In this document: piece after piece, positions 1-64,000 of the stretch | How the letters are laid out: every line of letters starts with the position of its first letter | Position numbering within the stretch: position 1 is the first letter of the stretch | Assembly (NCBI GenBank): GCA_025358355.1 | Contig: JANYJX010000028.1 | Coordinates: 1 to 64,000 of the forward strand | DNA from: Actinomycetes bacterium | GTDB lineage: Bacteria; Actinomycetota; Thermoleophilia; Gaiellales; Gaiellaceae | Length of the DNA: 64,000 nucleotides | Reading direction: 5' to 3' | Made by a program: the position numbers and the translations under genes | Notes under the pieces: model-generated | The model's input: only the letters and a program-made list of their open reading frames with translations | Told to the model about the DNA's origin: nothing | Databases searched by the model: none

Positions 1-87
1 GTCGGTGGCAAGGGCGGGTACGTCGAGCGCGACGGGCACCTCGTCGATCCAGGCGACGCCGAACGCCGCGCAGCGCTCGGCTCGTGA
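1..87 (+). CDS. C-terminal tail of an unidentified protein (partial)
   Basis: An open frame enters from the left edge and ends with TGA at 85-87, giving 28 residues that begin VGGKGGYVERDGHLVDPGDA. The stop overlaps the GTG start of the next gene in a GTGA arrangement, the same coupling used by intact operons here, which supports it as the real end of an upstream gene. Too little is present to name a family. Confidence 0.55.
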   Translation, partial: VGGKGGYVERDGHLVDPGDAERRAALGS

Positions 88-977
88 GCCTCCTCGAACT
101 CGCGCCTGCGGGCCTTGTCGACGGCGATGTCTATCTGAAGCGGGAGGATCTGCACGAGCTCGGCGCGTTCAAGTGGCGCGGTGCGCTGCCGGTCATGCGC
201 GGGTACAAAGCACAGGGAGCGGCAACGGTCGTCACCGCGTCGACCGGGAATCACGGGGCGGCGACAGCCTGGGCGGCGCGCGAGCTCGGGCTGAGTGCGG
301 TCGTCTTCGTGCCGGAGCAGGCGACCGAGGCCAAGCTCGCACGGATCGTCGAGCTCGGCGCGGAGTTGCATCGCGTCGGCGACGACTTCGACGAAGCCAA
401 GGTCGCCGCTGCGGCGTATGCGCTGGAGCGAGGCCTGCCGTTGTTCGTCGACGGCGTCGAGCCCGCGCAGTTCGTCGGCTATCGCGCGATCGGCGACGAG
501 ATCGCGCACAACCTCGATGGGCGCACAGGCACGGTAGTCGTCCCGGTCGGAAACGGCGCACTAGTCGGCGGCGTGGGCGAAGCGCTCGCCGATACCGGCT
601 GGCACGTCGTGGGAGTCGTCGCGAAGGACGCGCCCGTGATGGCGGACAGCTTCGACGCCGGCAGCGTGTGCGAGTCGAGCAGCGGCGCGACGATCGCCGA
701 CGGCCTCGCGGTGCGCGTCGCGATCCCGTACGCGGTCGCGCGCGTGCAACCCGTCGTCGAGCGCATGATCCGCGTCTCGGAGCGAGAGCTCGCGCACGCG
801 ATCGGCCGCTTCGCGCGGGCCGGGATACGGGTCGAGGCCTCCGCGGCGGCAGCACTAGCCGCACTCGCGCATCTCCCAGCGATGCCCGAGCCGATCGTCC
901 TCGTCGTCACCGGCCGAAACATCGACGACGAACTGTTCCACCGAGCCTGCGACGCGTCCGAGTCGTTCCCAAACTAG
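84..977 (+). CDS. PLP-dependent threonine/serine dehydratase-like enzyme
   Basis: 297 residues of the tryptophan-synthase-beta fold type II PLP family. The cofactor lysine is in FKWRGA (K30), the substrate loop is STGNHG (residues 53-58), and a glycine-rich phosphate-binding loop (GNGALVGG) follows near residue 157. The C-terminal VVTGRNID is typical of threonine/serine dehydratases. No ACT regulatory domain is present, so this resembles the short catabolic form. The likely reaction is deamination of a hydroxy amino acid to a 2-keto acid; the exact substrate cannot be read. It is translationally coupled to the upstream partial gene. A racemase of the same fold is an alternative. Confidence 0.8.
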   Translation: MSLLELAPAGLVDGDVYLKREDLHELGAFKWRGALPVMRGYKAQGAATVVTASTGNHGAATAWAARELGLSAVVFVPEQATEAKLARIVELGAELHRVGDDFDEAKVAAAAYALERGLPLFVDGVEPAQFVGYRAIGDEIAHNLDGRTGTVVVPVGNGALVGGVGEALADTGWHVVGVVAKDAPVMADSFDAGSVCESSSGATIADGLAVRVAIPYAVARVQPVVERMIRVSERELAHAIGRFARAGIRVEASAAAALAALAHLPAMPEPIVLVVTGRNIDDELFHRACDASESFPN

Positions 978-1006
978 AGAAGTCGGGCAGGCCATAGGGC
1001 TCTGCT

Positions 1007-1028
1007 TTTGCTACGCTCTGATAGCAAA
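1007..1028 (+). promoter_or_regulatory. Perfect inverted repeat over the PIN operon start (probable operator/promoter)
   Basis: TTTGCTA (1007-1013), an 8-base spacer and TAGCAAA (1022-1028) form a perfect 7+7 inverted repeat. Its right arm ends on the first base of the ATG at 1028. A -10-like TACGCT (1012-1017) lies inside it and no Shine-Dalgarno is present, so the mRNA is probably leaderless or nearly so. The site suits autoregulation by the RHH domain encoded in the second gene; this is inference from layout. Confidence 0.6.
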
Positions 1029-1546
1029 TGAATTGGGAGGGCATTCCGGCCGATGCAACCTGCCTCATCTACCTTGCTAGGATCGACGGATTCGACCGCG
1101 CGGCGTCATGCGTCGATAGTTTGCTCGTCTCACCTGCGGTGTGGCGGGAGGCAGTGGTTGACGGTGCACGGCTCGGCTACACCGATGCCGAACGCATTAA
1201 ACAGGCCGAGACAGCGGGAATCGTCACTCGGCTCGACCTCGATGCTGCAGCGGAGAAGCGGGCTGCGAATCTCAGCGCGACCTGGCGACTCGGGCACGGC
1301 GAAAGCGAGACCCTTGCGATCGGGATCGATATCGGCCAGGCGATCATCGACGACGGTCGGGCATCCCGAGTGGCTACGACGATCAGCGTGGAACCCGTCT
1401 CAACGCTCTTTCTTCCCATTCTCGGAGTTGGCCGGGGGATGCAGCTGGCAGTCGCGGCAGATCTACTCCGCGAGTTGGCCATCGTCGCAAGCGCGAAAGC
1501 CGAAACAGTCTTTGTGGTCGAAGAGTTCCTGAGGAGGACGAAGTGA
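1028..1546 (+). CDS. PIN-domain protein, probable toxin nuclease
   Basis: 172 residues. Acidic residues typical of PIN-like metal-dependent RNases are visible: D9 in ADATCLIYLARID at the N terminus, E92/E94 in GHGESETLAIG, and D108/D109 in IIDDGRASRVA, a pattern close to DUF3368-type predicted nucleases. The known family role is cleavage of tRNA, rRNA or mRNA as a toxin. The next gene overlaps by 4 bases (GTGA, 1543-1546) and starts with an antitoxin-like ribbon-helix-helix domain, which supports a toxin-antitoxin reading. The order is toxin first, antitoxin second, less common than the reverse. Likely repressed through the palindrome at its start codon. Confidence 0.75.
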   Translation: MNWEGIPADATCLIYLARIDGFDRAASCVDSLLVSPAVWREAVVDGARLGYTDAERIKQAETAGIVTRLDLDAAAEKRAANLSATWRLGHGESETLAIGIDIGQAIIDDGRASRVATTISVEPVSTLFLPILGVGRGMQLAVAADLLRELAIVASAKAETVFVVEEFLRRTK

Positions 1547-2628
1547 GCACGCAGCAGATCAACATCCGAGTCGACACCAACCTCGCGGCTGCGTTGGATC
1601 GGGTCGCGCGCAAGGAGTCGCTCGACCGCGCAACGGCGATCCGCCGGCTCCTTGAGCGCTCGGTCAAGGTTTGGGAGGTCGAGCACGCTGTTCTCGATGT
1701 CATGCGTGGAGACGAATCCGTGGGCCGCGCTGCCGAGGAGTCAGGGCTCTCGAACTGGGAGCTTCTCGATGCTGTCCGGGTCGCGGGTGTCTCTCATCCG
1801 CTCGGTGCGGACGATGCGCGGCAACGTCTCGCGCGTGTTACCGCTCGTGACCCGACTCTCCCCGACCGTCCACCAGCCGCGGGCGGGATCCTTCTCGTCG
1901 GTATCAACCCCGCTCCTGTTTCGGTTGCCGCAGGCCACTACTACCAGGGCCGCCTTGGCCGCCGCCTGTGGCGCCGCCTGGAGCGCGTGGGGCTCCTGCG
2001 CAATCCAATGCCAGGAGCGGAGGACGATGCCTTTGTTGCGTCCGGGAACGGGCTCACCGATCTAGTGAAGCGGCCCACCACGACGGCGGACCTCCTGACG
2101 TCATTGGAGTTGCGCGAAGGCGCGGAGTCGTTGAGGGAAAAGATCCGAAACTGGAATCCTCGCCTTGTCCTCTTCGCGTTCAAGGCGCCCGCGGCGCAGC
2201 TCCTCGGCGACGTCTCGCCTGGTCTGTGCGGGACATTTGACGACACGCCGGCGTTTCTTCTCTCCGGCCCTTACGCGGCAAAGGAGGAAACCGCACGAGT
2301 CGACGCAGAGCTGCTCGCCGCTCTGGGTGACGTGGCCGACACCCCGGCTAACGCCGAGCCGACTCAGCCCGTGACCACCAACGATCTCAGTCGCGGTGAA
2401 ATCCGCCTGCCACGGCCAGCAAAGCGATTCTTCCCTCCGACGAAGGGGCAAGTCGAGGTTGTGCTCCGCGGGCACCGCGTCGTGGCTGCATACGACCCAC
2501 GCGTCGGCCCCGACCAGGAGCGCAGCGGCGTTGTGCGGGTTGGCAAGAATGAGCTCGCTGACCGTGTGTCGAAAGGCGCGACCCTGATGGTCAGCCGTGG
2601 CCTCGGCGGCGTCCCTCAGCTCGACTGA
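1543..2628 (+). CDS. Fusion: RHH antitoxin-like domain + Mug-like uracil-DNA glycosylase + C-terminal beta-rich domain
   Basis: 361 residues in one uninterrupted frame. Residues 1-42 look like a ribbon-helix-helix DNA-binding domain (INIRVDTNLAAALDRVAR, then a helix). Residues 43-95 resemble a UPF0175-type antitoxin helix segment. Residues 114-262 resemble the Mug/TDG branch of uracil-DNA glycosylases: LLVGINPAP carries the family GINP motif with N122, GLTDLVKRPT (170-179) matches the Mug GVTKLVDRPT element, and ELREGAESLREKI follows as in Mug. The second active-site motif, NPSG in Mug, is replaced near SGPYAA (241-246), so activity is uncertain. Residues 282-355 form a beta-rich tail I do not recognise. 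Co-translated with the PIN gene. Confidence 0.75.
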   Translation: MSTQQINIRVDTNLAAALDRVARKESLDRATAIRRLLERSVKVWEVEHAVLDVMRGDESVGRAAEESGLSNWELLDAVRVAGVSHPLGADDARQRLARVTARDPTLPDRPPAAGGILLVGINPAPVSVAAGHYYQGRLGRRLWRRLERVGLLRNPMPGAEDDAFVASGNGLTDLVKRPTTTADLLTSLELREGAESLREKIRNWNPRLVLFAFKAPAAQLLGDVSPGLCGTFDDTPAFLLSGPYAAKEETARVDAELLAALGDVADTPANAEPTQPVTTNDLSRGEIRLPRPAKRFFPPTKGQVEVVLRGHRVVAAYDPRVGPDQERSGVVRVGKNELADRVSKGATLMVSRGLGGVPQLD

Positions 2629-2642
2629 AGGACTGAGTCCTT
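2628..2642. promoter_or_regulatory. 15-base perfect palindrome between convergent stops
   Basis: AAGGACTGAGTCCTT is a perfect 7+1+7 inverted repeat starting on the last base of the stop codon at 2626-2628 and lying before the convergent stop at 2649. As RNA it would give only a 5-base stem with a 5-base loop and no U tract, so it is at best a weak bidirectional terminator. It could instead be a protein-binding site. Confidence 0.35.
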
Positions 2643-2648
2643 CGCCGC

Positions 2649-3590
<942 letters not shown>

Positions 3591-3597
3591 CGGCCGG

Positions 3598-3632
3598 ATG
3601 GTACCGGCGGCCCGGGACAGCGGCCGTAGACT
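3598..3632. promoter_or_regulatory. Divergent leaderless promoter pair
   Basis: The minus-strand -10 TACCAT (3598-3603) ends 7 bases before the ATG at 3590. The plus-strand -10 TAGACT (3627-3632) ends 6 bases before the GTG at 3639. No Shine-Dalgarno fits either start, so both mRNAs are predicted to be leaderless. Confidence 0.6.
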
Positions 3633-3638
3633 GCTCGC

Positions 3639-4808
3639 GTGCCCAGCTGGCTCGCCCGCCGCAGCGAGACCGACCGGCGCCTCCTCCTCGTCGCAGCGCT
3701 TCTCGCGTTCGCTGCCGCCATCCAGCACTGGTACTCGATCGTCGACGGGATCCGCGTGCAGTTCGCACACGACGTCAGCTCCTATCTGGTTATCGCGAAC
3801 GCGGCTCCGTCGCTGCCGACCGAGAAGGTGCTACAGCCGTTCGCAGAGCGGATTCCCGTCCACTGGCTCGTCGGTGTGATTTCGACCGCGGGCGTCTCAC
3901 TGGATCTCGTCTACCGCATCGGGATGCTCGCTTGCCTGCTCGGGATCGTGCTTGCCGTGCACGGCACTCTTGCCCGGATCGGCCTGGACACCGCCGAGTA
4001 CGCGCTTGCAATGGCTGCGCTCGTCGCGAGTGCGTACCCGTTCCACTACCTGCTGGCCTCGCCCGGGATGCTCTCCGACGCGACGCTCGTGCTGGGCGTC
4101 GCGATCCTCTTGCTCGGGTTCGCGCGTGGCCGTTTCTGGATCGTGCTGCTCGGGCTTGCGCTAGGAACGGCAGGACGCCAAACGATGGTTCCGGTCGCGG
4201 TGGTTGCAGCCGGCTGGGCGTTCGTCGCCCCCGCGTGGAGGCACATGCGCTGGCAGGCCGCGACTGCGTGCCTCGCGATCCCTGCCACGATCTATGGCGC
4301 GCTCAACCTCGCCGCGCGGCGGTTCGGCTACCCGGAACCGGGCGGGCTCCACGACCTCAGCGTGCTCGGCTTCTTCACCAGCCCGCACGCGCTGATCGAG
4401 CACCTCGGCCGTGTGACGCTTGGCGTGATGGTGCCGGCTGCGCTCGGGCTGGGCGCTTGGCTGCGCGTGCGGAATCCGCTGCCGCGCGGCGCGATTCTCG
4501 TTGCGGTAGCCGTCGCGTCGCAGCCGCTCGTGCTCGGGCCATCGTCGAACGGCGGGAACGAACCGCGACTCGCCGGACTCGCCGCGCCGGCGCTTGTGAT
4601 CGCGGCGGGTGCGCTTCTGCGCGGATCACATCTGACCCGCCGCGAGACGGCGATCGCGCTCGTGGCCATCGTCATCGCCGGTCTCCACAGCCGCTATACG
4701 CATAGCCCGCTATTGCGGAACTACGTGTGGGCGGGCGCCGAAGTCGTCGCCGCGATCATGCTTGTCGCCGTCCTCCGCCGGCGCCGCGAGCCACAATCCA
4801 CGGCATGA
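3639..4808 (+). CDS. Polytopic membrane protein of unknown function
   Basis: 389 residues, GTG start chosen because a -10 box ends 6 bases upstream. A short basic N terminus is followed by many hydrophobic segments along the whole length and a basic C terminus (RRRREPQ). The first external loop contains [15 protein letters not shown] and a [11 protein letters not shown] motif; the layout is like GT-C-fold or DUF2029-like transferases, but no diagnostic motif is firm. It overlaps the phosphoglucose isomerase gene by ATGA (4805-4808), so the two are co-translated. The reason for pairing a membrane protein with central sugar metabolism is not evident. Confidence 0.7.
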
Positions 4809-6433
4809 CCACTCCTCTTCGCGAGCGCCCAGCGTTCCAAGCGCTCGAAACCCACCACCGCGCGATCGCCGGTACCCATCTTCGCGAGCTCTTCGCCGCC
4901 GATCCAACGCGAGGCACTCGCCTCACAGCCGAAGCGGCCGGCCTTTATCTCGACTACTCGAAGCACCGGGTCACCGACGAGACGCTCGGCCTGCTCGTCC
5001 AGCTCGCCGATGAAAGCGGGCTGCGCGACCGGATCGACGCCATGTTCCGTGGCGACAAGATCAATGTCACCGAGAACCGCGCCGTCCTCCACACCGCGCT
5101 GCGCCTGCCACGCAACGCCACGCTTGTCGTCGACGGCCAGGATGTCGTCGCCGATGTCCACGAGACGCTCGATCGCATGGGCGCATTCGCGGATCGCGTC
5201 CGCTCCGGCGACTGGCAAGGTCATACCGGGAAGCGGATCGCGGCCGTCGTGAACATCGGCATCGGCGGTTCCGACCTCGGCCCGGTGATGGCGTACGAGG
5301 CGCTTCGCCACTACTCGCAGCGCGACCTGACCTTCCGCTTCACCTCGAACGTCGACGGGACGGACATCGCCGAGGCCACGCGTGATCTTGATCCCGAGGA
5401 GACGCTTTTCATTGTCTCGTCGAAGACGTTCACCACGCTCGAGACGCTGACGAACGCGCACTCGGCCCGCGCCTGGTTGCTCGCTAGCCTCGGCGGCGAT
5501 GAATCGGCCGTCGCGAAGCACTTCGTCGCAGTCTCGACGAATGCCGCTGAGGTAGCGAAGTTCGGCATCGACACGGCCAACATGTTCGGCTTCTGGGACT
5601 GGGTCGGCGGCCGCTACTCGATGGACTCGGCGATCGGCCTCTCCACGATGCTCGCCGTCGGGCCTGCAGCATTCGCCGAGCTGCTCGCCGGCTTCCACGA
5701 CATGGACGAGCACTTCCGCACGGCTCCCTTCGCGGAAAACCTCCCCGCGCTGATGGGCCTGCTGGGTGTCTGGTACCGCAACTTCTTCGGGGCCGGAACC
5801 GTGGCCGTGCTGCCATACGACCAGTATCTGAAGCGCTTCCCCGCGTACCTCCAACAGTTGACGATGGAGTCGAACGGCAAGCGCGTCACGCTGGAAGGCA
5901 CCGAGATCGACTACGAGACCGGCGCCGTCTACTGGGGCGAGCCCGGCACGAACGGTCAGCACTCCTTTTACCAGCTGATTCACCAGGGAACCTCGCTGAT
6001 CCCGTGCGATTTCATCGGCTTCTCGAGGTCGCTGAACCCGCTCGGTGACCACCACGACATCCTCACCGCGAACCTCCTCGCACAGACCGAGGCGCTGGCT
6101 TTCGGCAAGACGGCAGCCGAGGTCGAGGCGGAAGGGACGGCGCCGGGTCTCGTCGCGGCACGCACGTTCCCGGGCAACCGGCCGACCTCGACGCTCGTCG
6201 CCGACGAGTTGACGCCGCGCATCCTCGGCGCTCTGGTCGCGCTCTACGAGCACAGCACCTTCACGCAGGGGGTGATCTGGGGCGTGGACTCGTTCGACCA
6301 ATGGGGCGTCGAGCTCGGCAAAGTCCTAGCCGTGCGAATCATTCCCGACCTAACGAGTGACGCCGCTCCCACGCACGATTCGTCGACGAATGCGCTGATC
6401 TCGCGGCATCGGGCGGCTCGCCGAAGCACGTGA
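4805..6433 (+). CDS. pgi: Glucose-6-phosphate isomerase
   Basis: 542 residues, normal length for the bacterial enzyme, which interconverts glucose 6-phosphate and fructose 6-phosphate in the cytosol. Clear family motifs: [31 protein letters not shown] (phosphate binding), [13 protein letters not shown], the catalytic glutamate in MESNGKR, the catalytic histidine in [10 protein letters not shown], and the C-terminal signature with lysine in [11 protein letters not shown]. Start is the ATG that overlaps the previous stop (ATGA). Overlaps 6-phosphogluconolactonase by GTGA at 6430-6433. The operon can supply fructose 6-phosphate for nucleotide-sugar synthesis downstream. Confidence 0.97.
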
Positions 6434-7137
6434 CGCAGCTCTCGGTTCACGCCGATCCCGAGGCTGCTTCTCGCGCTGCTGCCGACCTGCTCGCCGCGCT
6501 GATCGCCGAAGCCCAGACGGCGCGCGGCGTCGCGCATGTCGCGCTCGCGGGCGGGAACACGCCACGGCGAACCTACGAGCTACTCGGCCCGCTGCTCGCG
6601 AACGCGGCCGACATCGAGTGGTGGTTCGGCGACGAGCGTTGCGTGCCCGCGGACGATCCCGACTCGAACTTCCGGCTGATCACGGAGACGCTGCTGCGCA
6701 CGCCGGCGATCCCGGCCGATCGGGTGCATCGCATCCGCGGCGAGCTCGACCCGAACGACGCCGCCGATCGCTACGCGGCGGAGCTTCGCTGCACCGCACC
6801 GCTCGACGACAACGGCGTGCCGCGACTCGATGTCGCGTTCCTCGGCCTCGGCGAAGACGGCCACACGGCGTCGCTCTTCCCGGGCGATCGGGCGCTCGAG
6901 ATCTGCGATCGCCTGGCAGTTCCTGTCGTCGCGGCGAAGCCCCCGCCGGACCGCATCACGCTGACGCTGCCCGTCCTGCAAGCCGCACGCGCGACGGTCA
7001 TCCTCGCGACGGGAGCAGGCAAACGCGATGCCGTGGCACGAGTCCTCGCCGGCCCCGATCCGGCGACACCCGCAAGCCTCCTGGACGCCAGCTCGCTCAC
7101 GCTCATCCTCGACCAAGCGGCCGTACCCACCAGTTGA
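6430..7137 (+). CDS. pgl: 6-phosphogluconolactonase
   Basis: 235 residues, typical length. It hydrolyses 6-phosphogluconolactone in the oxidative pentose phosphate pathway. Motifs: [15 protein letters not shown], the FGDERCVP segment followed by DPDSNFRL, and the active-site region [17 protein letters not shown] start overlaps the isomerase stop. Its own stop overlaps a TTG start of a broken PfkB kinase (TTGA, 7134-7137). Usual operon partners zwf and opcA are absent from the window. Confidence 0.94.
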
Positions 7138-7915
7138 CATCTCCAGCGGGAAAGACGGGCGTCGCCGAAGTTGCTGGCAAGGCGCTTGTCGATCTCGTGC
7201 AGCTTTGCGCCGGTGGGCTGTTCGACGCCGCGCCCGGAGGAAGCCCCGCGAATGTCGCGGTGGGCCTCGCCCGTCTGGGGGTTCCGACGCGGATGATCGC
7301 GCGGCTCGGCGACGATGTTCTCGGGCGCCGGCTCCGGGATCATCCGGCGAAGAACCGCGTCGACCTCTCGCGCGCCGTAGCCGCTTCCGAGCCGTCAACG
7401 CTCGCGATCGTCGCGGTCGGTTCCGACGGTCGCCCGGAATACGAGTTCCGCATGGATGGCACAGCCGACTGGCAGTGGCGAGACGACGAGCTCGCGTCCG
7501 CCATCGACCCGAGCGTCGTCGCCGTGCACTCCGGGTCGCTCGCGCTCACTCAGCTTCCCAGCGCGGACGCCATCGTCCGGCTCCTGCAGCGCGCGCGAGC
7601 AACCTCAACCGTCTCGTACGACCCGAACTGCCGGCCGCCGGTGATGGCTCACCCGCCGACGCGCTCTCGCGCGTCGAAGAGCTGCTCGCGATCGCCGACA
7701 TCGTGAAGGCAAGCGCCGAGGATGTCTCGTGGCTGCTTCCCGGGCGGGAGCTCGAGGATGTCGCCGCCGAATGGCTCGCCGCCGGGCCCGCGCTGGTGGC
7801 GATCACACTTGGTGCGGACGGCGTCGTTGCGATCGGTCGCGAGAGCGGTGTCGTTCGCCGCCCCGGGCGCCGCGGCGCCGAGCCGCCAACGCGCGCGGAG
7901 CTCGCGTCTCTGTAA
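7134..7915 (+). pseudogene. PfkB-family sugar kinase, frameshifted and truncated
   Basis: From TTG 7134 the frame reads a good fructokinase/ribokinase N-terminal half: GKALVDLV, then FDAAPGGSPANVAVGLARLG, and PEYEFRMDGTADWQW. Near 7646 (GTGATGGCTC) a one-base deletion shifts the frame; the next frame continues with SPADALSRVEELLAIADIVKA, a DVSWLLPG motif and ITLGADG. The protein then ends at 7915 before the essential GAGD motif with the catalytic aspartate, so even a corrected frame would lack activity. It was once coupled to pgl by TTGA, so the loss is probably recent. Confidence 0.85.
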
Positions 7916-7980
7916 CGCCAAGCGCTACAGCAGGACAGGGCGGGCATGGAAGTTGCCCCGATGAACAGCCTCCGGAGCTA

Positions 7981-8313
7981 GCCGCGTGCGGTGTCCACTT
8001 TGGCGGGCTGCTGATCGTCGCCGCGATCTCATCCTCGCCGGCCTGGAGATCAACCTGCAATCACTCCGAGGCCGGCCGCTCGCACTCGCCGGCGGCTGGC
8101 TTCGTCGTCTCGTTCGCCATCGCGCTCGTCGCCGGTTTCGGCCCGCACAGCGTCGGCCTCGCACCGAAGCCGCTCTTGATCGCAATCGTCCTCACCGCGA
8201 CCTCGCTCGGGAACATCGTCCCGATCCTCAAAGACGCCGGCGAGATCAGCTCACCGTTCGGGCAACTGCTGCTCGCGGCCGGCTCGGTTCGCACTGAGCT
8301 CTTCCCGCTGACG
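7981..8313 (+). pseudogene. Cation/proton antiporter (CPA2-type) remnant
   Basis: One frame reads VHFGGLLIVAAI, an N-terminal element of Kef/NapA-like antiporters, then after garbled sequence a membrane block FVVSFAIALVAGF followed by PKPLLIAIVLTATSLGNIVP and KDAGEISSPFGQLLLAAG, the conserved LGxIVPILKDAGE region. The long stretch normally between these blocks is missing and the C-terminal half is absent. No plausible start precedes it. Confidence 0.65.
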
Positions 8314-8397
8314 GCGCCACATCCAGGCCCGCCAATCGAGCGCTACGCCGGAGTCGCCTGGCCCGGCGGCCGATTCGAGAACCGGGAGCAGACCGGG

Positions 8398-8403
8398 TAG
8401 GGT
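8398..8403 (+). promoter_or_regulatory. Leaderless -10 box TAGGGT
   Basis: TAGGGT ends 6 bases before the ATG of the small basic protein at 8410, and there is no Shine-Dalgarno. It supports real expression of that short gene inside a decayed region. Confidence 0.55.
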
Positions 8404-8409
8404 GTCGCG

Positions 8410-8520
8410 ATGGCAAAGAGTTCTGACAAGCCCAAGAAGGTCCTCAAGAAACCTGCGCAGAAGACGCTCAAGGAACGGCGGAGCGACAAGCGCGGCGCCA
8501 AGAAGTACGGCTCCGGCTAG
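8410..8520 (+). CDS. Small lysine-rich protein (36 residues)
   Basis: The frame starts MAKSSDKPKKVLKKPAQKTL, continues KERRSDKRGAKKYGSG and stops at 8518-8520. About a third of the residues are lysine or arginine; no membrane segment. The leaderless -10 box 6 bases upstream and the intact frame amid pseudogenes argue it is real. Function unknown; the charge suggests binding to nucleic acid or ribosomes, which is inference. Confidence 0.6.
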   Translation: MAKSSDKPKKVLKKPAQKTLKERRSDKRGAKKYGSG

Positions 8521-8740
8521 CTTCGACCGGCTCGTTTCAAGGGATAGACGGCTTAGCTTGCCGTGGTCAGCACCGCGTTCTCCGTCTGGTGGAGCGGCGG
8601 GCGCTGACACGCGCCGGGTCGTTCGCCAAACTCGCGACAATTCAGGGTCGGACTAGGTGTAGGTCACAAGAGCGTTGTTCCATCCGGTCCTCCTTGGAGG
8701 CTGGGGCTGTCGAAGCCACCAGTACCTAGGAGGAGAACCG

Positions 8741-9205
8741 ATGAGGTTGCACGCTAACGCGAGGGCCTGCCCGCATAGCCGGCGGTTGGCGATCAGGCGG
8801 CTGGAGCAGGGTTGGACGTTGACGCGCGCTGCCGAGGCTGCCGAGGTCAGCGTGCGCACGATCTCGAAGTGGCGCTGCCGCTATCGGCTCGAGGGCGAGC
8901 CGGGTTTGTGTGATCGCAGCTCGGCACCGGCTGTGATTCCCCACCGTACGCCGCAGGAGCGGGTATAGCTGATCGCGCTGTTGCGCCGTGAGCGGCTGAC
9001 CGTCTGGCAGATCGCCGAACGGCTAGGCAGGCCGCTCTCGACGGTGTCGACAATCCTGTCCCGGGTCGGGCTCGGCCGGCTCTCCAGTTGGAGCCGCCTG
9101 AGCCGCCGAACCGCTACCAGCGCGAGCAGCCCGGTGAACTCATCCACATCGATGTGAAAAGCTCGCCAGGATCGGCCGGCCCGGCCACCGCGTCAACGGC
9201 GACCG
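8741..9205 (+). mobile_element. IS481-family transposase remnant
   Basis: ATG 8741 follows a good Shine-Dalgarno (AGGAGGAG). The N-terminal helix-turn-helix of IS481-type transposases is clear (RRLAIRRLEQGWTLTRAAEA and VSVRTISKWRCRY). A TAG at 8966-8968 interrupts it; the same frame resumes as RRERLTVWQIAERLGRPLST. A frameshift near 9085 leads to LEPPEPPNRYQREQPGELIH, and another near 9160 restores KKLARIGRPGHRVNGDR. The DDE catalytic core is missing because the sequence switches to RtcB coding near 9205. Inactive. No flanking inverted repeats were recognised. Confidence 0.85.
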
Positions 9206-9973
9206 GCGTACGCGCTCGCGCGGGAGCTCACCCGCGCGGACCTCGATGCGCTCGGTGGTCTCGACACGATCATGCGTGAGCTGACCCGGCGGATCTCGTT
9301 CGGCATGGGCGTGCCTGCGCAAGAGCGAACCACCGACCACCCGGTGCTCGACGGCATCCGAGAGGCCGAGTTCGAGCCACAGCGCAAGCTCGCGCAGGCC
9401 GCGGCGGCGTAGCTTGGCACCGTCGGCTCGGGCAACCACTACGTGAACGTGATGGAGGACGAGACCGGCCGCATCCGGGTCGGCGTCCACTTCGGCTCGC
9501 CCGGGTTCGGCCACAAGACCGCGTCGGGCTTCCTCGCGCTCGCGCAGGGGCTCGAGTTCGGCACGCAGGCGCAGGACGGCGAGATGGGCTCGCCTCCGGT
9601 GCTGTTCGAGATCGACTCCGAGCTCGGCCAGGCGTACATCTCGGCGATGCAGCTGGCCGGCGACGACGCTTGCGCGGGTCGCGACATCGAGGTCGAGGGC
9701 CCGTGCCCCGATCACCCAGACGCCGGCGTGATGAAGCGGTGGGTCGACGAGCAGGTGAAGCCGGGCCTCGTCGACTGGCCGGCGGTTCAGGGGCGGCTGA
9801 TCGAGCAGGGCATCGTGCTTGTCGGCGGCGGTGCGGATGAGGCGCCGCAGGCGTACAAGCGCCTGCCGGAGGTTCTCGCCGCCCACGCGGGCTCGGTGCG
9901 GGTGAAGCACACGCTCCGCCCACTTGGAGTGGCGATGGCCGGTCGCGACGTCCACGACCCGTACAAGGACTGA
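9206..9973 (+). pseudogene. rtcB: RtcB (RNA 3'-phosphate ligase) remnant
   Basis: The frame opens at the transposase junction with ALARELTRADLDAL and continues ISFGMGVPAQERTTDHPVLD, normal RtcB sequence lacking its N terminus. A TAG at 9410-9412 breaks the gene just before LGTVGSGNHYVNVMEDE, the nucleotide and metal-binding region. After AGDDACAGRD an internal deletion of roughly 100-150 codons removes the HNHHNFAW-type active-site segment and joins directly to KRWVDEQVKPGLVDWPAVQG. The C terminus HTLRPLGVAMAGRD is intact. Three separate lesions make this a dead gene. Confidence 0.88.
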
Positions 9974-9991
9974 GGGTAGCTTCGGCAGCTC

Positions 9992-10465
9992 TCAGTCTTT
10001 CGGGTCGAGTCGCCTACCGTTGCGGAGCGGCGTTGCGAAGAGCTTCGGCAGCGGGTAGATCCGCGCGGCGACAGAGTGGCCGGGAGACGAGACGGTGATT
10101 CGCGCGACGCACGGGGGGAGGAGGCCGATGATGCGAGATGGCGGTCTGGCCGTGAGGGAGTTTCCGAAGAAGAACAAGCTGAACGTCCGCGGAGTGGTGA
10201 TCTGGCAGCCGTTCGCGCCCCTGCCGGGCTCGCCGTACGCGATGCACAAATGGCCGTGGCTCTGTTGCGCGACAAGCGCCCAGTCTCAGCCGGACGCGAT
10301 CTTCAGGCTGCGATCAGGGCCTGGGCGGAACAGGACAGTGGCGCCGGCTGCGATCCCGGCACTGACGACAACGAGAGCGGCGACGGTGACCCGCGCGACA
10401 AACCTTCGCCGCCGGCGCGAGGGTCGCAGCGCGGCCGCGCGGGAAACGACATTGTCCAGTCGGCC
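9992..10465 (-). pseudogene. Membrane-anchored partner of an ECF sigma factor, broken
   Basis: On the minus strand one frame reads LDNVVSRAAALRPSRRRRRF, a single hydrophobic helix VTVAALVVVSAGIAAGATVLF, then LKIASG and TGA at 10286-10288. The same frame resumes as DWALVAQQSHGHLCIAYGEP and continues to PLPKLFATPLRNGRRLDPKD. The in-frame TGA and a missing start imply a once-complete protein with a basic cytosolic N terminus, one membrane helix and an outside domain. Position right after a sigma factor suggests an anti-sigma-like or co-regulated protein; that is inference, and no named anti-sigma fold is visible. Confidence 0.5.
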
Positions 10466-10895
10466 GCGACACCGTTCCGACCATGACGCCCAGCACGAGC
10501 GCGATGCTGTGGTAGTCGAAATCGGCTGCGTCGAAATCGGCTGCGTAGAGTAGAAAGACCGCGAGTCGTTGGCGTTCGGGCGGCAACGCAAGCCATTCAG
10601 CGAACTCTCCCGTCGAGCCGTTCTCGGGCGGCGCCGGCTCAACGTGCAGCCCTTCACGTGTATCCGGCCGCGGGTCGTGCGCCGCGTTGACGACGATCCG
10701 CCAGACCCAAGCGTCGAACAGCGGGTCACCGCGGAATGTGCCCAACGAGCGGAGCGCCCGCGCGAAACCGTCCTGCACCGCGTCGTGGGCAGAGGTGACA
10801 TCGCCGGTGATCGACGCCGCGATCCGCACGAACGAGACGAACCGCTCGCGATAGAGCGCTTCGAGCTGCCCGCTGTGGTCTGTCCCCGATTCCAT
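10465..10895 (-). pseudogene. ECF sigma factor, 3' end lost
   Basis: Start ATG at 10895, 6 bases after a leaderless -10. Region 2 of an ECF sigma factor is clear: LEALYRERFVSFVRIAASIT, DAVQDGFARALRSL, and FDAWVWRIVVNAA. Region 4 follows with LPPERQRLAVFLLYAADF and HSIALVLGVMVGTVS. Inside region 4 a 15-base unit (TCGAAATCGGCTGCG on the plus strand) is tandemly duplicated, repeating five residues of the AADFD type. After GTVS the frame runs into the out-of-frame sequence of the partner protein, so the last helix of region 4 is missing. The promoter side is intact, so a truncated protein may still be made. Confidence 0.65.
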
Positions 10896-10901
10896 GCCGA
10901 C

Positions 10902-10958
10902 ACAGTAGGACCGCATGCAGCCCGAGGTTGTTTAGAGAAGCCTGGTCCGACGTAGGCT
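10902..10958. promoter_or_regulatory. Divergent leaderless promoters: ECF sigma and DUF2007-like genes
   Basis: Minus -10 TACTGT (10902-10907) ends 6 bases before the ATG at 10895. Plus -10 TAGGCT (10953-10958) ends 7 bases before the GTG at 10966. No Shine-Dalgarno precedes either start. Confidence 0.55.
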
Positions 10959-10965
10959 GCGGCTC

Positions 10966-11205
10966 GTGGACAGCACAGTGCGCTTGACCGTCGTGCCGGA
11001 CGAAGGCGAGGCGGAGATCCTCTGTCGGATGCTTCGCGCGGAAGGAATTCGTTGCGCTCACTTCCGAACGAACGCGAGCAGTGGCGGCTCGGACGCCAGC
11101 GCGAGCTTCGGCGGCTGGCGCGAGGTCGTGGTGCTCAGAGACGACGCCGAACGCGCTCGCTCACTCCTTCCCAGCGACGAAACCGGAATTACCCGCGCTG
11201 AATGA
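10966..11205 (+). CDS. DUF2007-like small protein
   Basis: 79 residues. VRLTVVPDEGEAEILCRMLR with EGIRCAHFRT and the ending GGWREVVVLRDDAERARSLL match small DUF2007-type (predicted signal-transducing) proteins, which have a ferredoxin-like fold and are widespread in actinobacteria. No catalytic residues or membrane segments are visible. Start GTG is set by the -10 box 7 bases upstream. The frame is intact although genes on both sides are broken. Confidence 0.65.
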   Translation: MDSTVRLTVVPDEGEAEILCRMLRAEGIRCAHFRTNASSGGSDASASFGGWREVVVLRDDAERARSLLPSDETGITRAE

Positions 11206-11253
11206 GTCGGGTTTGAAGCCATCGTGAGGGCTGAGGGCGACTGGCACAACAGG

Positions 11254-11259
11254 TAGGGT
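11254..11259 (+). promoter_or_regulatory. -10 box TAGGGT upstream of rhodanese gene
   Basis: TAGGGT ends 9 bases before the ATG at 11269, slightly longer than the 6-8 bases seen elsewhere. No Shine-Dalgarno. Confidence 0.4.
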
Positions 11260-11268
11260 CGCTCCGCG

Positions 11269-12102
11269 ATGGATTCGCTCGTGACCGTGGAGTGGCTGAG
11301 TGAACACCTCGCCGACCCCGCCCTCGTCGTGCTGGACTGCAGCGTCTACGTCGGGCCGGACTTCCACGGCGTGAACGGTCGGGCCGAGTACGACGAGGGC
11401 CACATTCCCGGCGCCGGGTTCGCCGACCTGATGGGGCCGCTCTCCGATCCGAGCAGCCCGTACGCGTTCGCGATGCCGACCCCGGAGCATTTCTGTGCCG
11501 CGATGGGCCTCCTGGGTGTCGGAGACGACTCCCAGGTCGTGCTCTACGCCGGGAATATGTCGGCTTGGGCGGCGCGGGTCTGATGGATGCTGCGCTGGGT
11601 TGGCTTCGACCGAGCGGCGATCCTGGACGGTGGGCTCAGTGCCTGGATGGCCAAGGAGCTCCCGCTCTCGACCGATCCTGTCGAGCGACCGGCCAAGCAG
11701 CTGACGCCGACGCTTCGTCCCGCGCTGATCGCAGACCAGGAGGACGTGCGCGCCGCCGTCAACAGCGGCGATATCCAACTGATCGACACGATGATGGAGG
11801 AGCACTACCGCGGCGAGTGGGCGCTGTACAGCCGACCCGGTCACATACCGGGCGCGTCGAACGTCTCGGCCCTCAACCTGGTCGGCGACACGGGGCGCTA
11901 CCTTCCCGGCGCGGAGCTGGCCGCCATGCACCCAGGCGACCGCGACGCCCAGGTCATCACCTACTGCGGAGGCGGCATCGCCGCGGCGTCCAACGCCTTC
12001 GTGATGACACGGCTTGGCTTCACGAACGTCGCTGTGTACGCCGCCTCGCTCCAGGAGTGGGTCGCCGACCCCTCGAACCCGATGGTGGTCGACACGCCCT
12101 GA
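11269..12102 (+). pseudogene. Thiosulfate/3-mercaptopyruvate sulfurtransferase split by an in-frame TGA
   Basis: Two rhodanese domains in one frame. The N-terminal domain contains VVLDCSVYVG, DEGHIPGAGF and DSQVVLYAGN. A TGA at 11581-11583 replaces the first tryptophan of the usual WW pair before MLRWVGFDRAAILDGG. The C-terminal domain has RPGHIPGASN and the active-site loop ITYCGGGIAAASNAF with the catalytic cysteine. The only lesion is this stop, so the mutation may be recent or a sequencing error. The second half alone could start at ATG 11587 and still carry the cysteine. Confidence 0.8.
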
Positions 12103-12123
12103 TTGATGCGAGGTTCCCCGCCG

Positions 12124-12204
12124 TCAGCTCTCGCGGGTGTACGCGAGCTGCCAGGCGGCGTCGAACGTCGTGCCGCCGTCGGTCGACCGCTCCCAGAGCC
12201 ACAT
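12124..12204 (-). pseudogene. C-terminal remnant of an unidentified small protein
   Basis: On the minus strand 26 residues read MWLWERSTDGGTTFDAAWQL then AYTRES and TGA. The pattern of an aromatic strand, a DGG turn and a final AYTR strand resembles the end of small DUF1579-like beta proteins. No upstream part is visible, so it is probably a fragment; the family is a guess. Confidence 0.3.
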
Positions 12205-12206
12205 AA

Positions 12207-12431
12207 GCGACACTCCGCATCCTCCCTGGTCAAACCAGCATCGAGGAGTCCCACGAGGGAGACGAGCTCGTGTACATGCTCTCTGGGAGCATGAGCGTGC
12301 AGATCGATGGCGTCAGCAGCATCCTCACTCCGGGGGATGCGTTCTACGTTCCGGCTGGCGTACCGCACAGCTATGCGGCAGCGGGATCGACGATCAGTGA
12401 TGCGATTTTCGGCGTCGCCCCCACGTACTGA
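12207..12431 (+). pseudogene. Cupin domain remnant
   Basis: A frame closed upstream by TAA at 12204-12206 and lacking a credible start reads LRILPGQTSIEESHEGDELV, YMLSGSMSVQIDG, LTPGDAFYVPAGVPHSY and ends at 12431. This is a single cupin barrel with metal-ligand-like histidines and glutamates (SHEGDE and the PHSY histidine). The N-terminal strands are missing. With the neighbouring fragments, 12103-12517 holds only remnants and no intact gene. Confidence 0.6.
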
Positions 12432-12492
12432 TCAACCACGAGACGGTCAGCCCGGCGGGTTGCAGACGGGTAGCAAGAACGGGTCTGAGGCC

Positions 12493-12515
12493 CCGGAAAC
12501 CGCTTGGGAAAGCCG
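12493..12515 (-). terminator. Possible weak terminator after the 12.5-17.9 kb operon
   Basis: Just after the TAA of the last operon gene the minus strand can fold AACGGCTT against AAGCGGTT across a short loop, with one internal mismatch, followed by a short T-containing run. It is at the right place but has no strong U tract. Confidence 0.25.
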
Positions 12516-12517
12516 TT

Positions 12518-13459
12518 TTAGCGCAGATCTTTGTTCGACTCCATGTCGAACCACATGCCGAAGAGGGTGAACTGGCTGCCCGAGATCAGGAGCAGCGCGA
12601 CGAGCACGATTGTCGGCGTCGTGATCGCGTTGCCAAGGATGCGCAGCACGACCTCGACGACGCCGAGCAGCAGGCCGACGCTCGTCATCAGGATCCCCAG
12701 CGCATAAAAGAACAGGAGCGGGTGGAAGTCGCGGATCACGTACTTCTCGCGCAGTCTCCAGAAGAAGCCCTTCAGCAGCAGCCATGAGATGCGCGGCACG
12801 ACTTTCCGCAGGCGAATCCCAGACCGCTCGCCGACGCCGTAGATCGGGCGCGACGGCACGTCCCGCACACGCGCGTTGATCACGTTCAGGTGCACGAGCA
12901 TGTCGTTCGGAAAGCCGTAGCGGCGGTAGATGCGGTCGAGATCGAGCCGACGCAGCGCGTCCAGCCCAAGCGCGGTGTAGCCGGCCTGCGAGTCGGCGAC
13001 ATGCCAGTAGCCGGAGGCGATTTTCGTCAGCAGCGACAGCACCGCGTTGCCGAGATAGCGGTTACGCGGGATGATCTTCCACGCCTCGCCGGTGAACAGC
13101 CGGTTCGCCTTCGCGTAGTCGACCTCGCCCCGCGCGACGGGTTGCACGAGCGACATCAGCTCGGCCGGATCCATCTGGTTGTCGGCGGCCATCACGCACG
13201 TCACGTCCATCGCCTCGTCGCATGCACGCTCGTAGCCGGTCACGATCGCGGCGCCGACACCGCCGTTGCGCTCGTGGACGATGACCTCGGTGCGCGCGTC
13301 AGCGGCATCGCGCGCGCGCTGCGCCGTTGCATCCGGCGACGCATCGTCGACGACGTAGATCCGGTCGACGAAGTCGGGGATCCCTGCGAGCGTCTCGGCG
13401 ACGAGATGCTCCTCGTTGTACGCGGGCACGACGACCGCAACCCGCTTGCCTTCGACCAT
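12518..13459 (-). CDS. GT2 glycosyltransferase with C-terminal membrane anchor (DPM1/DPG-synthase-like)
   Basis: 313 residues. The GT-A domain shows VPAYNEEHLVAETL, IYVVDDASPD and AADNQMDP, typical of polyprenyl-phosphate hexose synthases. Two C-terminal hydrophobic helices (around residues 245-272 and 285-305) anchor it in the membrane. The family moves a sugar from a nucleotide donor to polyprenyl phosphate, giving a donor for GT-C enzymes, of which this window has many. It is the last gene of the operon starting at 17946, 9 bases after the Wzz-like gene. The exact sugar is unknown. Confidence 0.82.
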   Translation of the reverse strand: MVEGKRVAVVVPAYNEEHLVAETLAGIPDFVDRIYVVDDASPDATAQRARDAADARTEVIVHERNGGVGAAIVTGYERACDEAMDVTCVMAADNQMDPAELMSLVQPVARGEVDYAKANRLFTGEAWKIIPRNRYLGNAVLSLLTKIASGYWHVADSQAGYTALGLDALRRLDLDRIYRRYGFPNDMLVHLNVINARVRDVPSRPIYGVGERSGIRLRKVVPRISWLLLKGFFWRLREKYVIRDFHPLLFFYALGILMTSVGLLLGVVEVVLRILGNAITTPTIVLVALLLISGSQFTLFGMWFDMESNKDLR

Positions 13460-13468
13460 TGGGCCTTG

Positions 13469-14365
13469 TTAGGCGGAGGCGGGCCGGTTCCTGCGCGCCG
13501 CGAGCGGATCGCCGAGGTACGCGGCGATCGCACCGAGCAGAAGGCCGATCAACGCGCCGATCGCCGCGGCGTTGCGGCGGCTCGTCGCGGTGACCCGCGA
13601 TGCCGCGGCCGGCTGCACGATCTTGCTCCGCTCGACGTTCGTCGCGAGAGAGAGCAACTGCTGGTTTTGGTAAAGCTCTTGCTGGACGGTGCCCCGACGC
13701 TGCTCCAGGAAGCCGATCGAGTTGTTCAGCGTGCCGACGATGATCAACTTGTCGGTGGGCGAGACCGCCTTGTTCTTGATCAGATCCTGCAGCTGTTGGT
13801 TGTACGCCGCGACCCGCGAGTTGATCCCGGCAAGCTCGGCCTTGCTGGAGGCGATCTGGTTGTCGAGCAGCTTGATCTTCTGGTCGACGTACGTCGAGAC
13901 TTGCGCGATCACCGACGCGGCGAGGGCATCCGCGGCGCGCTCGGCCTTCAGCCTGGCGACGCCTTCGACCGTGATGTCGACGAGCGGCGACGTGGCCTTC
14001 GACTGCGTCGCACTCACAACCGCGGCCGACGCGACATGGCCGCGCAGCTGATTGAGCCGCAGGCCGCTGGCCGCCGCCGCACGCCTGAGCGCGAACTCGG
14101 AGTGGACTATCTCGCTGACCGTGCGCGGGTTCGTCGCGAGGCTCTGGATCTGGCCGCCGCCGGACGTTGTGAACGGCTGGCCGAGGTAGAGCAACGTCGT
14201 CGCGCGCCAGGTTTGACCGCCGCCGGCAGCGAGCAGAACGCCGATCACAGCGCCAATGACGAGGCCCGCGAGAAGCAGCCACCAGCGGGCTGCGAGTCGT
14301 GCCTTCAGCGCGCGGAGATCGACCTCACGCTCGGCATCGCCATCGTTCACGGTGCGGTCAGTCAC
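13469..14365 (-). CDS. Wzz/YveK-like polysaccharide chain-length protein
   Basis: 298 residues. A cytosolic N terminus precedes a helix at about 28-47 (WWLLLAGLVIGAVIGVLLAA); a long alpha-helical external region has coiled-coil character (IKLLDNQIASSKAELAGINS); a second helix lies at about 266-287, then a short basic tail. This is the two-helix topology of chain-length regulators. No kinase domain is attached and no tyrosine cluster is seen. GTG start overlaps the SDR stop (GTGA, 14362-14365). It probably sets the length of the glycan made by this locus. Confidence 0.8.
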   Translation of the reverse strand: MTDRTVNDGDAEREVDLRALKARLAARWWLLLAGLVIGAVIGVLLAAGGGQTWRATTLLYLGQPFTTSGGGQIQSLATNPRTVSEIVHSEFALRRAAAASGLRLNQLRGHVASAAVVSATQSKATSPLVDITVEGVARLKAERAADALAASVIAQVSTYVDQKIKLLDNQIASSKAELAGINSRVAAYNQQLQDLIKNKAVSPTDKLIIVGTLNNSIGFLEQRRGTVQQELYQNQQLLSLATNVERSKIVQPAAASRVTATSRRNAAAIGALIGLLLGAIAAYLGDPLAARRNRPASA

Positions 14366-15279
14366 AGCGCCGCGACCCTAGCAATTGCCCACTCCCACTG
14401 GGCGCGCAAGCCATCCTCGAGCGAGGTCGTCGCGTGCCAGCCGAGATCGCGTTCGATCGCGGTCGTGTCGGCCTTCGTGCGGCGTATGTCACCCTGAGCA
14501 GGCGGGCCGGTGCGGAGGTCAAGCTGGCGGGCCGAGATCTCCTCGGCCAGTTCGATCGCTGCACGCATCGTCGCCTCGGCCCCGCCGGCGACGTTGTACA
14601 GCGACCCCGGTTCGGCGCCGGCCGCAGCGATCGTCGCGTCGACGACATCGGCGACGAACGTGAAGCTGCGCGATTGGCCGCCGTCGCCGAAGAGCTCGAA
14701 CGGCTCGCCGATCGCGAGCGCGCTGACAATCCGGGTGAACGCCATATCCGGGCGCTGCCGCGGCCCGTACACCGTGAAGTAGCGCAGGCCGACCGCGTCG
14801 AGGCCGAAGCTGCGGGCGTACGCCCCCGCAAGATGCTCGCAGGCGAGCTTCGTGATGCCGTACGGCGAGTTCGGGCGCGGGATCGTCGCCTCGCTCGTCG
14901 GATACGTCTCGGCGTCGCCGTACACCGACGAGGACGATGCGTAGACGACCTTCACACCGGCGCCTGCAGCCTGCTCGAACAGCCGCTGGGTCGCGAGCGT
15001 GTTACGGCGGAGATAGTCGGCGAAGATCGGCCCGAAGCTCCTGGTTCCCGGCTGGCCGGCCAGATGGAAGACGCAGTCGACGTCTGTCAGGTCGACGTCC
15101 GCGGCGGCGAGATCCAGCTCGAGCACGTCGAGATCGGCCGCGTTCTCGCGCTTCAGCGCCGGGTCGTAGTAATCGGTGAAGCAGTCAAGGCTGCGCACGT
15201 CATGCCCTTGCGCGATCAGCCGCTCGGCGAGGTGCGAGCCGATGAAGCCGGCGGCTCCCGTGACGACGTAGCGGCTCAC
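14362..15279 (-). CDS. NAD-dependent epimerase/dehydratase (UDP-sugar epimerase-like)
   Basis: 305 residues. N-terminal TGAAGFIGSHLAERL, the SSSSVYGDAE motif and catalytic YGITKLACEHL identify an extended SDR acting on nucleotide sugars, closest in feel to UDP-glucose or UDP-glucuronate 4-epimerases (RYFTVYGPRQRPDMAFTR). Start GTG 15279 overlaps the ATP-grasp stop; a longer upstream frame exists but would cover the neighbour. It sits in the operon of the initiating sugar transferase, so it may make that donor sugar. Confidence 0.85.
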   Translation of the reverse strand: MSRYVVTGAAGFIGSHLAERLIAQGHDVRSLDCFTDYYDPALKRENAADLDVLELDLAAADVDLTDVDCVFHLAGQPGTRSFGPIFADYLRRNTLATQRLFEQAAGAGVKVVYASSSSVYGDAETYPTSEATIPRPNSPYGITKLACEHLAGAYARSFGLDAVGLRYFTVYGPRQRPDMAFTRIVSALAIGEPFELFGDGGQSRSFTFVADVVDATIAAAGAEPGSLYNVAGGAEATMRAAIELAEEISARQLDLRTGPPAQGDIRRTKADTTAIERDLGWHATTSLEDGLRAQWEWAIARVAAL

Positions 15280-16241
15280 TTCAGCCTCGCGAAGGTGCCG
15301 TCCGGCTGCTCGACGAGGCAGATGTCGGAGTAGAAGCGCGTCATCACGACACCGTCGCGGAACTCGCCGACGCTTGGCTCTGGTCGCTCGCCGCGTGCGA
15401 GCGCCAGCGCCAGCTCCGGGAAACGGCTGCCGGCGGCGAGCGGCAGCGGGAAGCCGCCGCCAAAGCGTGTGTTCACGTCGGTCACCGGCAGGGTGCCATC
15501 GGGCTCGCGGAAGCATTGGATGTTGGCCGGCCCGCGAATGCCGATCGTCTCGGCGACATTGCGGCCGTGCTCGATCAGCGACCAATCCTTGAGCGAGCGG
15601 CCCTTGATCGACTCGCCGCCCTTCGAATGCAGCATCGTCCGCGGGATCGCGTTCAGACACCGGCCCTCGAAGTCGCAGAGCACGTCGATCGAGAACTCCT
15701 CGCCCTGGCACTGCTCCTGGACAAACGAATCGACCGGCGTTGCCGCCAGATGGTGCGCAAGCTCAGTCGCGTCGGCCGCGCGGTAGATGTCGCGCGAGCC
15801 GAAGCCGCGACGCGCCTTGACGAGCAGCGGGTAGCGCGCGTCGGCTGGCACGTCGGCGGGGAGCCAGCTCCGCGGGCTCGCGATTCCTCGTTCCTCGAAG
15901 AGCTCGTGGGCGAGCCACTTGTCGGTCATCGTGGCCGCGACTTCGGCGCTGGGACCGAGCACGAGTGCTGGCGTGAGCGCATCGCCCTCGCTCGCGAGCA
16001 GTGCGGTGTCGACGTCGGAGAGCGGGACGACCAGGCGAACGTCGTGCTCGCGCACGAGCGCGGCGAGCGCGGCGACATACCCCGGATCGTCACTCCGCGG
16101 CACGAGGGCGATGCGATCGGCAACGTGCAGCGCCGGCGCGAGCGGATCGACATCGGCCGCGACAGTGAGCGCGCCCGCCTCGCCGAAGGCCGCGACGATG
16201 TCGACGCGAAGCCCTGCGCAGGTGAAGAGCACAGCGGTCAT
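15276..16241 (-). CDS. ATP-grasp ligase of the glycan operon
   Basis: 321 residues. N-terminal Rossmann-like part (VLFTCAGLRVDIVAAFGEAG), central LLVKARRGFGSRDIYRA and the metal-binding end TDVNTRFGGGFPLPLAAGSR are those of CarB/ddl-type ATP-grasp enzymes that join a carboxylate to an amine via an acyl phosphate. In a sugar locus such enzymes often add amino acids or carbamoyl-type groups to sugars; the substrate is not readable. Start 16241 is the ATG overlapping the sugar-transferase stop. A second ATP-grasp gene lies at 61847. Confidence 0.8.
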   Translation of the reverse strand: MTAVLFTCAGLRVDIVAAFGEAGALTVAADVDPLAPALHVADRIALVPRSDDPGYVAALAALVREHDVRLVVPLSDVDTALLASEGDALTPALVLGPSAEVAATMTDKWLAHELFEERGIASPRSWLPADVPADARYPLLVKARRGFGSRDIYRAADATELAHHLAATPVDSFVQEQCQGEEFSIDVLCDFEGRCLNAIPRTMLHSKGGESIKGRSLKDWSLIEHGRNVAETIGIRGPANIQCFREPDGTLPVTDVNTRFGGGFPLPLAAGSRFPELALALARGERPEPSVGEFRDGVVMTRFYSDICLVEQPDGTFARLK

Positions 16242-16813
16242 CTCCAGCCTCCGGTTGCGCCTTTGTAGATGCCGCCGAAGAGCGCCCGCGGCGTACGCAG
16301 CAGGATCTTCAGGTCGAGCGTGAGCGAACGGTGCTCGACGTACCAGACGTCCAGCTCGATCCGCTCGGCCCACGGCAGCGCGGCGCGGCCGTTGACCTGC
16401 GCCCAGCCGGTGATTCCCGGGCGGATGTCGAGGCGGTGGCGCTGGTGCTCGTCGTAGCGGTCGACCTGGTAGCGCAGAGTCGGGCGCGGGCCGATCAGCG
16501 ACATCTCGCCGCGCACGACGTTCCAGAGTTGCGGCAGCTCGTCGACGGATGTTCGCCGCAGGAAGCGGCCGATGCGCGTGATCCGCGAGTCACCACGATC
16601 GACCGCGTAGCCGGCACCTTGCGACTCGGCGCCGACGATCATCGTCCGCAACTTGAGCAGCTCGAAGTCCGTGCCGTCCTTGCCGACCCGCGTCTGTCGG
16701 AAAAGAACAGGGCCACGATCGTCGAGCTTCACGGCAAGCGCGGCCAGGGCGAGCACCGGGCTGGCCGCCACAAGCCCTGCGCCGGCGACGGCGACATCCA
16801 CCGCACGCCTCAT
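16238..16813 (-). CDS. Undecaprenyl-phosphate sugar phosphotransferase (initiating transferase)
   Basis: 191 residues, the short monotopic form of the bacterial sugar transferase family. One N-terminal hydrophobic segment (VDVAVAGAGLVAASPVLALA) precedes the catalytic motifs: FRQTRVGKDG, FELLKLRTM, RRTSVDELPQLWNVVRGEMS, LIGPRP and PGITGWAQVNGR. It transfers a sugar phosphate to undecaprenyl phosphate and thus starts glycan assembly on the inner face of the membrane. Start 16813 is the ATG overlapping the upstream stop; the longer frame overlaps the neighbour and lacks membrane helices. It probably defines the first sugar of the locus. Confidence 0.93.
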   Translation of the reverse strand: MRRAVDVAVAGAGLVAASPVLALAALAVKLDDRGPVLFRQTRVGKDGTDFELLKLRTMIVGAESQGAGYAVDRGDSRITRIGRFLRRTSVDELPQLWNVVRGEMSLIGPRPTLRYQVDRYDEHQRHRLDIRPGITGWAQVNGRAALPWAERIELDVWYVEHRSLTLDLKILLRTPRALFGGIYKGATGGWR

Positions 16814-17946
16814 CGCGTCCCGTCCGCCTTCGCCCAAACGACGGGCGTGCCGCTGCGGACGTAGCGCACGAGCCCGTCGAAGGTCGCCTTCGTGACGAGG
16901 AAGTAGTAGTAGGCGATCCCCGCGCCCGGCACCTTCACGCGGTGCTTGCCGGCGAAGACGAGACCGAGCGCCGCGAGCTGGCCGGCGAAAGCGACGCGAT
17001 AGACCAAGCCACCGCGAGGAACGAGCGCAACGTTCGACGCGAACAGTGCGATGTGCAGGATCCCGCTGCCGTAGCGCAGCAGGCGGTGCGAGATGAGCTC
17101 GATCGCATAAAGCGGCTTCGTCCGCCGCAGCATCCGGCCGGAGAAGACGTGTCCCCACGACTGCGCGATCATCCGCACCTTGCGGTCGTACTCGTCCTCG
17201 GGCTCGCTCGACGCGCTCTCGATCGCGATCGCCGCGGGCTCGTACACCGCTCGCTTGCCGCGCTGCACCATCAGGTACGGGAAGCCGAGATCGTGGCCGT
17301 AGCGCGGGTCGTCCTCGACGTAGTCCTCACGCCGCACCGCGTAGACCGCGCCGTTGCCGCCGGTAATCGAGTGGACGAGCGACTCCTGCTGGCGGAGCCA
17401 CAGCTCGTAGCGCCAGTAGAGACCTTCCTTGTTGGCGCCGGTCGCGTCGCGCAGCTCGAGCCTGCCGCAGACGTAGCCGACCTCTGGATCGGCGAGCGAC
17501 GCGGTGAGCAGCTTGAGCACATCCGGCGCCCACGTTGAGTTCGCGTCCGAGAACGCGACGACGTCGCCGGTTGTCTCGCGCACCGCGCGATGCTGCGCGG
17601 CGACCTTGCCACCTCGCTCGCAGGCGATCAGGCGCACTCGTGGATCGTTCGCCGCGACTTCCTGGACGAGCTCGTCCGTTCGATCCGTGGACGCGTCCGA
17701 AGCGACGACGATCTCGAGCTTGTCGACCGGATAGTCGAGCGCGAGCAGGTTCTGAAGCCGCGCCTCGATCTGATCCTCCTCGTCCCAGGCGGCGATGATC
17801 ACGCTAACCGACGGCTCGAAGCTCGAGTCCTTCGCGACGCGGCGCGGGCGAGCGCGCGCCACAAGACCCGCAGCGACTGGGTAGCCGACGTGCGTCCAGG
17901 CGAGCGCGCCGAGCGAGCCCCAGAACAGCGTTTTCAGGACAACCAC
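16810..17946 (-). CDS. Membrane GT2 glycosyltransferase
   Basis: 378 residues. An N-terminal helix is followed by a GT-A domain with SVIIAAWDEEDQIEARLQNL, VVASDASTD and VAFSDANSTW (DxD-like), then ITGGNGAVYAVRRED and QRGKRAVYEP. The C-terminal third has several hydrophobic segments. This is the layout of processive or membrane-bound GT2 enzymes. GTG start follows the -10 TAAACT by 6 bases, which makes it the first gene of the six-gene operon down to 12518. The donor and acceptor are unknown. Confidence 0.87.
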   Translation of the reverse strand: MVVLKTLFWGSLGALAWTHVGYPVAAGLVARARPRRVAKDSSFEPSVSVIIAAWDEEDQIEARLQNLLALDYPVDKLEIVVASDASTDRTDELVQEVAANDPRVRLIACERGGKVAAQHRAVRETTGDVVAFSDANSTWAPDVLKLLTASLADPEVGYVCGRLELRDATGANKEGLYWRYELWLRQQESLVHSITGGNGAVYAVRREDYVEDDPRYGHDLGFPYLMVQRGKRAVYEPAAIAIESASSEPEDEYDRKVRMIAQSWGHVFSGRMLRRTKPLYAIELISHRLLRYGSGILHIALFASNVALVPRGGLVYRVAFAGQLAALGLVFAGKHRVKVPGAGIAYYYFLVTKATFDGLVRYVRSGTPVVWAKADGTR

Positions 17947-17952
17947 CGTTCG

Positions 17953-17958
17953 AGTTTA
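17953..17958 (-). promoter_or_regulatory. Leaderless -10 TAAACT overlapping an upstream stop codon
   Basis: TAAACT on the minus strand ends 6 bases before the GTG at 17946. Its first three bases are the TAA stop of the upstream glycosyltransferase. It probably drives the 12.5-17.9 kb operon. Confidence 0.55.
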
Positions 17959-19182
17959 GACGCGCCCGGTTACGGCCAAGTCCTTCAGCAGCGCGCGATA
18001 CCGGCCGACGGCGACATCGCGATCGGCCTCCGCGACCACGTACTCGCGGCCGCGGCCGCCCATCCCCTCGAGGTCGAGGCGGCCGTCATACGCGTCGCGA
18101 ATCACCGTCGCGACCAGCTCCGGCCTGCCCGGCGGCACGACGATTCCGCAGCCGACCTCGTTCACGAGCCTCGCGGTTTCGCTGTCGGCGTCGGCTCCGA
18201 CGATCACCGGCCGACCCGCGGCGAGGATTCCGTAAAGGCGACTCGGCACGACGTACCCCGAGAGGCCCTTCGCAAGACCAACGAAATGAATCTGTGCGGC
18301 GGAGAGCGAATCAGAGAGCACCTCGCGCGCCTGATACGCCCGGAAGCGCACCCGAGAATCATCGAGGTCGAGCCGCTCGGCGAGCTCGAGGATCTCGGCG
18401 TGACGTGCGCCGAACCCGACGATGGCGATCCGCAGGTCGTCGATGTCGCGCAGGAAGGTCGCGGCACGCACGAGCGTGTCGAGATCCTGCGCATGGCCGA
18501 CGTTGCCGGAGTGCATGACCACGAACTTGCCGGCGAGCTTGTTTTTCGCCGCCCACGGGTTGTCGTGCGGCCGCGGCTGCACGGCATTCGTGTCGACCCA
18601 GTTCGGGATCACGGCGATCCGCTCGGCCGGCGCGCCCTTCTCCACGAGCCGCTGCTTCATCGTCTCGCCGATCGCGACGATCCGGTCGGCGCGTCGCAGG
18701 TAGAGCCCAACGAGGCCACGTAGCGCGCCAATCAGCACCGGGTTCTCGAGCCGCTCGAGCCGCACCGCAACCTCGGGGAACACGTCCTGGCTGATCACGA
18801 GCAGCGGCACGCGGAACCGCCGCGCGACGACGAGGCCGATATCGCCGACGATCGGCGGATCGGTCATGCAGAGGACGATCTCCGGACGCGGGCCACGCAT
18901 CGCCTTCAAGATCGAGTCCCCGAGATACGACGCGTAGTTCGCGGCGCGAAGGTGGAGTTGCGTGCGGTCGAACGCCGTCGAGCGGACTCGGACGATGCGT
19001 ACGCCGTTGTGGACTTCCTCGTCCGGAAGCCCGTCGTGGCCGTGCAGGTGGCCTGTGACGACGGTGATCTCAAACTCGTCCGCGAGCTCCTCGCACAGTT
19101 GCGAGAGCAGGTACGCGGTGGCCTCGACGCCGGGCCAGTAGTACTGGTTGAGCACGAGCAGTCTCGTCTTTGTCACCGCCAT
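17956..19182 (-). CDS. GT4 glycosyltransferase (WcaI/WbuB-like)
   Basis: 408 residues with the two Rossmann domains of GT-B enzymes. N-terminal LVLNQYYWPGVEATAYLLSQ and VVTGHLHGHDGLPD, then middle VFPEVAVRLERLENP and the nucleotide-binding half with VVMHSGNVGHAQDLDTLVRA and PSRLYGILAAGRPVIVGADA. These features are typical of transferases that add amino sugars such as N-acetylfucosamine during glycan assembly; the sugar is not certain. Start ATG 19182, 7 bases after the -10 TACCGT. Transcribed away from the plus-strand gene at 19208. Confidence 0.87.
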   Translation of the reverse strand: MAVTKTRLLVLNQYYWPGVEATAYLLSQLCEELADEFEITVVTGHLHGHDGLPDEEVHNGVRIVRVRSTAFDRTQLHLRAANYASYLGDSILKAMRGPRPEIVLCMTDPPIVGDIGLVVARRFRVPLLVISQDVFPEVAVRLERLENPVLIGALRGLVGLYLRRADRIVAIGETMKQRLVEKGAPAERIAVIPNWVDTNAVQPRPHDNPWAAKNKLAGKFVVMHSGNVGHAQDLDTLVRAATFLRDIDDLRIAIVGFGARHAEILELAERLDLDDSRVRFRAYQAREVLSDSLSAAQIHFVGLAKGLSGYVVPSRLYGILAAGRPVIVGADADSETARLVNEVGCGIVVPPGRPELVATVIRDAYDGRLDLEGMGGRGREYVVAEADRDVAVGRYRALLKDLAVTGRV

Positions 19183-19189
19183 CTACCGA

Positions 19190-19199
19190 ACGGTAACGT
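19190..19199. promoter_or_regulatory. Overlapping bidirectional leaderless -10 boxes
   Basis: The sequence ACGGTAACGT carries TACCGT on the minus strand (19190-19195, 7 bases before ATG 19182) and TAACGT on the plus strand (19194-19199, 8 bases before GTG 19208). The two boxes share bases 19194-19195. The intergenic region is only 25 bases, so the polymerases cannot occupy both sites at once. Confidence 0.6.
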
Positions 19200-19207
19200 C
19201 TCCGAGG

Positions 19208-20397
19208 GTGACGGGCCGCCCACTCCGCATCCTGCTCGCGAGCCCCGCCTACTGGCCGGCGCGGGCGTTCGGCGGGCCGGTCGTGGTGGCGCGCGAGCTA
19301 ATCGGGCGCCTTGTCGGGCGCGGGCATGTGGTCGACGTGGTGACGACGACGCTCGTCGATCTCGGCTCGCGGCCGGCGGCGCGCTCGTACGTCGCAACCG
19401 TCGATGGCGCGACCGTTCACTACATCGGGACGCCGTTGCACTACCGCTGGATGGGGATCACGCCGACGCTTCCTCTTGCTTTCCGGCGGCTACTGCGGCC
19501 GGATGTCGCCCACATCTTCGGCTTCCGCGACCCTGTCACAACGCTCACCGCCGCGTGGTGTCGCCTGCGCCGGATTCCGTATGTATTCGAGCCGCTCGGG
19601 ATGTTCCGGCCGCGGCTGCGCAAGGTGTGGCTCAAGGGAGCGCTCGACGCGTCGCTCTACCGCGGGGTCGCTTCCAGTGCGGCGTTCGTCGTGTGCTCAT
19701 CACCGCGGGAGCGCGACGACGTGATCGCGTGCGGCGTTGCGGCGGAGCGCGTTCGCGTGCGGGGGAACGGCTTTCCGGAGCCGGTCGATCTCACGGCGCC
19801 GCTCGGGTCTGACCTGCGTGCGTCGCTCGGCCTTGCACCGACGCGCGCATCGTGCTCTACGTCGGCCGCATCGCTGCGGGGAAGGGAATCGAACATCTGC
19901 TTGCGGTCGCGCGCCGGCTGCCCGAGATTCACGTCGTGCTCGCCGGGCCCGACGACCGCCACGGTGTCACGGCGCTCGTAAGCGCTGAGACGGCCTCAGG
20001 ACACGTGCATTTGCTGCCGCCGAGCGACGGGCCGCCGACTGATCTCTACCGTCAGGCCGCCGTTTTCGTGCTGGCGTCGGATGGCGACAGCTTCGGTCTT
20101 GTCGCCGCCGAAGCGGCTGCCGCGGGGACACCCGTGGTCGTGTCGGACAGGTGCGGCATCGCGGCGTTCTTCCACAACGGCGAGGCGCTTGTCATCCCTG
20201 CGACCGAGAGCGCTGTCGTCGCAGCGGTGGAGTCGGTGCTGGGCGACGACTCTCTTCGAGCTCAGCTCTCAGCCGGCGGGGTCGCGGCGGCGCGACGCAA
20301 CTCGTGGGAACACGTGACCGATCTGCAGGAAGCGCTCTACGTGGAAGCGATCGCGTCGCGCACCGCAGCGACGAACGACTCGACGCTCGGCTCGTAG
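19208..20397 (+). pseudogene. GT4 glycosyltransferase with a single frameshift
   Basis: GTG 19208 opens a good GT-B N-terminal half (LRILLASPAYWPARAFGGPV, HIFGFRDPV, FEPLGMFRPRL). Around 19838 the frame LGLAPTRASCSTS should read LAP-DARIVLYVGR; one missing base accounts for it. The second half follows in another frame: RIVLYVGRIAAGKGIEHLLA, DSFGLVAAEAAAAGTPVVVS and an end at 20397. No other lesion is visible, so it is either a recent mutation, a phase-variable state or an assembly error. Its last 61 bases overlap the convergent gene at 20337. Confidence 0.8.
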
Positions 20398-22562
20398 CCC
20401 CAATCGCGCATCAGCTCACGTGAGCGCTTGCCTTGCGCGAGCCTGAGCGCGGGGTCGGCGGCGAGCTTGCGGATCGCAGCGGCCGCAGCCTCGATGTCAC
20501 CGATGCGGACGAGCGTGCCGTTCTCGCCGTCGCGGAGGAGGTCGTAGGCCGCGCCGACCTGATCTGAGAGCACAAGCGGCAGCCCGCACGCCGCAGCCTC
20601 GTTCACGACGACGCCCCACGGCTCGCTCGACGACAGCAGCGCAAAGACGTCGGCCGCGACGTAGGCCTCGGCGAGCCTTTCCCAGGGCAACTCGCCGGCG
20701 AGATACAGCCGCACGCCGAACTGCTTGGCGAGTCGCTGCAGTGCCGGCCCGTCGGGGCCGTGGCCGACGACGGCGAGCAAGAGCTGCGGCTCGCCGGCCT
20801 CGGCCACCGCGCGGACGAGCGTGTCGAGGCCCTTCTCGGGCGCAAGCCTGGCGACCGCCAGCACGACCACATCGTCCGCGCCGGCTCCGAGCTCCTGGCG
20901 AAGTGCCACCCGGTTGCCGGCGAGCTCGTCGGCGCGCTCACCCCAGGCCGCGACATCGACGGTGTTGGCGAAGATCCGGACGCTCTCGGGCCGCGCGCCG
21001 CGAGCGAGCAGCGAATCCCGCGACAGTGTGCCGAGGACGAGCGCCCCGGCAGCACCGCGCACGATCCGCGGCACAATCGCGCCCTTCACCGCCCGCCGCC
21101 AGCCCGAACGCTGCGCCGCGTCGTGACTGGACACGAGCAGCAAGTAGGGGATGCGTTGCTTGCGACACCAGACGAGCGCTGCCTGCGATGCGAATGTGCT
21201 CCAACCGGTGACGACGACGACCTCAGGGCGCGCGTCACGCAGCGCAGCCACGATTCCCCGCGTCAAGGGGTAGTCGTGATAGAGCAACCTCGAGACGAGC
21301 GGGAGCCGGACGCCGCGCAACGTCACCGCCCGATGCTGCGGCACGACCGACCAGCGGCGGTCGGCGAGCGACTCGGCCGCGTAGACGACGGTGAGGTCGA
21401 GCTCGGGGCACGCCGCAACTAAGTCAAACAGCGGCGAGCGGTACGGCGTCGGTTCTGGCGAGACGACCGCGACGCGCACCTGCTCGGTCGCCACGCGATC
21501 GCGAAGAACTGGCCCGGCGGTCTGTGCAACCGACTTTGCGGCGGCTCGGCGACGCATGCGGGTCGAGATCGCGTGCGCTGCGAGCGCGGGATCGATAGCG
21601 AGCGCACGCCGGACGATCGTGGCCTTCGCACCCGCGCCTGCGTGCAGCGCGACTCGCGCGACGTCTCGCCCGGCAAGCAAGCGCACCGCGACATCCTTCC
21701 GTCCCGAGAACGCGGCGAACAACTCGAGGTAGGCATCGACCGCGTCCGACTCCTGGCCGGCGGGAACGGCGCGCGCATCCCCGACGAGCCAGGCCGACTC
21801 GGCCGCCTCGGGGCCTAGACCCGGAGCGACAGCGAGAATCCGGCGCGTGGCGATGGTCCGGCGCAGCTCGAGCTGATGCTCCTTGCGCCGCACCGATGCC
21901 TGCCCGCCGTGGCGGCGATACAGCAGCAACGGCTCCGGGATGTTGTCGCCATCGGCCACGTCGAGCAGTCTCGACCACAGCTCGTAGTCCTCCGTGCTCG
22001 CATCGCCCGCGTCGTAACCGACGTCGTAGGCGAGCCCATGTCGTTCGAGAACCGTGCGATCAAGAGTGACGCTCGGATGAAAGAACGGGGTCCCGAAGAG
22101 GCTCCGCCAGCGGGTGACTTCGATGCCGGCGGGCATGAGGTGAATCGCGCCGACCTCGTTGTTCTCACCGAGCTCGGCCACGCTCGTGCCGACGACGGCC
22201 ACCTCTGGCGCCGCGGTCAACCGGGCGAGCTGCAGCTCGAGCCGACGCGGAAACGCGACGTCGTCGGCATCCATCCGTGCGATGTAGCGGCTCCGCGCGC
22301 GCGAGAAGCCGAGGTTCAGCGCCGATGCGAGCCCCGTTGGCTCCTCGTTGCGGACGGCGACGACACGTGGGTCGTCGAGCGCGGCGAGCAGCGCGGGAGT
22401 GTCATCGCGCGAGCCATCGTCGACCACAACGAGCTCAAGGTCTCGCACGGTCTGCGCGAGAATGCTGCGAGTCGACACGCCGAGGTAAGCCGCCGCGTCG
22501 CGTGTCGCGAGAACAACCGAAACAAGCGGCTGCGACCGAGCGCTCAGCACAAACTCCGACAA
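20337..22562 (-). CDS. Bifunctional GT2-GT4 glycosyltransferase fusion
   Basis: 741 residues. Residues about 10-240 form a GT2 domain (LVSVVLATRDAAAYLGVSTR, VVVDDGSRDDTP, ARMDADDVAFPRRLELQL with the DxD). A helical linker of about 110 residues follows. Residues about 365-740 form a GT4 domain (VRVAVVSPEPTPYRSPLFDL, VVVVTGWSTFASQ, VLAVARLAPEKGLDTLVRAV, SSSEPWGVVVNEAAACGLPL with the EX7E-type pair). One protein could thus add two successive sugars. The assigned start is TTG 22562; an ATG at 22573 sits exactly 6 bases after the -10 but is out of frame. Overlaps the convergent gene at its 3' end. Confidence 0.85.
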   Translation of the reverse strand: MSEFVLSARSQPLVSVVLATRDAAAYLGVSTRSILAQTVRDLELVVVDDGSRDDTPALLAALDDPRVVAVRNEEPTGLASALNLGFSRARSRYIARMDADDVAFPRRLELQLARLTAAPEVAVVGTSVAELGENNEVGAIHLMPAGIEVTRWRSLFGTPFFHPSVTLDRTVLERHGLAYDVGYDAGDASTEDYELWSRLLDVADGDNIPEPLLLYRRHGGQASVRRKEHQLELRRTIATRRILAVAPGLGPEAAESAWLVGDARAVPAGQESDAVDAYLELFAAFSGRKDVAVRLLAGRDVARVALHAGAGAKATIVRRALAIDPALAAHAISTRMRRRAAAKSVAQTAGPVLRDRVATEQVRVAVVSPEPTPYRSPLFDLVAACPELDLTVVYAAESLADRRWSVVPQHRAVTLRGVRLPLVSRLLYHDYPLTRGIVAALRDARPEVVVVTGWSTFASQAALVWCRKQRIPYLLLVSSHDAAQRSGWRRAVKGAIVPRIVRGAAGALVLGTLSRDSLLARGARPESVRIFANTVDVAAWGERADELAGNRVALRQELGAGADDVVVLAVARLAPEKGLDTLVRAVAEAGEPQLLLAVVGHGPDGPALQRLAKQFGVRLYLAGELPWERLAEAYVAADVFALLSSSEPWGVVVNEAAACGLPLVLSDQVGAAYDLLRDGENGTLVRIGDIEAAAAAIRKLAADPALRLAQGKRSRELMRDWGYEPSVESFVAAVRDAIAST

Positions 22563-22578
22563 CGTCGCACCATGCCGT

Positions 22579-22585
22579 TAGCCTA
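22579..22585. promoter_or_regulatory. Bidirectional leaderless -10: TAGCCTA
   Basis: TAGCCTA gives TAGCCT on the plus strand (22579-22584, 7 bases before GTG 22592) and TAGGCT on the minus strand (22580-22585). The minus box lies 6 bases before an ATG at 22573 and 17 bases before the in-frame TTG at 22562. The same 7-mer is used at 27742. Confidence 0.6.
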
Positions 22586-22591
22586 TGCGCG

Positions 22592-23437
22592 GTGGAGGAC
22601 TCCAACCTCCCGTCCTTCGCGCTCGTCGTTGCGACGGTCGACCGGGGTGACGGATTGCGGATTCTGCTCGACTCGCTCGAGCACCAGACGCATCGCCGTT
22701 TCCGTGTGCTGCTCGTCGACCAGAACAGCGACGATCGGGTCGGGCCGTCATTGGCAGCTAGCCCCGATTTGGAGATCGAGCACCTGTATGCGCCGCGTGG
22801 CCTCTCCCGCGCACGCAACGCGGCGCTGCCGCGGGTCGACGACGACATCGTCGCGTTCCCCGACGACGACTGCGCCTACCCAGATGACCTGCTCGCGCGG
22901 ATCGCGATGCGCTTCGCGGAGCGACCCGACCTCGACGGGCTGACTGGGCGAACCACGGACGCCGCCAGTCGCAGCTCCGGCAACTGGTCGACCGAGGGCG
23001 GGTCATTGGTGCGCGACACCATGTGGAATCGCGCGAATTCCGCGTCGACCTTCCTCCGCCGCGAAGTCGTGGAGCGGGTCGGAGCGTTCGACGAGCAACT
23101 CGGGCTCGGCTCCGGCACGAGGTGGTCGTCGGGAGAGGACACCGATTACATCGTCCGCGCGCTCGACGCAGGCGCGCGCATCGAGTTCGACCCGAGCCTG
23201 ATCATCCTCCACGAGCTGCGCACATTCACGTCTGAGGAGTTGCGCGCGGTCGGCCTACGCGACGGCCGCAGCGTCGGCTACATCCTGCGCAAGCACCGCT
23301 ATCCGTGGCACGTGGTGACGCGGATGCTCGTGCGACCGGTCGGCGGGGTCGTGGTCTCGCTCGCTCGCAGTGATCTGTCCTGCGCACGGTTCCACGCGGC
23401 GACGCTGCGCGGCCGAATCGCAGGGCTGCGCGGCTAG
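22592..23437 (+). CDS. GT2 glycosyltransferase
   Basis: 281 residues. GT-A motifs: ALVVATVDRGDGLRILLDSL, VLLVDQNSDD, YAPRGLSRARNAAL and VAFPDDDCAYPDDLL with the donor-binding acidic cluster, then SSGEDTDYIVRALDAGARIEF, the catalytic ED motif. The C terminus has an amphipathic stretch but no clear membrane helix. GTG start is set by the leaderless -10; the longer open frame upstream overlaps the divergent gene. Its stop interlocks with the convergent gene in a CTAG. Confidence 0.87.
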   Translation: MEDSNLPSFALVVATVDRGDGLRILLDSLEHQTHRRFRVLLVDQNSDDRVGPSLAASPDLEIEHLYAPRGLSRARNAALPRVDDDIVAFPDDDCAYPDDLLARIAMRFAERPDLDGLTGRTTDAASRSSGNWSTEGGSLVRDTMWNRANSASTFLRREVVERVGAFDEQLGLGSGTRWSSGEDTDYIVRALDAGARIEFDPSLIILHELRTFTSEELRAVGLRDGRSVGYILRKHRYPWHVVTRMLVRPVGGVVVSLARSDLSCARFHAATLRGRIAGLRG

Positions 23438-24489
23438 AGCAAGCTGGCGAACAGCTCGACGTGGTGATCGAGCCACGGGCCGATCGCGAACCGCTCGACG
23501 GCCCGCTCTCGCGCCGCTGCCGAGTACGCGTCGAGATCGGCGAGCACGCGTGTGACAGCGTCGGCCATGGCCTCAGGCGCGGGCGGCTCGTCGCGCTCCC
23601 AGCCATCCAGATGGGCTACGCCAACTCCGGCCACGTCGCCGACCAGCTCTGGCGTTCCACCACTCGCGGGGTAGACGACGGGTAGCCCGCAGGCCATCGC
23701 TTCCAGTACGACGTTCGGGCACGGATCGTTGACCTTCGTGTGCAGGAGAACGTGCGCGCGGCCGTAGATCGCCGGCGCGTCGCGCTGCGCGTAGCGACCG
23801 ACGAACTCGACCCGATCGCAGATGCCAAGCTCGTCAAGAAGGGGCGCCGGATCGCCGACAACGCGGCCGGTGACGAGCAAACGCGCGTCTGGTGCCAGCG
23901 CCGCGAATGTCCGCAGCCCGAGCTCCAGGCGATAGCTCTGCGTTTGATCGCCGCCGAGCAGCAGCACCGGGCCGCCGGTTGGCCGGGCTGGCGGCGGCGC
24001 GAAGCGAACCGTGTCGACCGCGTTGTAGAGCACCTCCCACGCGCCTCGCACCTCGCCGAGGAACTCATCGGCCGCGCGCCTGCAGAACTCACTCTGGTAG
24101 AGGACGTGGTCGGCGGCAAGCAGCGCACGGCGCAGCGGCTCGTTCACCGCGTCGGTGCGCGAGCCAGCCCAACCCGGGTAGCCGACGCCGTCCTGGTTCA
24201 CGACGACGGGCGCGCCACGCCGCTGCGCCGCCCAGAGCAACGGGCGCAGGTCGCGCGGCAGCGCACTCGAGCCGAGGTACAGTAGGCTGAAATCGTGCGG
24301 CGAGTTCGGGAAGCCTTCGGCCAGCTTCTGGAACTTCGCGGTGCCACCCGCCGCCGGCTCGCCCGGCTCGGGGATGTCGTCCCAGCCGTAGAAGACGCGT
24401 AGACCTGGGCGCGCGCGATGTGGCGCGAGAAGTCGCGCCCAGCGAGCCGCGGCGCGGGCGCGCCGTCGCGCGCTACCGGCCATGCGCAC
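23434..24489 (-). CDS. GT4 glycosyltransferase
   Basis: 351 residues from GTG 24489 (ATG 24483 is an equally good start). N-terminal acceptor domain with RVFYGWDDIPEPGEP and VVVNQDGVGYPGW; C-terminal donor domain with PVLLLGGDQTQSYRLELGLR, HVLLHTKVNDPCPNVVLEAM and CGLPVVYPASGGTPELVG, the EX7E-type region of GT4 enzymes. Final gene of a four-gene GT4 run starting at 27736; overlaps the previous gene by 17 bases. Its TAG stop shares CTAG (23434-23437) with the convergent gene. Confidence 0.85.
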   Translation of the reverse strand: MRMAGSARRRARAAARWARLLAPHRARPGLRVFYGWDDIPEPGEPAAGGTAKFQKLAEGFPNSPHDFSLLYLGSSALPRDLRPLLWAAQRRGAPVVVNQDGVGYPGWAGSRTDAVNEPLRRALLAADHVLYQSEFCRRAADEFLGEVRGAWEVLYNAVDTVRFAPPPARPTGGPVLLLGGDQTQSYRLELGLRTFAALAPDARLLVTGRVVGDPAPLLDELGICDRVEFVGRYAQRDAPAIYGRAHVLLHTKVNDPCPNVVLEAMACGLPVVYPASGGTPELVGDVAGVGVAHLDGWERDEPPAPEAMADAVTRVLADLDAYSAAARERAVERFAIGPWLDHHVELFASLL

Positions 24490-25597
24490 CCGTCAGCCGG
24501 CCGAAACCCGCGAACAGCTCGGCCCACTTGGCGTCCAGCTTCTCGTGCGCGTAGCTCTCAGCGGTCGCCCGACCCGCGGCACGCAGCGCGCCGGCGAGCT
24601 GGCTGTCGCCGTGAATCTGAGCGGCAGCCGCCGCGATCGCCTCGGCGTCTTCTACATCCGCGAGCAACCCATTCCGCCCGGACTCGACGAGCTCGGTCGC
24701 CTGCCCGACCCGCGTCGTCACAAGCGGGGCGCCACTCGCCATCGACTCGAGCACCGCCTTCGGCCCACCCTCCTGCCGCGACGTGACGAGGTAAACGTCG
24801 ATCGCGTAATACGCCTGCGCGACCTCGTCCCGCGAGCGCGCCACGACGTGACGGTGCGGAATTCCGCGCTGCTCGAGCTGGCGCCGGACATACCCACGCG
24901 CCGGGCCAGTGAGCAGCACGACCAGCTCGGGGACAAGCGCGCGCAGCCGCTCGACCGCCGCAACAAGCGTGTCGGGCCCCTTGATCAGCTTCGGCTCCAG
25001 TCCTTCGCCCCAGCCGACGCCGTCCTTCTGGAACGAGCCGACGACGAACGCGGACTCCGGCAAGCCGAGCGTGTCTCTGGCTCGAGCGCGCGCGGCCGCG
25101 TCGCCGAGCGGGAAGCGCTCCAGGTCGATGCCGAGCGGGATCCGGAAGATGCGCTCCGGCTCAATGCCGGCTGAGAGCGCGAGGTCGTGCAGCTCGGTAT
25201 GCGTCACCCGGATCCGCGCGAACCGCTCGGGCCGGCCGCGTAGCGCGTCGAAGCAGCGGTCGAACTCGGGCATCCCCGGCGTGCCCGGTCGGCCGTGGAG
25301 GTACGCGAAGCCGAGCGCATTGGACGAGTCGAGCCAGCGCGGCAGGATCGCTTCGAACTGGCTTGTGTGGAACACGGCTTGCCGCTCGACGAAGCGGGCC
25401 CAGCGTGACGGGCCGACTTGGATCCCCAGCCGCCGCGCTGCGGCAGAGACGTGTGCCGCGTCCTCGTCGACCGACCAGCCGCCACCGTCGCCCACGGCGA
25501 AGAGCCGCGACGACGGCTGCCATGCGCTCGTTCGAGCCCGAACGAGCGCACCTACGACGCCTCGGCCCGGTACGGAGACTGCTCGCCGGAGGCTCAT
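24473..25597 (-). CDS. GT4 glycosyltransferase
   Basis: 374 residues. The N-terminal half includes SSRLFAVGDGGGWSVDEDAA, VFHTSQFEAILPRW and RVTHTELHDLALSAGIEPER; the C-terminal half has FVVGSFQKDGVGWGEGLEPK, LTGPARGYVRRQLEQRG and SRQEGGPKAVLESMASGAPL, the last matching the GT4 donor-phosphate motif. ATG start overlaps the upstream stop (ATGA, 25594-25597). No membrane helix or signal peptide. Donor and linkage unknown. Confidence 0.85.
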   Translation of the reverse strand: MSLRRAVSVPGRGVVGALVRARTSAWQPSSRLFAVGDGGGWSVDEDAAHVSAAARRLGIQVGPSRWARFVERQAVFHTSQFEAILPRWLDSSNALGFAYLHGRPGTPGMPEFDRCFDALRGRPERFARIRVTHTELHDLALSAGIEPERIFRIPLGIDLERFPLGDAAARARARDTLGLPESAFVVGSFQKDGVGWGEGLEPKLIKGPDTLVAAVERLRALVPELVVLLTGPARGYVRRQLEQRGIPHRHVVARSRDEVAQAYYAIDVYLVTSRQEGGPKAVLESMASGAPLVTTRVGQATELVESGRNGLLADVEDAEAIAAAAAQIHGDSQLAGALRAAGRATAESYAHEKLDAKWAELFAGFGRLTGAHGR

Positions 25598-26595
25598 CCG
25601 GCGAGCACTTCCAGATAGCGGTCGGCGACCTCCGCAAGCGCGGGAACCTGAATCGCCACTCGGCGCGCGTCGATCTCAGCCACGAGTCGCGCCAGCACCG
25701 CAGGCAACTCCTCGGGCGACAAGAACGGCAGCCCGGCCTCGCCGACGAGCTCGGGATGACCGCCGCTCGCGGCAAACGCGGCCGGCAGCCCGCAGGCGAG
25801 CGCTTCGAGCAGCGCGTTCGAGCACGGGTCGTCGAGACTCGCGGCGAGGTAGATGTCCTGCGAGCGAAGCAGCTCCGCAAGCTCCTCCGACGGGACTGCC
25901 GGGATCACCGTGGTTCGTCCAAGCGCAACCGAAGCACGGCCGACGAAGGTCAGCTCGAAGCGGTCGTGGTCGAGATTCTGGTCGAGCCACTCGAATGTCG
26001 CGGCGCCCTTGCGTGGATTGTCCGACCAGCTCGACGCGATCACGCGCACGCGCCGGCCCGCGAGCGGCTCGCGCGAGGCAGGCGGGAAGAAGATCGCCGG
26101 GTCGGGCGCGTTCGAGATCACAACCGGCGAGCGCAGACCGAGCCCCAGCTCGATGTGGCGCTCGAGGCTGTAGCGCGACTGGAAAACCGTCGCGTCGGCG
26201 AGCGCGTGATTGATCTCGAGGATCCTGCGGTCGGTGCCGTCGTCGAAGCCGCGATAGATGCCGATCGGCCCGTCGACACGATGCACCATCCGGCAATCGC
26301 GCCGCGCGAACCGCTCCAGCCGCGCGAACTCGAAGTTGAACGAGTTGAAGATGCAGACAGGCGTCGCGCCCGAGATGCGGTTCACCTCGACGTCAAGGCC
26401 ACGCGCGCGAAACTCGCCGGTGAGCGCGCGCAGGAACTGGCTGCCGCCGCCGGTCGGGGGCGGCACGAACGCGTGGAAGACGGCGATGTCGGCGCGCCCG
26501 GCGCGGCTCGCGCGCCAATCGGACGCGGTTCGCGCGCGATCGCGCACGCCGTTTGCCCGCCGGCGCGCAGAACGGATCAGCGATCGCGCATCCAC
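25594..26595 (-). CDS. GT4 glycosyltransferase
   Basis: 333 residues from GTG 26595, which lies 4 bases after the upstream stop. Longer frame sequence upstream covers the neighbour and is not typical protein. N-terminal IAVFHAFVPPPTGGGSQFLR and MVHRVDGPIGIYRGFDDGTD, then VISNAPDPAIFFPPASREPL, VIASSWSDNPRKGAATFEWL and DDPCSNALLEALACGLPAAF are GT-B features, again with the acidic donor motif. An arginine-rich N-terminal 45 residues may bind the membrane surface. Function in sugar addition; specificity unknown. Confidence 0.83.
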   Translation of the reverse strand: MDARSLIRSARRRANGVRDRARTASDWRASRAGRADIAVFHAFVPPPTGGGSQFLRALTGEFRARGLDVEVNRISGATPVCIFNSFNFEFARLERFARRDCRMVHRVDGPIGIYRGFDDGTDRRILEINHALADATVFQSRYSLERHIELGLGLRSPVVISNAPDPAIFFPPASREPLAGRRVRVIASSWSDNPRKGAATFEWLDQNLDHDRFELTFVGRASVALGRTTVIPAVPSEELAELLRSQDIYLAASLDDPCSNALLEALACGLPAAFAASGGHPELVGEAGLPFLSPEELPAVLARLVAEIDARRVAIQVPALAEVADRYLEVLAG

Positions 26596-26599
26596 CGCG

Positions 26600-27736
26600 T
26601 CAGTGTCGCGCAACGGCGGCCGCGAGCGCCGCGTGGATTGCGTCGACGTAGTGCGTCCACGACAGCTCGGTCTCGACGAGATGTCTCGCGCCGGCACCGA
26701 TCGCCGCGGCATGCGCGTCGTCCGCGAGCACACCGAGCAGCGCCTGCTCGAACGCGTTCTCGTCGCCTGGCTCGACGAGAACGCAGTTCTCTCCGCCCGC
26801 GAGCCCATAGCCGCTCGCGATCGCCGGCGTGCGCGAGACGACGACCGGCTTGGCCATCGCCATTGCCTGCAGCAGCACCGTCGTCGCGCCCGAGTAGCTG
26901 TTCGCGCGCACCGGCAGCGCGACCACACGCGCCCGCGCGAGCCGATCGCGCACCTCGCTCAGCGGGATGTCGACCTCGACCTGGACGTTCGCCGGCAGCA
27001 AACCTAGGTCGCGCACACCCACGGCACCGCCGACGATCAGGAACCGCACCGCCGACTGACGAGCTGCGATCCGCAGGAGCAGCGGAAAGTCGCGATGCGG
27101 ATCGGCGCCAATCGAGACGACGTCGATGTCCGTCGCGGTTTCCGGCGCGGACCGGAACGCTTCGATATCGACCCCGAACGGGATAAAGCTCACGGGCGGA
27201 CCGTCGCCGCCAACGACCTCACGCAGTAGCCCCGCCTCGTGCTCGCTGTACGCGACGATGCTCGAGACCCGCCGTAGCGCCTCGGCATAGCGCCGCGCCG
27301 CGCCCGCGCCACGAAGCTTCGCCAGCCGCTCCGGCAGGCCGATCGACACGTAGACAAGCGGCTTCCGCACGAGCCCGGCGCGGCGGAGCAAGACCAGCGG
27401 CAGTCCCACGGTGTCCACGGTCGAGAAGACAACGTCGGCCGCGTTCAGCCGCCGCAGGCTCGGCAGCACGCTGTAGAAGTCACCGCCGTAGCCGCCGCGG
27501 CGACGCTCGATGCGATTCAGCCCGTTGTCCGCAAGCCGCGCCCACGCCGGCGCGCCCGCGGCGCGCTCCAAGTTGTGCCGCACCCTCACACCGCGCGCGG
27601 CGAGCTCGTCGAGGCCAAACAGCATGTAGCGCTCGGGCGAGCCAACCGCCGAAGTGAGAGCCGCCCGCCGCTGCGGCGACTCGCGAAAGCAGACGAACGC
27701 GTCGAAGGCCGCGGCGTAGGGCACCATCCGAGCCAT
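26600..27736 (-). CDS. GT4 glycosyltransferase, first gene of a four-gene GT4 operon
   Basis: 378 residues. Acceptor domain with LFGLDELAARGVRVRHNLER and VVFSTVDTVGLPLVLLRRAG; donor domain with VSFIPFGVDIEAFRSAPETA, VVSIGADPHRDFPLLLRIAA, and YSGATTVLLQAMAMAKPVVV where the usual ExxxxxxxE pair is partly replaced. Start ATG 27736 lies 6 bases after the leaderless -10. The four consecutive GT4 genes are similar in layout and may be ancient duplicates. Confidence 0.85.
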   Translation of the reverse strand: MARMVPYAAAFDAFVCFRESPQRRAALTSAVGSPERYMLFGLDELAARGVRVRHNLERAAGAPAWARLADNGLNRIERRRGGYGGDFYSVLPSLRRLNAADVVFSTVDTVGLPLVLLRRAGLVRKPLVYVSIGLPERLAKLRGAGAARRYAEALRRVSSIVAYSEHEAGLLREVVGGDGPPVSFIPFGVDIEAFRSAPETATDIDVVSIGADPHRDFPLLLRIAARQSAVRFLIVGGAVGVRDLGLLPANVQVEVDIPLSEVRDRLARARVVALPVRANSYSGATTVLLQAMAMAKPVVVSRTPAIASGYGLAGGENCVLVEPGDENAFEQALLGVLADDAHAAAIGAGARHLVETELSWTHYVDAIHAALAAAVARH

Positions 27737-27741
27737 GGCGC

Positions 27742-27748
27742 TAGCCTA
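27742..27748. promoter_or_regulatory. Bidirectional -10: TAGCCTA
   Basis: TAGCCT (plus, 27742-27747) and TAGGCT (minus, 27743-27748) overlap by five bases. The minus transcript would start at or next to ATG 27736 (6-base gap). The plus transcript has a short leader with AAGGAG (27758-27763) before ATG 27771. Confidence 0.6.
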
Positions 27749-27770
27749 ACGGCGTCGAAGGAGCAGCCGA

Positions 27771-28724
27771 ATGCACCGCCAGCGCACACACCTCGCAGCC
27801 CGCGTCACCCACGTCGCGAAGGCCCTCGAACGGCGCGGGATAGCGACGACGTACAAGGTTCACGACCGCGCGCTCGCCAACCGCGCGAGCCGCCGGCAGC
27901 TCTCTGGCTCGCCGGTCGAGCTGGACGAGACGCAGCGGCGAATCATCGAAGCCCTCGACACCGACGGCTACATCGTCGTCCCGTTCGACGAGCTGATCAT
28001 CGACGATGCGCTTCGCTCCGACGTGCTCGCGCAAGGCGACACCTTCGTCGCCGACACCGAGCGCGGCCTAGCGGCCGAGGCGGAAGGTGCCGAAGCGGCC
28101 CTACGACGCCGCGCCGGCAAGGAGTTCGTCGTGCGCGCGTACAGCTTCGAGGGCGTCACGCTCGACCCCGCACGCGACGCGTGGTTCCGCGCCGCGATCT
28201 CGCACCGGCTTCTCGATATCGCTAACAGCTATCTACGGATGTGGGCGAAGCTGTCCTACGTGGACATGTGGTACACGGCGCCGCAGCCAGCCGGAGCCGA
28301 GCGCGCCGCGTCGCAGCTCTGGCATCGCGACTTCGACGACAAGCACCTGCTGAAGGCGTTCCTCTACCTCGTCGATGTCGACGCGAGCGCCGGCCCGTTC
28401 GAGTACGTCGGTGGCAGCCAGCCCGGCGGCCGGCACAACGAGACCCGCCAGTGGGCGCCGATGCGCACCGGCCGCTTCACCGAAGAAGAGGTCAACAAGC
28501 ACGTTCCCGCCGACGCGATCCAGACGTTCACCGCGCCGCGCGGCACCGTGATTCTCTGCAACACGAGCGGCCTGCATCGCGGCGGCTTCGCAACCGAGCG
28601 GCCGCGGGCACTCGCCACGGCGACCTACTGCTCGCCGGCATCGCTCAAGGCACTTTCGGAGCGGAACTACGCGCCCGCTGGCGACGCTCCGGCCGACCCG
28701 GCCGTTCGCTTCGCAACCAACTAG
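27771..28724 (+). CDS. Phytanoyl-CoA dioxygenase (PhyH) family Fe(II)/2-oxoglutarate oxygenase
   Basis: 317 residues. The iron-binding HxD is in LWHRDFDDKHLLKAFLYLVD (H185, D187), the distal histidine in CNTSGLHRGGFATERPRA (H269), and the 2-oxoglutarate arginine is probably R279. PhyH enzymes hydroxylate small molecules, lipids or sugars using oxygen. Lying between glycosyltransferases, it may hydroxylate a sugar or lipid of the glycan; this is inference. One of few genes here with a leader and Shine-Dalgarno. Its stop interlocks with the ABC ATPase stop in CTAG. Confidence 0.82.
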   Translation: MHRQRTHLAARVTHVAKALERRGIATTYKVHDRALANRASRRQLSGSPVELDETQRRIIEALDTDGYIVVPFDELIIDDALRSDVLAQGDTFVADTERGLAAEAEGAEAALRRRAGKEFVVRAYSFEGVTLDPARDAWFRAAISHRLLDIANSYLRMWAKLSYVDMWYTAPQPAGAERAASQLWHRDFDDKHLLKAFLYLVDVDASAGPFEYVGGSQPGGRHNETRQWAPMRTGRFTEEEVNKHVPADAIQTFTAPRGTVILCNTSGLHRGGFATERPRALATATYCSPASLKALSERNYAPAGDAPADPAVRFATN

Positions 28725-29986
28725 CCGCGCTCCACCGTCCATTCGAGCAGCGGGCGAACCGCCCCCGTCCACTGGCCCTGGTACTCCCCACGCGACGAAT
28801 CGCCGAGACCCGGGTCCTGCACGTGGAACGCGACCGCGTACCGTTCCGCCGCGTGCGGGAAGAGCTTCGGCGAGCCGAGCGAACAGATCGAGACATCAAC
28901 CGCGGTCAGCCCCTCGTTCAGCAGGTTGCCCGGAATCCACGCGGTGCTGACGTAATCGCCGGGGACCGATGGCTTGCGCCACCGCTCGCCGGTATCCATC
29001 ACGTTGAACGCGACAGCGCCCTGACGGTCGAGCACCTTCAGCTTCGGGAACACAGGCTCGCCGTCGCGCAGGACCCGGAAACCGACCTCGACCCCAACGC
29101 GCTGGCGTACATCGGCGGCGTCGACCTGCTTGCCGTGCTCGTCGACGATCCGCACCGACCGGAGCTTGACGAGATCGTCGCCGGGTGCGGTCGCCACATC
29201 CGGCCATGTCCTGTTCGACCCGGTCCCGAGGCCCGACTGGAGGTAGTGCGCAACGACTTCGGAGCTCTCGCCGTCCTCGACGACTTGCCCGCCGTCGAGC
29301 AGGATCACGCGATCGCACAGCTGCGTCATCGCCTGCATGTTGTGCGAGACGAAAAGGACAGTCCGGCCCGATGCGCCGATGTCCTCCATCCGCCCGAGGC
29401 AGCGGCGCTGGAACTCCGAGTCGCCGACCGCGAGCACCTCGTCGACGAGCAGGATCTCCGGCTCGAGGTGCGCAGCAACCGAGAACGCGAGCCGCACGTA
29501 CATGCCGCTCGAGTAGCGCTTGACCGGCGTATCGATGAACTTCTCGACGCCGGCGAAGTCGATGATCTCCGGCAGCTTCAGCCCGATCTCGCGCCGCTTC
29601 ATGCCGAGGATCGAGCCGTTCAGGAAGATGTTCTCTCGGCCGGTGAGCTCCGGATGGAAGCCGGTGCCGACCTCGAGCAGGCTGCCGACACGGCCGCGGA
29701 TCTCGGCTCGACCGGTCGTCGGCGTGGTGATCCGCGTGAGGATCTTCAGCAGCGTCGACTTGCCCGCGCCGTTTCGGCCGATGACGCCGACGACATCGCC
29801 CTCGGCCACGTCGAATGAAACGTCCTTGAGGGCCCAGAGCTCCGGGTCGTCGTGGTGCTCGCGATGGCGCTGTGTTGCGCGCCGCGCGGCGAGCGCGATC
29901 GAGTCGCGCAGAGTGCCGTACGCCGCTCGGTACTGCCCGAGTCGATACCGCTTCGAGAGGCCCTCGACGGTGATCGCAGTCGCCAT
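28721..29986 (-). CDS. wzt: ABC exporter ATPase with carbohydrate-binding C-terminal domain (Wzt-like)
   Basis: 421 residues. ATPase domain: Walker A GRNGAGKST, signature YSSGMYVRLAFSVA, Walker B EILLVDEVLAVGD and H-loop FVSHNMQAM. After about residue 250 a beta-rich domain of about 170 residues follows (VGVEVGFRVLRDGEPVFPKL), as in Wzt proteins that recognise the modified glycan end before export. Start ATG 29986 shares one base with the permease stop (TGATG). With Wzm it exports a lipid-linked polysaccharide across the membrane. Start choice removes a 62-residue upstream extension that overlaps the permease. Confidence 0.93.
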   Translation of the reverse strand: MATAITVEGLSKRYRLGQYRAAYGTLRDSIALAARRATQRHREHHDDPELWALKDVSFDVAEGDVVGVIGRNGAGKSTLLKILTRITTPTTGRAEIRGRVGSLLEVGTGFHPELTGRENIFLNGSILGMKRREIGLKLPEIIDFAGVEKFIDTPVKRYSSGMYVRLAFSVAAHLEPEILLVDEVLAVGDSEFQRRCLGRMEDIGASGRTVLFVSHNMQAMTQLCDRVILLDGGQVVEDGESSEVVAHYLQSGLGTGSNRTWPDVATAPGDDLVKLRSVRIVDEHGKQVDAADVRQRVGVEVGFRVLRDGEPVFPKLKVLDRQGAVAFNVMDTGERWRKPSVPGDYVSTAWIPGNLLNEGLTAVDVSICSLGSPKLFPHAAERYAVAFHVQDPGLGDSSRGEYQGQWTGAVRPLLEWTVERG

Positions 29987-30852
29987 CAGATCGTGTCCGC
30001 GAACCGCGGCTCCGTCGAGCGGAAGTACGCGAGCCCGCCGAAGAACAGGAGCACGGCGACGGCAACACCGATGGCGGTTCTCGCCGGATCCGGCGTAGCC
30101 CCGCCGAGCAACGTCCAGCGCCAGCCGCTGATTACCGCGGTCATCGGATTGACCGACAGGACCCACTGCCATTTCTGCGGGATGTGGTCAAGCACGAACA
30201 TGACGCCCGAGAGGAGCGGCAGCACCTGCAGGAACACAGGGATCGCGTAGGCGACATCGCGGTACCGGACGTTCAGTGCGGACAGGAACAGCCCGAGCCC
30301 GAGCGCAGCGACGACCGCGAGCAGGAGAAACGCCGGGGCTAGGAGCGCAATCGGCCCCGTCGGCCAGCTGCTGTAGATCGCCATCACTCCGACGAGGACC
30401 GTCATGCCGAGGAGAAAATCCACAGCGGGGACGATCACAGCGGCGATCGGCAAGAGAACGCGTGGGAAGTACACCTTCGTCACGAGCGGCCCGTTGGAGA
30501 CGACACTGGCCGCCGATCCCGTCAGCGACGAGATGAAGTACGTCATCGGTAGCAACCCAGAGACCACCACCACGGGGTACTTGAGGTTTCCGCGCGGGAA
30601 CTTGGCGAACTTCCCGAAGACCACGATGTACACGACCGCGGTGAAGACCGGGACGAGCAACGCCCAGGCGACGCCGACCGAGGTCTGCTTGTAGCGCACT
30701 TTGATGTCGCGCCACACGAACGTTCCGAGCAACTCGCGGTAATGCCAGAGCTCGCGGATGTCGAGTCTCGGCCAGCGGCTCGCCGGGCGGATGACCGTGA
30801 CACGAGTCGATGCCTCCGGAACCAGCGTCGATCCCTCTGGGGCCCCAATCAC
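29986..30852 (-). CDS. wzm: ABC-2 type polysaccharide exporter permease (Wzm-like)
   Basis: 288 residues with about six membrane helices. LWHYRELLGTFVWRDIKVRY is the characteristic N-terminal amphipathic element of ABC-2 polysaccharide permeases, followed by GVAWALLVPVFTAVVYIVVF. The C-terminal part has VLSVNPMTAVISGWRWTLLG. GTG start lies 6 bases after TAGCAT (30859-30864), so the exporter pair may have its own promoter besides the operon. Confidence 0.93.
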   Translation of the reverse strand: MIGAPEGSTLVPEASTRVTVIRPASRWPRLDIRELWHYRELLGTFVWRDIKVRYKQTSVGVAWALLVPVFTAVVYIVVFGKFAKFPRGNLKYPVVVVSGLLPMTYFISSLTGSAASVVSNGPLVTKVYFPRVLLPIAAVIVPAVDFLLGMTVLVGVMAIYSSWPTGPIALLAPAFLLLAVVAALGLGLFLSALNVRYRDVAYAIPVFLQVLPLLSGVMFVLDHIPQKWQWVLSVNPMTAVISGWRWTLLGGATPDPARTAIGVAVAVLLFFGGLAYFRSTEPRFADTI

Positions 30853-30858
30853 AGGGAG

Positions 30859-30864
30859 ATGCTA
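30859..30864 (-). promoter_or_regulatory. Leaderless -10 TAGCAT overlapping an upstream stop codon
   Basis: TAGCAT on the minus strand starts with the TAG stop of the upstream gene (30862-30864) and ends 6 bases before GTG 30852 of the permease. It gives wzm-wzt an internal promoter. Confidence 0.5.
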
Positions 30865-32460
30865 GCCGCCGCCCTCCCCGGTGACTCGTTCGCCACGTAC
30901 ACCGACTGCCGCGCAGATCGCGGCGAAGATCGCTGCGGGAAGCACGGGGTAGGCGTACGGGCCGACGAATCCCACCACCCACGCGTGGAGCAACAACACA
31001 AGCCCACCGAGTCCGAGCAGCGCCGCAAGCGCACCGCTGCCACGCACGCGCCGGAGCGGGAGCATGACCGCCGCGACCACGAGCCAGAGCCATGGCGGCG
31101 GGAAATAGTGCGACACGCGATAGAGCTGGATCGCGAGCCACCGGTTCGACTGCCCCGTCCCGAGCGGCGCATCCCAGCGGCGGACGGTGCTCGTCACTTC
31201 CCGATACCGCCGCGCCTGAGCCGGGTCCGAGTACGCCGCAGAGGGATCCGACAGGATGCAGCGGGCGATCTCGTTCGAAGCGCACGGCAGAAAGCCGAAG
31301 GTGATCGCCTCGCGCGACGGCAGGAGCGCCTCCGGGTTCGGTCTCGGGTGACCGCTCACGGACACGGTTGGGGCGGGAACCGGCCAGGCCGCGGGCTTGA
31401 GATGCGTCTGGTCGCGGTAGGCGGGCAGGCTGACGTAGTGCCACATCGACGTCGCGATATGGCCGTAGGTGCCCTTCCGCTCCGTCGTCGGCACCGGATG
31501 GGCCTTCGACGGAGGCGCCTCAGCCTCGGCGACTTTGAGGAGGCGGAAGCCGCTACCAATGCCATCGGCCTGGTCGGCGATCCCGAGCAACCTGATCCAC
31601 TCGTATTCAGACGGGTCGTCAAAGTACACGGCAGGCGTAACGTGGAGGCGTCGGTACGGCGGCAGGCTCAGCACGTCGCGCTGGACGATCGCCGTCAACC
31701 GTACCGACGCTGGGCCTGCGCTGGGAACGACCCGCGGAAGCTGCCCTGCGACGCTGAGCCGGGAGAGCGTGAGGTCGCCATACCGAAGTTCGTTCACGAG
31801 CGTCCACGATCCGACGAGCGCAACGACCGAGCAGAGGTAGGCAACACCCCACAGAAATCGGGAGCGCCACGAGGCACGGATGCAGAGCGGGATGAGGAAG
31901 CCAGCGGCGAGGATGACGTACGCGGGTCGAGTCAGAGCGATCGCAGCAGCGCCTGCACCGAGCCCCACGAAACGGGCCGCGCTCGGCCGGAACGCAGTGC
32001 GGACAAGGCCGAGCGCAAAGAGCGAGAACCCGAACATGGCTACGGCGTCGCTCGATGCCTCATGGAAGGGAATCGAGAACGCCGGGAACACGAGGAGCGT
32101 GCCCGCCACAAGCACCGCGGCGAGTCGCGAATACGCGAGCGCCGCGAGCGACCACGCGAGCACCGAGATCGCGAAGAACACCGCCATCGTCACCTCGAGC
32201 GCAGTGGCACCGCCGATGCTGAGCGGAAGACCGAGCGCGATCGGCGTCACCGGCGTTCTGAACAGCATCACCTCGGTGAACGGCGTGTGCGTGTCGAACA
32301 GAGAGAGGTAGTACGTCATGTAGTCCCAAGCGTCGCGACCGCGCTCGAACGGCCACCCGAGCGCCTCGATCCAGTAGAGGGCGAACGCGAAGAGGACGAG
32401 CACGGCGGCAGCACGCTTCGTTGCCACCAGGTGCTCCATCCGCTGCCACACAGCTCTCAC
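30862..32460 (-). CDS. Polytopic GT-C-like membrane protein, paralogue A
   Basis: 532 residues with many hydrophobic helices and a large external loop. After helix 1 comes GRDAWDYMTYYLSLFDTHTP, then VMLFRTPVTPIALGLPLSIG; these align with GRDFGDYLWFYVQ...LFRTPVAPLVIGAPL at 41870 and GRDLDEYMLSYVQ...LFRTPLTGAVVGASL at 45315. The shared aspartate after helix 1 is where GT-C transferases keep a catalytic acid. Such enzymes use polyprenyl-phosphate sugars on the outer face. This copy lacks the IVSPANGPASR motif of the other two, keeping only SAGPASVRL. GTG start 3 bases after the upstream stop. Confidence 0.7.
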   Translation of the reverse strand: MRAVWQRMEHLVATKRAAAVLVLFAFALYWIEALGWPFERGRDAWDYMTYYLSLFDTHTPFTEVMLFRTPVTPIALGLPLSIGGATALEVTMAVFFAISVLAWSLAALAYSRLAAVLVAGTLLVFPAFSIPFHEASSDAVAMFGFSLFALGLVRTAFRPSAARFVGLGAGAAAIALTRPAYVILAAGFLIPLCIRASWRSRFLWGVAYLCSVVALVGSWTLVNELRYGDLTLSRLSVAGQLPRVVPSAGPASVRLTAIVQRDVLSLPPYRRLHVTPAVYFDDPSEYEWIRLLGIADQADGIGSGFRLLKVAEAEAPPSKAHPVPTTERKGTYGHIATSMWHYVSLPAYRDQTHLKPAAWPVPAPTVSVSGHPRPNPEALLPSREAITFGFLPCASNEIARCILSDPSAAYSDPAQARRYREVTSTVRRWDAPLGTGQSNRWLAIQLYRVSHYFPPPWLWLVVAAVMLPLRRVRGSGALAALLGLGGLVLLLHAWVVGFVGPYAYPVLPAAIFAAICAAVGVRGERVTGEGGG

Positions 32461-32463
32461 CCT

Positions 32464-33543
32464 TCAGAGCCTCCGCAGCGCGCGCCGAGTGGCTGCCCTT
32501 AGCACTCCACCGAGCGACCGCTCGTTGGCGTTGAGTCGAGCTTCGAGTCTCGCGACCCGCCGCTGCAGACGGACAATGTCTGCGCCGTCGAGAAGCGCCG
32601 CCTCGGCCGCGTACTCGAGCTCCTCGACGAGCCCCGGTCGCCGAAACTCGAGCGGCGGTTGGTCGCCCGGCAACACGTATCCCGCCGTCGCCCGTTCGTA
32701 ATCCGCCGCGGAGAGAAGCCGGAGTGCGTCCCGAAGCCGAACGTCCTCGACAAGAACACCCTCGCGAGTCCCGCGCTCGAACTCTTCGTCGCCGACGACG
32801 AGTGAGCGGTACAGCTCGCCGACCGAACCCGACTGGGCGGCTGCATGCCATCTGTGCGACGAGCCCCTGAACTTCGCGTCGCGCGCGGTACCCGCGGTTG
32901 CCTTCTTCGCGTTGACGAACTTGCGCTCGACCTGCTCGCCCGAGCGGATCGGGAAGTGAAGCAGCTCGATCGGGTACCAACCACGGAGGGTCGCGAGCGC
33001 GCTCCCAGCCACCGCATGATTGCCGGATCCGACTGTGATTCCCGGATCGGCCCGGTGAATGACCTTCGTTGCCGTCGGATACTCAGCGTCCGGATCGGTG
33101 AGAGGGTGAGAGGGGGTGAGACGCACGGTCATCCGCTCGAAGAACAAATTCTCGTCGTCCGGCCTGATCACGAAATGACGGAAGAACGTCTCGACGGACC
33201 CGTAACGGGGAGGGACGAGCGCGAGAACGTCCTTGAGATTCCCGGCACGCGGGAACCAGAACTCGTCGGCGTCGCTGTTGATCACCCAGTCGGCTCCGTG
33301 GTGCGTCGCGGCGAGGCGTGCCATCCTCGTAACCCATTCGCTTTGCGGATAGTCGGCGCCCGACTCCTCGATCAGCTCCAGATAACCCGCACGCTCGAAC
33401 TCACGAAAGATCTCCGTCGTCCCGTCCGTCGACCGGTGATCCGTGGCGATCACGAAGTCCACACCAGCGTTGAGATGGAACGCGAGCTGAGCGCCGATGA
33501 TGTCGGCCTCGTCACGCGCCGCGATAGTCATGACCAACTTCAT
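32464..33543 (-). CDS. GT2-like glycosyltransferase (Glyco_tranf_2_4 type) with C-terminal coiled coil
   Basis: 359 residues. N-terminal MKLVMTIAARDEADIIGAQL, FVIATDHRSTDGT and DWVINSDADEFWFP (DxD) are those of the family that includes GT92-like enzymes. A histidine-rich middle (GSGNHAVAGSA, IELLHFPIRSGEQVERKF) is also typical. The C terminus (LQRRVARLEARLNANERSLG) is a short coiled coil, possibly for oligomerisation. Overlaps the upstream gene by ATGA. Confidence 0.78.
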   Translation of the reverse strand: MKLVMTIAARDEADIIGAQLAFHLNAGVDFVIATDHRSTDGTTEIFREFERAGYLELIEESGADYPQSEWVTRMARLAATHHGADWVINSDADEFWFPRAGNLKDVLALVPPRYGSVETFFRHFVIRPDDENLFFERMTVRLTPSHPLTDPDAEYPTATKVIHRADPGITVGSGNHAVAGSALATLRGWYPIELLHFPIRSGEQVERKFVNAKKATAGTARDAKFRGSSHRWHAAAQSGSVGELYRSLVVGDEEFERGTREGVLVEDVRLRDALRLLSAADYERATAGYVLPGDQPPLEFRRPGLVEELEYAAEAALLDGADIVRLQRRVARLEARLNANERSLGGVLRAATRRALRRL

Positions 33544-34556
33544 GCCGGCTCGCCGAGCACTGTCTTGTAGAGGTCTATGGTGGCCGTCGCGGCCGTATCG
33601 AACCCGAGTCGCTCCTCTGCGAAGCGCCTCGCTCCCGCGCCGAGGCGGGCGCGCAGCTCCGCATCGCCGAGCAGGCGTTCGAGCGCCGCGCGCAAAGCTT
33701 CGACATCCCGCGGCGGCACGATCAGCCCGGTCTCGCCGTCGATCACGGCATCTGGCAGGCCGCCCACAGAGGTCGCAATCACGGGGCGAGCGTACGCCAT
33801 CGCCTCGCGTGCAACGACGCCGTAACCCTCGCGCCGCGACGGGCAGACGACGACCGCGGCGCGCTCCAGATAGCTGCCGACCTCGGAGGGAGCGACGAAG
33901 CCGAGCGCCTGCGGGAGCTGCGCACGTAGCGGACCATCGCCGACTAGAACCAGCGGCAAACCACGAGCCGCCTCGGCCAGCTCGAGTACGCCTTTCTCCT
34001 CCGAGCAGCGCCCGATGTAGAGCGCGTGCGGCGGCTCGTCCGGCGGACCGACGGTGGCGGGAATCGCAACGCCGGACGGGATCACACGCACGTCGCGGGC
34101 GCCTAGCTCCCGCGCGTCAGCGGCCAGCGCATTCGAAGCACAAACCGCGACGCGCGCGCGTCGCAGAATCGGCCGGAACAGCCAGCGCGCGCGTCGCGCC
34201 AGCTCGACATCGGTTCCCCAGAGCTGAACCACGAACGGCTTCCCGGCGGCCAGCGCGGCGAACCCCGACGGGAGCCAGTGCGCGTGGACGAGATCGGCGC
34301 CACGCGCCGCCTTTCGCGCAGCCAACGCGAACGCGACGAGAAACGCCGGCAACAGCGCGATCTTCCACGGCGCAGCACGCAAGTTCCCGACGATCCCGCT
34401 GCCGTACCCGATCCCAAAGTGCTGGAACGATGCAGGCGAGACAACCTCGACATCAACGCCGTGCGCGCGAAGGTGCTCAACCGCGTCGCGCACGAATACA
34501 CCCGCGGGATCCGCCGCATGGCGCGGATACGACGTCGTCAGGACAACGACCTTCAT
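33540..34556 (-). CDS. GT4 glycosyltransferase
   Basis: 338 residues from ATG 34556, which overlaps the upstream stop (ATGA). MKVVVLTTSYPRHAADPAGV and LVHAHWLPSGFAALAAGKPF are the GT4 acceptor half; VRVIPSGVAIPATVGPPDEP, LYIGRCSEEKGVLELAEAAR, PSRREGYGVVAREAMAYARP and VIDGETGLIVPPRDVEALRA the donor half with the EX7E-type acid pair. Soluble or peripheral at the inner membrane face. Adds a sugar to the growing lipid-linked glycan; specificity unknown. Confidence 0.88.
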   Translation of the reverse strand: MKVVVLTTSYPRHAADPAGVFVRDAVEHLRAHGVDVEVVSPASFQHFGIGYGSGIVGNLRAAPWKIALLPAFLVAFALAARKAARGADLVHAHWLPSGFAALAAGKPFVVQLWGTDVELARRARWLFRPILRRARVAVCASNALAADARELGARDVRVIPSGVAIPATVGPPDEPPHALYIGRCSEEKGVLELAEAARGLPLVLVGDGPLRAQLPQALGFVAPSEVGSYLERAAVVVCPSRREGYGVVAREAMAYARPVIATSVGGLPDAVIDGETGLIVPPRDVEALRAALERLLGDAELRARLGAGARRFAEERLGFDTAATATIDLYKTVLGEPA

Positions 34557-35887
34557 CGATCTGCGAGCCGCGGCGCAAAGACCGACGGCGCGGCCACGAC
34601 GAGCAGCACGAAGACGAAGAAGTAGTAGAACGAGATCGTCAGGTAGAAGGCGTTCGCGGCGAGCGTCGAGACGAACGCCGCCGTCAGCCCCCAAGCGAGT
34701 GGCCGCAGCCGAGCCGCGAACGGATCGTGCAGCGCTTGCAGCGTCCGGCCGATCGCGCGGGCGCGACGCAGCCGGCCGAACAGGTACCACGCGAACACGG
34801 CAAACACCGCCGACCCAACGAGCCCGGTCTCGACCATCAGCGACACGTAGAACGAGTGCGGCCCGAAGTTCGTCCGGCCCGTGATGAACTCGTAGTAGAC
34901 CGAGAAGTTGTTCAGCCCGAGCCCGAACAGCGGATGCAGATGGAGCGTCTGTGGGATGAACGAGTAGACGGCGAGATGCGTGTTCGTGCCGCCGTCACCG
35001 GTCTGCACACGCGAACGGAGCACCGCACTGAAAAAGTGTGCGCGCCACGCGATAACCGCCAGCAGGAAGCACGCCACACCCGAGAGCGGCAGCAGCAGCC
35101 GGCGCGAGAACAAGTGCCGGCGGTACGGGATGAGCAGCACGCCGAGGCCCGCAACCAGCCCGAGCAACCCACTGCGAGAGAGCGTCGACAGCTCCATCAC
35201 GAACAGGAACGAGAGCAGGAGCATCAGCTGCTTCCGCCGCCGATCGCCGCTTTCGAGCCGCAGGTACATGGGTAGGAGCACGAGGAGCGGGACGGTCAGC
35301 TCGATCGCCAAGTGGTTCGGGTCGCCGGTGAGCGCATTCGGCCGGTAGACGCTCTGCCCCTGGACGGCGCCGTAGATGTTGATCTGGCTCGCGCCGCCGG
35401 TGATCGGCGATAGGACGGTCGCGTCGAGATTCCCGTTCGTCGCGAATGCGTCGCCGAGCTGCGCAAGCCCGTAGAGCGCGTTTGCCGCGATGCCGCCGAA
35501 GAACACCCAGAGCGTCTTCCAGTAGAACCGCTCGCCGCGCCGCAGCACGAGCGCGACCGCGGCCGCGAGGAACAGGAAATGGAGCAGGAACTTGATCATC
35601 CCTTTCGCCCACTGGCCGAGCGCCTCGGTCGTGCCGAGGTTGAAGAAGCCGACGAGGTAGACGAGCAGGAACGCGATGAAGAAGCCGAACGCCACGGCGG
35701 CGGGCCTGGCGAAGCGGCCGTCGGATCGCTCGTAACGGCGGATCACGAACGCGACGAGGAAAACCGCGGTCAGCACATCAGAGAGCGAGAGGTCGCCCGC
35801 GAGCGCCCAGTGGATCTTCGCGAACGTGACCGTGAAGACGGTCGCAAAGAAGAGCAGCTCGGTGATGGAAGTGCGCCTGGAGCTCAT
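34553..35887 (-). CDS. O-antigen ligase / Wzy-like membrane protein
   Basis: 444 residues, about 11-12 hydrophobic segments and one large external loop (TNTHLAVYSFIPQTLHLHPL to FGPHSFYVSLMVETGLVG). The loop with its conserved histidine and the preceding ELSTLSRSGLLGLVAGLGVL match the Wzy_C/O-antigen ligase family, which joins or polymerises lipid-linked glycans on the outer face. Start 35887 is the ATG overlapping the upstream stop; the longer frame covers the neighbour. Presence with Wzm/Wzt suggests ligation rather than Wzx/Wzy polymerisation, but both are possible. Confidence 0.82.
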   Translation of the reverse strand: MSSRRTSITELLFFATVFTVTFAKIHWALAGDLSLSDVLTAVFLVAFVIRRYERSDGRFARPAAVAFGFFIAFLLVYLVGFFNLGTTEALGQWAKGMIKFLLHFLFLAAAVALVLRRGERFYWKTLWVFFGGIAANALYGLAQLGDAFATNGNLDATVLSPITGGASQINIYGAVQGQSVYRPNALTGDPNHLAIELTVPLLVLLPMYLRLESGDRRRKQLMLLLSFLFVMELSTLSRSGLLGLVAGLGVLLIPYRRHLFSRRLLLPLSGVACFLLAVIAWRAHFFSAVLRSRVQTGDGGTNTHLAVYSFIPQTLHLHPLFGLGLNNFSVYYEFITGRTNFGPHSFYVSLMVETGLVGSAVFAVFAWYLFGRLRRARAIGRTLQALHDPFAARLRPLAWGLTAAFVSTLAANAFYLTISFYYFFVFVLLVVAAPSVFAPRLADR

Positions 35888-37248
35888 GCGATGCCGGCCA
35901 TGATCGCTTCGACCACGCGGTCGGCGGCATGCCCATCGACTTCGCCGACGAGCTCTCGCGCTACGCGAGCTCGTTCTGCAGCCAGCTCGCCCGGCTGTGC
36001 AAGCGCGCGCTGGATCGCGGCCGTCACCTCGCTGAAGTGATGCGCGCGGTAGAACGCGTCCGATTCGACGAGATTCTTGTAGTGCTCGCCGCCAACGTTG
36101 TTGATCGCCCAGCTCTCTTCCGGCGGCCCGCCTTCGTCGTAGAGGACGCAGACGGCGGGCCTGTCGTTGACGAGGCTGTCGAGCAGGATCGTGCCGGCAT
36201 TCGAGACGACGCAATCGCCGTGCTGCAGGAGCAGCGCGAGGTCCTCGATATCCGTGTAGCTCGGCGCTTGCACATACAAGCCTTCGTGTCCGAACGCGCC
36301 GGCGAAGCGCTCGCGCCACTCCGAGTCGCGCGGATGCGGGCGGAACAGCAGCTGGAAACGTGTAGCCGACCCGCTTTCCCACCAGGCGACGAGGCGCTCC
36401 ACGAACTGCCGCTCGAACGGCGCGTTCGTCGGCGTGTTCCCCATCACGAGCACGACCGGCCGCGCCGGATCGAGCCCGAAGGTGCGAAGCAGCGCGTCGT
36501 AGTCGGAGCGAGGCCGGCGCTGCTGGAAGACATCCGTCTGTGGCCAGCCGGTAACGACGACGCGCTTGGGCGAGATGTCGTGGTAGCGCTCGAGGTCGTC
36601 CAGCATCACGCCATTCTGGACGAGATAGCGGGCCATGCCCGACCAGATCACACCCTTGCCAACCGTGTGATCCCAGCTCGCGATGTAGCCGACGAGCGGC
36701 AGGCTAAGCCGGTGCGCGGCGACGATCAGCGGCACGTCGACCTGCATCTGCATGTTGCTCAGCACGATCGCGGGGCGCTCGAGGCGCAGCCGCTCCGCGA
36801 GCGAGCGCGGCACGTAGCGCAGCCCGCCGTAGTGCCAGCGCAGCATCAGGCGCTCGATCCAGTCCCAGCGCGGCAGCGGCCCTGCTTTGGTCGGGTCGAG
36901 GAACGTGTTGCGGTGCCCCGGGCGCAGCCGTTCGCGGTGGAAGCCGTACCGCAGGCTGACTCGGAGCGCGAGCGGGTAGAAGCCGATCCGGCGGTCGAGC
37001 CAGCGGTCGACTCGCCGCCAGATGCTCGCCCCGATTCCGACGCGAAGCGGGAACAACTCGTCGCGGTAGGTGACGCTGGCTCCCGCAAGCCGATCGCTCC
37101 AGCCGGCAACGTCGGCGCGAGGCATGAGGAGCACTATCTCGAGCCGTTCGCCGAGCCGCTCGCGAAGCCGATCGACGATGCCGCAGTCGAAGAAGATCCG
37201 CGCCGAAAGCGGATCCGGCAGAACGAGCCAGACGGGATCGCTGCCCAC
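35884..37248 (-). CDS. GT-B-fold surface-glycan protein (CDP-glycerol transferase / epimerase-like)
   Basis: 454 residues, no membrane helix. C-terminal half has VVLVMGNTPTNAPFERQFVE, LLFRPHPRDSEWRERFAG, APSYTDIEDLALLLQHGDCV and VSNAGTILLDSLVNDRPAVC, a donor site like that of TagF/CDP-glycerol glycerophosphotransferases and UDP-GlcNAc 2-epimerases. N-terminal half contains IVLSNMQMQVDVPLIVAAHR and YIASWDHTVGKG. It probably transfers a nucleotide-activated group to the glycan. GTG start one base after the transketolase stop. Confidence 0.72.
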   Translation of the reverse strand: MGSDPVWLVLPDPLSARIFFDCGIVDRLRERLGERLEIVLLMPRADVAGWSDRLAGASVTYRDELFPLRVGIGASIWRRVDRWLDRRIGFYPLALRVSLRYGFHRERLRPGHRNTFLDPTKAGPLPRWDWIERLMLRWHYGGLRYVPRSLAERLRLERPAIVLSNMQMQVDVPLIVAAHRLSLPLVGYIASWDHTVGKGVIWSGMARYLVQNGVMLDDLERYHDISPKRVVVTGWPQTDVFQQRRPRSDYDALLRTFGLDPARPVVLVMGNTPTNAPFERQFVERLVAWWESGSATRFQLLFRPHPRDSEWRERFAGAFGHEGLYVQAPSYTDIEDLALLLQHGDCVVSNAGTILLDSLVNDRPAVCVLYDEGGPPEESWAINNVGGEHYKNLVESDAFYRAHHFSEVTAAIQRALAQPGELAAERARVARELVGEVDGHAADRVVEAIMAGIA

Positions 37249-37249
37249 T

Positions 37250-39202
37250 TCAGCCTCGGGCGAGAATGCGGTCGGCGAGCGACGCGCCGTCGAGCTTGTG
37301 CTGGCGTAGCGCTTCCGGCGGGGTGCCGCACGCGGGCCAGCCTTCGACGCCGAGCACCGTCACCTGCTTGCCATCGAGCGCGCGCCGGATCGCGTCGCCG
37401 AGCCCGCCGACCGGCGCGTGATCTTCGACGACGAAGACCTTCCCGAACGGCGCGACGGTCTCGGCTAGCCAGTCCGCGTCGATGCGGTTCAGCCAAGGCA
37501 GGTCGACGACCTGCATGCGCGTCCCTCGCGCCCGCAACGTGTCCGCGGCAACCAAAGTCTCGTGCAGCATCACCGGCCCGTAGGCGAAGACCAGTGCGTC
37601 GTCGCCTTCGGCAAGAACCGTCCCTCGCCCGACCTCGAGCCGCCAGTCGGCGGCGAACTCGAGCTTGCGCGGCGACGGCCCGATCGCAAGCCGGATCGCG
37701 ACGTTCTCCTCCGCCTGCTCGACGGCCCACCGCACGATCGCGCGCGTTTCCTCGGCGTTCCCCGGATGGACGACCGCACAGTTCGGCAGCGCGCCGAAGA
37801 GCGACGCGTCGCGCACGCTCTGGTGCGACTTCCCCGGCCCGGCGGGGATCAGCCCCGCGTAGTGGCAGGCGTAGATGATCTTCGTCTTCTCGCTCGCGTT
37901 GTTGTAGATCTGCTCGTTCGCGCGCGAGGCGAGGAAGCTCGCGAAGGAGTTGACGACCGGCAGCAGCCCGTGCCGCGCGAGGCCGCCGGCCATCGAGACC
38001 ATGTCCTGCTCGGCGATGCCGTTCTCGATGAACCGCGCAGGATGCGCCAGCTCGAACGCGCGCACGCGGCAATCGGATGCGAGATCGCCGTCGAGAACGA
38101 CGAGCTGCGGATTCGCTTCGGCCAGCTCGAGCAGCGTCTGGCCGTAGACCTCGGCGACGAACTCATCGCTGACCCGCGGCCGCGGCGCCGGCGAGCCCAC
38201 GCCCGATTCAGGCTCGCCCTGCAGCGAAACCGAGCGCTCGTCCTCGCGTGGCGGCACGCCTTCGAGACTCAGCGGCGCCAGGCCCAAGCCCCGGAGCCGG
38301 CCATCAACGCGCCCGCCCAGTTCCGCGTGAGCGCGTGCGAAGTCGTCGTCGCCGGGCGCACCGGCGTGCCAGCGGTACGTCCCGCCACCTTCGGCGAGTG
38401 CGCGCGGATGTTCCATGAACGAGACACCTTTGCCCTTGATCGTGTTCGCGATCAGAACCTTTGGCCGCTCGGTGTCGGCGCGGAACTCCCCGAAGACCCG
38501 GCGGAGCGCGACGTGGTCGTGCCCGTCACAAGTGGCGACGTGCCAACCGAACGCGCCGAGCTTCGCCTCCAGATCGCCGAGCGCGAGGATCTCGTCGGTC
38601 GGCTTGTCGGACTGCAGCTCGTTGCGATCGACGATCACCCATAGGTTCGAGACGCGCTGATGAACGGTCGCCTGCAGCGCCTCGAAATTCTGCCCTTCCT
38701 GCAACTCACCGTCGCCGACCAAGACGACAACGCGCCCACCGCGGCCGAGGAAGCGCTTCGCCCACGCGATCCCGCGGCCCTTCGAAATGCCCATGCCGAG
38801 CGAGCCAGAGTTCGCCTCGATCCCTGGCACACCGATGTCTGGGTGCCCATCGAGGCCACCGAGCCGCCGCAGCCGAAGTAGACGCGATGTCGGGATCACA
38901 CCAAGCGCATGCAGCGCCGCGTACAGGCCCGGCACGTCGTGGCCCTTGGATGAGAAGAAGACGTCGCGATCCGGGTGATCCCAACCGAGCTCCGCAACGT
39001 TCAGCTCCTCGAACAGCAGATGCGTGAACAGATCGAGCGAGCTGAAGCTGGAGCCGAGATGCCCCGAGCCCGCGCGCTTCACAGCCACGAGCGCGTTCGC
39101 GCGGCACATGTCGCCGACGAGAGCGAGCGTGGCATCGGCGCCAGCACCCGCGCCGCGAACGCGGCGGAACTCCTCCGGAGGGATCAGCGACAGCGCCGGC
39201 AC
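37250..39202 (-). CDS. Transketolase, first gene of an eight-gene glycan operon
   Basis: 650 residues, full-length single chain. TPP-binding motif VVVLVGDGELQEGQNFEALQ, substrate histidines in GSGHLGSSFSSLDLF and SSKGHDVPGLYAAL, catalytic glutamate in FIENGIAEQDMVSMAGGLA and YACHYAGLIPAGPGKSHQSV are present. A proline/glutamate-rich linker (about residues 300-350) joins the two halves. GTG start follows the leaderless -10 TACCGT by 7 bases. Being the first gene of a glycan operon, it may build an unusual sugar by two-carbon transfer, or simply be a sugar-phosphate supply enzyme; I cannot tell which. Confidence 0.88.
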   Translation of the reverse strand: MPALSLIPPEEFRRVRGAGAGADATLALVGDMCRANALVAVKRAGSGHLGSSFSSLDLFTHLLFEELNVAELGWDHPDRDVFFSSKGHDVPGLYAALHALGVIPTSRLLRLRRLGGLDGHPDIGVPGIEANSGSLGMGISKGRGIAWAKRFLGRGGRVVVLVGDGELQEGQNFEALQATVHQRVSNLWVIVDRNELQSDKPTDEILALGDLEAKLGAFGWHVATCDGHDHVALRRVFGEFRADTERPKVLIANTIKGKGVSFMEHPRALAEGGGTYRWHAGAPGDDDFARAHAELGGRVDGRLRGLGLAPLSLEGVPPREDERSVSLQGEPESGVGSPAPRPRVSDEFVAEVYGQTLLELAEANPQLVVLDGDLASDCRVRAFELAHPARFIENGIAEQDMVSMAGGLARHGLLPVVNSFASFLASRANEQIYNNASEKTKIIYACHYAGLIPAGPGKSHQSVRDASLFGALPNCAVVHPGNAEETRAIVRWAVEQAEENVAIRLAIGPSPRKLEFAADWRLEVGRGTVLAEGDDALVFAYGPVMLHETLVAADTLRARGTRMQVVDLPWLNRIDADWLAETVAPFGKVFVVEDHAPVGGLGDAIRRALDGKQVTVLGVEGWPACGTPPEALRQHKLDGASLADRILARG

Positions 39203-39209
39203 CGGGCAG

Positions 39210-39215
39210 ACGGTA
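39210..39215 (-). promoter_or_regulatory. Leaderless -10 TACCGT of the transketolase operon
   Basis: TACCGT on the minus strand ends 7 bases before GTG 39202; no Shine-Dalgarno. The following eight genes are spaced by no more than 10 bases and are probably one transcript, with an extra promoter at 30859. Confidence 0.55.
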
Positions 39216-39220
39216 GCTCG

Positions 39221-40060
39221 TTAGGAGCGTTCGAGCAGATCGACCGGCGGGCGCTGCGGGGCGACGAGCTCAGTGAAATCCGATGCCTCGCCTGCGATCT
39301 CGTCCGTCTTCTCGCATTCGAGCAGCAGCTCGCTGGAGCCGGGCCGGTAGTCGGCGTAGCGCGTCACCCGCCGCCAGCCCGTCCACGCGAGCATCAGCCG
39401 CAGCGCGCTGACGGTCGGCACCGCCTTCGCCTTCAGGTTCTTCTCGGGCCAGCGGAGCCGCACGCTCGCGTCGGGGCGGTGGTCGTAGGTCGTCTCGAGC
39501 AACATCGTCCCGCCGAACCGCGTCACCCGGTTCAGCATCGAGAGCAGCGGCAGGTGGTACACCGAGTGGTAGAGCACGCCGAGAAACATGGTGAGATCGA
39601 ACGGCTCGAGCTCCGCTAAACCCTCGGCCGCGCGCAGGTCGCCGTAGACGAAGCGATGCGGCGAGCGAAGCTTGCCCTCCCACTGATCGTGCAGATGGCG
39701 GTCCGACGCGAAGTCGCTGAACACAATCTCGGACGGCCCGAGGTGCTCGTCCAGCCACAGCGAGTGGATGCCGTACTTCGGCCCGACTTCGAGGACGCGC
39801 GCGCCCTTGAAGCGGTCGCCGATCACGTTCGCTAGGCCGTCGACGGTGATCGTCAAGTCGCGCACGCCGCCGTCCTCGACCGTCGTCGCGCGACTGTCCT
39901 GAACCGGAATGTTGCTCGACGAGAATTCCGCGAGCCGGTCGAGATCGACCGGGAAGTCCCACGTCGGGTCGTACGCAGTGAGCCCGAGATGGGGTGCCGC
40001 CTTGATCACGAGCCGCCGGCCGGCGCCGCGCAGAATCCGCTTTGGCCCGCCATCCGCCAC
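39221..40060 (-). CDS. SAM-dependent methyltransferase
   Basis: 279 residues from GTG 40060 (GTG 40078 is an alternative). SAM-binding strand GARVLEVGPKYGIHSLWLDE, then acidic DFASDRHLHDQWEGKL, motif II-like EPFDLTMFLGVLYHSVYHLP and RFGGTMLLETTYDHR. The YHSVYHLPLL block resembles the CmoB/tRNA-wobble-type and sugar O-methyltransferase class I families. Position between two glycan operons suggests methylation of a sugar. The reading frame stays open a long way upstream, but that part is low-complexity antisense to the membrane gene at 40148. Confidence 0.78.
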   Translation of the reverse strand: MADGGPKRILRGAGRRLVIKAAPHLGLTAYDPTWDFPVDLDRLAEFSSSNIPVQDSRATTVEDGGVRDLTITVDGLANVIGDRFKGARVLEVGPKYGIHSLWLDEHLGPSEIVFSDFASDRHLHDQWEGKLRSPHRFVYGDLRAAEGLAELEPFDLTMFLGVLYHSVYHLPLLSMLNRVTRFGGTMLLETTYDHRPDASVRLRWPEKNLKAKAVPTVSALRLMLAWTGWRRVTRYADYRPGSSELLLECEKTDEIAGEASDFTELVAPQRPPVDLLERS

Positions 40061-40147
40061 GCGCCCATGATTCCACACGCGACGGTCGGCGATCGCCCGC
40101 GCGTCTGGCCGCCGGTGCATGATGGGCGCCTTGGTCGGGGAGACTCC

Positions 40148-41860
40148 GTGCACGTAGGCGACATCGTTCCTCCGACGCTCGCCGTCGTCGTCTCGTGGAT
40201 CTTCCTCGGGGCGCTGATCGCCGGGGTCGGGCACGTGACACGGCGTGGGCTGCTGCGCGTTGGCGCGGGCCAGGCCGTCGACTCGTTCAAGCCAGCCGAC
40301 CTGTGGATCGGGCTGGCGGCTCTCGTCGCGTACCTCCAGCTCTGGAGTCTGGTCGCGGCTGTTAGCTGGAAGGCCGCGATCATGCCGGTCGTCGCTGCGC
40401 TCTTCGGCCTCGGGTTGGGCGCTCGCAAGCTGCGCCACTTCAAGGGCGTCTCGCTGTCGTGGCCGGTCGTGGCCGGAGTCGTCGTGGCCGTGTTGTGGCT
40501 CGCGAACCGCTCTCTCGCCGCAGCGTTCTACTACGACCTCGGCCTCTATCACTTCGCCGCGATCGACTACGGATCGCAGTTCGCTGCGATCCCAGGGCTC
40601 GGCAACCTGCACGGCAGGCTCGGTGCTGGAAACGGGCATCTGCTGCTCGTGTCGCTTGTCGACCATGGCCCGTTTGCGCGCTTCGGGTTTCACATCGTGA
40701 ACGGTCTGCTCGCCGTGATTTTGGTCATCGACATCGCCTGGCGCCTTGTTCGTCGGGCGGCTGGTCGACGCTTGGCGTCGTTCACGAACCGGGTTGCGCT
40801 GCTCCTTCTGCCGGTGCTGCTCGTCGCGATCGTCGGGGGCAAGGGAAGCCGTCTCAACAACCCCGATCTCGATTTCGCCGTGTTCATCCTCGTCATGATC
40901 GGGATGCTCTATCTCGTGGAGTGTTTGGAGCTCGGCTTCCGGGCGACACCGGCGCTCGTCGCTGCTGCGTCGCTTTCGCTTGCCGCGACGACGCGACCGC
41001 TCTACTGGCCTCTCGCCGTGGTCGTGGGCGGGATGATCGTTTTCTCGGCGGCGAAGCGAACGCTCTCGGTCCGCGTCGTAGCTGCAGTTCTCTTCCTGCC
41101 GATCGTGTTGCTCGGCGGCTGGATGAGCCGGCAGGCCGTGCTCTCCGGCTACCCGCTGTTTCCTATGACAGCTGGCGGTCTGCCCGTCGATTGGCGGATA
41201 CCGACAGCCGCCGTCCATGAGCTGAACCGCTTCGTCACTTCGTGGGCCCGCTCGCCGGGAGACGACCCAAATGTCGTTCTCGCGTCGTGGCACTGGTTCC
41301 ACCCGTGGCTGCGCAGCCACACGGGCGACCTCGATCTCGCCGGGCCGGCGCTGCTCCTCGCAGGCAGCGTCCCGTTGCTCGCGCGGCGTTCGGCGGAGGA
41401 AGTTCGCCGGCGTCGCGCATGGCGAACGCCGATGCTCGCCATGACGTTGCCCGCACTACCGCTTCTCGTCGTCTGGTTCTTCAACGCGCCCGACCCGCGC
41501 TTCGCGATGGCGTTGCTCTGGCTGCCGCCGCTCGCGCTCGTCGCCTGGGCGCTGCCCGAAAACTTCCGTCGGTCGCGGGTCGCCTACGCGAGCCTCGCCT
41601 GCGTGCTGCTCATAACCCTTGGCCTCGTCGCACACAAAGGTGTCTTCTGGCCGATCGTCTCGAACGGGATCGGGCCACTCGGCACCGAGCCGGTCCCCGG
41701 CGCGGCCGTCGTCCCATTCGTGACGAGATCCGGGTTGGAGATCTACCGGCCGGCGCACGGCGAGCTGTGCTGGCGTGTCGAGCTGTGCACGCCGCGGCCA
41801 CGCTCGGATCTCCGCTTGCGTGGCGCCGACATCAGCCACGGCTTCCGGATCGAGCACTAG
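40148..41860 (+). CDS. Polytopic membrane protein, GT-C-like
   Basis: 570 residues, about 12 hydrophobic segments. FYYDLGLYHFAAIDYGSQFA follows an early helix, a position and style like the acidic first-loop motif of GT-C transferases. Later loops include KGSRLNNPDLDFAVFIL and FFNAPDPRFAMALLWLPPLA. The C-terminal external tail (LEIYRPAHGELCWRVELCTP) has paired cysteines. GTG start is preceded by GGGGAG. First of four membrane genes on this strand; probably sugar transfer on the outer face, but unproven. Confidence 0.7.
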   Translation: MHVGDIVPPTLAVVVSWIFLGALIAGVGHVTRRGLLRVGAGQAVDSFKPADLWIGLAALVAYLQLWSLVAAVSWKAAIMPVVAALFGLGLGARKLRHFKGVSLSWPVVAGVVVAVLWLANRSLAAAFYYDLGLYHFAAIDYGSQFAAIPGLGNLHGRLGAGNGHLLLVSLVDHGPFARFGFHIVNGLLAVILVIDIAWRLVRRAAGRRLASFTNRVALLLLPVLLVAIVGGKGSRLNNPDLDFAVFILVMIGMLYLVECLELGFRATPALVAAASLSLAATTRPLYWPLAVVVGGMIVFSAAKRTLSVRVVAAVLFLPIVLLGGWMSRQAVLSGYPLFPMTAGGLPVDWRIPTAAVHELNRFVTSWARSPGDDPNVVLASWHWFHPWLRSHTGDLDLAGPALLLAGSVPLLARRSAEEVRRRRAWRTPMLAMTLPALPLLVVWFFNAPDPRFAMALLWLPPLALVAWALPENFRRSRVAYASLACVLLITLGLVAHKGVFWPIVSNGIGPLGTEPVPGAAVVPFVTRSGLEIYRPAHGELCWRVELCTPRPRSDLRLRGADISHGFRIEH

Positions 41861-41863
41861 GTT
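41858..41863 (+). promoter_or_regulatory. Leaderless -10 TAGGTT overlapping an upstream stop codon
   Basis: TAGGTT begins with the TAG stop of the upstream gene (41858-41860) and ends 6 bases before TTG 41870. It supports an unusual leaderless TTG start. Confidence 0.5.
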
Positions 41864-41869
41864 CCAGGC

Positions 41870-43459
41870 TTGCGCAGAGTTCTCACCAAGCTCGAGGTGC
41901 TTGTCGCGACGAGCCGAGGAAGCGCCGCGGTCTTCGGTCTCGCGCTCGCTCAGTTCGCTCTCGTCAGCATCGCGCTGCCCGTCCAACCCGGCCGCGACTT
42001 CGGCGACTACCTGTGGTTCTACGTGCAGAGCGGCGACTGGCACTCCGTGTTCGCGATGTCGATGCTGTTCCGCACGCCGGTCGCACCGCTCGTGATCGGA
42101 GCCCCGCTCGATCTCGCCGGCGGCTGGGGGGCGCTTGTCGTAATGGCCCTGCTGTTCGCTCTGTCAGTCGTGGCCTGGACGCGCACCGCACTCGTGTTCG
42201 GTCGCCGGGTCGCACTCGTCACCTCGGCGGCGCTGCTCCTCTTCCCTGGCTACACGATCTTGTTCCACGGGCTTTCGAGCAACGCCGTGTTCGCGACGGC
42301 GTTCGCGGCATTCGCTCTCGCTCTTGTACGGGCTCTCGTCCAGCCGTCGCCGCGCCGGTTTGCGGTGCTCGGACTGACAGTCTCGGTCGCGGCTTTGACG
42401 CGACCCGAGAGCCAATTGCTGATCGTTGTCGCGCTCGTCCCGCTAGTCGGCACGCTCCCCTGGAGGCGTCGTCTGCTGTGCATCGGCGCGTGTCTCTCGG
42501 TCGTCCTCGTCCTGCTTGGAGGCTGGACGCTGAACAACGGCTTGCGCTACGGCGACTACACAGTCGCGCGACGCGGCGTTGCGTACCTGCCGTTTTTCCG
42601 CGCTTTCACAACCGACCACATCGTCTCGCCCGCGAACGGCCCAGCTTCGCGCAAGCTCGCCGCAGCAGTCGAGGCGAATATCCTCACGGAGCAGCCGTAC
42701 CGCGCCTACGGCGTGAGTTCGCAGGCGTTCTTCGCGCGCGGCAAGGACCGTGAGTTCGCCGACCTGCTCAGCCTCTCCGACCGCACCTTCGGCTGGGACG
42801 ACAACTACAACGTCCTGCTCCACGCCGGGCTCGAGGCGGTGCGCACGCACCCTGGTACCTACGCGCGGGGGGCCGGACACACACTCGTCTTCGAACTCTG
42901 GCACCCGCTCTTCATCGGACTCGCAGCAGCGGCCGGACCCACGGTTTCGACACCGGCCACGACGACGGGCGACCCGCTGCCGACGCCGTCCGAAGGCGAT
43001 CTCGTCCCGACTGCCCACGAAGGCGCGTATCTGGCGACACCGGACGGCCACATCCGCGAGGTGTGGACATCGGCAACGGAGCACCACCTCGTCTTCGCCA
43101 AGCCCGGCCAGCGGGCGCAGTACGACACTGTACAAGCTGACGCGTCACGGCTCGGCGCGCGCGTGCCGACGTACGCAGGAAGCGCAACGCTCACTCGCCA
43201 GCTCTCGCGCTCGTCCATGCTCTTCCCGCCGGCATTGCTGTGGCTCGCGGTCGGACTCGTCGGGATCCTCGTGCGGCGTCCAGCGAACGTCCTGATCTCC
43301 GTGGCGCTTGCCGCTGTCGGCCTGCTGATCCTGCTCTTCGAAGCACTCTCCGACTACGCGATCGTGGAGTTCGCCGTGCCGCTGATCCCCGCGTTCATCG
43401 TGTTTGGTGTCGTCGGGCTCGTCGGGACGAGAGGAGTCGGGAACCGGGGACAGTCGTGA
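41870..43459 (+). CDS. Polytopic GT-C-like membrane protein, paralogue B
   Basis: 529 residues from TTG 41870. After helix 1: QPGRDFGDYLWFYVQ and SMLFRTPVAPLVIGAPLDLA. The external half contains DHIVSPANGPASRKLAAAVE and SLSDRTFGWDDNYNVLLHAG, both nearly repeated in the gene at 45315. About 11 helices are predicted by eye. Paralogue of 45315 (close) and 30862 (distant). The conserved aspartate after helix 1 suggests a GT-C transferase using a polyprenyl-linked sugar. Stop overlaps the next GTG. Confidence 0.72.
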   Translation: MRRVLTKLEVLVATSRGSAAVFGLALAQFALVSIALPVQPGRDFGDYLWFYVQSGDWHSVFAMSMLFRTPVAPLVIGAPLDLAGGWGALVVMALLFALSVVAWTRTALVFGRRVALVTSAALLLFPGYTILFHGLSSNAVFATAFAAFALALVRALVQPSPRRFAVLGLTVSVAALTRPESQLLIVVALVPLVGTLPWRRRLLCIGACLSVVLVLLGGWTLNNGLRYGDYTVARRGVAYLPFFRAFTTDHIVSPANGPASRKLAAAVEANILTEQPYRAYGVSSQAFFARGKDREFADLLSLSDRTFGWDDNYNVLLHAGLEAVRTHPGTYARGAGHTLVFELWHPLFIGLAAAAGPTVSTPATTTGDPLPTPSEGDLVPTAHEGAYLATPDGHIREVWTSATEHHLVFAKPGQRAQYDTVQADASRLGARVPTYAGSATLTRQLSRSSMLFPPALLWLAVGLVGILVRRPANVLISVALAAVGLLILLFEALSDYAIVEFAVPLIPAFIVFGVVGLVGTRGVGNRGQS

Positions 43460-45252
43460 GCGTGCGGCGGCACGTATCTCCTCGTGTCGCGCTGGCTTTC
43501 ATCGTGCTCGCGTCGTTCGCCCTCTGGGCGACGCTCGGGTACGTGGCGTCGGTGCCGCGGTTCTTCATGGACGAGATCTACTACATGAAGACAGCGGTGT
43601 CGTTCGCCCAGGGACACGGCCTGCAGTTCGAGGGCACGCCGTGGGGGTACGGGCCGCTGTTCCCCGTCGTGGTCGGTGCCATCGTCCGCCTGACTCCCAA
43701 CCAGGAGGTCGCGTACGAGCTCATGAAGGTCATCAACGCGCTGCTCTTCGCGCTGGCGGCCATCCCAGTTTACCTCCTGTCCCGCAGGCTGCTTCCGCCC
43801 TGGCCAAGCATCGCGGTCGTGGCGTTGTCGGCCGCGATGCCCTCGACGATGTACGCCTCGGTCTCGATGACTGAGAGCCTCGGTTACTTGCTCTCCTGCT
43901 GGGCGATGTACTTGATCGCGCTCTCCCTCGAGCGGCCGAGCGTGCCGCGTCAGGCCGCCGCCCTGGGCGTGATGCTCGTCGCCATCGCGACGCGGCCGCA
44001 GCTTGTCGCGCTCTACGGCGGCTACCTCGTCGGTCTCGGCCTGCTCGGGATCGTCTCCCGTCGGCAGCGCTCGCAGTTCCTATCGAGTTCGCTCTGGCCG
44101 ACCGCGCTCTCGATCGTCGCTGGGCTGGCCTGGCTCGCCTGGCCCCTCGTGCACGGGCGCGGGATCGGCCAGTCCCTCGGCTCCTACTCGGTCCTGGCGC
44201 AATCGTACGACCCGCTCGAAGTCGCGAAATGGTTCGCCTACCACCTCGGGCTCCTAACGCTCTACCTCGGAGTCGTGCCCATGGCGATCGCGCCGATCGT
44301 CGTGATGCGCTGGTGGAAGCAGGCCGAGAACGGCGGGCGCTGCGAAGCGACGTTCGTCTCGCAGTTGGCAGCGCAGAACCTCGTCGGCGTCGGACTGGTC
44401 GCGGCCTTCGCGAGCACACCAGCTGGTCTCGGAATCCTCTACGACCGCTACCTCTTCTACCTCGTCCCGCTGTGGCTGATCGGGCTCGCCGTCTGGCTCC
44501 GCGACGGCATGCCACGGCCGATGCGACCGCTTGTGCTCGGGTCGGTCGGGTCGGTCGTCCTTGTCGCCACGCTCCCGTTTGATGTTGTCGGCGGGCAAAG
44601 TTGGTTCCGTCGATTCGAGGCTGTCGCGACAGGCGTCTGGGGGAAGATCGACCCCGTCACAGCTCGTCTGCCGCTGGTTTCCCTGCGCGCTGCAGCCATT
44701 CTCATGGTCGTCGCGACCGTCGCCATTGTCACCCTCGTCCCTCGCCAGTTCAGGTGGATCCCTCCGGGGATCGTCGCTCTCGTCTTCGCCGCCAATCTCT
44801 CGCTCTCGTGGAGATCCGCGTTCGTGGACGCGAGCGCCTACGGGTTGAGCCCGCCCGGAACACGCACATGGGTCGACGACCGCATCGGCCAGGACGCCCG
44901 TGTGACAGTGCTCATCGTCAATCGAACCTGCCAGCTCGCTGCCCAGGAACGATTCGCCGGGCTCGAGACCGACTTCTTCAACCGTTCGGTTCGGGCGACG
45001 GCGACGCTCGGTGGCGAGGGAGGCCTCGCGCCCACGGCACTCCAGGTTCTTCCCGACGGAGAGCTCAGGCGCCGCTCCGGGAACCGACTGATGACGCGCT
45101 ACGTCGTGGCGCCGGCGGGCGTGAGGCTCCGCGGCAGGCAATTGGCAACAGGCATGTTGCCGCACCTCGTGCTCTGGGATGCCGGAGACGACGTTCGCGT
45201 CCAGAATGCCACCTCGGCACGGCAGGTGCTCGCAACTCCCTGCGCTGGCTGA
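43456..45252 (+). CDS. GT39/ArnT-like membrane glycosyltransferase
   Basis: 598 residues. After helix 1 comes VPRFFMDEIYYMKTAVSFAQ with the DExxY motif of PMT/ArnT-type GT-C enzymes. LTPNQEVAYELMKVINALLF and LSAAMPSTMYASVSMTESLG are also typical (the MTES acidic residue in the next loop). A soluble C-terminal domain of about 150 residues (TWVDDRIGQDARVTVLIVNR onward) lies outside. Transfers a sugar from polyprenyl phosphate to lipid or protein. GTG start overlaps the previous stop (GTGA, 43456-43459). Confidence 0.82.
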   Translation: MSVRRHVSPRVALAFIVLASFALWATLGYVASVPRFFMDEIYYMKTAVSFAQGHGLQFEGTPWGYGPLFPVVVGAIVRLTPNQEVAYELMKVINALLFALAAIPVYLLSRRLLPPWPSIAVVALSAAMPSTMYASVSMTESLGYLLSCWAMYLIALSLERPSVPRQAAALGVMLVAIATRPQLVALYGGYLVGLGLLGIVSRRQRSQFLSSSLWPTALSIVAGLAWLAWPLVHGRGIGQSLGSYSVLAQSYDPLEVAKWFAYHLGLLTLYLGVVPMAIAPIVVMRWWKQAENGGRCEATFVSQLAAQNLVGVGLVAAFASTPAGLGILYDRYLFYLVPLWLIGLAVWLRDGMPRPMRPLVLGSVGSVVLVATLPFDVVGGQSWFRRFEAVATGVWGKIDPVTARLPLVSLRAAAILMVVATVAIVTLVPRQFRWIPPGIVALVFAANLSLSWRSAFVDASAYGLSPPGTRTWVDDRIGQDARVTVLIVNRTCQLAAQERFAGLETDFFNRSVRATATLGGEGGLAPTALQVLPDGELRRRSGNRLMTRYVVAPAGVRLRGRQLATGMLPHLVLWDAGDDVRVQNATSARQVLATPCAG

Positions 45253-45300
45253 ACAGGCGGAGACACCGCGTGTCTCGTGTCGGCGAGCCGAGGCTCTCGC

Positions 45301-45306
45301 TACCCT
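45301..45306 (+). promoter_or_regulatory. Leaderless -10 TACCCT
   Basis: TACCCT ends 8 bases before GTG 45315 and decides that start over an in-frame GTG further upstream. No Shine-Dalgarno. Confidence 0.5.
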
Positions 45307-45314
45307 GGGCACCT

Positions 45315-46928
45315 GTGCCCCTCCCACGGACGCGGATCCTGCGGCGCGGGCTCTGCCGGCTCCAGGCGCTGGCGGGAACGTGGCTCGGCGCCGCGGTGGT
45401 GTTCGTCGCTGGGCTCGGCGTCTACGCCTTCGAAGCAATCGCGTGGCCGCTCACCGCGGGCCGGGATCTCGATGAATACATGCTGTCGTACGTCCAGCTA
45501 CTCGACCGGCATCCGCTGCTGCCGTGGGCACCGCTGTTCCGAACGCCGCTGACCGGCGCTGTCGTCGGCGCGTCACTCGACATTCACGGCGGTTCGTTTG
45601 CCGAGCCGTTCGCGGCGGTGCTTTTCGCACTGTCGATCGTGCTGTGGAGCGCGGCAGCGCTGGCGTTCGGGCGACGCGTGGCTATCGTCACCGCCCTCGC
45701 GCTACTCGCTTTCCCCGGCTACGGGCTGATCTTCCACGAGCTGGCGAGCGAACCGGTGATGGCGACGGTGTTCGCGGCGTTCGCCCTCGCGGTGACGCGT
45801 GCGGCGCGTGCGCCGTCGATGGGCCGCTTCGCGCTTGTCGGCCTCGGGGTCGCGCTTCTCGCTTTGACCCGGCCGGGGAACGCGGTCCTGCTCGCCGTCG
45901 CGCTGTTCCCGCTGCTCGTGAAAGGTGCCTGGCGCAGCCGGCTGCGCTGGACGGCCGCGTTCGCGATTGCGGCGATCATCCCGCTCGGCGCCTGGTCGCT
46001 GCAGAACGGCTGGCGCTACGGCGACTACACACTGGCGCGCGGCGGCAACGCGCTCGTGCCCTTCTACCAGGTGTTCCTACGCGACAAGATCGTCTCGCCT
46101 GCGAACGGCCCGGCGTCGCGGCGGCTCGGGACTGCCGTCCAGCAGCGCCTGCTCACGCGCGACCCCTACAAGTCGTACGGGATCACGATCGACTCGTTCT
46201 TCTCCTCACCGAGCTTCCGCGAGCACGAGGATCTCTACACGCTCTCCGACCAGACCTGGGGCTGGAACAGCGCGTACTCGACACTGCGCGCATCGGCGAT
46301 CGAGGCGATCCGCGCGCACCCGGGCGCCTACGCATCGGGTGCGGCGCACACGATTTGGACGCAGCTCACTGCGCCCGTCTACCGAGCTGTCGCCGCAGGC
46401 CCGACAACCGGCAAGCCTGGGAAAGGCTCGGCGGCAACCATCGTCGTGAACGGGAAACGGCTGCCGGCACCGGGTGAGGGCCAGTCGATCCCCGCGGGTC
46501 AGACCTCCTGGATCTCGCGGCCGGACAACAGCATCCGCGACGTCTGGATCGGGCCAACGACGCACTACTTCTCGTTCGCGATCCGATCGCAACAGCAGGA
46601 GTTCACACGTATCGTGGGGGAGCAGACGCGGCTCGAGCATTCGTTCCCGACGCGAACCGGCAACCGCTCGCTCGGGACGCGACTCAACCAGCTGTCGCAC
46701 CGCTATCCGCCCGCGGTGCTCTGGCTCCTGGTCGGCGTAGTCGCGCTCGCGTGGCGCCGCCCTCACGGTTCGAGCGCGCTGATCGTGCTCGCGTCCGCGG
46801 CGCTCGTGGTCGTCGTCTTCAACGGCCTCGGCTTGCTGGCCGACCGCCATTTCATGCTGCCGGTCGCACCTGCGTTCGTGCTGTTCGCTCTCGGGGCGCT
46901 GCTCGGCGAGCGAGCGGAGCCGGGCTAG
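45315..46928 (+). CDS. Polytopic GT-C-like membrane protein, paralogue C
   Basis: 537 residues. TAGRDLDEYMLSYVQLLDRH and APLFRTPLTGAVVGASLDIH follow helix 1; DKIVSPANGPASRRLGTAVQ and TLSDQTWGWNSAYSTLRASA lie in the external half. Closest relative in the window is 41870, with a similar length and helix pattern. A loop rich in glycine and proline (TTGKPGKGSAATIVVNGKRL) separates it from the last helices. Probable outer-face glycosyltransferase. TAG stop interlocks with the enolase-family gene in CTAG (46925-46928). Confidence 0.72.
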   Translation: MPLPRTRILRRGLCRLQALAGTWLGAAVVFVAGLGVYAFEAIAWPLTAGRDLDEYMLSYVQLLDRHPLLPWAPLFRTPLTGAVVGASLDIHGGSFAEPFAAVLFALSIVLWSAAALAFGRRVAIVTALALLAFPGYGLIFHELASEPVMATVFAAFALAVTRAARAPSMGRFALVGLGVALLALTRPGNAVLLAVALFPLLVKGAWRSRLRWTAAFAIAAIIPLGAWSLQNGWRYGDYTLARGGNALVPFYQVFLRDKIVSPANGPASRRLGTAVQQRLLTRDPYKSYGITIDSFFSSPSFREHEDLYTLSDQTWGWNSAYSTLRASAIEAIRAHPGAYASGAAHTIWTQLTAPVYRAVAAGPTTGKPGKGSAATIVVNGKRLPAPGEGQSIPAGQTSWISRPDNSIRDVWIGPTTHYFSFAIRSQQQEFTRIVGEQTRLEHSFPTRTGNRSLGTRLNQLSHRYPPAVLWLLVGVVALAWRRPHGSSALIVLASAALVVVVFNGLGLLADRHFMLPVAPAFVLFALGALLGERAEPG

Positions 46929-48094
46929 CTGCGCGGCCAGGGGTGCTGCCGCAGAACGTCCTCCTTCACGTCGGCGCCCCAGCCGGGAGCCGTCGGGATC
47001 GTTAGCTCGCCGCCCGAGATCGCTGGCAGCGCGGTGACGAGCTCGTTCTTCCAGGGCACGTCGTCGACATCGATTTCGAGGATGCGCGCGTTCGGGATCG
47101 CAGCGCACCACTGCGCGGAGATGAACGTCGCGAGGTGGCTGTAGTAGTTGTGCGGCGCGCACGTCACCTCGAACGTCTCGGCGAGGTCCGCGATCTTCTT
47201 CGCCTGGTGGAAGCCGTTCCAGATCACGTCCACCGAGGCCACGTCCATCGCGACCGCCTCGAAGAACGGACGGAAGGCACGCGCGCCGTAGAGATTCTCG
47301 CCGGAGCAGATCGCGATGCGCGTGCTCTGGCGGACGTGCGCCAGAGCCGCCGGGTCGAACAGGTCGATCTCCAGCCAGGCCAGGTCGAGCGGTTCGAGCG
47401 CCCGCGCCACGCGCAGGCAGCCTTCCGGCTCGAGATTGAAGTTGAGGTCGACGATCGGCTGCGCCGCGCCGAGCGTCCCTTGCGCAAACGCTTCCAGCAA
47501 ACGGACGAGATCGCCGGCAATCTCCCGCGCCTGCGCGGTTCCGCCGCCGGCGCCAAAGCCGGGCATCAGCACTTGCGGCTCCTCACCGGGAACGACGATG
47601 TTCGTCTTGAACGAGCCGTAGCCCGCCTCGACGACCTCGCGACCAAGCTCTGTGACATCTGCATACGCGGCGAGCTTCGGCGTCCCCGTGACCTCCCAGG
47701 CGCGGGCGCGCGTCGTGCCGCAGTGCGACCAGTAGAGCGGGATCGTGTCGCGCGTAGGCCCGCCGAACAGCTCGTACACCGGCACGCCGAGCGCCTTCGC
47801 CTTGATATCGAGCAGCGCGTTCTCGATCCCGGCCAACGCCTTCGCGATCACCGAGCCGGGGCTCTGCCGCGTGTGGCGGTAGAGGTCCCAGTAGATGCGC
47901 TCGACCGCGCGCGGGTCGCGGCCGACAACGAGTGGCGCGAGATCCTCGATGATCCCCGCGAGGCCACGCGGCGAGCCGTGCGAGTCCGTAATCTCGGCCC
48001 AACCGACCAGGCCGTCGTCGGTCGTCGCCTTGAGAAAGATCCACGGCCGCCAGCCGGCGTCACAGAACAGCGTTTCGAGGCTCGCGACTTTCAC
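46925..48094 (-). CDS. Enolase-superfamily sugar-acid dehydratase-like enzyme (mandelate racemase group)
   Basis: 389 residues. The capping domain (ATTDDGLVGWAEITDSHG) precedes a barrel with catalytic lysine in GSFKTNIVVPGEEP, metal ligands in PIVDLNFNLEPEG, LAWLEIDLFDP and ICSGENLYGARAF, and a histidine in TCAPHNYYSHLATFISAQW. Known relatives dehydrate sugar acids to 3-deoxy-2-keto acids or racemise. It is the last gene of the neuB operon; the GTG start overlaps the CMP-transferase stop. Such an enzyme is not part of standard sialic, legionaminic or pseudaminic acid pathways. Substrate unknown. Confidence 0.82.
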   Translation of the reverse strand: MKVASLETLFCDAGWRPWIFLKATTDDGLVGWAEITDSHGSPRGLAGIIEDLAPLVVGRDPRAVERIYWDLYRHTRQSPGSVIAKALAGIENALLDIKAKALGVPVYELFGGPTRDTIPLYWSHCGTTRARAWEVTGTPKLAAYADVTELGREVVEAGYGSFKTNIVVPGEEPQVLMPGFGAGGGTAQAREIAGDLVRLLEAFAQGTLGAAQPIVDLNFNLEPEGCLRVARALEPLDLAWLEIDLFDPAALAHVRQSTRIAICSGENLYGARAFRPFFEAVAMDVASVDVIWNGFHQAKKIADLAETFEVTCAPHNYYSHLATFISAQWCAAIPNARILEIDVDDVPWKNELVTALPAISGGELTIPTAPGWGADVKEDVLRQHPWPRS

Positions 48095-48837
48095 GAGTGC
48101 GGAGGATACGGATCGCGGTCGACAGTAGGCAGAGTCGCGGCGCCGCTCGCAACGAGCGCTTCGGCCCGCGCCCAGTCGTCCTCGTCATCGACGTTGAATC
48201 CTTCGTTTCCCTGTGTGAGGAACGGCGCGAGAACGCGGCCCTCGCGTGTTCCGGTCTCGGTGACGACGCGCGTCCAGGCGATCTCGAGCGCACTGTTCTG
48301 CGAGTAGACGAGCGGCAACGCCTGGTACTGGCCCGCGTGCCAGGCGACGGCGAGGTGCGACTGATCGAGGAGCGGCGTCATCGTGCGCGCGTCGCCGGCG
48401 AGCTCCCACATCTTTCCCGGATGCTGTTTGACGAGCTCGACGGCTCGGATCGAGTCGGCCTCGGACGTGGCGACAAGCTGATCGAGGCCCCGCCGGATCA
48501 CGTCCGGCCCACGAAACGGGTTTGTCGCGCGGACGATCGCGAACACGTCGTACGTCTCGGGCAGCTTCCCCAGCAGATCGCTGATCCACTCGATGTCCGG
48601 AGAGGTCGACGTCGCGAACGCAGCGGGACGCAGAAACGGGATCTCGGCGCCGTACCAGCGGGCGACAGCCGCGATCTGCTCCGAGTCGGTCGAGACAATA
48701 ACGCGCTCGAAGACTCGAGCCTGCTGCGCGGTCGTGATCGCGTAGGCGAGTAGTGGATGACCTGCGAGCCGGCGGATGTTCTTGCCAGGAACACGCTCGG
48801 ATCCCGCGCGCGCGCCGATCAGAGCGACTGCCTTCAC
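48091..48837 (-). CDS. neuA: CMP-nonulosonate / acylneuraminate cytidylyltransferase
   Basis: 248 residues. ALIGARAGSERVPGKNIRRL is the CTP-binding motif of the CMP-NeuNAc synthetase family; FERVIVSTDSEQIAAVARWY and IVRATNPFRGPDVIRRGLDQ are conserved core elements. It transfers CMP to a 3-deoxy-2-keto sugar acid. Start GTG 48837 overlaps the upstream stop; extra upstream frame belongs to the neighbour. Comparable in length to PseF/LegF-type enzymes. The sugar is not fixed by sequence. Confidence 0.88.
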   Translation of the reverse strand: MKAVALIGARAGSERVPGKNIRRLAGHPLLAYAITTAQQARVFERVIVSTDSEQIAAVARWYGAEIPFLRPAAFATSTSPDIEWISDLLGKLPETYDVFAIVRATNPFRGPDVIRRGLDQLVATSEADSIRAVELVKQHPGKMWELAGDARTMTPLLDQSHLAVAWHAGQYQALPLVYSQNSALEIAWTRVVTETGTREGRVLAPFLTQGNEGFNVDDEDDWARAEALVASGAATLPTVDRDPYPPHS

Positions 48838-49724
48838 GCGCCCTCCAGCTTGGCGAGCAGCGAGTCGAGCGTCGGCGTCGGCACGCCGTGGCGGCGGCCG
48901 GCGCGCGAGATCGCACCCGCGATCGCGTCGAGCTCCGACGGCGTCCCAGCCGCTACATCGCGTGCGGTCGACGTTGTCAGGTCGTCCGCCATCGCGTCGA
49001 CGATCGCCCACTGGTCGGACGGTGCGAGCGGAACACCGTCGGCCGAAGCGACCGCGCAACTCTCATCGATCGCGGCGTCGAGCAGCGGCCGCCAGTCCGG
49101 GTCGGTACGCAGCTCTCCAACGGGTCTCCGGCTCAGCGCCGTCACCGCCGCAAGCGGGCCGAGCCGCGCAGCCTTCTCCCACAGCACGGCACGTTCGCTC
49201 GCCTCCACGCGCACGTCAACACCGGCCACGGCAAGCGGCGCGAGCGCAGCGGTCAGGTCGTCCGCAGAAAGGTCATCGGACGCGGCGGTGACAACAAGCG
49301 TCTCGGTCAGCTGAACGATGTGCGCCGGCCCATCGCGGTACGCCTGGAAGCGGGAGACGCTGCCAGCAGCGGTCTTTGCACCGAGCCGCGTGCGAATCGT
49401 GCCAACGTGCTCGAGACCGTTCAGGAGCGACACGACCACGCCGTCCGCGACGGCATCGCGCGCAACCCGGCTAAGCGCCTTGTCGAGCGCCGGGGCCTTC
49501 ACCGTCACGAGGAGCAGATCCACCGGATCGCCGAGCAGCTCGACAACCTCCGGCCATGCGGTCGCCTTCTCCTCACCGAGCTCGAGCGTGAGGCCGTTCG
49601 CGATGATCGGCTCGGCCGACTCGCGCCGCGTCACGCACACGACGTGATGGCCGGCAAGCGAGAGGTGCACGGCGAGCGCGCCGCCCACGGCCCCGGGGCC
49701 GAGAACGGCGACCGTAGCGCTCAT
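48834..49724 (-). CDS. Ketopantoate reductase-like (ApbA/PanE family) oxidoreductase
   Basis: 296 residues. NADP motif VAVLGPGAVGGALAVHLSLA, VTVKAPALDKALSR with the conserved lysine region, SLLNGLEHVGTIRTRLGA, and the second-domain LWEKAARLGPLAAVTALSRR holding the catalytic lysine. The family reduces 2-keto acids bearing a hydroxymethyl group. In this operon it could reduce or oxidise a keto sugar acid rather than make pantothenate, but a housekeeping role is not excluded. Start ATG 49724 overlaps the ALDH stop. Confidence 0.82.
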   Translation of the reverse strand: MSATVAVLGPGAVGGALAVHLSLAGHHVVCVTRRESAEPIIANGLTLELGEEKATAWPEVVELLGDPVDLLLVTVKAPALDKALSRVARDAVADGVVVSLLNGLEHVGTIRTRLGAKTAAGSVSRFQAYRDGPAHIVQLTETLVVTAASDDLSADDLTAALAPLAVAGVDVRVEASERAVLWEKAARLGPLAAVTALSRRPVGELRTDPDWRPLLDAAIDESCAVASADGVPLAPSDQWAIVDAMADDLTTSTARDVAAGTPSELDAIAGAISRAGRRHGVPTPTLDSLLAKLEGA

Positions 49725-51136
49725 GCTTTGGAGGGGTCGGAGATCAGGTTGACGTACCGCACATCGCTGTAGACCTCGAGCGCTTCCATGCCTGCCTCCT
49801 TCCAACCGTTGCCTGATTGCTTGACGCCGCCGAAACCCATGTGCGGCTCACTGCCGTGGGTTCCGCCGTTGACGACGACGACACCCACTTCGGCCTGCTC
49901 CGCGAAGCGCATCGCCCGATGCAGGCTCGCGGTGTGGATCGCTGCCGTAAGGCCGTACGGGGTGTCGTTGACGAGGTTGATCGCCCCGTCGAGATCCGCG
50001 ACGCGGTAGAGGATCGTCACCGGGCCAAACAGCTCGTTGCCGGAGATAGCCGCTGCTGTTGAGACGTTCTCGAGGACGGTCGGCGCGATCTTGTAGCCAG
50101 GCCCTGACGCCTGGGCGCCTCCGGCGATGAGCGTGGCGCCTTCTTCTAGCGCGCCTGCGATAGCCGCGACGATTCGGTCACGGCTCTCGGCCGAAACGAC
50201 GAGCTCGGGTCCGAGCGCGCCGACGGCCGCGGCGAGCCGCGCACGAAACTCGACGTAGACCGCGTCGAAAACAACGACGCGACTACCCGCGGCGCAGCGC
50301 TGGCCGGCGTTCGAGAAGGCCGATGCGATCGTCCAGCGCACGGCATCGTCGAGGTCGGCGTCGTCGCAGACGACAAGAGCGTTCTTGCCGCCGAGCTCGA
50401 GGCAGAGCTTCGCGAGGCCCGCCTCACGCTGGATCGCGCGGCCGACCTCGGCAGAACCCGTGAAGCTGACGAGGTCGCACGACTGCGCGACGAGCGCCGC
50501 CCCGGCCTCGTCGCCTTTCCCCTGCAGGACGTTCAGGACGCCGGCGGGCAGACCAACATCATGCGCGATGCGCGCGATGAGATGAGCCACGACAGGCGCG
50601 TGCTCCGACGGCTTCAGCACCGAGGCGTTGCCACAGAGGATCGAGGGAAAAGCTTTCCAGGCCACGTTCGGCAGCGGCGTGTTGAACGAGGTCAGAAGCG
50701 CCGCGACACCCACCGGACGCCTGATCGTCAGCACCGTGCGGTGCGGCATGCTCGCCGGCATCGTCTTGCCATATGAGCGGCGACCTTCACCCGCGACGAA
50801 GAAGCCCATCTCGATCGCCGCATTCGTTTCGCCGAGTGCCAACGCCATCGGCTTTCCCGTCTCCTCGGCGACAACGGCGGAGATCTCGTCGCGCCGGTCG
50901 CGTAGCGCGAGCGCGATGTCGCGTACAAGGTCGCCGCGCTCGACGGATGTGCGGTCGGCCCAGCCAGGCTGCGCACGGCGCGCGGCGGCGACCGCTGCAA
51001 CAGCATCCTCGACTCCCGACCGAGCGACCTGGCACAGCACGCTTCCGTCCGCCGGACGGTGCTTGTCCAGCCACGCGCCCGACGCGGCGGAGCTGTCCTC
51101 GCCGTCGATCAGGTTCGGGATCTGCTCCGGAATCAC
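49721..51136 (-). CDS. NAD(P)-dependent aldehyde dehydrogenase
   Basis: 471 residues, normal length. Catalytic glutamate in KLCLELGGKNALVVCDDADL, catalytic cysteine in SNAGQRCAAGSRVVVFDA, cofactor region TSFNTPLPNVAWKAFPSI and LKPSEHAPVVAHLIARI, and the C-terminal ELFGPVTILYRVADLDGA. It oxidises an aldehyde to an acid. Together with the SDR it could turn a sugar alcohol or aldehyde into a sugar acid for the enolase-family enzyme; that is inference. GTG start overlaps the SDR stop. Confidence 0.9.
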   Translation of the reverse strand: MIPEQIPNLIDGEDSSAASGAWLDKHRPADGSVLCQVARSGVEDAVAAVAAARRAQPGWADRTSVERGDLVRDIALALRDRRDEISAVVAEETGKPMALALGETNAAIEMGFFVAGEGRRSYGKTMPASMPHRTVLTIRRPVGVAALLTSFNTPLPNVAWKAFPSILCGNASVLKPSEHAPVVAHLIARIAHDVGLPAGVLNVLQGKGDEAGAALVAQSCDLVSFTGSAEVGRAIQREAGLAKLCLELGGKNALVVCDDADLDDAVRWTIASAFSNAGQRCAAGSRVVVFDAVYVEFRARLAAAVGALGPELVVSAESRDRIVAAIAGALEEGATLIAGGAQASGPGYKIAPTVLENVSTAAAISGNELFGPVTILYRVADLDGAINLVNDTPYGLTAAIHTASLHRAMRFAEQAEVGVVVVNGGTHGSEPHMGFGGVKQSGNGWKEAGMEALEVYSDVRYVNLISDPSKA

Positions 51137-51951
51137 CAGGCCGACCAACCGCCGTCGACAACAAGGTTCGACCCGGTCACATACGACGAGGCGTCCGCTG
51201 CGAGGAAGACAACGGCGCCGACGTACTCTCCGGCCTCGGCCATCCGCCCGAGCGGCATCCGGGCGGAATATGCCTCGACAAACGCCGCCGGCTGGTCGTT
51301 GGCAACGCCCGCGAGCGTCAGCGTGTTCACGCGCACACCGCTCGCGGCCCAGTACGTCGCGAGGTAGCGCGTCAGGTTCAGCACCGCCGACTTCGAGACC
51401 GAGTACGCGACCGGCTTCACGAACGTCTCGCCCGCGTCGCGCCGGAAGTCGTACAGCGACTGCACGGGCGAGAGCAACCCGTAGATCGACGAGATGTTGA
51501 CGATCGAGCCGCGGCCAGCCGCCGCCATTCGTCCGCCGACCACCTGGCAGCAGAGCAGCGTCCCTTTCACGTTGACATCCATCACGCGGTCGAAGGATTC
51601 GACCGGGAAATCCTCGAACGGGCCGACATCTTCGGCCGGCGCGTCCGGCGGCGAGTCGAGGCCAGCGTTGTTGACGAGCAGGTGCGGAACATCCCATGCG
51701 GCAGCGACCTCGTCGGTGGCGCGCTCGATCGACGCGCGGTCGGTGACATCCACCTCGAACGCGCGAATCGTCCCGGCGCCGAGACCCGCAGAGAGATCGG
51801 CAGCGCCGGCTTTCGGCTCGGTCGCACGATCAAAGATCGCGACCTTCATGCCGCGCGCAGCAAGCGCGGCGGCGTACTCCGCGCCGAGCTGGCCCATACC
51901 GCCGGTAACGACCGCGACACGCCCAGCGAGATCGAACAGCGAGTCACTCAT
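51133..51951 (-). CDS. Classical short-chain dehydrogenase/reductase
   Basis: 272 residues. Cofactor motif VVTGGMGQLGAEYAAALAAR, LVNNAGLDSP, catalytic serine in VNISSIYGLLSP and YSVSKSAVLNLTRYLATYW (YxxxK), C-terminal YVTGSNLVVDGGWSAW. Reminiscent of gluconate or sugar dehydrogenases found next to neuB-like genes. Member of the seven-gene operon by ATGA overlap with the phosphatase gene and GTGA overlap with ALDH. Confidence 0.88.
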   Translation of the reverse strand: MSDSLFDLAGRVAVVTGGMGQLGAEYAAALAARGMKVAIFDRATEPKAGAADLSAGLGAGTIRAFEVDVTDRASIERATDEVAAAWDVPHLLVNNAGLDSPPDAPAEDVGPFEDFPVESFDRVMDVNVKGTLLCCQVVGGRMAAAGRGSIVNISSIYGLLSPVQSLYDFRRDAGETFVKPVAYSVSKSAVLNLTRYLATYWAASGVRVNTLTLAGVANDQPAAFVEAYSARMPLGRMAEAGEYVGAVVFLAADASSYVTGSNLVVDGGWSAW

Positions 51952-52439
51952 GCGGCAACCTCAGCCCGGTGCGCGTTCCAGATCGCGTCACACAGCTCGC
52001 GCACGCAGCCGTGACCGCCGGCTCGCGTAAGTATCAACCGCGCGAGCGGGACAACCTCTGGCCAAGCGTCCGCGGGAACGACAGGCAAGCCAACCGCACC
52101 GAGGCACGCCGCGTCGTTGATGTCGTTCCCGAGATACGCGACCGCGCAAAGCGCGATCCCGCGCACCGCGGCCTCGGCCCGAACGACCGCGAGCTTGTCG
52201 TCGACGCCCTGCACGCAGTCGACACCGAGCTTCGCCGCACGCGCCGCCACAACCGGGTTCGTCTCGGTCGAGACGATCACGTACGCGACGTCGACCTCGT
52301 CGAGCCGCCGCAACCCCAAGCCGTCACTGCGCGAGCACGCGACCGACTCGGCGCCGCTCTCACTTGTCCAGACCCGATTGTCGGTGAAGACTCCATCGAA
52401 GTCGAAGACGACGAGCCGTACGTCTGCAAGCTCGATCAC
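51948..52439 (-). CDS. KdsC-like 3-deoxy-ulosonate phosphate phosphatase (HAD)
   Basis: 163 residues, a cap-less C0 HAD. VVFDFDGVFTDNRVW holds the nucleophile and acid aspartates, YVIVSTETNPVVAARAAKLG the second motif, and VAYLGNDINDAACLGAVGLP the metal-binding end. KdsC relatives remove the phosphate from Kdo-8-P or nonulosonate-9-P. Directly downstream of neuB, which fits a phosphorylated product such as KDN-9-P. GTG start overlaps the neuB stop (GTGA). Confidence 0.88.
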   Translation of the reverse strand: MIELADVRLVVFDFDGVFTDNRVWTSESGAESVACSRSDGLGLRRLDEVDVAYVIVSTETNPVVAARAAKLGVDCVQGVDDKLAVVRAEAAVRGIALCAVAYLGNDINDAACLGAVGLPVVPADAWPEVVPLARLILTRAGGHGCVRELCDAIWNAHRAEVAA

Positions 52440-53497
52440 GCCGCCGGCCCGACATCCACATGAGCGATCGTTTCGTCAGCGGCAAGCGCGCGAACAAGCC
52501 GACCGCCAACAAGCCCGTCGAGCTCGTACGGCGCCAGGCCGCCATCCGCGGGAGACTTCGCCACCAAATCGCCCGGCTCCAGCACCCGCCCTGCATCGAG
52601 CGCGCGAGCTGCCACGAGCTTCTTCCCCATCTTCACGAGCGGCCCATCCTCGCTCGGCAGGCGCCGCTTGACACCATCGCCGAGCGCGTCCGGCACGCGC
52701 CGCAGGTCGCGCACGAGCTTGCGCATCCCCTCCGGCATCAGCGAAAACGCGTGATCCGTGCCCTTCGCGGCGTGGTTCAGCGTGAAGTGCTTCTCGATCA
52801 CGCGCGCGCCGAGCATGTAGGCAACAAGCGCCATCGAGATCCCGTTCTGATGATCCGACAGCCCGATCACCACCTCGGGATAGCGCTCGCGCAGCGTCGT
52901 GATCACGGCCAGGTTCAGCTCCTCGACCTCGACCGGGTAGGCCGCAGTGCACTGGAGCACACAGAGCTGGGAGTTGAGTGGCAGGATTGCCGCCACCGCG
53001 CGGTCGATGTCGTCGAGGGTCGCGCCGCCGGTCGAGAGAACGATCGGCTTGCCGTGCGCCGCGATGTGACGGAGCAGCGGCGTGTTGACGATGTCCGCCG
53101 AAGCGACCTTGAACACCGGCGTGTCGAGCTCGGCGAGGAAGTCGGCGCTCGTCTCGTCAAACGCGGTCGCGAACAGCGGTAGGTTCAGATCGGCCGCGTA
53201 CGCGAGTAGCTCTTGCCACTCGTCGCGGCCGAACTCGAGCGCTTCGCGATGCGCACCGTAGGTCGGGCCAAAGCTGTTCTCGTTCTCGTACGGCTGGTCA
53301 TAGAGGGCGCTCGTGAACAGCGTGCGGTTGTCGCGCTTCTGCAGCTTGACGGCGTCGACGCCGCATTCCTTGGCGGCGAGGATCAGCTCCTTCGCCTTGG
53401 CGAGGCTGCCCTGGTGGTTGTTCCCGACCTCGGCGATGACGTAGCAACCGGTGTCGTCTGCCACGCGCGTGCCGCCGAGGACGAGCTCCCGCACCAA
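52436..53497 (-). CDS. neuB: N-acylneuraminate/nonulosonate synthase (NeuB family)
   Basis: 353 residues. CYVIAEVGNNHQGSLAKAKE, VDAVKLQKRDNR, VFKVASADIVNTPLLRHIAA, TAAYPVEVEELNLAVITTL, GLSDHQNGISMALVAYMLGA and VIEKHFTLNHAAKGTDHAFS are the barrel motifs of PEP-condensing NeuB enzymes. The C-terminal SAF-like antifreeze domain (LVAARALDAGRVLEPGDLVA) is present. Condenses phosphoenolpyruvate with a hexose or its phosphate. GTG start with GGAGGG 5-6 bases upstream, so this operon uses a leader and Shine-Dalgarno. First gene of the seven-gene set. Confidence 0.93.
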   Translation of the reverse strand: MVRELVLGGTRVADDTGCYVIAEVGNNHQGSLAKAKELILAAKECGVDAVKLQKRDNRTLFTSALYDQPYENENSFGPTYGAHREALEFGRDEWQELLAYAADLNLPLFATAFDETSADFLAELDTPVFKVASADIVNTPLLRHIAAHGKPIVLSTGGATLDDIDRAVAAILPLNSQLCVLQCTAAYPVEVEELNLAVITTLRERYPEVVIGLSDHQNGISMALVAYMLGARVIEKHFTLNHAAKGTDHAFSLMPEGMRKLVRDLRRVPDALGDGVKRRLPSEDGPLVKMGKKLVAARALDAGRVLEPGDLVAKSPADGGLAPYELDGLVGGRLVRALAADETIAHVDVGPAA

Positions 53498-53550
53498 TCC
53501 CTCCCTGTCGAAGGTCGGGTCGATCCCAGACCCGCCGCCCGATGGTACTC
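53498..53550 (-). promoter_or_regulatory. Promoter and hairpin leader of the neuB operon
   Basis: On the minus strand a -10-like TACCAT lies near 53545-53550, about 48 bases before GTG 53497. The leader contains CGGGTC and GACCCG arms around a 7-base loop and then a Shine-Dalgarno. The rest of the 180-base gap to 53677 shows nothing recognisable. Confidence 0.4.
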
Positions 53551-53677
53551 AGCGCAGCGAACGGAGGCGCTCAAGTCAACCACTGCCACCAGACGGCAAG
53601 CAACCCTCAGTCGACAAGCTCAAGGGTGCCGATGCCGACGGCAACGTCGTCGCCTGCGCGCCGGCATCGGCGTGCAG

Positions 53678-54925
53678 CTAGAGCAGCGAGCGGAGGAGCT
53701 CGGCCGTTTCCTCGACCCTCGCCTGCCGCGAGAGCTGGTGGCGGACGTCGGCCGCGAGCTCGATGTCGGCCAAGCCGCCGGCTGAGAAGCGGTCGTGCAA
53801 CTCACGGAGCACAGCGACCAGGCCGTCGACATCGTCCGGGGCGACCACGACGCCGGCGGCCGTCTCGCGGATCAGCTCGGCGGCAGCACCGTCCGGTGGC
53901 ACCGCGGCGAGGATCGGCCGCCCGGCTGCGAGGTACTCGAACACCTTCCCTGAGAGGACGCCTTTGCCGCGACCGCCCGCGTCGGGGATCAGCAGCAGGT
54001 TCGCCTCCGAGTCGCGCTGCAACGCGAGCGAGTGGGCGCGCGGCGCATACGGGATCAGCTCCAGCCGGTCGCCCAGGCCGAGACTTTCGGCCCACTCGCG
54101 GTCGGCCGAACGGAAGTCGCCGAGGAAGCGGGCGACGATGTCCAATCCTGAGTCGTGCAGCGCCTGCAAAAAAGGCCGCGGATCGCGCTTCCCGAAGAAG
54201 CTGCCCGCGTGTGTGATGCGCATGCGCGGCGCGGGCGCGTACTCGAGGCCGGCGAAGTCGTCGAAGTCGCAGCCGTTCGCAATCGTCTCGACAGGGCCAC
54301 GCGGCGAGAAGGCGCGCACCTCATCGGCGATCGCATCTGACACGCACGAGATCGCGTCGGCGCGCCGCGCGACGAACCGCGCGAGACCCCGGTCGACCTT
54401 CTCCTTCGCCCGCACAGCGGCGCTCTCCGACCGGCGATGCGGATGGGCGACGAGCGAGTCGCGCAGGTCGGCAAGCCACTTCGCGCCGGTTGCCTTCTGC
54501 ACCGCGGCGCCCACCAAATGAACCGAGTTCGGCGGCGATGTCGTGATCACGGCGTCGATCCCTTCGGCGCGCGCAATGCGGATCGCGGCAGGAATCGCGG
54601 TCAAGTTCCAGCTCACGTTCTCGTCCGGCACGAGCAGCCGGCGCGACGCGAGCTTGGCATGGGTCGCAAGACGCGGCAGCCCTGCTTTCCCATGCAGTTC
54701 CTCGGCCGGGCGGCGCCCCTTCGGGCCGATGTAGCGCGCGCGATGCACCCAGGCTTGGGTCGGCACGCGCAGTTCCTCATCGCGGTGGATCCACTTCGGG
54801 TCGTCCGGCGCGAGCACGTGTGTCTCGATCCCGAGCGCAGGCAGGAACTGCGCCAACTTGAGGGAGCGCTGCACACCGCCGCCGCCCGCGGGTGGGAAAT
54901 ACAGCGTCACGAGCAGCACCTTCAT
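53678..54925 (-). CDS. GT4 glycosyltransferase
   Basis: 415 residues. MKVLLVTLYFPPAGGGGVQR, VLAPDDPKWIHRDEEL and DAVITTSPPNSVHLVGAAVQ form the acceptor half; ISCVSDAIADEVRAFSPRGP, HAGSFFGKRDPRPFLQALHD, GVLSGKVFEYLAAGRPILAA and AAELIRETAAGVVVAPDDVD the donor half. The GKVFEYLAAGRPIL block is typical of GT4 enzymes related to WbuB and WcaI. Start ATG 54925, 7 bases after TAGCAT. Soluble or peripheral. Confidence 0.87.
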   Translation of the reverse strand: MKVLLVTLYFPPAGGGGVQRSLKLAQFLPALGIETHVLAPDDPKWIHRDEELRVPTQAWVHRARYIGPKGRRPAEELHGKAGLPRLATHAKLASRRLLVPDENVSWNLTAIPAAIRIARAEGIDAVITTSPPNSVHLVGAAVQKATGAKWLADLRDSLVAHPHRRSESAAVRAKEKVDRGLARFVARRADAISCVSDAIADEVRAFSPRGPVETIANGCDFDDFAGLEYAPAPRMRITHAGSFFGKRDPRPFLQALHDSGLDIVARFLGDFRSADREWAESLGLGDRLELIPYAPRAHSLALQRDSEANLLLIPDAGGRGKGVLSGKVFEYLAAGRPILAAVPPDGAAAELIRETAAGVVVAPDDVDGLVAVLRELHDRFSAGGLADIELAADVRHQLSRQARVEETAELLRSLL

Positions 54926-54932
54926 CCTGGCG

Positions 54933-54938
54933 ATGCTA
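54933..54938 (-). promoter_or_regulatory. Leaderless -10 TAGCAT
   Basis: TAGCAT on the minus strand ends 7 bases before ATG 54925 and sets that start; the open frame continues upstream without likely coding sequence. Confidence 0.55.
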
Positions 54939-54986
54939 CTCGCGCCGCGGCGCGCTCCGGCCGGGCGCTCCAGCATGCTTGGGGCG

Positions 54987-56978
54987 ATGGAGACCGACCT
55001 GCCGCGCGCGTTGCGAATCGTCCTGCGGCTGCAGGTCGCGCTGCTCGGCGCGGTGTTTCTCGCGGCAGCGTTGTTCGTCGCGGTCGTGATGCCGTACCGC
55101 TCGTGGGACTCGCTCGCGTTCGGCGGATGGTCGCGCCAGATCGCCGCGGGGAAGTACGTCTTCTCAAACGTGATCGCGACGAGCCTGAACCGGCCGCTCT
55201 TCTACCTCGGCCAGGGGTACGCGTGGCGCTGGTTCGGGTACCACGAGTGGATCGGCCGCTCGCTGAGCGTTGCGTTCGCTGCCGCATTCGTCGTGGGGGT
55301 TTGGCTCGTGGCGCGCCGGCTCGGGAAACGGGACGATCTCTTCCGGACGCTTGCCGTCGCGGTGGCGCTCGCGTCGTCGGTGTTCGCGACCTACGTCGCG
55401 GCGGGGATGACCGACGTGCCGGTGGCTGCGACCTCTGTACTCGCCGCGGCTGCGCTCTGGTCGCGAGCGCCCGAGTGGATTCGCCTGCCGCTCGTCGCGG
55501 TGGCGGCGGCCGCGGCCGGGCTTTCGAAGCCGACCGGTTTCATTGCGCTCGCCGGCATCGCATGCGCGACACCGTTCATCCTCCGCGGATCGGAGGAGCG
55601 CAAGCGGCTGATCCTAGGTCTCGTCGCTCTCGTTGCCGGTATCGCCGCAGCGCTCGCGTACGACGCGGTCGAGGCGCACCGCCTGCACCAATCGCTCTAC
55701 GGCTTCCTCCACGCCGGCAACACCGACTACTACCTCGCGCAGGGAGCGGCGAAGCGTTGGGAGCGGATCGTGCGTGGCGACTGGCTGGGCGACGCCGCGC
55801 GCCTACCTGTCCTCTATGGCCTCGTCTACGGGCTGGCTCGCGTCGCGGGAGCCCGAACGCGGCTAGCCCTCGCAATCGCCGCGCCCGCCGCAATCGGGTG
55901 GTCGATCGCCGGGCCTATCGTCGCCGACGGCGGCAGGCCGTATCCGTTCGCCGGCGGCGTGACCCTCGGCGCGATCGGATTTGTCACGCTGTCGGTGTGC
56001 CTGCTCGCGGCGCCGTTCCTCGGCGCCGAGGACGTGCTTGGCCGGGGTGCCTATACCGCGCTGCTGATCTGGCTCGCGCCCGGGCTTGTGATCGGGCTCG
56101 CGCTCCGCAGCGACGATGTCCGCTTCCTCAGTCCAGCTTGGCCGGCCGCGGTGCTTCTAGCGGGAGCTGCCCTGGCGGTTGTCGGCCGCTCGCTGATGCG
56201 GCTGAATCCGGTGTCCGCCCTCGTCCCGGTGACTGCGCTCACGCTGCTCGTCGTCGCGAACCTCCTGGCAATCGACGGGCTCGGCGCAAACGGCTGGCGC
56301 GGGCTGCGCGACCTCGGCCGATCGGGTTGGAGCGACCAGGCGCAGATCGAGAACTACGCCTTCGGGCCGTTCTCGTACGAGCTCGACCTCGCACGCGCAA
56401 ACGTCGGCCCCGACCAGAAGATCGTGTCGAGCGACGGCAGGCTGAAGTACTTCTTCCCCGGCCAGGTGAACGTCGAATATCCGAAGACCTGCGCTGACGT
56501 AGCCGGCGCGCGTTACTTCGCCCTGCTCACGGGCGGAGAGAGCGCCGATATCGCGGCCCACGTGGTCGGGTCGTCGGCTGATCCGCTGTCGTGGGGGCAA
56601 TGTCCCGGCCTGACGCTCGTCGGTGAGCAGCCTGGGATCTACGCCGTGTTCGTGACGGGCACACCGTCGCGCGCGTCCACGCTGGATGACTGCCATCTGT
56701 CGTCGACGCCCGGCCAGCTGCTTGACGCCGTGTTCCTCGACAACACCACCTACGCAGCTGCCCGCGCGAGACTGAAGGAGGTTGCCGCGGTTGGCTTCGG
56801 CGGCCACCTCGAGCAGACCGGCTGCGCCACATTCCGCGTCGTTGTGGCCGGCGTGCCCAAGCCCGTCGCCGCTCAGGCGGACTTCCGCAGCGAGGCGACG
56901 CGCTCCGGCTTCCGCGTCAAGCTCGTTCCGGCCGTGCGCTACCCGGAGGTTCCGGCCGACGTAGCGGCGATCCGGTAG
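54987..56978 (+). CDS. Polytopic GT-C-like membrane protein
   Basis: 663 residues from ATG 54987 (ATG 54975 is an alternative; a CATGCT box ends 7 bases before 54987). About 11 helices in the first 440 residues. After helix 1: VVMPYRSWDSLAFGGWSRQI, an acidic first loop; AAGMTDVPVAATSVLAAAAL gives a second-loop acid. The C-terminal 220 residues are a soluble outside domain (SWSDQ onward) with several cysteines. Probably transfers a sugar on the outer face. Its 3' end overlaps the convergent gene by 40 bases. Confidence 0.72.
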   Translation: METDLPRALRIVLRLQVALLGAVFLAAALFVAVVMPYRSWDSLAFGGWSRQIAAGKYVFSNVIATSLNRPLFYLGQGYAWRWFGYHEWIGRSLSVAFAAAFVVGVWLVARRLGKRDDLFRTLAVAVALASSVFATYVAAGMTDVPVAATSVLAAAALWSRAPEWIRLPLVAVAAAAAGLSKPTGFIALAGIACATPFILRGSEERKRLILGLVALVAGIAAALAYDAVEAHRLHQSLYGFLHAGNTDYYLAQGAAKRWERIVRGDWLGDAARLPVLYGLVYGLARVAGARTRLALAIAAPAAIGWSIAGPIVADGGRPYPFAGGVTLGAIGFVTLSVCLLAAPFLGAEDVLGRGAYTALLIWLAPGLVIGLALRSDDVRFLSPAWPAAVLLAGAALAVVGRSLMRLNPVSALVPVTALTLLVVANLLAIDGLGANGWRGLRDLGRSGWSDQAQIENYAFGPFSYELDLARANVGPDQKIVSSDGRLKYFFPGQVNVEYPKTCADVAGARYFALLTGGESADIAAHVVGSSADPLSWGQCPGLTLVGEQPGIYAVFVTGTPSRASTLDDCHLSSTPGQLLDAVFLDNTTYAAARARLKEVAAVGFGGHLEQTGCATFRVVVAGVPKPVAAQADFRSEATRSGFRVKLVPAVRYPEVPADVAAIR

Positions 56979-58876
56979 AGCGTGTACCGGCCGTCGCGGT
57001 AAACCATCCGCAACTTGAAGTGCCGAGCTGAGCGCGAGCGATCGACCACCAGCCAGCGCGCACCGCAACGTCTGGGGATCGCGAGGTTGCCAGTGCGGAG
57101 GAAGCTCCTGAGCTCGCGCCGCCGCGCGTACGGGCGATCCAGCTTCGTGTTCGCGACGTGCCCCGGCGGGCCGTTGCACACGTAGAGCGGCGCGTAGGCC
57201 GCGATGCGGTAGCTCGTCTCGAGGTCGGAGTAAACCGCGTCGCCGCCGGGTACGTCTGTCCGGAGCGCGTGGACGAGCCCTGGTGTCAGCGCGTACGCCG
57301 CGTCGGTCCGTACCGGCGACCAGTGCGCGAGACCGTGAATCGCGACCGGCAGAAGGAACAGCGCTGCCGCGAACCCCGCTGGCCGCTCGCGTGGTTCCCG
57401 TAGCCGGAATCCGGCGCCGAGTGCGAGCAGCGCCCCGGCCGCAGCGATCCACGTCGGCCAGCCGGGCAGTCCGCTGCGGAGGCCGGAGCCGAAGTCGCCG
57501 GGGTAGATCAGTTGCAGCGCGATTCCGGCGGCAAGCGCTCCCGGCACGACCCAGCGTTTGGCAAGCCCGGCCAACACCCCGAGCCCTCCCGCGAACGCGA
57601 ACGCGAACGGCAGGAAGCCGGCGAAGCGGCGCGCCTGCGAGAGCGAGACGACGTCGGAGAAGGTCACGAACAGCGGCGAGACAAGTGTCAACGCGAGCAC
57701 AGCGAGCGTCCCCCCGACGACGTACGCGGCCCAGCGCCGGCGAGCCGCTAGCCCTGCAAGCGGGACGAGAAGCAGCGCCGCAATGGCGACGGCGCCTGTC
57801 CGACCGAACAGCTCCGGCCGAAGATGGAAGCTGCGCAGCGACGAGACAACGAGCTGGTCGTGGTACTGGATGACCGCGCGCGCCTTCTCGCCGGCGCCGG
57901 GCGAGACCGACCGTGTGTCGCGCAGGATCGGGTAGAGCCACGCCGCGAACGCGGCAGCCGGCAACGCGAGAGCACCGAGTGCGAGCGTGCCCGAGCGCAT
58001 GTCCTCTCGGGTCCAGGCAAGCCGCACGACCAGGAAGCCGACGAACGGGATCAGCACGAAGAGCGCGTACGTCGGGTGAATGACGACGAGCGCGAACGAC
58101 GCAGCAGCGGTCGAGGCGATGAGACCGCGAGTCGGCGTGCGGATCGTCGCGAAGGCGAGCGCCAGTGCGGCCGGTGCCAGGATCTGGCGCGACACCGTCG
58201 CCGGCAACGCGAGCGAGGTGTACGCACCGCCGTGGCCCGCAGCGAATACGGCAAGCGCTACGGTCGCGCCGGTCGCGGCAGCCGCCGCCCACACGCGGTG
58301 GAACAACGCCCAGCCCGTTTCGTACGACGTCAACAGCGCGAGCGGTGCGAGCACAGTCGACTCGTGCAAGACGACCCGCGCGGGATCGACGCCGGCGACC
58401 TTTGCGACCAGCGCGAGGAACCCGTGCCACAGCGGAAACGCGTACCCCGGGTGGAGCCCACCGTCCGCGAACTCGTCCACACGATGCAGCGACAGGCCGT
58501 CGAGGGACACAAGCTTGCGCACGCGCGCCAGGTGGAACAGACCATCGCCACCGACCTCTCCGGCAACGTGCCACAGCAGCAGGCCGACGATCGCTCCCGC
58601 TACGCCGACAACGAACCAGCCGGGCGCGCGCTCCTTCCCGCCACCGCGCGTGAACGGCACCACCGCCGCGCCGGCGACGAGCAGCAGCACGAGCGTCAGG
58701 GTCAGCGTGCCGCGCACGAAGAACGTCACACCGAGCGCAGCGAACAGGACAACGAACGCCCAGCTCAGCGTTGCCGACGCGCCGCGAACGCCCACGGCTC
58801 GCGCCACGATCCAGCCCGGCGCGAGCACCACCGCCGTGGCAAATGCCAGCCGCAGCAGAAGCAGGATCGAGCTCAT
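56939..58876 (-). CDS. Polytopic membrane protein, GT-C-like
   Basis: 645 residues with about 13 hydrophobic segments. The loop EVGGDGLFHLARVRKLVSLD and DEFADGGLHPGYAFPLWHGF carries acidic and histidine residues as in membrane glycosyltransferases related to DUF6541 or mannosyltransferases. A C-terminal outside domain of about 130 residues (VPGGDAVYSDLETSYRIAAY) ends the protein. Last gene of the operon starting at 63993, ATGA overlap with the GT2 gene. Role in the glycan is inferred from context. Confidence 0.7.
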   Translation of the reverse strand: MSSILLLLRLAFATAVVLAPGWIVARAVGVRGASATLSWAFVVLFAALGVTFFVRGTLTLTLVLLLVAGAAVVPFTRGGGKERAPGWFVVGVAGAIVGLLLWHVAGEVGGDGLFHLARVRKLVSLDGLSLHRVDEFADGGLHPGYAFPLWHGFLALVAKVAGVDPARVVLHESTVLAPLALLTSYETGWALFHRVWAAAAATGATVALAVFAAGHGGAYTSLALPATVSRQILAPAALALAFATIRTPTRGLIASTAAASFALVVIHPTYALFVLIPFVGFLVVRLAWTREDMRSGTLALGALALPAAAFAAWLYPILRDTRSVSPGAGEKARAVIQYHDQLVVSSLRSFHLRPELFGRTGAVAIAALLLVPLAGLAARRRWAAYVVGGTLAVLALTLVSPLFVTFSDVVSLSQARRFAGFLPFAFAFAGGLGVLAGLAKRWVVPGALAAGIALQLIYPGDFGSGLRSGLPGWPTWIAAAGALLALGAGFRLREPRERPAGFAAALFLLPVAIHGLAHWSPVRTDAAYALTPGLVHALRTDVPGGDAVYSDLETSYRIAAYAPLYVCNGPPGHVANTKLDRPYARRRELRSFLRTGNLAIPRRCGARWLVVDRSRSARHFKLRMVYRDGRYTLYRIAATSAGTSG

Positions 58877-59766
58877 CGCTCGAGCAGGCGCGGCACGTCG
58901 CCCGAGCCGAGCCAGGTCGCGGCATCGCTGTACATCCGGCCGCGCTCACTCTGAAACAACCTGCCGCGCGCGACCAGCGCAACCCGCAGCAGCCGTCTGG
59001 CTCGCTCGGCGGAACGCACACCTCGGTGCTTCGCGAGGAAGCGCAAATGGCCGCGAAGGTTCTCGCGATACAGCTGCCCGCCGTGCGACGCGCCGCCGAC
59101 GTGGACGCACTCGGCGCCGGGGTAGAACAGCACCTTCCAGCCCGCCTGCGCAAAGCGGTAGCACCAGTCGGTCTCCTCGCTGAAGAGGAAGAACGCCTCG
59201 TCGAGCTGGCCGACCTCGGCGACCGCCGCGCGCCGAACGAGCAGGCACGCGCCCATCACGAACTCGGCCTCGCGCACCTCGTCGTGGTCGAATCCACCGG
59301 CGTAGAACGCGTTGAGCGCGCGCGACCGCGGCGCGAGCTTGCGCAGGAAGAAGTACTCGGTCGCGAGCCGCCACGGTGTCGGGAAGCCGCGCACCGATCG
59401 CTGCAGCGTCCCGTCCTGGTTCAGTATCCGCGGGCCGATGACTGCGGCATCTGGCCGTGACTCGGCGAACGCGACAAGTCGGTCGAGCGAGCCCTCGGTG
59501 AGCCACGCGTCGGCGTTCAGGATCAGGATGTAGTCAGAGTCGGTGGCCTCCAGGCCGCGATTCCACGCGGCGGCAAGCCCGAGGTTCTCCTGCTCGACGA
59601 CCGCAACCGCCGGGAAGCGCTCTCGCACGAACGCGACCGTCCCGTCGGAGGAGCCGTTGTCGACGACAACCGCGTCGATGCCCGCCACGCTCTCGAGGCA
59701 CTGCTCGAGCCAGGGCAGCGCGTTGTAGGTCGCGACGACAACCGCGGCCGAAGCGTCGTCAGCCAT
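58873..59766 (-). CDS. GT2 glycosyltransferase (rhamnosyltransferase-like)
   Basis: 297 residues. AVVVATYNALPWLEQCLESV, VVVDNGSSDGT, ENLGLAAAWNRGLEAT and ILILNADAWLTEGSLDRLVA (DxD region), then FVMGACLLVRRAAVAEVG and FFLFSEETDWCYRFAQAGWK, typical of WbbL-type rhamnosyltransferases. Start ATG overlaps the upstream gene by 8 bases. No membrane helices. Probably adds a deoxyhexose to the lipid-linked glycan. Confidence 0.87.
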   Translation of the reverse strand: MADDASAAVVVATYNALPWLEQCLESVAGIDAVVVDNGSSDGTVAFVRERFPAVAVVEQENLGLAAAWNRGLEATDSDYILILNADAWLTEGSLDRLVAFAESRPDAAVIGPRILNQDGTLQRSVRGFPTPWRLATEYFFLRKLAPRSRALNAFYAGGFDHDEVREAEFVMGACLLVRRAAVAEVGQLDEAFFLFSEETDWCYRFAQAGWKVLFYPGAECVHVGGASHGGQLYRENLRGHLRFLAKHRGVRSAERARRLLRVALVARGRLFQSERGRMYSDAATWLGSGDVPRLLER

Positions 59767-60730
59767 GCTCGACGTGCGCGCGGGCGCCGCCGCGGAGCCC
59801 TTCCCACAGGAGGATCAGCCCGCCCGGCGTCGCGAGCGCCACGGTGACAAGGAAGAACAGGAACCCCGCGGCGAAGCCCTTGTCGGCGGCGACGCCGGCG
59901 CTGCCGAGGAAGCTGACGAAGAACGCCTCGCGCACCGCAAACCCGTTCAGCGTGAACGGCACCAGCAGCACGAGGAAGAACAGCGGCCCCATCACGTAGT
60001 AGAGGCGCGGCCCGATCTCGATGCCGACGGCGCGCGCCGCCGACCAGATCGCGAGGACGCGAATCGCCTGGACTGCCGTCGTCCATGCGAAGACACCGAG
60101 CAGCAGGCGCGGGTGTCTGCGGAAGTGATGCACACCCTCGTAGAACGCGCGTATGTGCCGCTCGATGCGCAGCGTTCGGAGCAGCGGCCCCGCGCGTGCG
60201 AGGTACGGGCGAACGCCGCGCGCGAAGAACAGGATCATCAGCACGATCGTCCCGATCACGAACGCACCCTCGAGCCAGAGGTACGCACCGACGTGGTAGC
60301 GGCCAACGGCGAGGACGAAGCCGATCGCACCGAGGAGAACCGTTGCTGCCCCGCCGAGCCCGCGCTCGAGCAAGACGATCGCGGTCAGGTCGGCCGTGCG
60401 ACCCTGGTTCCGTCGCGCCGTCTCGAAGATCCTGACGGCGTCGCCGCCGATCGACGTGGGCAGGATCTGCCCGGCTGCGAACGAGACAAAGTACGCGCGT
60501 GCGAGCCACGGGAAGTACTCGTGGATGCCCTGCGCGGCAAGGAGCCACTTCCAGCGAAGCGCCATCGGGAAGACGGTCAACACCATGATCGCGATCGCCA
60601 GTGCGAACCACCACAGGCTCGCGTGGCGCAGCACATCGGCGGTCTTGCCGAGGTCGATCTTCCAGACGAGATACCCGACAGCCAGGCCAGTGAAAAGGAC
60701 CGTGCCGCCGATCCGCAGCGCGCGTCTCAT
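59759..60730 (-). CDS. LPG-synthase-TM / AglD-like integral membrane protein
   Basis: 323 residues, about eight hydrophobic helices. ALRIGGTVLFTGLAVGYLVW, RAYFVSFAAGQILPTSIGGD, AVRIFETARRNQGRTADLTA, LERGLGGAATVLLGAIGFVL and VPFTLNGFAVREAFFVSFLG are the conserved elements of the UPF0104 family. It lacks the soluble aminoacyl-transferase domain of MprF. Relatives near glycan genes are thought to act as lipid or glycolipid flippases. Start 60730 overlaps the aminotransferase stop (ATGA). Confidence 0.85.
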   Translation of the reverse strand: MRRALRIGGTVLFTGLAVGYLVWKIDLGKTADVLRHASLWWFALAIAIMVLTVFPMALRWKWLLAAQGIHEYFPWLARAYFVSFAAGQILPTSIGGDAVRIFETARRNQGRTADLTAIVLLERGLGGAATVLLGAIGFVLAVGRYHVGAYLWLEGAFVIGTIVLMILFFARGVRPYLARAGPLLRTLRIERHIRAFYEGVHHFRRHPRLLLGVFAWTTAVQAIRVLAIWSAARAVGIEIGPRLYYVMGPLFFLVLLVPFTLNGFAVREAFFVSFLGSAGVAADKGFAAGFLFFLVTVALATPGGLILLWEGLRGGARAHVEHG

Positions 60731-61863
60731 GCGGTGAAGCGCTCGTGCACGCGCCGAACGGCGTCGACCGCGTCGAGAATGTCGTCGTCCGAATGTGCGG
60801 GCGAAAGTGGCAGCGACAGCACCTCGTCGCCGGCTTTCTCGGCCTCCGGCAGCGGCGGCTGATCCGGGTAGCGCTCGCGGAACCACGTCAGCGTGTGAAC
60901 CGGCAGGAAGTGGATGCTGGTCGAGATCAGCTCCTCGCTGAGCGCGTGTTGGTACGCGTCGCGGTCGGCCCCGGCGAGCTCAGCGTCGACGCGGATCACG
61001 TAGAGATGCAGCGCGTGGGTGTCTCGTGGATCACGGGTCAGTGGCGTGATGCCGGCGAGGTCGGCGAGCCCCTCGTCGTATAGTCCGAACTGCCGCTCGC
61101 GCGTGACCGCGTGGTCGTCGATCTTGTCGAGCTGAACAAGCGCGATGGCGGCGAGCACGTCGGCGAGATTCGCCTTGAACCCCTGCGTGACCTGGTCGTA
61201 GTGCGAGCCGCCGCCGCGCCGCGTGAGCCGCATGTTGCGGATCGCCTCGGCCACATCGTCGCGGTTCGTCGCGACAAGCCCACCCTCGCCCGCGGCAACG
61301 TTCTTCGTCACGTAGAGCGAGAAGCACGTCGCGTCAGCGATCGAGCCGATCTTGCGGCCGCGGTAGACGCTCTCGAGCGCATGGGCCGAGTCCTCGACGA
61401 TGGGGAAGCCGAGCGCGAGGATCGGGTCGAGGTCGCACGGCTGGCCGGCGATGTCGACCGGCATGATCGCCTTCGTCCGCTCGGTGACGAGCTCGGGAAT
61501 CAGCGCCGTGTCGATATTGAGGTCGCCGGCCCGCACATCGCAGAAGATGGGCCGCGCGCCGCAGTGCTCGATCACGTTCGCGGTCGCCGGCCAGGTGATC
61601 GGCGACGTGATCACCTCGTCGCCCGCGCCGACGCCGAGCGCGAGCAGGGCCAGGTGCATCGCGGCCGTTCCCGAGGTGACGGCCAGCACGTGCTTCGCCT
61701 CGACGTATGCGGCCATCCGCTCCTCGAGCAGGGCGGCTTTCGGGCCTGTCGTCAGCCAGCCAGAGCGGAGCGTTTCCGTGACCGCGGCGATCTCGTCCTC
61801 CCCGATCGCTGGCGGTTGGAAGCCCAGCTGATGTAAACGGCGGGTGCTACGGCGCGTCGGCAT
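60727..61863 (-). CDS. DegT/DnrJ/EryC1 (ArnB-like) sugar aminotransferase
   Basis: 378 residues. PAIGEDEIAAVTETLRSGWL and TTGPKAALLEERMAAY open the family; SGTAAMHLALLALGVGAGDE, IVEDSAHALESVYRGRKIGS and the PLP lysine in FSLYVTKNVAAGEGGLVA are diagnostic. It transfers an amino group to a 4-keto (or 3-keto) nucleotide sugar. Its likely partner is the dehydratase-like SDR at 62995. ATG 61863 overlaps the ATP-grasp stop by 17 bases. Product identity unknown. Confidence 0.92.
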   Translation of the reverse strand: MPTRRSTRRLHQLGFQPPAIGEDEIAAVTETLRSGWLTTGPKAALLEERMAAYVEAKHVLAVTSGTAAMHLALLALGVGAGDEVITSPITWPATANVIEHCGARPIFCDVRAGDLNIDTALIPELVTERTKAIMPVDIAGQPCDLDPILALGFPIVEDSAHALESVYRGRKIGSIADATCFSLYVTKNVAAGEGGLVATNRDDVAEAIRNMRLTRRGGGSHYDQVTQGFKANLADVLAAIALVQLDKIDDHAVTRERQFGLYDEGLADLAGITPLTRDPRDTHALHLYVIRVDAELAGADRDAYQHALSEELISTSIHFLPVHTLTWFRERYPDQPPLPEAEKAGDEVLSLPLSPAHSDDDILDAVDAVRRVHERFTA

Positions 61864-63043
61864 GAACCTCGAAGCGTACGGCCTCTGCCGCACGGCCAGC
61901 GCGGGCGAGCGCATCGTCGCGGCTGTCGCCGACAGCGAGAATCGCGCCGGCGCGATCGGCACCGCGCAGCAGCGGCCCAAAGCGCCACCCCGGGCGACGG
62001 TAGATCCGCACCCAGCGGACACCGCCGACCGCCTCCGCTTCGTCGACGCCGTGCACCGCGCGGAGCACTCCTTCGGCCGGGACGAGGAAGCGCACGACCC
62101 CAGCCGAGGTCCGTTCCGTGAGAGAGACGCGCGACGGCTCTTCCCCCAGCGAGGCCGCAATCGCAAGCCCGTTCAGGTCGACGCCGGTGACTGCCTCGAC
62201 CAGTTCCGCGTCATGCCCACCGCCGAGCCGGGCGGCGAGCTCGATCAAGCGCGGCCCGTCGGGCCCGAGGCGCACCTGCGTATACGTCGGGCCGTTCCGA
62301 ATCCCGAGCGCCTCGGCCGCGCGTCGCGCCGCATCGGCCGCCGCGGCCGCGTCGTTCACGCTCGGCCACACGTGCGCGAGCGCGACGCCGAACGCCGGCG
62401 AATCGGCCGTCAGCCGATCGGTGACCGTGAGCGGCACAAACTCGCCGTCGAATGAGAACGCGTTCACCGTGACCTCGGGCCCGTCGACAAGCTCCTCCGC
62501 CAGATACGCCCCGCTGCGCGACTCCGCGACCGCCGCCTCCACCGCCGCCGCGAGCTCGCCCGCCTCCCGCACGAGCGTCAGCCCGCGCTGACCCTGCCGA
62601 TCGGGCGCCTTCACAACACACGGAATCGACGGCGTCTCGCCCGGCCCGTACATCCGCGGCTGCTCGACGCCGGCTGCCGCGAACCGTTCCCGCTGGCGCA
62701 ACTTCGTCGTCGCGAGCGATGCCGTCTGCGCGTCGATCGGATGAGGCAACCCCATCCGCTCCGCGATGCGCGCCGCCACGCCAACAGGCCAATCCGCGCC
62801 AGGAGACACAATCCCCGCGACCCTCTCCGACCGCGCCAGCCGCTCGACGGCAGCCTCGTCCTCGGTCGAAACGACCGCGCGCTTGTCCGCGAACGCGAAA
62901 CCAACAGCCCCAGGGTCGCGGTCGACCGCGATCACCTCGAGATCGCCGCGCTTGTGCGCAGCCTCGAGCAACCCGAGCTGCGCGGCGCCGGCGCCTAGGA
63001 CGAGAAGACGCGTTCTGCGCGCTGCAGGAGCTCCCGCCACCAC
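61847..63043 (-). CDS. ATP-grasp ligase with N-terminal Rossmann domain
   Basis: 398 residues from GTG 63043 (GTG 63040 equivalent). LLVLGAGAAQLGLLEAAHKR and VIAVDRDPGAVGFAFADKRA open the protein; IVSPGADWPVGVAARIAERM, VVKAPDRQGQRGLTLVREAG and the metal-site PRLIELAARLGGGHDAELVE show an ATP-grasp enzyme of the PurK/carboxylase-like or amino-acid ligase group. It overlaps the SDR gene by 49 bases. Could attach an amino acid or acyl group to the amino sugar made by its neighbours; inferred. Confidence 0.83.
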   Translation of the reverse strand: MVAGAPAARRTRLLVLGAGAAQLGLLEAAHKRGDLEVIAVDRDPGAVGFAFADKRAVVSTEDEAAVERLARSERVAGIVSPGADWPVGVAARIAERMGLPHPIDAQTASLATTKLRQRERFAAAGVEQPRMYGPGETPSIPCVVKAPDRQGQRGLTLVREAGELAAAVEAAVAESRSGAYLAEELVDGPEVTVNAFSFDGEFVPLTVTDRLTADSPAFGVALAHVWPSVNDAAAAADAARRAAEALGIRNGPTYTQVRLGPDGPRLIELAARLGGGHDAELVEAVTGVDLNGLAIAASLGEEPSRVSLTERTSAGVVRFLVPAEGVLRAVHGVDEAEAVGGVRWVRIYRRPGWRFGPLLRGADRAGAILAVGDSRDDALARAGRAAEAVRFEVHADAP

Positions 63044-63993
63044 ACCTCGTTCTCGCGGTACCAGGCCACCGTCCGCTCGAGCCCCTCGGCGAAGCTCGTG
63101 CGCGCCCGCCAGCCCGTGAGTCGCTCCATCTTGTCGACCGAGCCGATGTGCCGATCGACCTGGCCCGGCCGTTCGTCGACATACTCGACGCTCGCGGCCG
63201 GATTGCCGACCGTGTCGAGAACGAGCGCAGCAATGTCTGAGACCGAGATGTCGACACCGGTCGCAAGGTTCACGACCTCGCCGGCAAGCGGCCCGATCGG
63301 CGCGTCGATCAGCGTCTTGAGCGCCTCGGCGTGATCGTCGACCCACAGCCAGTCGCGGCTCGCGTGGCCGTCGCCGTGGATCGTCAGCGCGTCGCCTTGC
63401 AGCGCCTGGATGATGAAGCGCGGCACGACTTTCTCCGGATGTTGACGCGGCCCGTAGTTGTTGAAGGGCCGGACGATCACGATCGGCATGTCATAAGTGA
63501 CCGCGTAGCTGTAGGCGAGCCGGTCGCCGCCCGCCTTCGTCGCGGCGTACGGACTGCGCGGGTTCAGCGGGTGCTCCTCGTCCATCGGGTCGTGCTCGGC
63601 CGTCCCGTAGACCTCGCTCGACGAGATCAGCAGGAAGCGCTCGACCGGCGTCTCGCGGATCGCGTCGAGCAGGATCTGCGTGCCTTCGACATTCGTCGTG
63701 ACGAACTCGGACGCTCCTTCCTGGATCGACTTCTCGACGTGCGACTCGGCAGCGGCGTTCACGATCACGTCGACCTCGGCAACTACGCGGCGTACGAGAT
63801 CGACGTCGCGAATGTCGCCGTGAACGAACGAGAGCCGCTCGTGGCTCATCACGTCAGCAAGGTTCGCGAGGCTACCCGCGTAGGTGAGCGCATCAAGCGA
63901 GACGACCTCGTGCGGCGTATTCGCCAGCAGATGCCGCACGACGTTCGACGAGATGAACCCGGCACCACCAGTAACGAGGATGCGTTTGCTCAT
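62995..63993 (-). CDS. Nucleotide-sugar 4,6-dehydratase-like SDR (RmlB/LegB type)
   Basis: 332 residues. ILVTGGAGFISSNVVRHLLA opens an extended SDR, but the third glycine of the usual GxxGxxG is serine. LISSSEVYGTAEHDPMDEEH, YAATKAGGDRLAYSYAVTY and RPFNNYGPRQHPEKVVPRFI follow; DWLWVDDHAEALKTL ends the sugar-binding part. These are typical of dTDP-glucose or UDP-GlcNAc 4,6-dehydratases. Start ATG 63993, 7 bases from the window edge, so its promoter or upstream gene is not visible. Provides the 4-keto sugar for the aminotransferase. Confidence 0.87.
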   Translation of the reverse strand: MSKRILVTGGAGFISSNVVRHLLANTPHEVVSLDALTYAGSLANLADVMSHERLSFVHGDIRDVDLVRRVVAEVDVIVNAAAESHVEKSIQEGASEFVTTNVEGTQILLDAIRETPVERFLLISSSEVYGTAEHDPMDEEHPLNPRSPYAATKAGGDRLAYSYAVTYDMPIVIVRPFNNYGPRQHPEKVVPRFIIQALQGDALTIHGDGHASRDWLWVDDHAEALKTLIDAPIGPLAGEVVNLATGVDISVSDIAALVLDTVGNPAASVEYVDERPGQVDRHIGSVDKMERLTGWRARTSFAEGLERTVAWYRENEVWWRELLQRAERVFSS

Positions 63994-64000
63994 AGTTCGC

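Follow-up and report, generated by a model that had tools for sequence, protein, structure and literature searches.

The locus and its two TAGCCTA sites

The whole stretch of 64,000 nucleotides analysed here (the window) was scanned on both strands for the heptamer TAGCCTA, which is found only at the two sites located by the original prediction (Table 1). The heptamer had been described there as a bidirectional −10 element lying between divergent glycan genes. Both gaps are indeed divergent, with a two-domain GT2+GT4 glycosyltransferase facing a GT2 glycosyltransferase at site 1 and a GT4 glycosyltransferase facing a PhyH-like dioxygenase at site 2, and a glycan role is shown for three of the four genes, the fourth being the PhyH-like one. 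The offset reading on opposite strands is correct, the hexamers TAGCCT (+) and TAGGCT (−) overlapping by five bases.

Table 1. Genes and sequence elements around the two TAGCCTA sites (window coordinates)
Feature	Position	Strand	Basis or remark
Site 1, TAGCCTA, putative symmetric −10 core	22579..22585	TAGCCT on +, TAGGCT on −	Sequence and orthologous gaps
GT2 glycosyltransferase	22592..23437	+	Pfam PF00535; orthologues in G011, G004, G003
Two-domain GT2+GT4 glycosyltransferase	20337..22562	−	Pfam PF00535 and PF00534; frame check
ATG-initiated 9-codon ORF	22544..22573	−	Out of frame with the GT2+GT4 glycosyltransferase; translation
Site 2, TAGCCTA, putative symmetric −10 core	27742..27748	both	Sequence; TAAGGTA in the orthologous gap of G004
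GT4 glycosyltransferase	26600..27736	−	Pfam PF13692; orthologues in relatives
PhyH-like dioxygenase	27771..28724	+	Pfam PF05721; orthologues adjoin the GT4 gene in G004, G011, G003
AAGGAG, Shine-Dalgarno-like	27758..27763	+	7 nt upstream of ATG 27771

At site 1, the GTG of the GT2 gene (22592) stands 7 nt past TAGCCT, and its transcript is predicted to be leaderless or to carry a 1-nt leader. The start of the facing GT2+GT4 gene is uncertain (TTG 22562 or GTG 22550, the latter chosen by the gene caller), with a predicted leader of about 11–23 nt; the ATG at 22573, which opens the short ORF, lies 6 nt past TAGGCT, at the predicted minus-strand start site. At site 2, the in-frame ATG 27736 of the GT4 gene is 6 nt past TAGGCT and predicted to be leaderless, and an alternative in-frame ATG (27727) was picked by the gene caller, which gives no credit to promoter motifs. 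The ATG of the PhyH-like gene (27771) follows TAGCCT by 23 nt, with a predicted 17-nt leader. A TANNNT hexamer ending 6–7 nt before the start codon (a leaderless distance) is found for the plus strand of site 1 (7 nt) and the minus strand of site 2 (6 nt), in agreement with the claim of a start codon 6–7 bases away on at least one side. It is not found for the minus strand of site 1, where the ATG is out of frame, nor for the plus strand of site 2, at 23 nt, and at neither window site does the shared −10 have in-frame starts at leaderless distance on both sides. The uncertain starts of the minus-strand gene at site 1 and of the GT4 gene at site 2 count against a bidirectional reading.

The pair of copies is by itself unremarkable because 9 of 100 shuffled versions of the window also held at least two copies of TAGCCTA, as might be expected if the heptamer were due to chance, or were a piece of a regulator-binding site of a glycan regulon with no promoter core. 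Each window site has just one in-frame start 6–7 nt from its hexamer, which would suit a one-way −10 element for whichever gene lies at leaderless distance; the A that follows the hexamer would then give the reverse reading as a by-product, and the partner gene would use another promoter or undergo only weak spurious transcription.

Conservation in relatives

Orthologous GT2–GT2 pairs were located in three relatives, G011, G004 and G003. Their gap contains TAGCGTA in G011 and TAGCCTA in G004, TANNNTA being kept in two of the three, and in G003 it contains ACGATAGCCT, with overlapping hexamers that have a common central TA. In G011, an in-frame GTG and an in-frame ATG lie 6 nt and 7 nt past their respective hexamers, both at leaderless distance, making this pair a doubly leaderless candidate as judged from its sequence, and in G004 the corresponding distances are 7 nt (GTG) and 10 nt (ATG). 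The minus-strand ATG of this gap, out of frame at window site 1, is in frame with the protein in both G011 and G004; therefore, the N-terminus of the GT2+GT4 protein of the window has shifted.

The gap between the GT4 and PhyH-like genes retained TANNNTA in one of three relatives (G004, TAAGGTA). In G011 it carries two separate hexamers, one for each direction, which favours the one-way reading, and in G003 the two genes are convergent; both observations count against a bidirectional element. Against the one-way reading, the seventh base is kept at the GT2–GT2 gap in G011 and G004 and at the GT4–PhyH gap in G004. The flanks have diverged: between the source genome (G000) and G011, 82 of 159 and 103 of 152 positions are identical in the alignments. 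The middle bases vary between orthologues (TAGCCTA/TAGCGTA, TAGCCTA/TAAGGTA), whereas TA...TA and its spacing to the start codon are kept, which argues against chance or a regulator site. Both window elements look real on this comparison.

The heptamer and its geometry in the source genome

In the source genome (2.89 Mb, 116 contigs), genes were called with our own simple hexamer script, a non-standard gene finder that gives no credit for −10 motifs near starts; calls that rewarded TANNNT near starts were dropped as circular here. Among 640 called genes, taken from 40 unselected stretches (L013-L052) and the window, TANNNT is found 6, 7, 8 and 9 nt upstream of the start codon in 52, 27, 18 and 21 genes, against 16, 5, 5 and 7 for the control TNNNAT, and at every other distance from 0 to 49 nt in 0–9 genes each. 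This accumulation, which counts in favour of the bidirectional reading, corresponds to the signal of leaderless genes published for Actinobacteria (PMC3160421).

The original prediction expected TAGCCTA, or more generally TANNNTA, to be enriched between divergent genes. The exact heptamer has 15 copies in the genome, distributed in divergent gaps (7), tandem gaps (6), a convergent gap (1) and within a gene (1), and its divergent copies are no significant excess over the 33% share of divergent gaps in intergenic DNA (p = 0.14), so that the original prediction, taken strictly, does not pass the check it set for itself. The tandem copies, three of which have a called start 6–7 nt off one side, are in line with a one-way −10. 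The expectation holds for TANNNTA. Unselected stretches totalling 615 kb contain 12 copies, and 5 of these fall in divergent gaps, which make up 3.1% of the DNA (p = 2e-5). TANNNTA is otherwise rare, yet five of its six unselected intergenic copies are in divergent gaps (p = 0.017), which speaks against a one-way element. The preference for divergent intergenic DNA that characterizes bidirectional promoters of the type of Warman et al. (2021) is thus seen for TANNNTA, and it is the TANNNTA geometry, not the exact letters, that matters.

In the 40 unselected stretches and the window, TA-N3-TA occurs 16 times, against 47–90 for the other same-codon-phase TA-TA spacings up to 30 nt. This depletion, about five-fold, is expected of a promoter-active sequence and speaks against the view of the heptamer as chance or a regulator site, which was already disfavoured and which we hold to be highly improbable. 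TANNNT is itself depleted about two-fold in the same sample (954 vs 1730–1903 for same-phase spacings), so that avoidance acting on the two strands separately would roughly account for the rarity of TANNNTA. The rarity of both motifs looks as if selection acted against spurious −10 elements throughout the genome.

Distribution in the order, the genus and the phylum

The pattern CAY-N4..7-TANNNTA-N4..7-RTG, which represents divergent ATG or GTG codons at leaderless distance on both sides of the element, was searched in 129 genomes of the order. It matched 1041 times, compared to 263 when the codons were moved 5 bp outward on both sides, and its count was higher than that of this shifted control in 124 genomes, lower in 0 and tied in 5. 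A control with the wrong centre, TA-N6-TA, gave 347 matches (the test count exceeded it in 116 genomes, was below it in 8 and equal to it in 5). The reversed pattern matched 1146 times, above the test, and does not favour the claim; this control was set aside because ATNNNAT is more than 20-fold commoner than TANNNTA in the unselected stretches of the source genome (267 vs 12). In 61 genomes, a second geometry with a common central TA, ANNNTANNNT, matched 758 times and its shifted control 145 times; the test count was the larger in 58 genomes, the smaller in 2 and equal in 1. The large excess of two-sided start-codon spacing over the shifted control runs against a one-way −10, which we regard as unlikely. 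In the phylum the excess is weak (2213 vs 2107 shifted in 100 genomes; 61 up, 29 down, 10 tied) and limited to genomes with few matches: 228 vs 121 in the 52 genomes with fewer than 20 matches in all, and 1472 vs 1560 in the 21 genomes with at least 60.

The recurrence had been taken to suggest a favoured compact design for divergent gene pairs. This stands for overlapping −10 elements, which recur between divergent starts in the order, but not for the exact letters TAGCCTA.

All 46 distinct pattern sites of the seven genomes of the genus, window site 1 included and counted as one-sided, were searched for ORFs that have coding-like hexamers and a length of 60 codons or more. Such ORFs extend from both starts at 28 sites, which are candidate doubly leaderless pairs, from one side at 17 and from neither at 1. 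The 17 sites of the shifted control, among which is a recurring pair with 3–6 nt longer spacing (L125, L126, L132, L134), gave 7, 6 and 4, respectively; the two-sided share (28/46 vs 7/17) shows no clear difference, the excess residing in the number of sites. A second family of fifteen regions, hand-picked for recurrence, comprises 14 distinct sites, 11 of them two-sided, and serves as illustration only.

Orthologous sites recur among the 28 two-sided ones, and the 2-phosphosulpholactate phosphatase–rhomboid site has an identical heptamer in five species. Other two-sided pairs associate a GcvT-like protein with a molybdopterin oxidoreductase, a ketoacyl synthase with a DNA ligase, and a thymidylate kinase with an epimerase. 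The functions of the pairs carrying the element are unrelated to one another, which disconnects the design from glycan genes and again disagrees with a glycan regulator site. Start-to-start distances among the two-sided sites are 18–22 bp, a range that is not independent evidence because the pattern admits only 16–22.

A probable promoter read in both directions

Given the TANNNTA geometry, its conservation between species, the spacing statistics and the order-wide recurrence, the bidirectional −10 originally proposed is the best reading of the heptamer, and it is likely that each TAGCCTA forms the core of a sigma-70-type promoter read both ways. TANNNTA would act as a −10 hexamer TANNNT on both strands, the −11A of one direction pairing with the −7T of the other. 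RNA polymerase would bind in either orientation, never in both at once, and transcripts would begin about 18 bp apart on opposite strands. Counted from the hexamers, the predicted distance between start sites is 18 bp for TANNNTA and 23 bp for ANNNTANNNT.

At site 1, the GT2 transcript is predicted to start near 22591, a single base ahead of GTG 22592; the minus-strand transcript would start near 22573 and carry a short leader. At site 2, the minus-strand transcript would have the A of the GT4 start codon (ATG 27736) as its first base and no leader, and the plus-strand transcript would start at about 27754 and have a 17-nt leader with a Shine-Dalgarno sequence. We infer transcription, start sites, leaderless translation and mutual exclusion at these sites from the DNA sequence. 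The model offers likely start sites for four genes of a glycan cluster, some of which probably begin at their predicted RNA start. The non-enrichment of the exact heptamer, the absence of any apparent −35 consensus in 56 half-sites and the excess of the reversed pattern also count against the bidirectional reading.

Relation to known promoters

Bidirectional promoters with a shared −10, of the type of Warman et al. (2021), are reported to occur in all prokaryotes (PMC12825309). Their divergent start sites are 7–25 bp apart. The commonest distance is 18 bp, 10 and 23 bp are also common, and opposing polymerases are unable to bind together (PMC12825309). At a start-site distance of 18 bp, the −7T of each direction is paired with the −11A of the other (PMC10268837), and this reciprocal pairing is present on the two strands at both window sites. 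The predicted 18 bp agrees with the published optimum and with the −7T/−11A rule and was therefore counted in favour of the bidirectional reading. The window sites are similar to these promoters in having one short element with both −10s, located between divergent genes, and the 23 bp of the second geometry is a distance also common among them (PMC12825309). They depart from the descriptions consulted by having at least one start codon at the predicted start site, the word "leaderless" occurring 0 times in PMC12825309.

In leaderless promoters of actinobacteria, TANNNT precedes the start codon by about 12 bp (PMC3160421). The hexamer and its distance to the start are the same in the window, but the actinobacterial promoters are described as one-way in the accessible portions of PMC3160421 and PMC3898074. 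In the accessible portion of the latter, promoters of M. tuberculosis are likewise without a −35 consensus, and closely juxtaposed divergent promoters are common. Rv1129c and Rv1130 are divergent and both leaderless, but their start sites are 120 bp apart (PMC3898074).

In the csoR-cueA divergon of Bradyrhizobium liaoningense, the two oppositely oriented genes have overlapping −10s. RACE mapping placed the csoR start on the A of the ATG, so that this gene is leaderless, whereas the leader of cueA is 42 nt long and includes a ribosome-binding site (PMC5057107). It is very similar to window site 2, with overlapping −10s, one leaderless gene and another with a leader, and differs by a CsoR operator over the overlapping −10s, by its proteobacterial host and by having only one leaderless gene (PMC5057107).

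The near-complete overlap of two −10 elements had been presented as rarely described. This cannot be maintained because TANNNTA is the core of published bidirectional promoters (PMC12825309, PMC10268837), and the RACE-mapped csoR-cueA pair is a further counter-example (PMC5057107). As the shared −10, the leaderless TANNNT and csoR-cueA are already published, the window sites belong to a known promoter type.

Candidate doubly leaderless divergent pairs

A pair with both starts at leaderless distance from one shared −10 was not found described among the matches listed in the literature on leaderless and bidirectional or divergent promoters, the work of Warman et al. (2021) being taken at second hand. 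We lean, with some reserve, towards the existence in the order of a standing class of doubly leaderless divergent pairs, in which nothing but the symmetric −10 core would separate the two genes and both start codons would lie at the start sites. The first codons of each gene would then be the upstream promoter DNA of the other, so that coding sequence and divergent promoter strength would co-evolve. If such a class exists, start-to-start distances should favour about 18–20 bp for TANNNTA and about 23–25 bp for ANNNTANNNT. No distance peak is visible in the 103 divergent gaps of our own-genome sample, which are too few, and in the pattern searches the distances are set by the patterns themselves, so that peaks are not independently visible here.

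Should transcripts agree, gene pairs would be run from about 20 bp by a 7-bp two-way element, which is about the lower limit of a control region. In genomes of this kind, the sequence would suffice to recognise such pairs, and they would provide many conserved natural pairs for testing polymerase competition and the coupling between first codons and the neighbouring promoter.

Other motifs between divergent starts

Among the matches listed, the palindrome GTGTTAGCATGCTAACAC recurs between close divergent starts in one genus (G026 and several of G032-G041) as a conserved operator-like sequence. Similarly, CGAACATACGTTCG is found between divergent start codons in two genomes (G035:C9:368167-368194 and G036:C82:805-830); we take it to resemble a LexA (SOS) box of the Gram-positive type. 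Near-palindromes such as TACCCCCCGGGGGTA occur near TANNNTA in G032:C80, G034:C37, G037:C205, G039:C212, G041:C132 and others, and presumably resemble CsoR-type copper operators. Finally, in the 9.2-Mb genome G151 (C1), a 33-bp string with a central TANNNTA (TTTAGGGTACGG context) is identical at no fewer than six places and is probably a repeated element.
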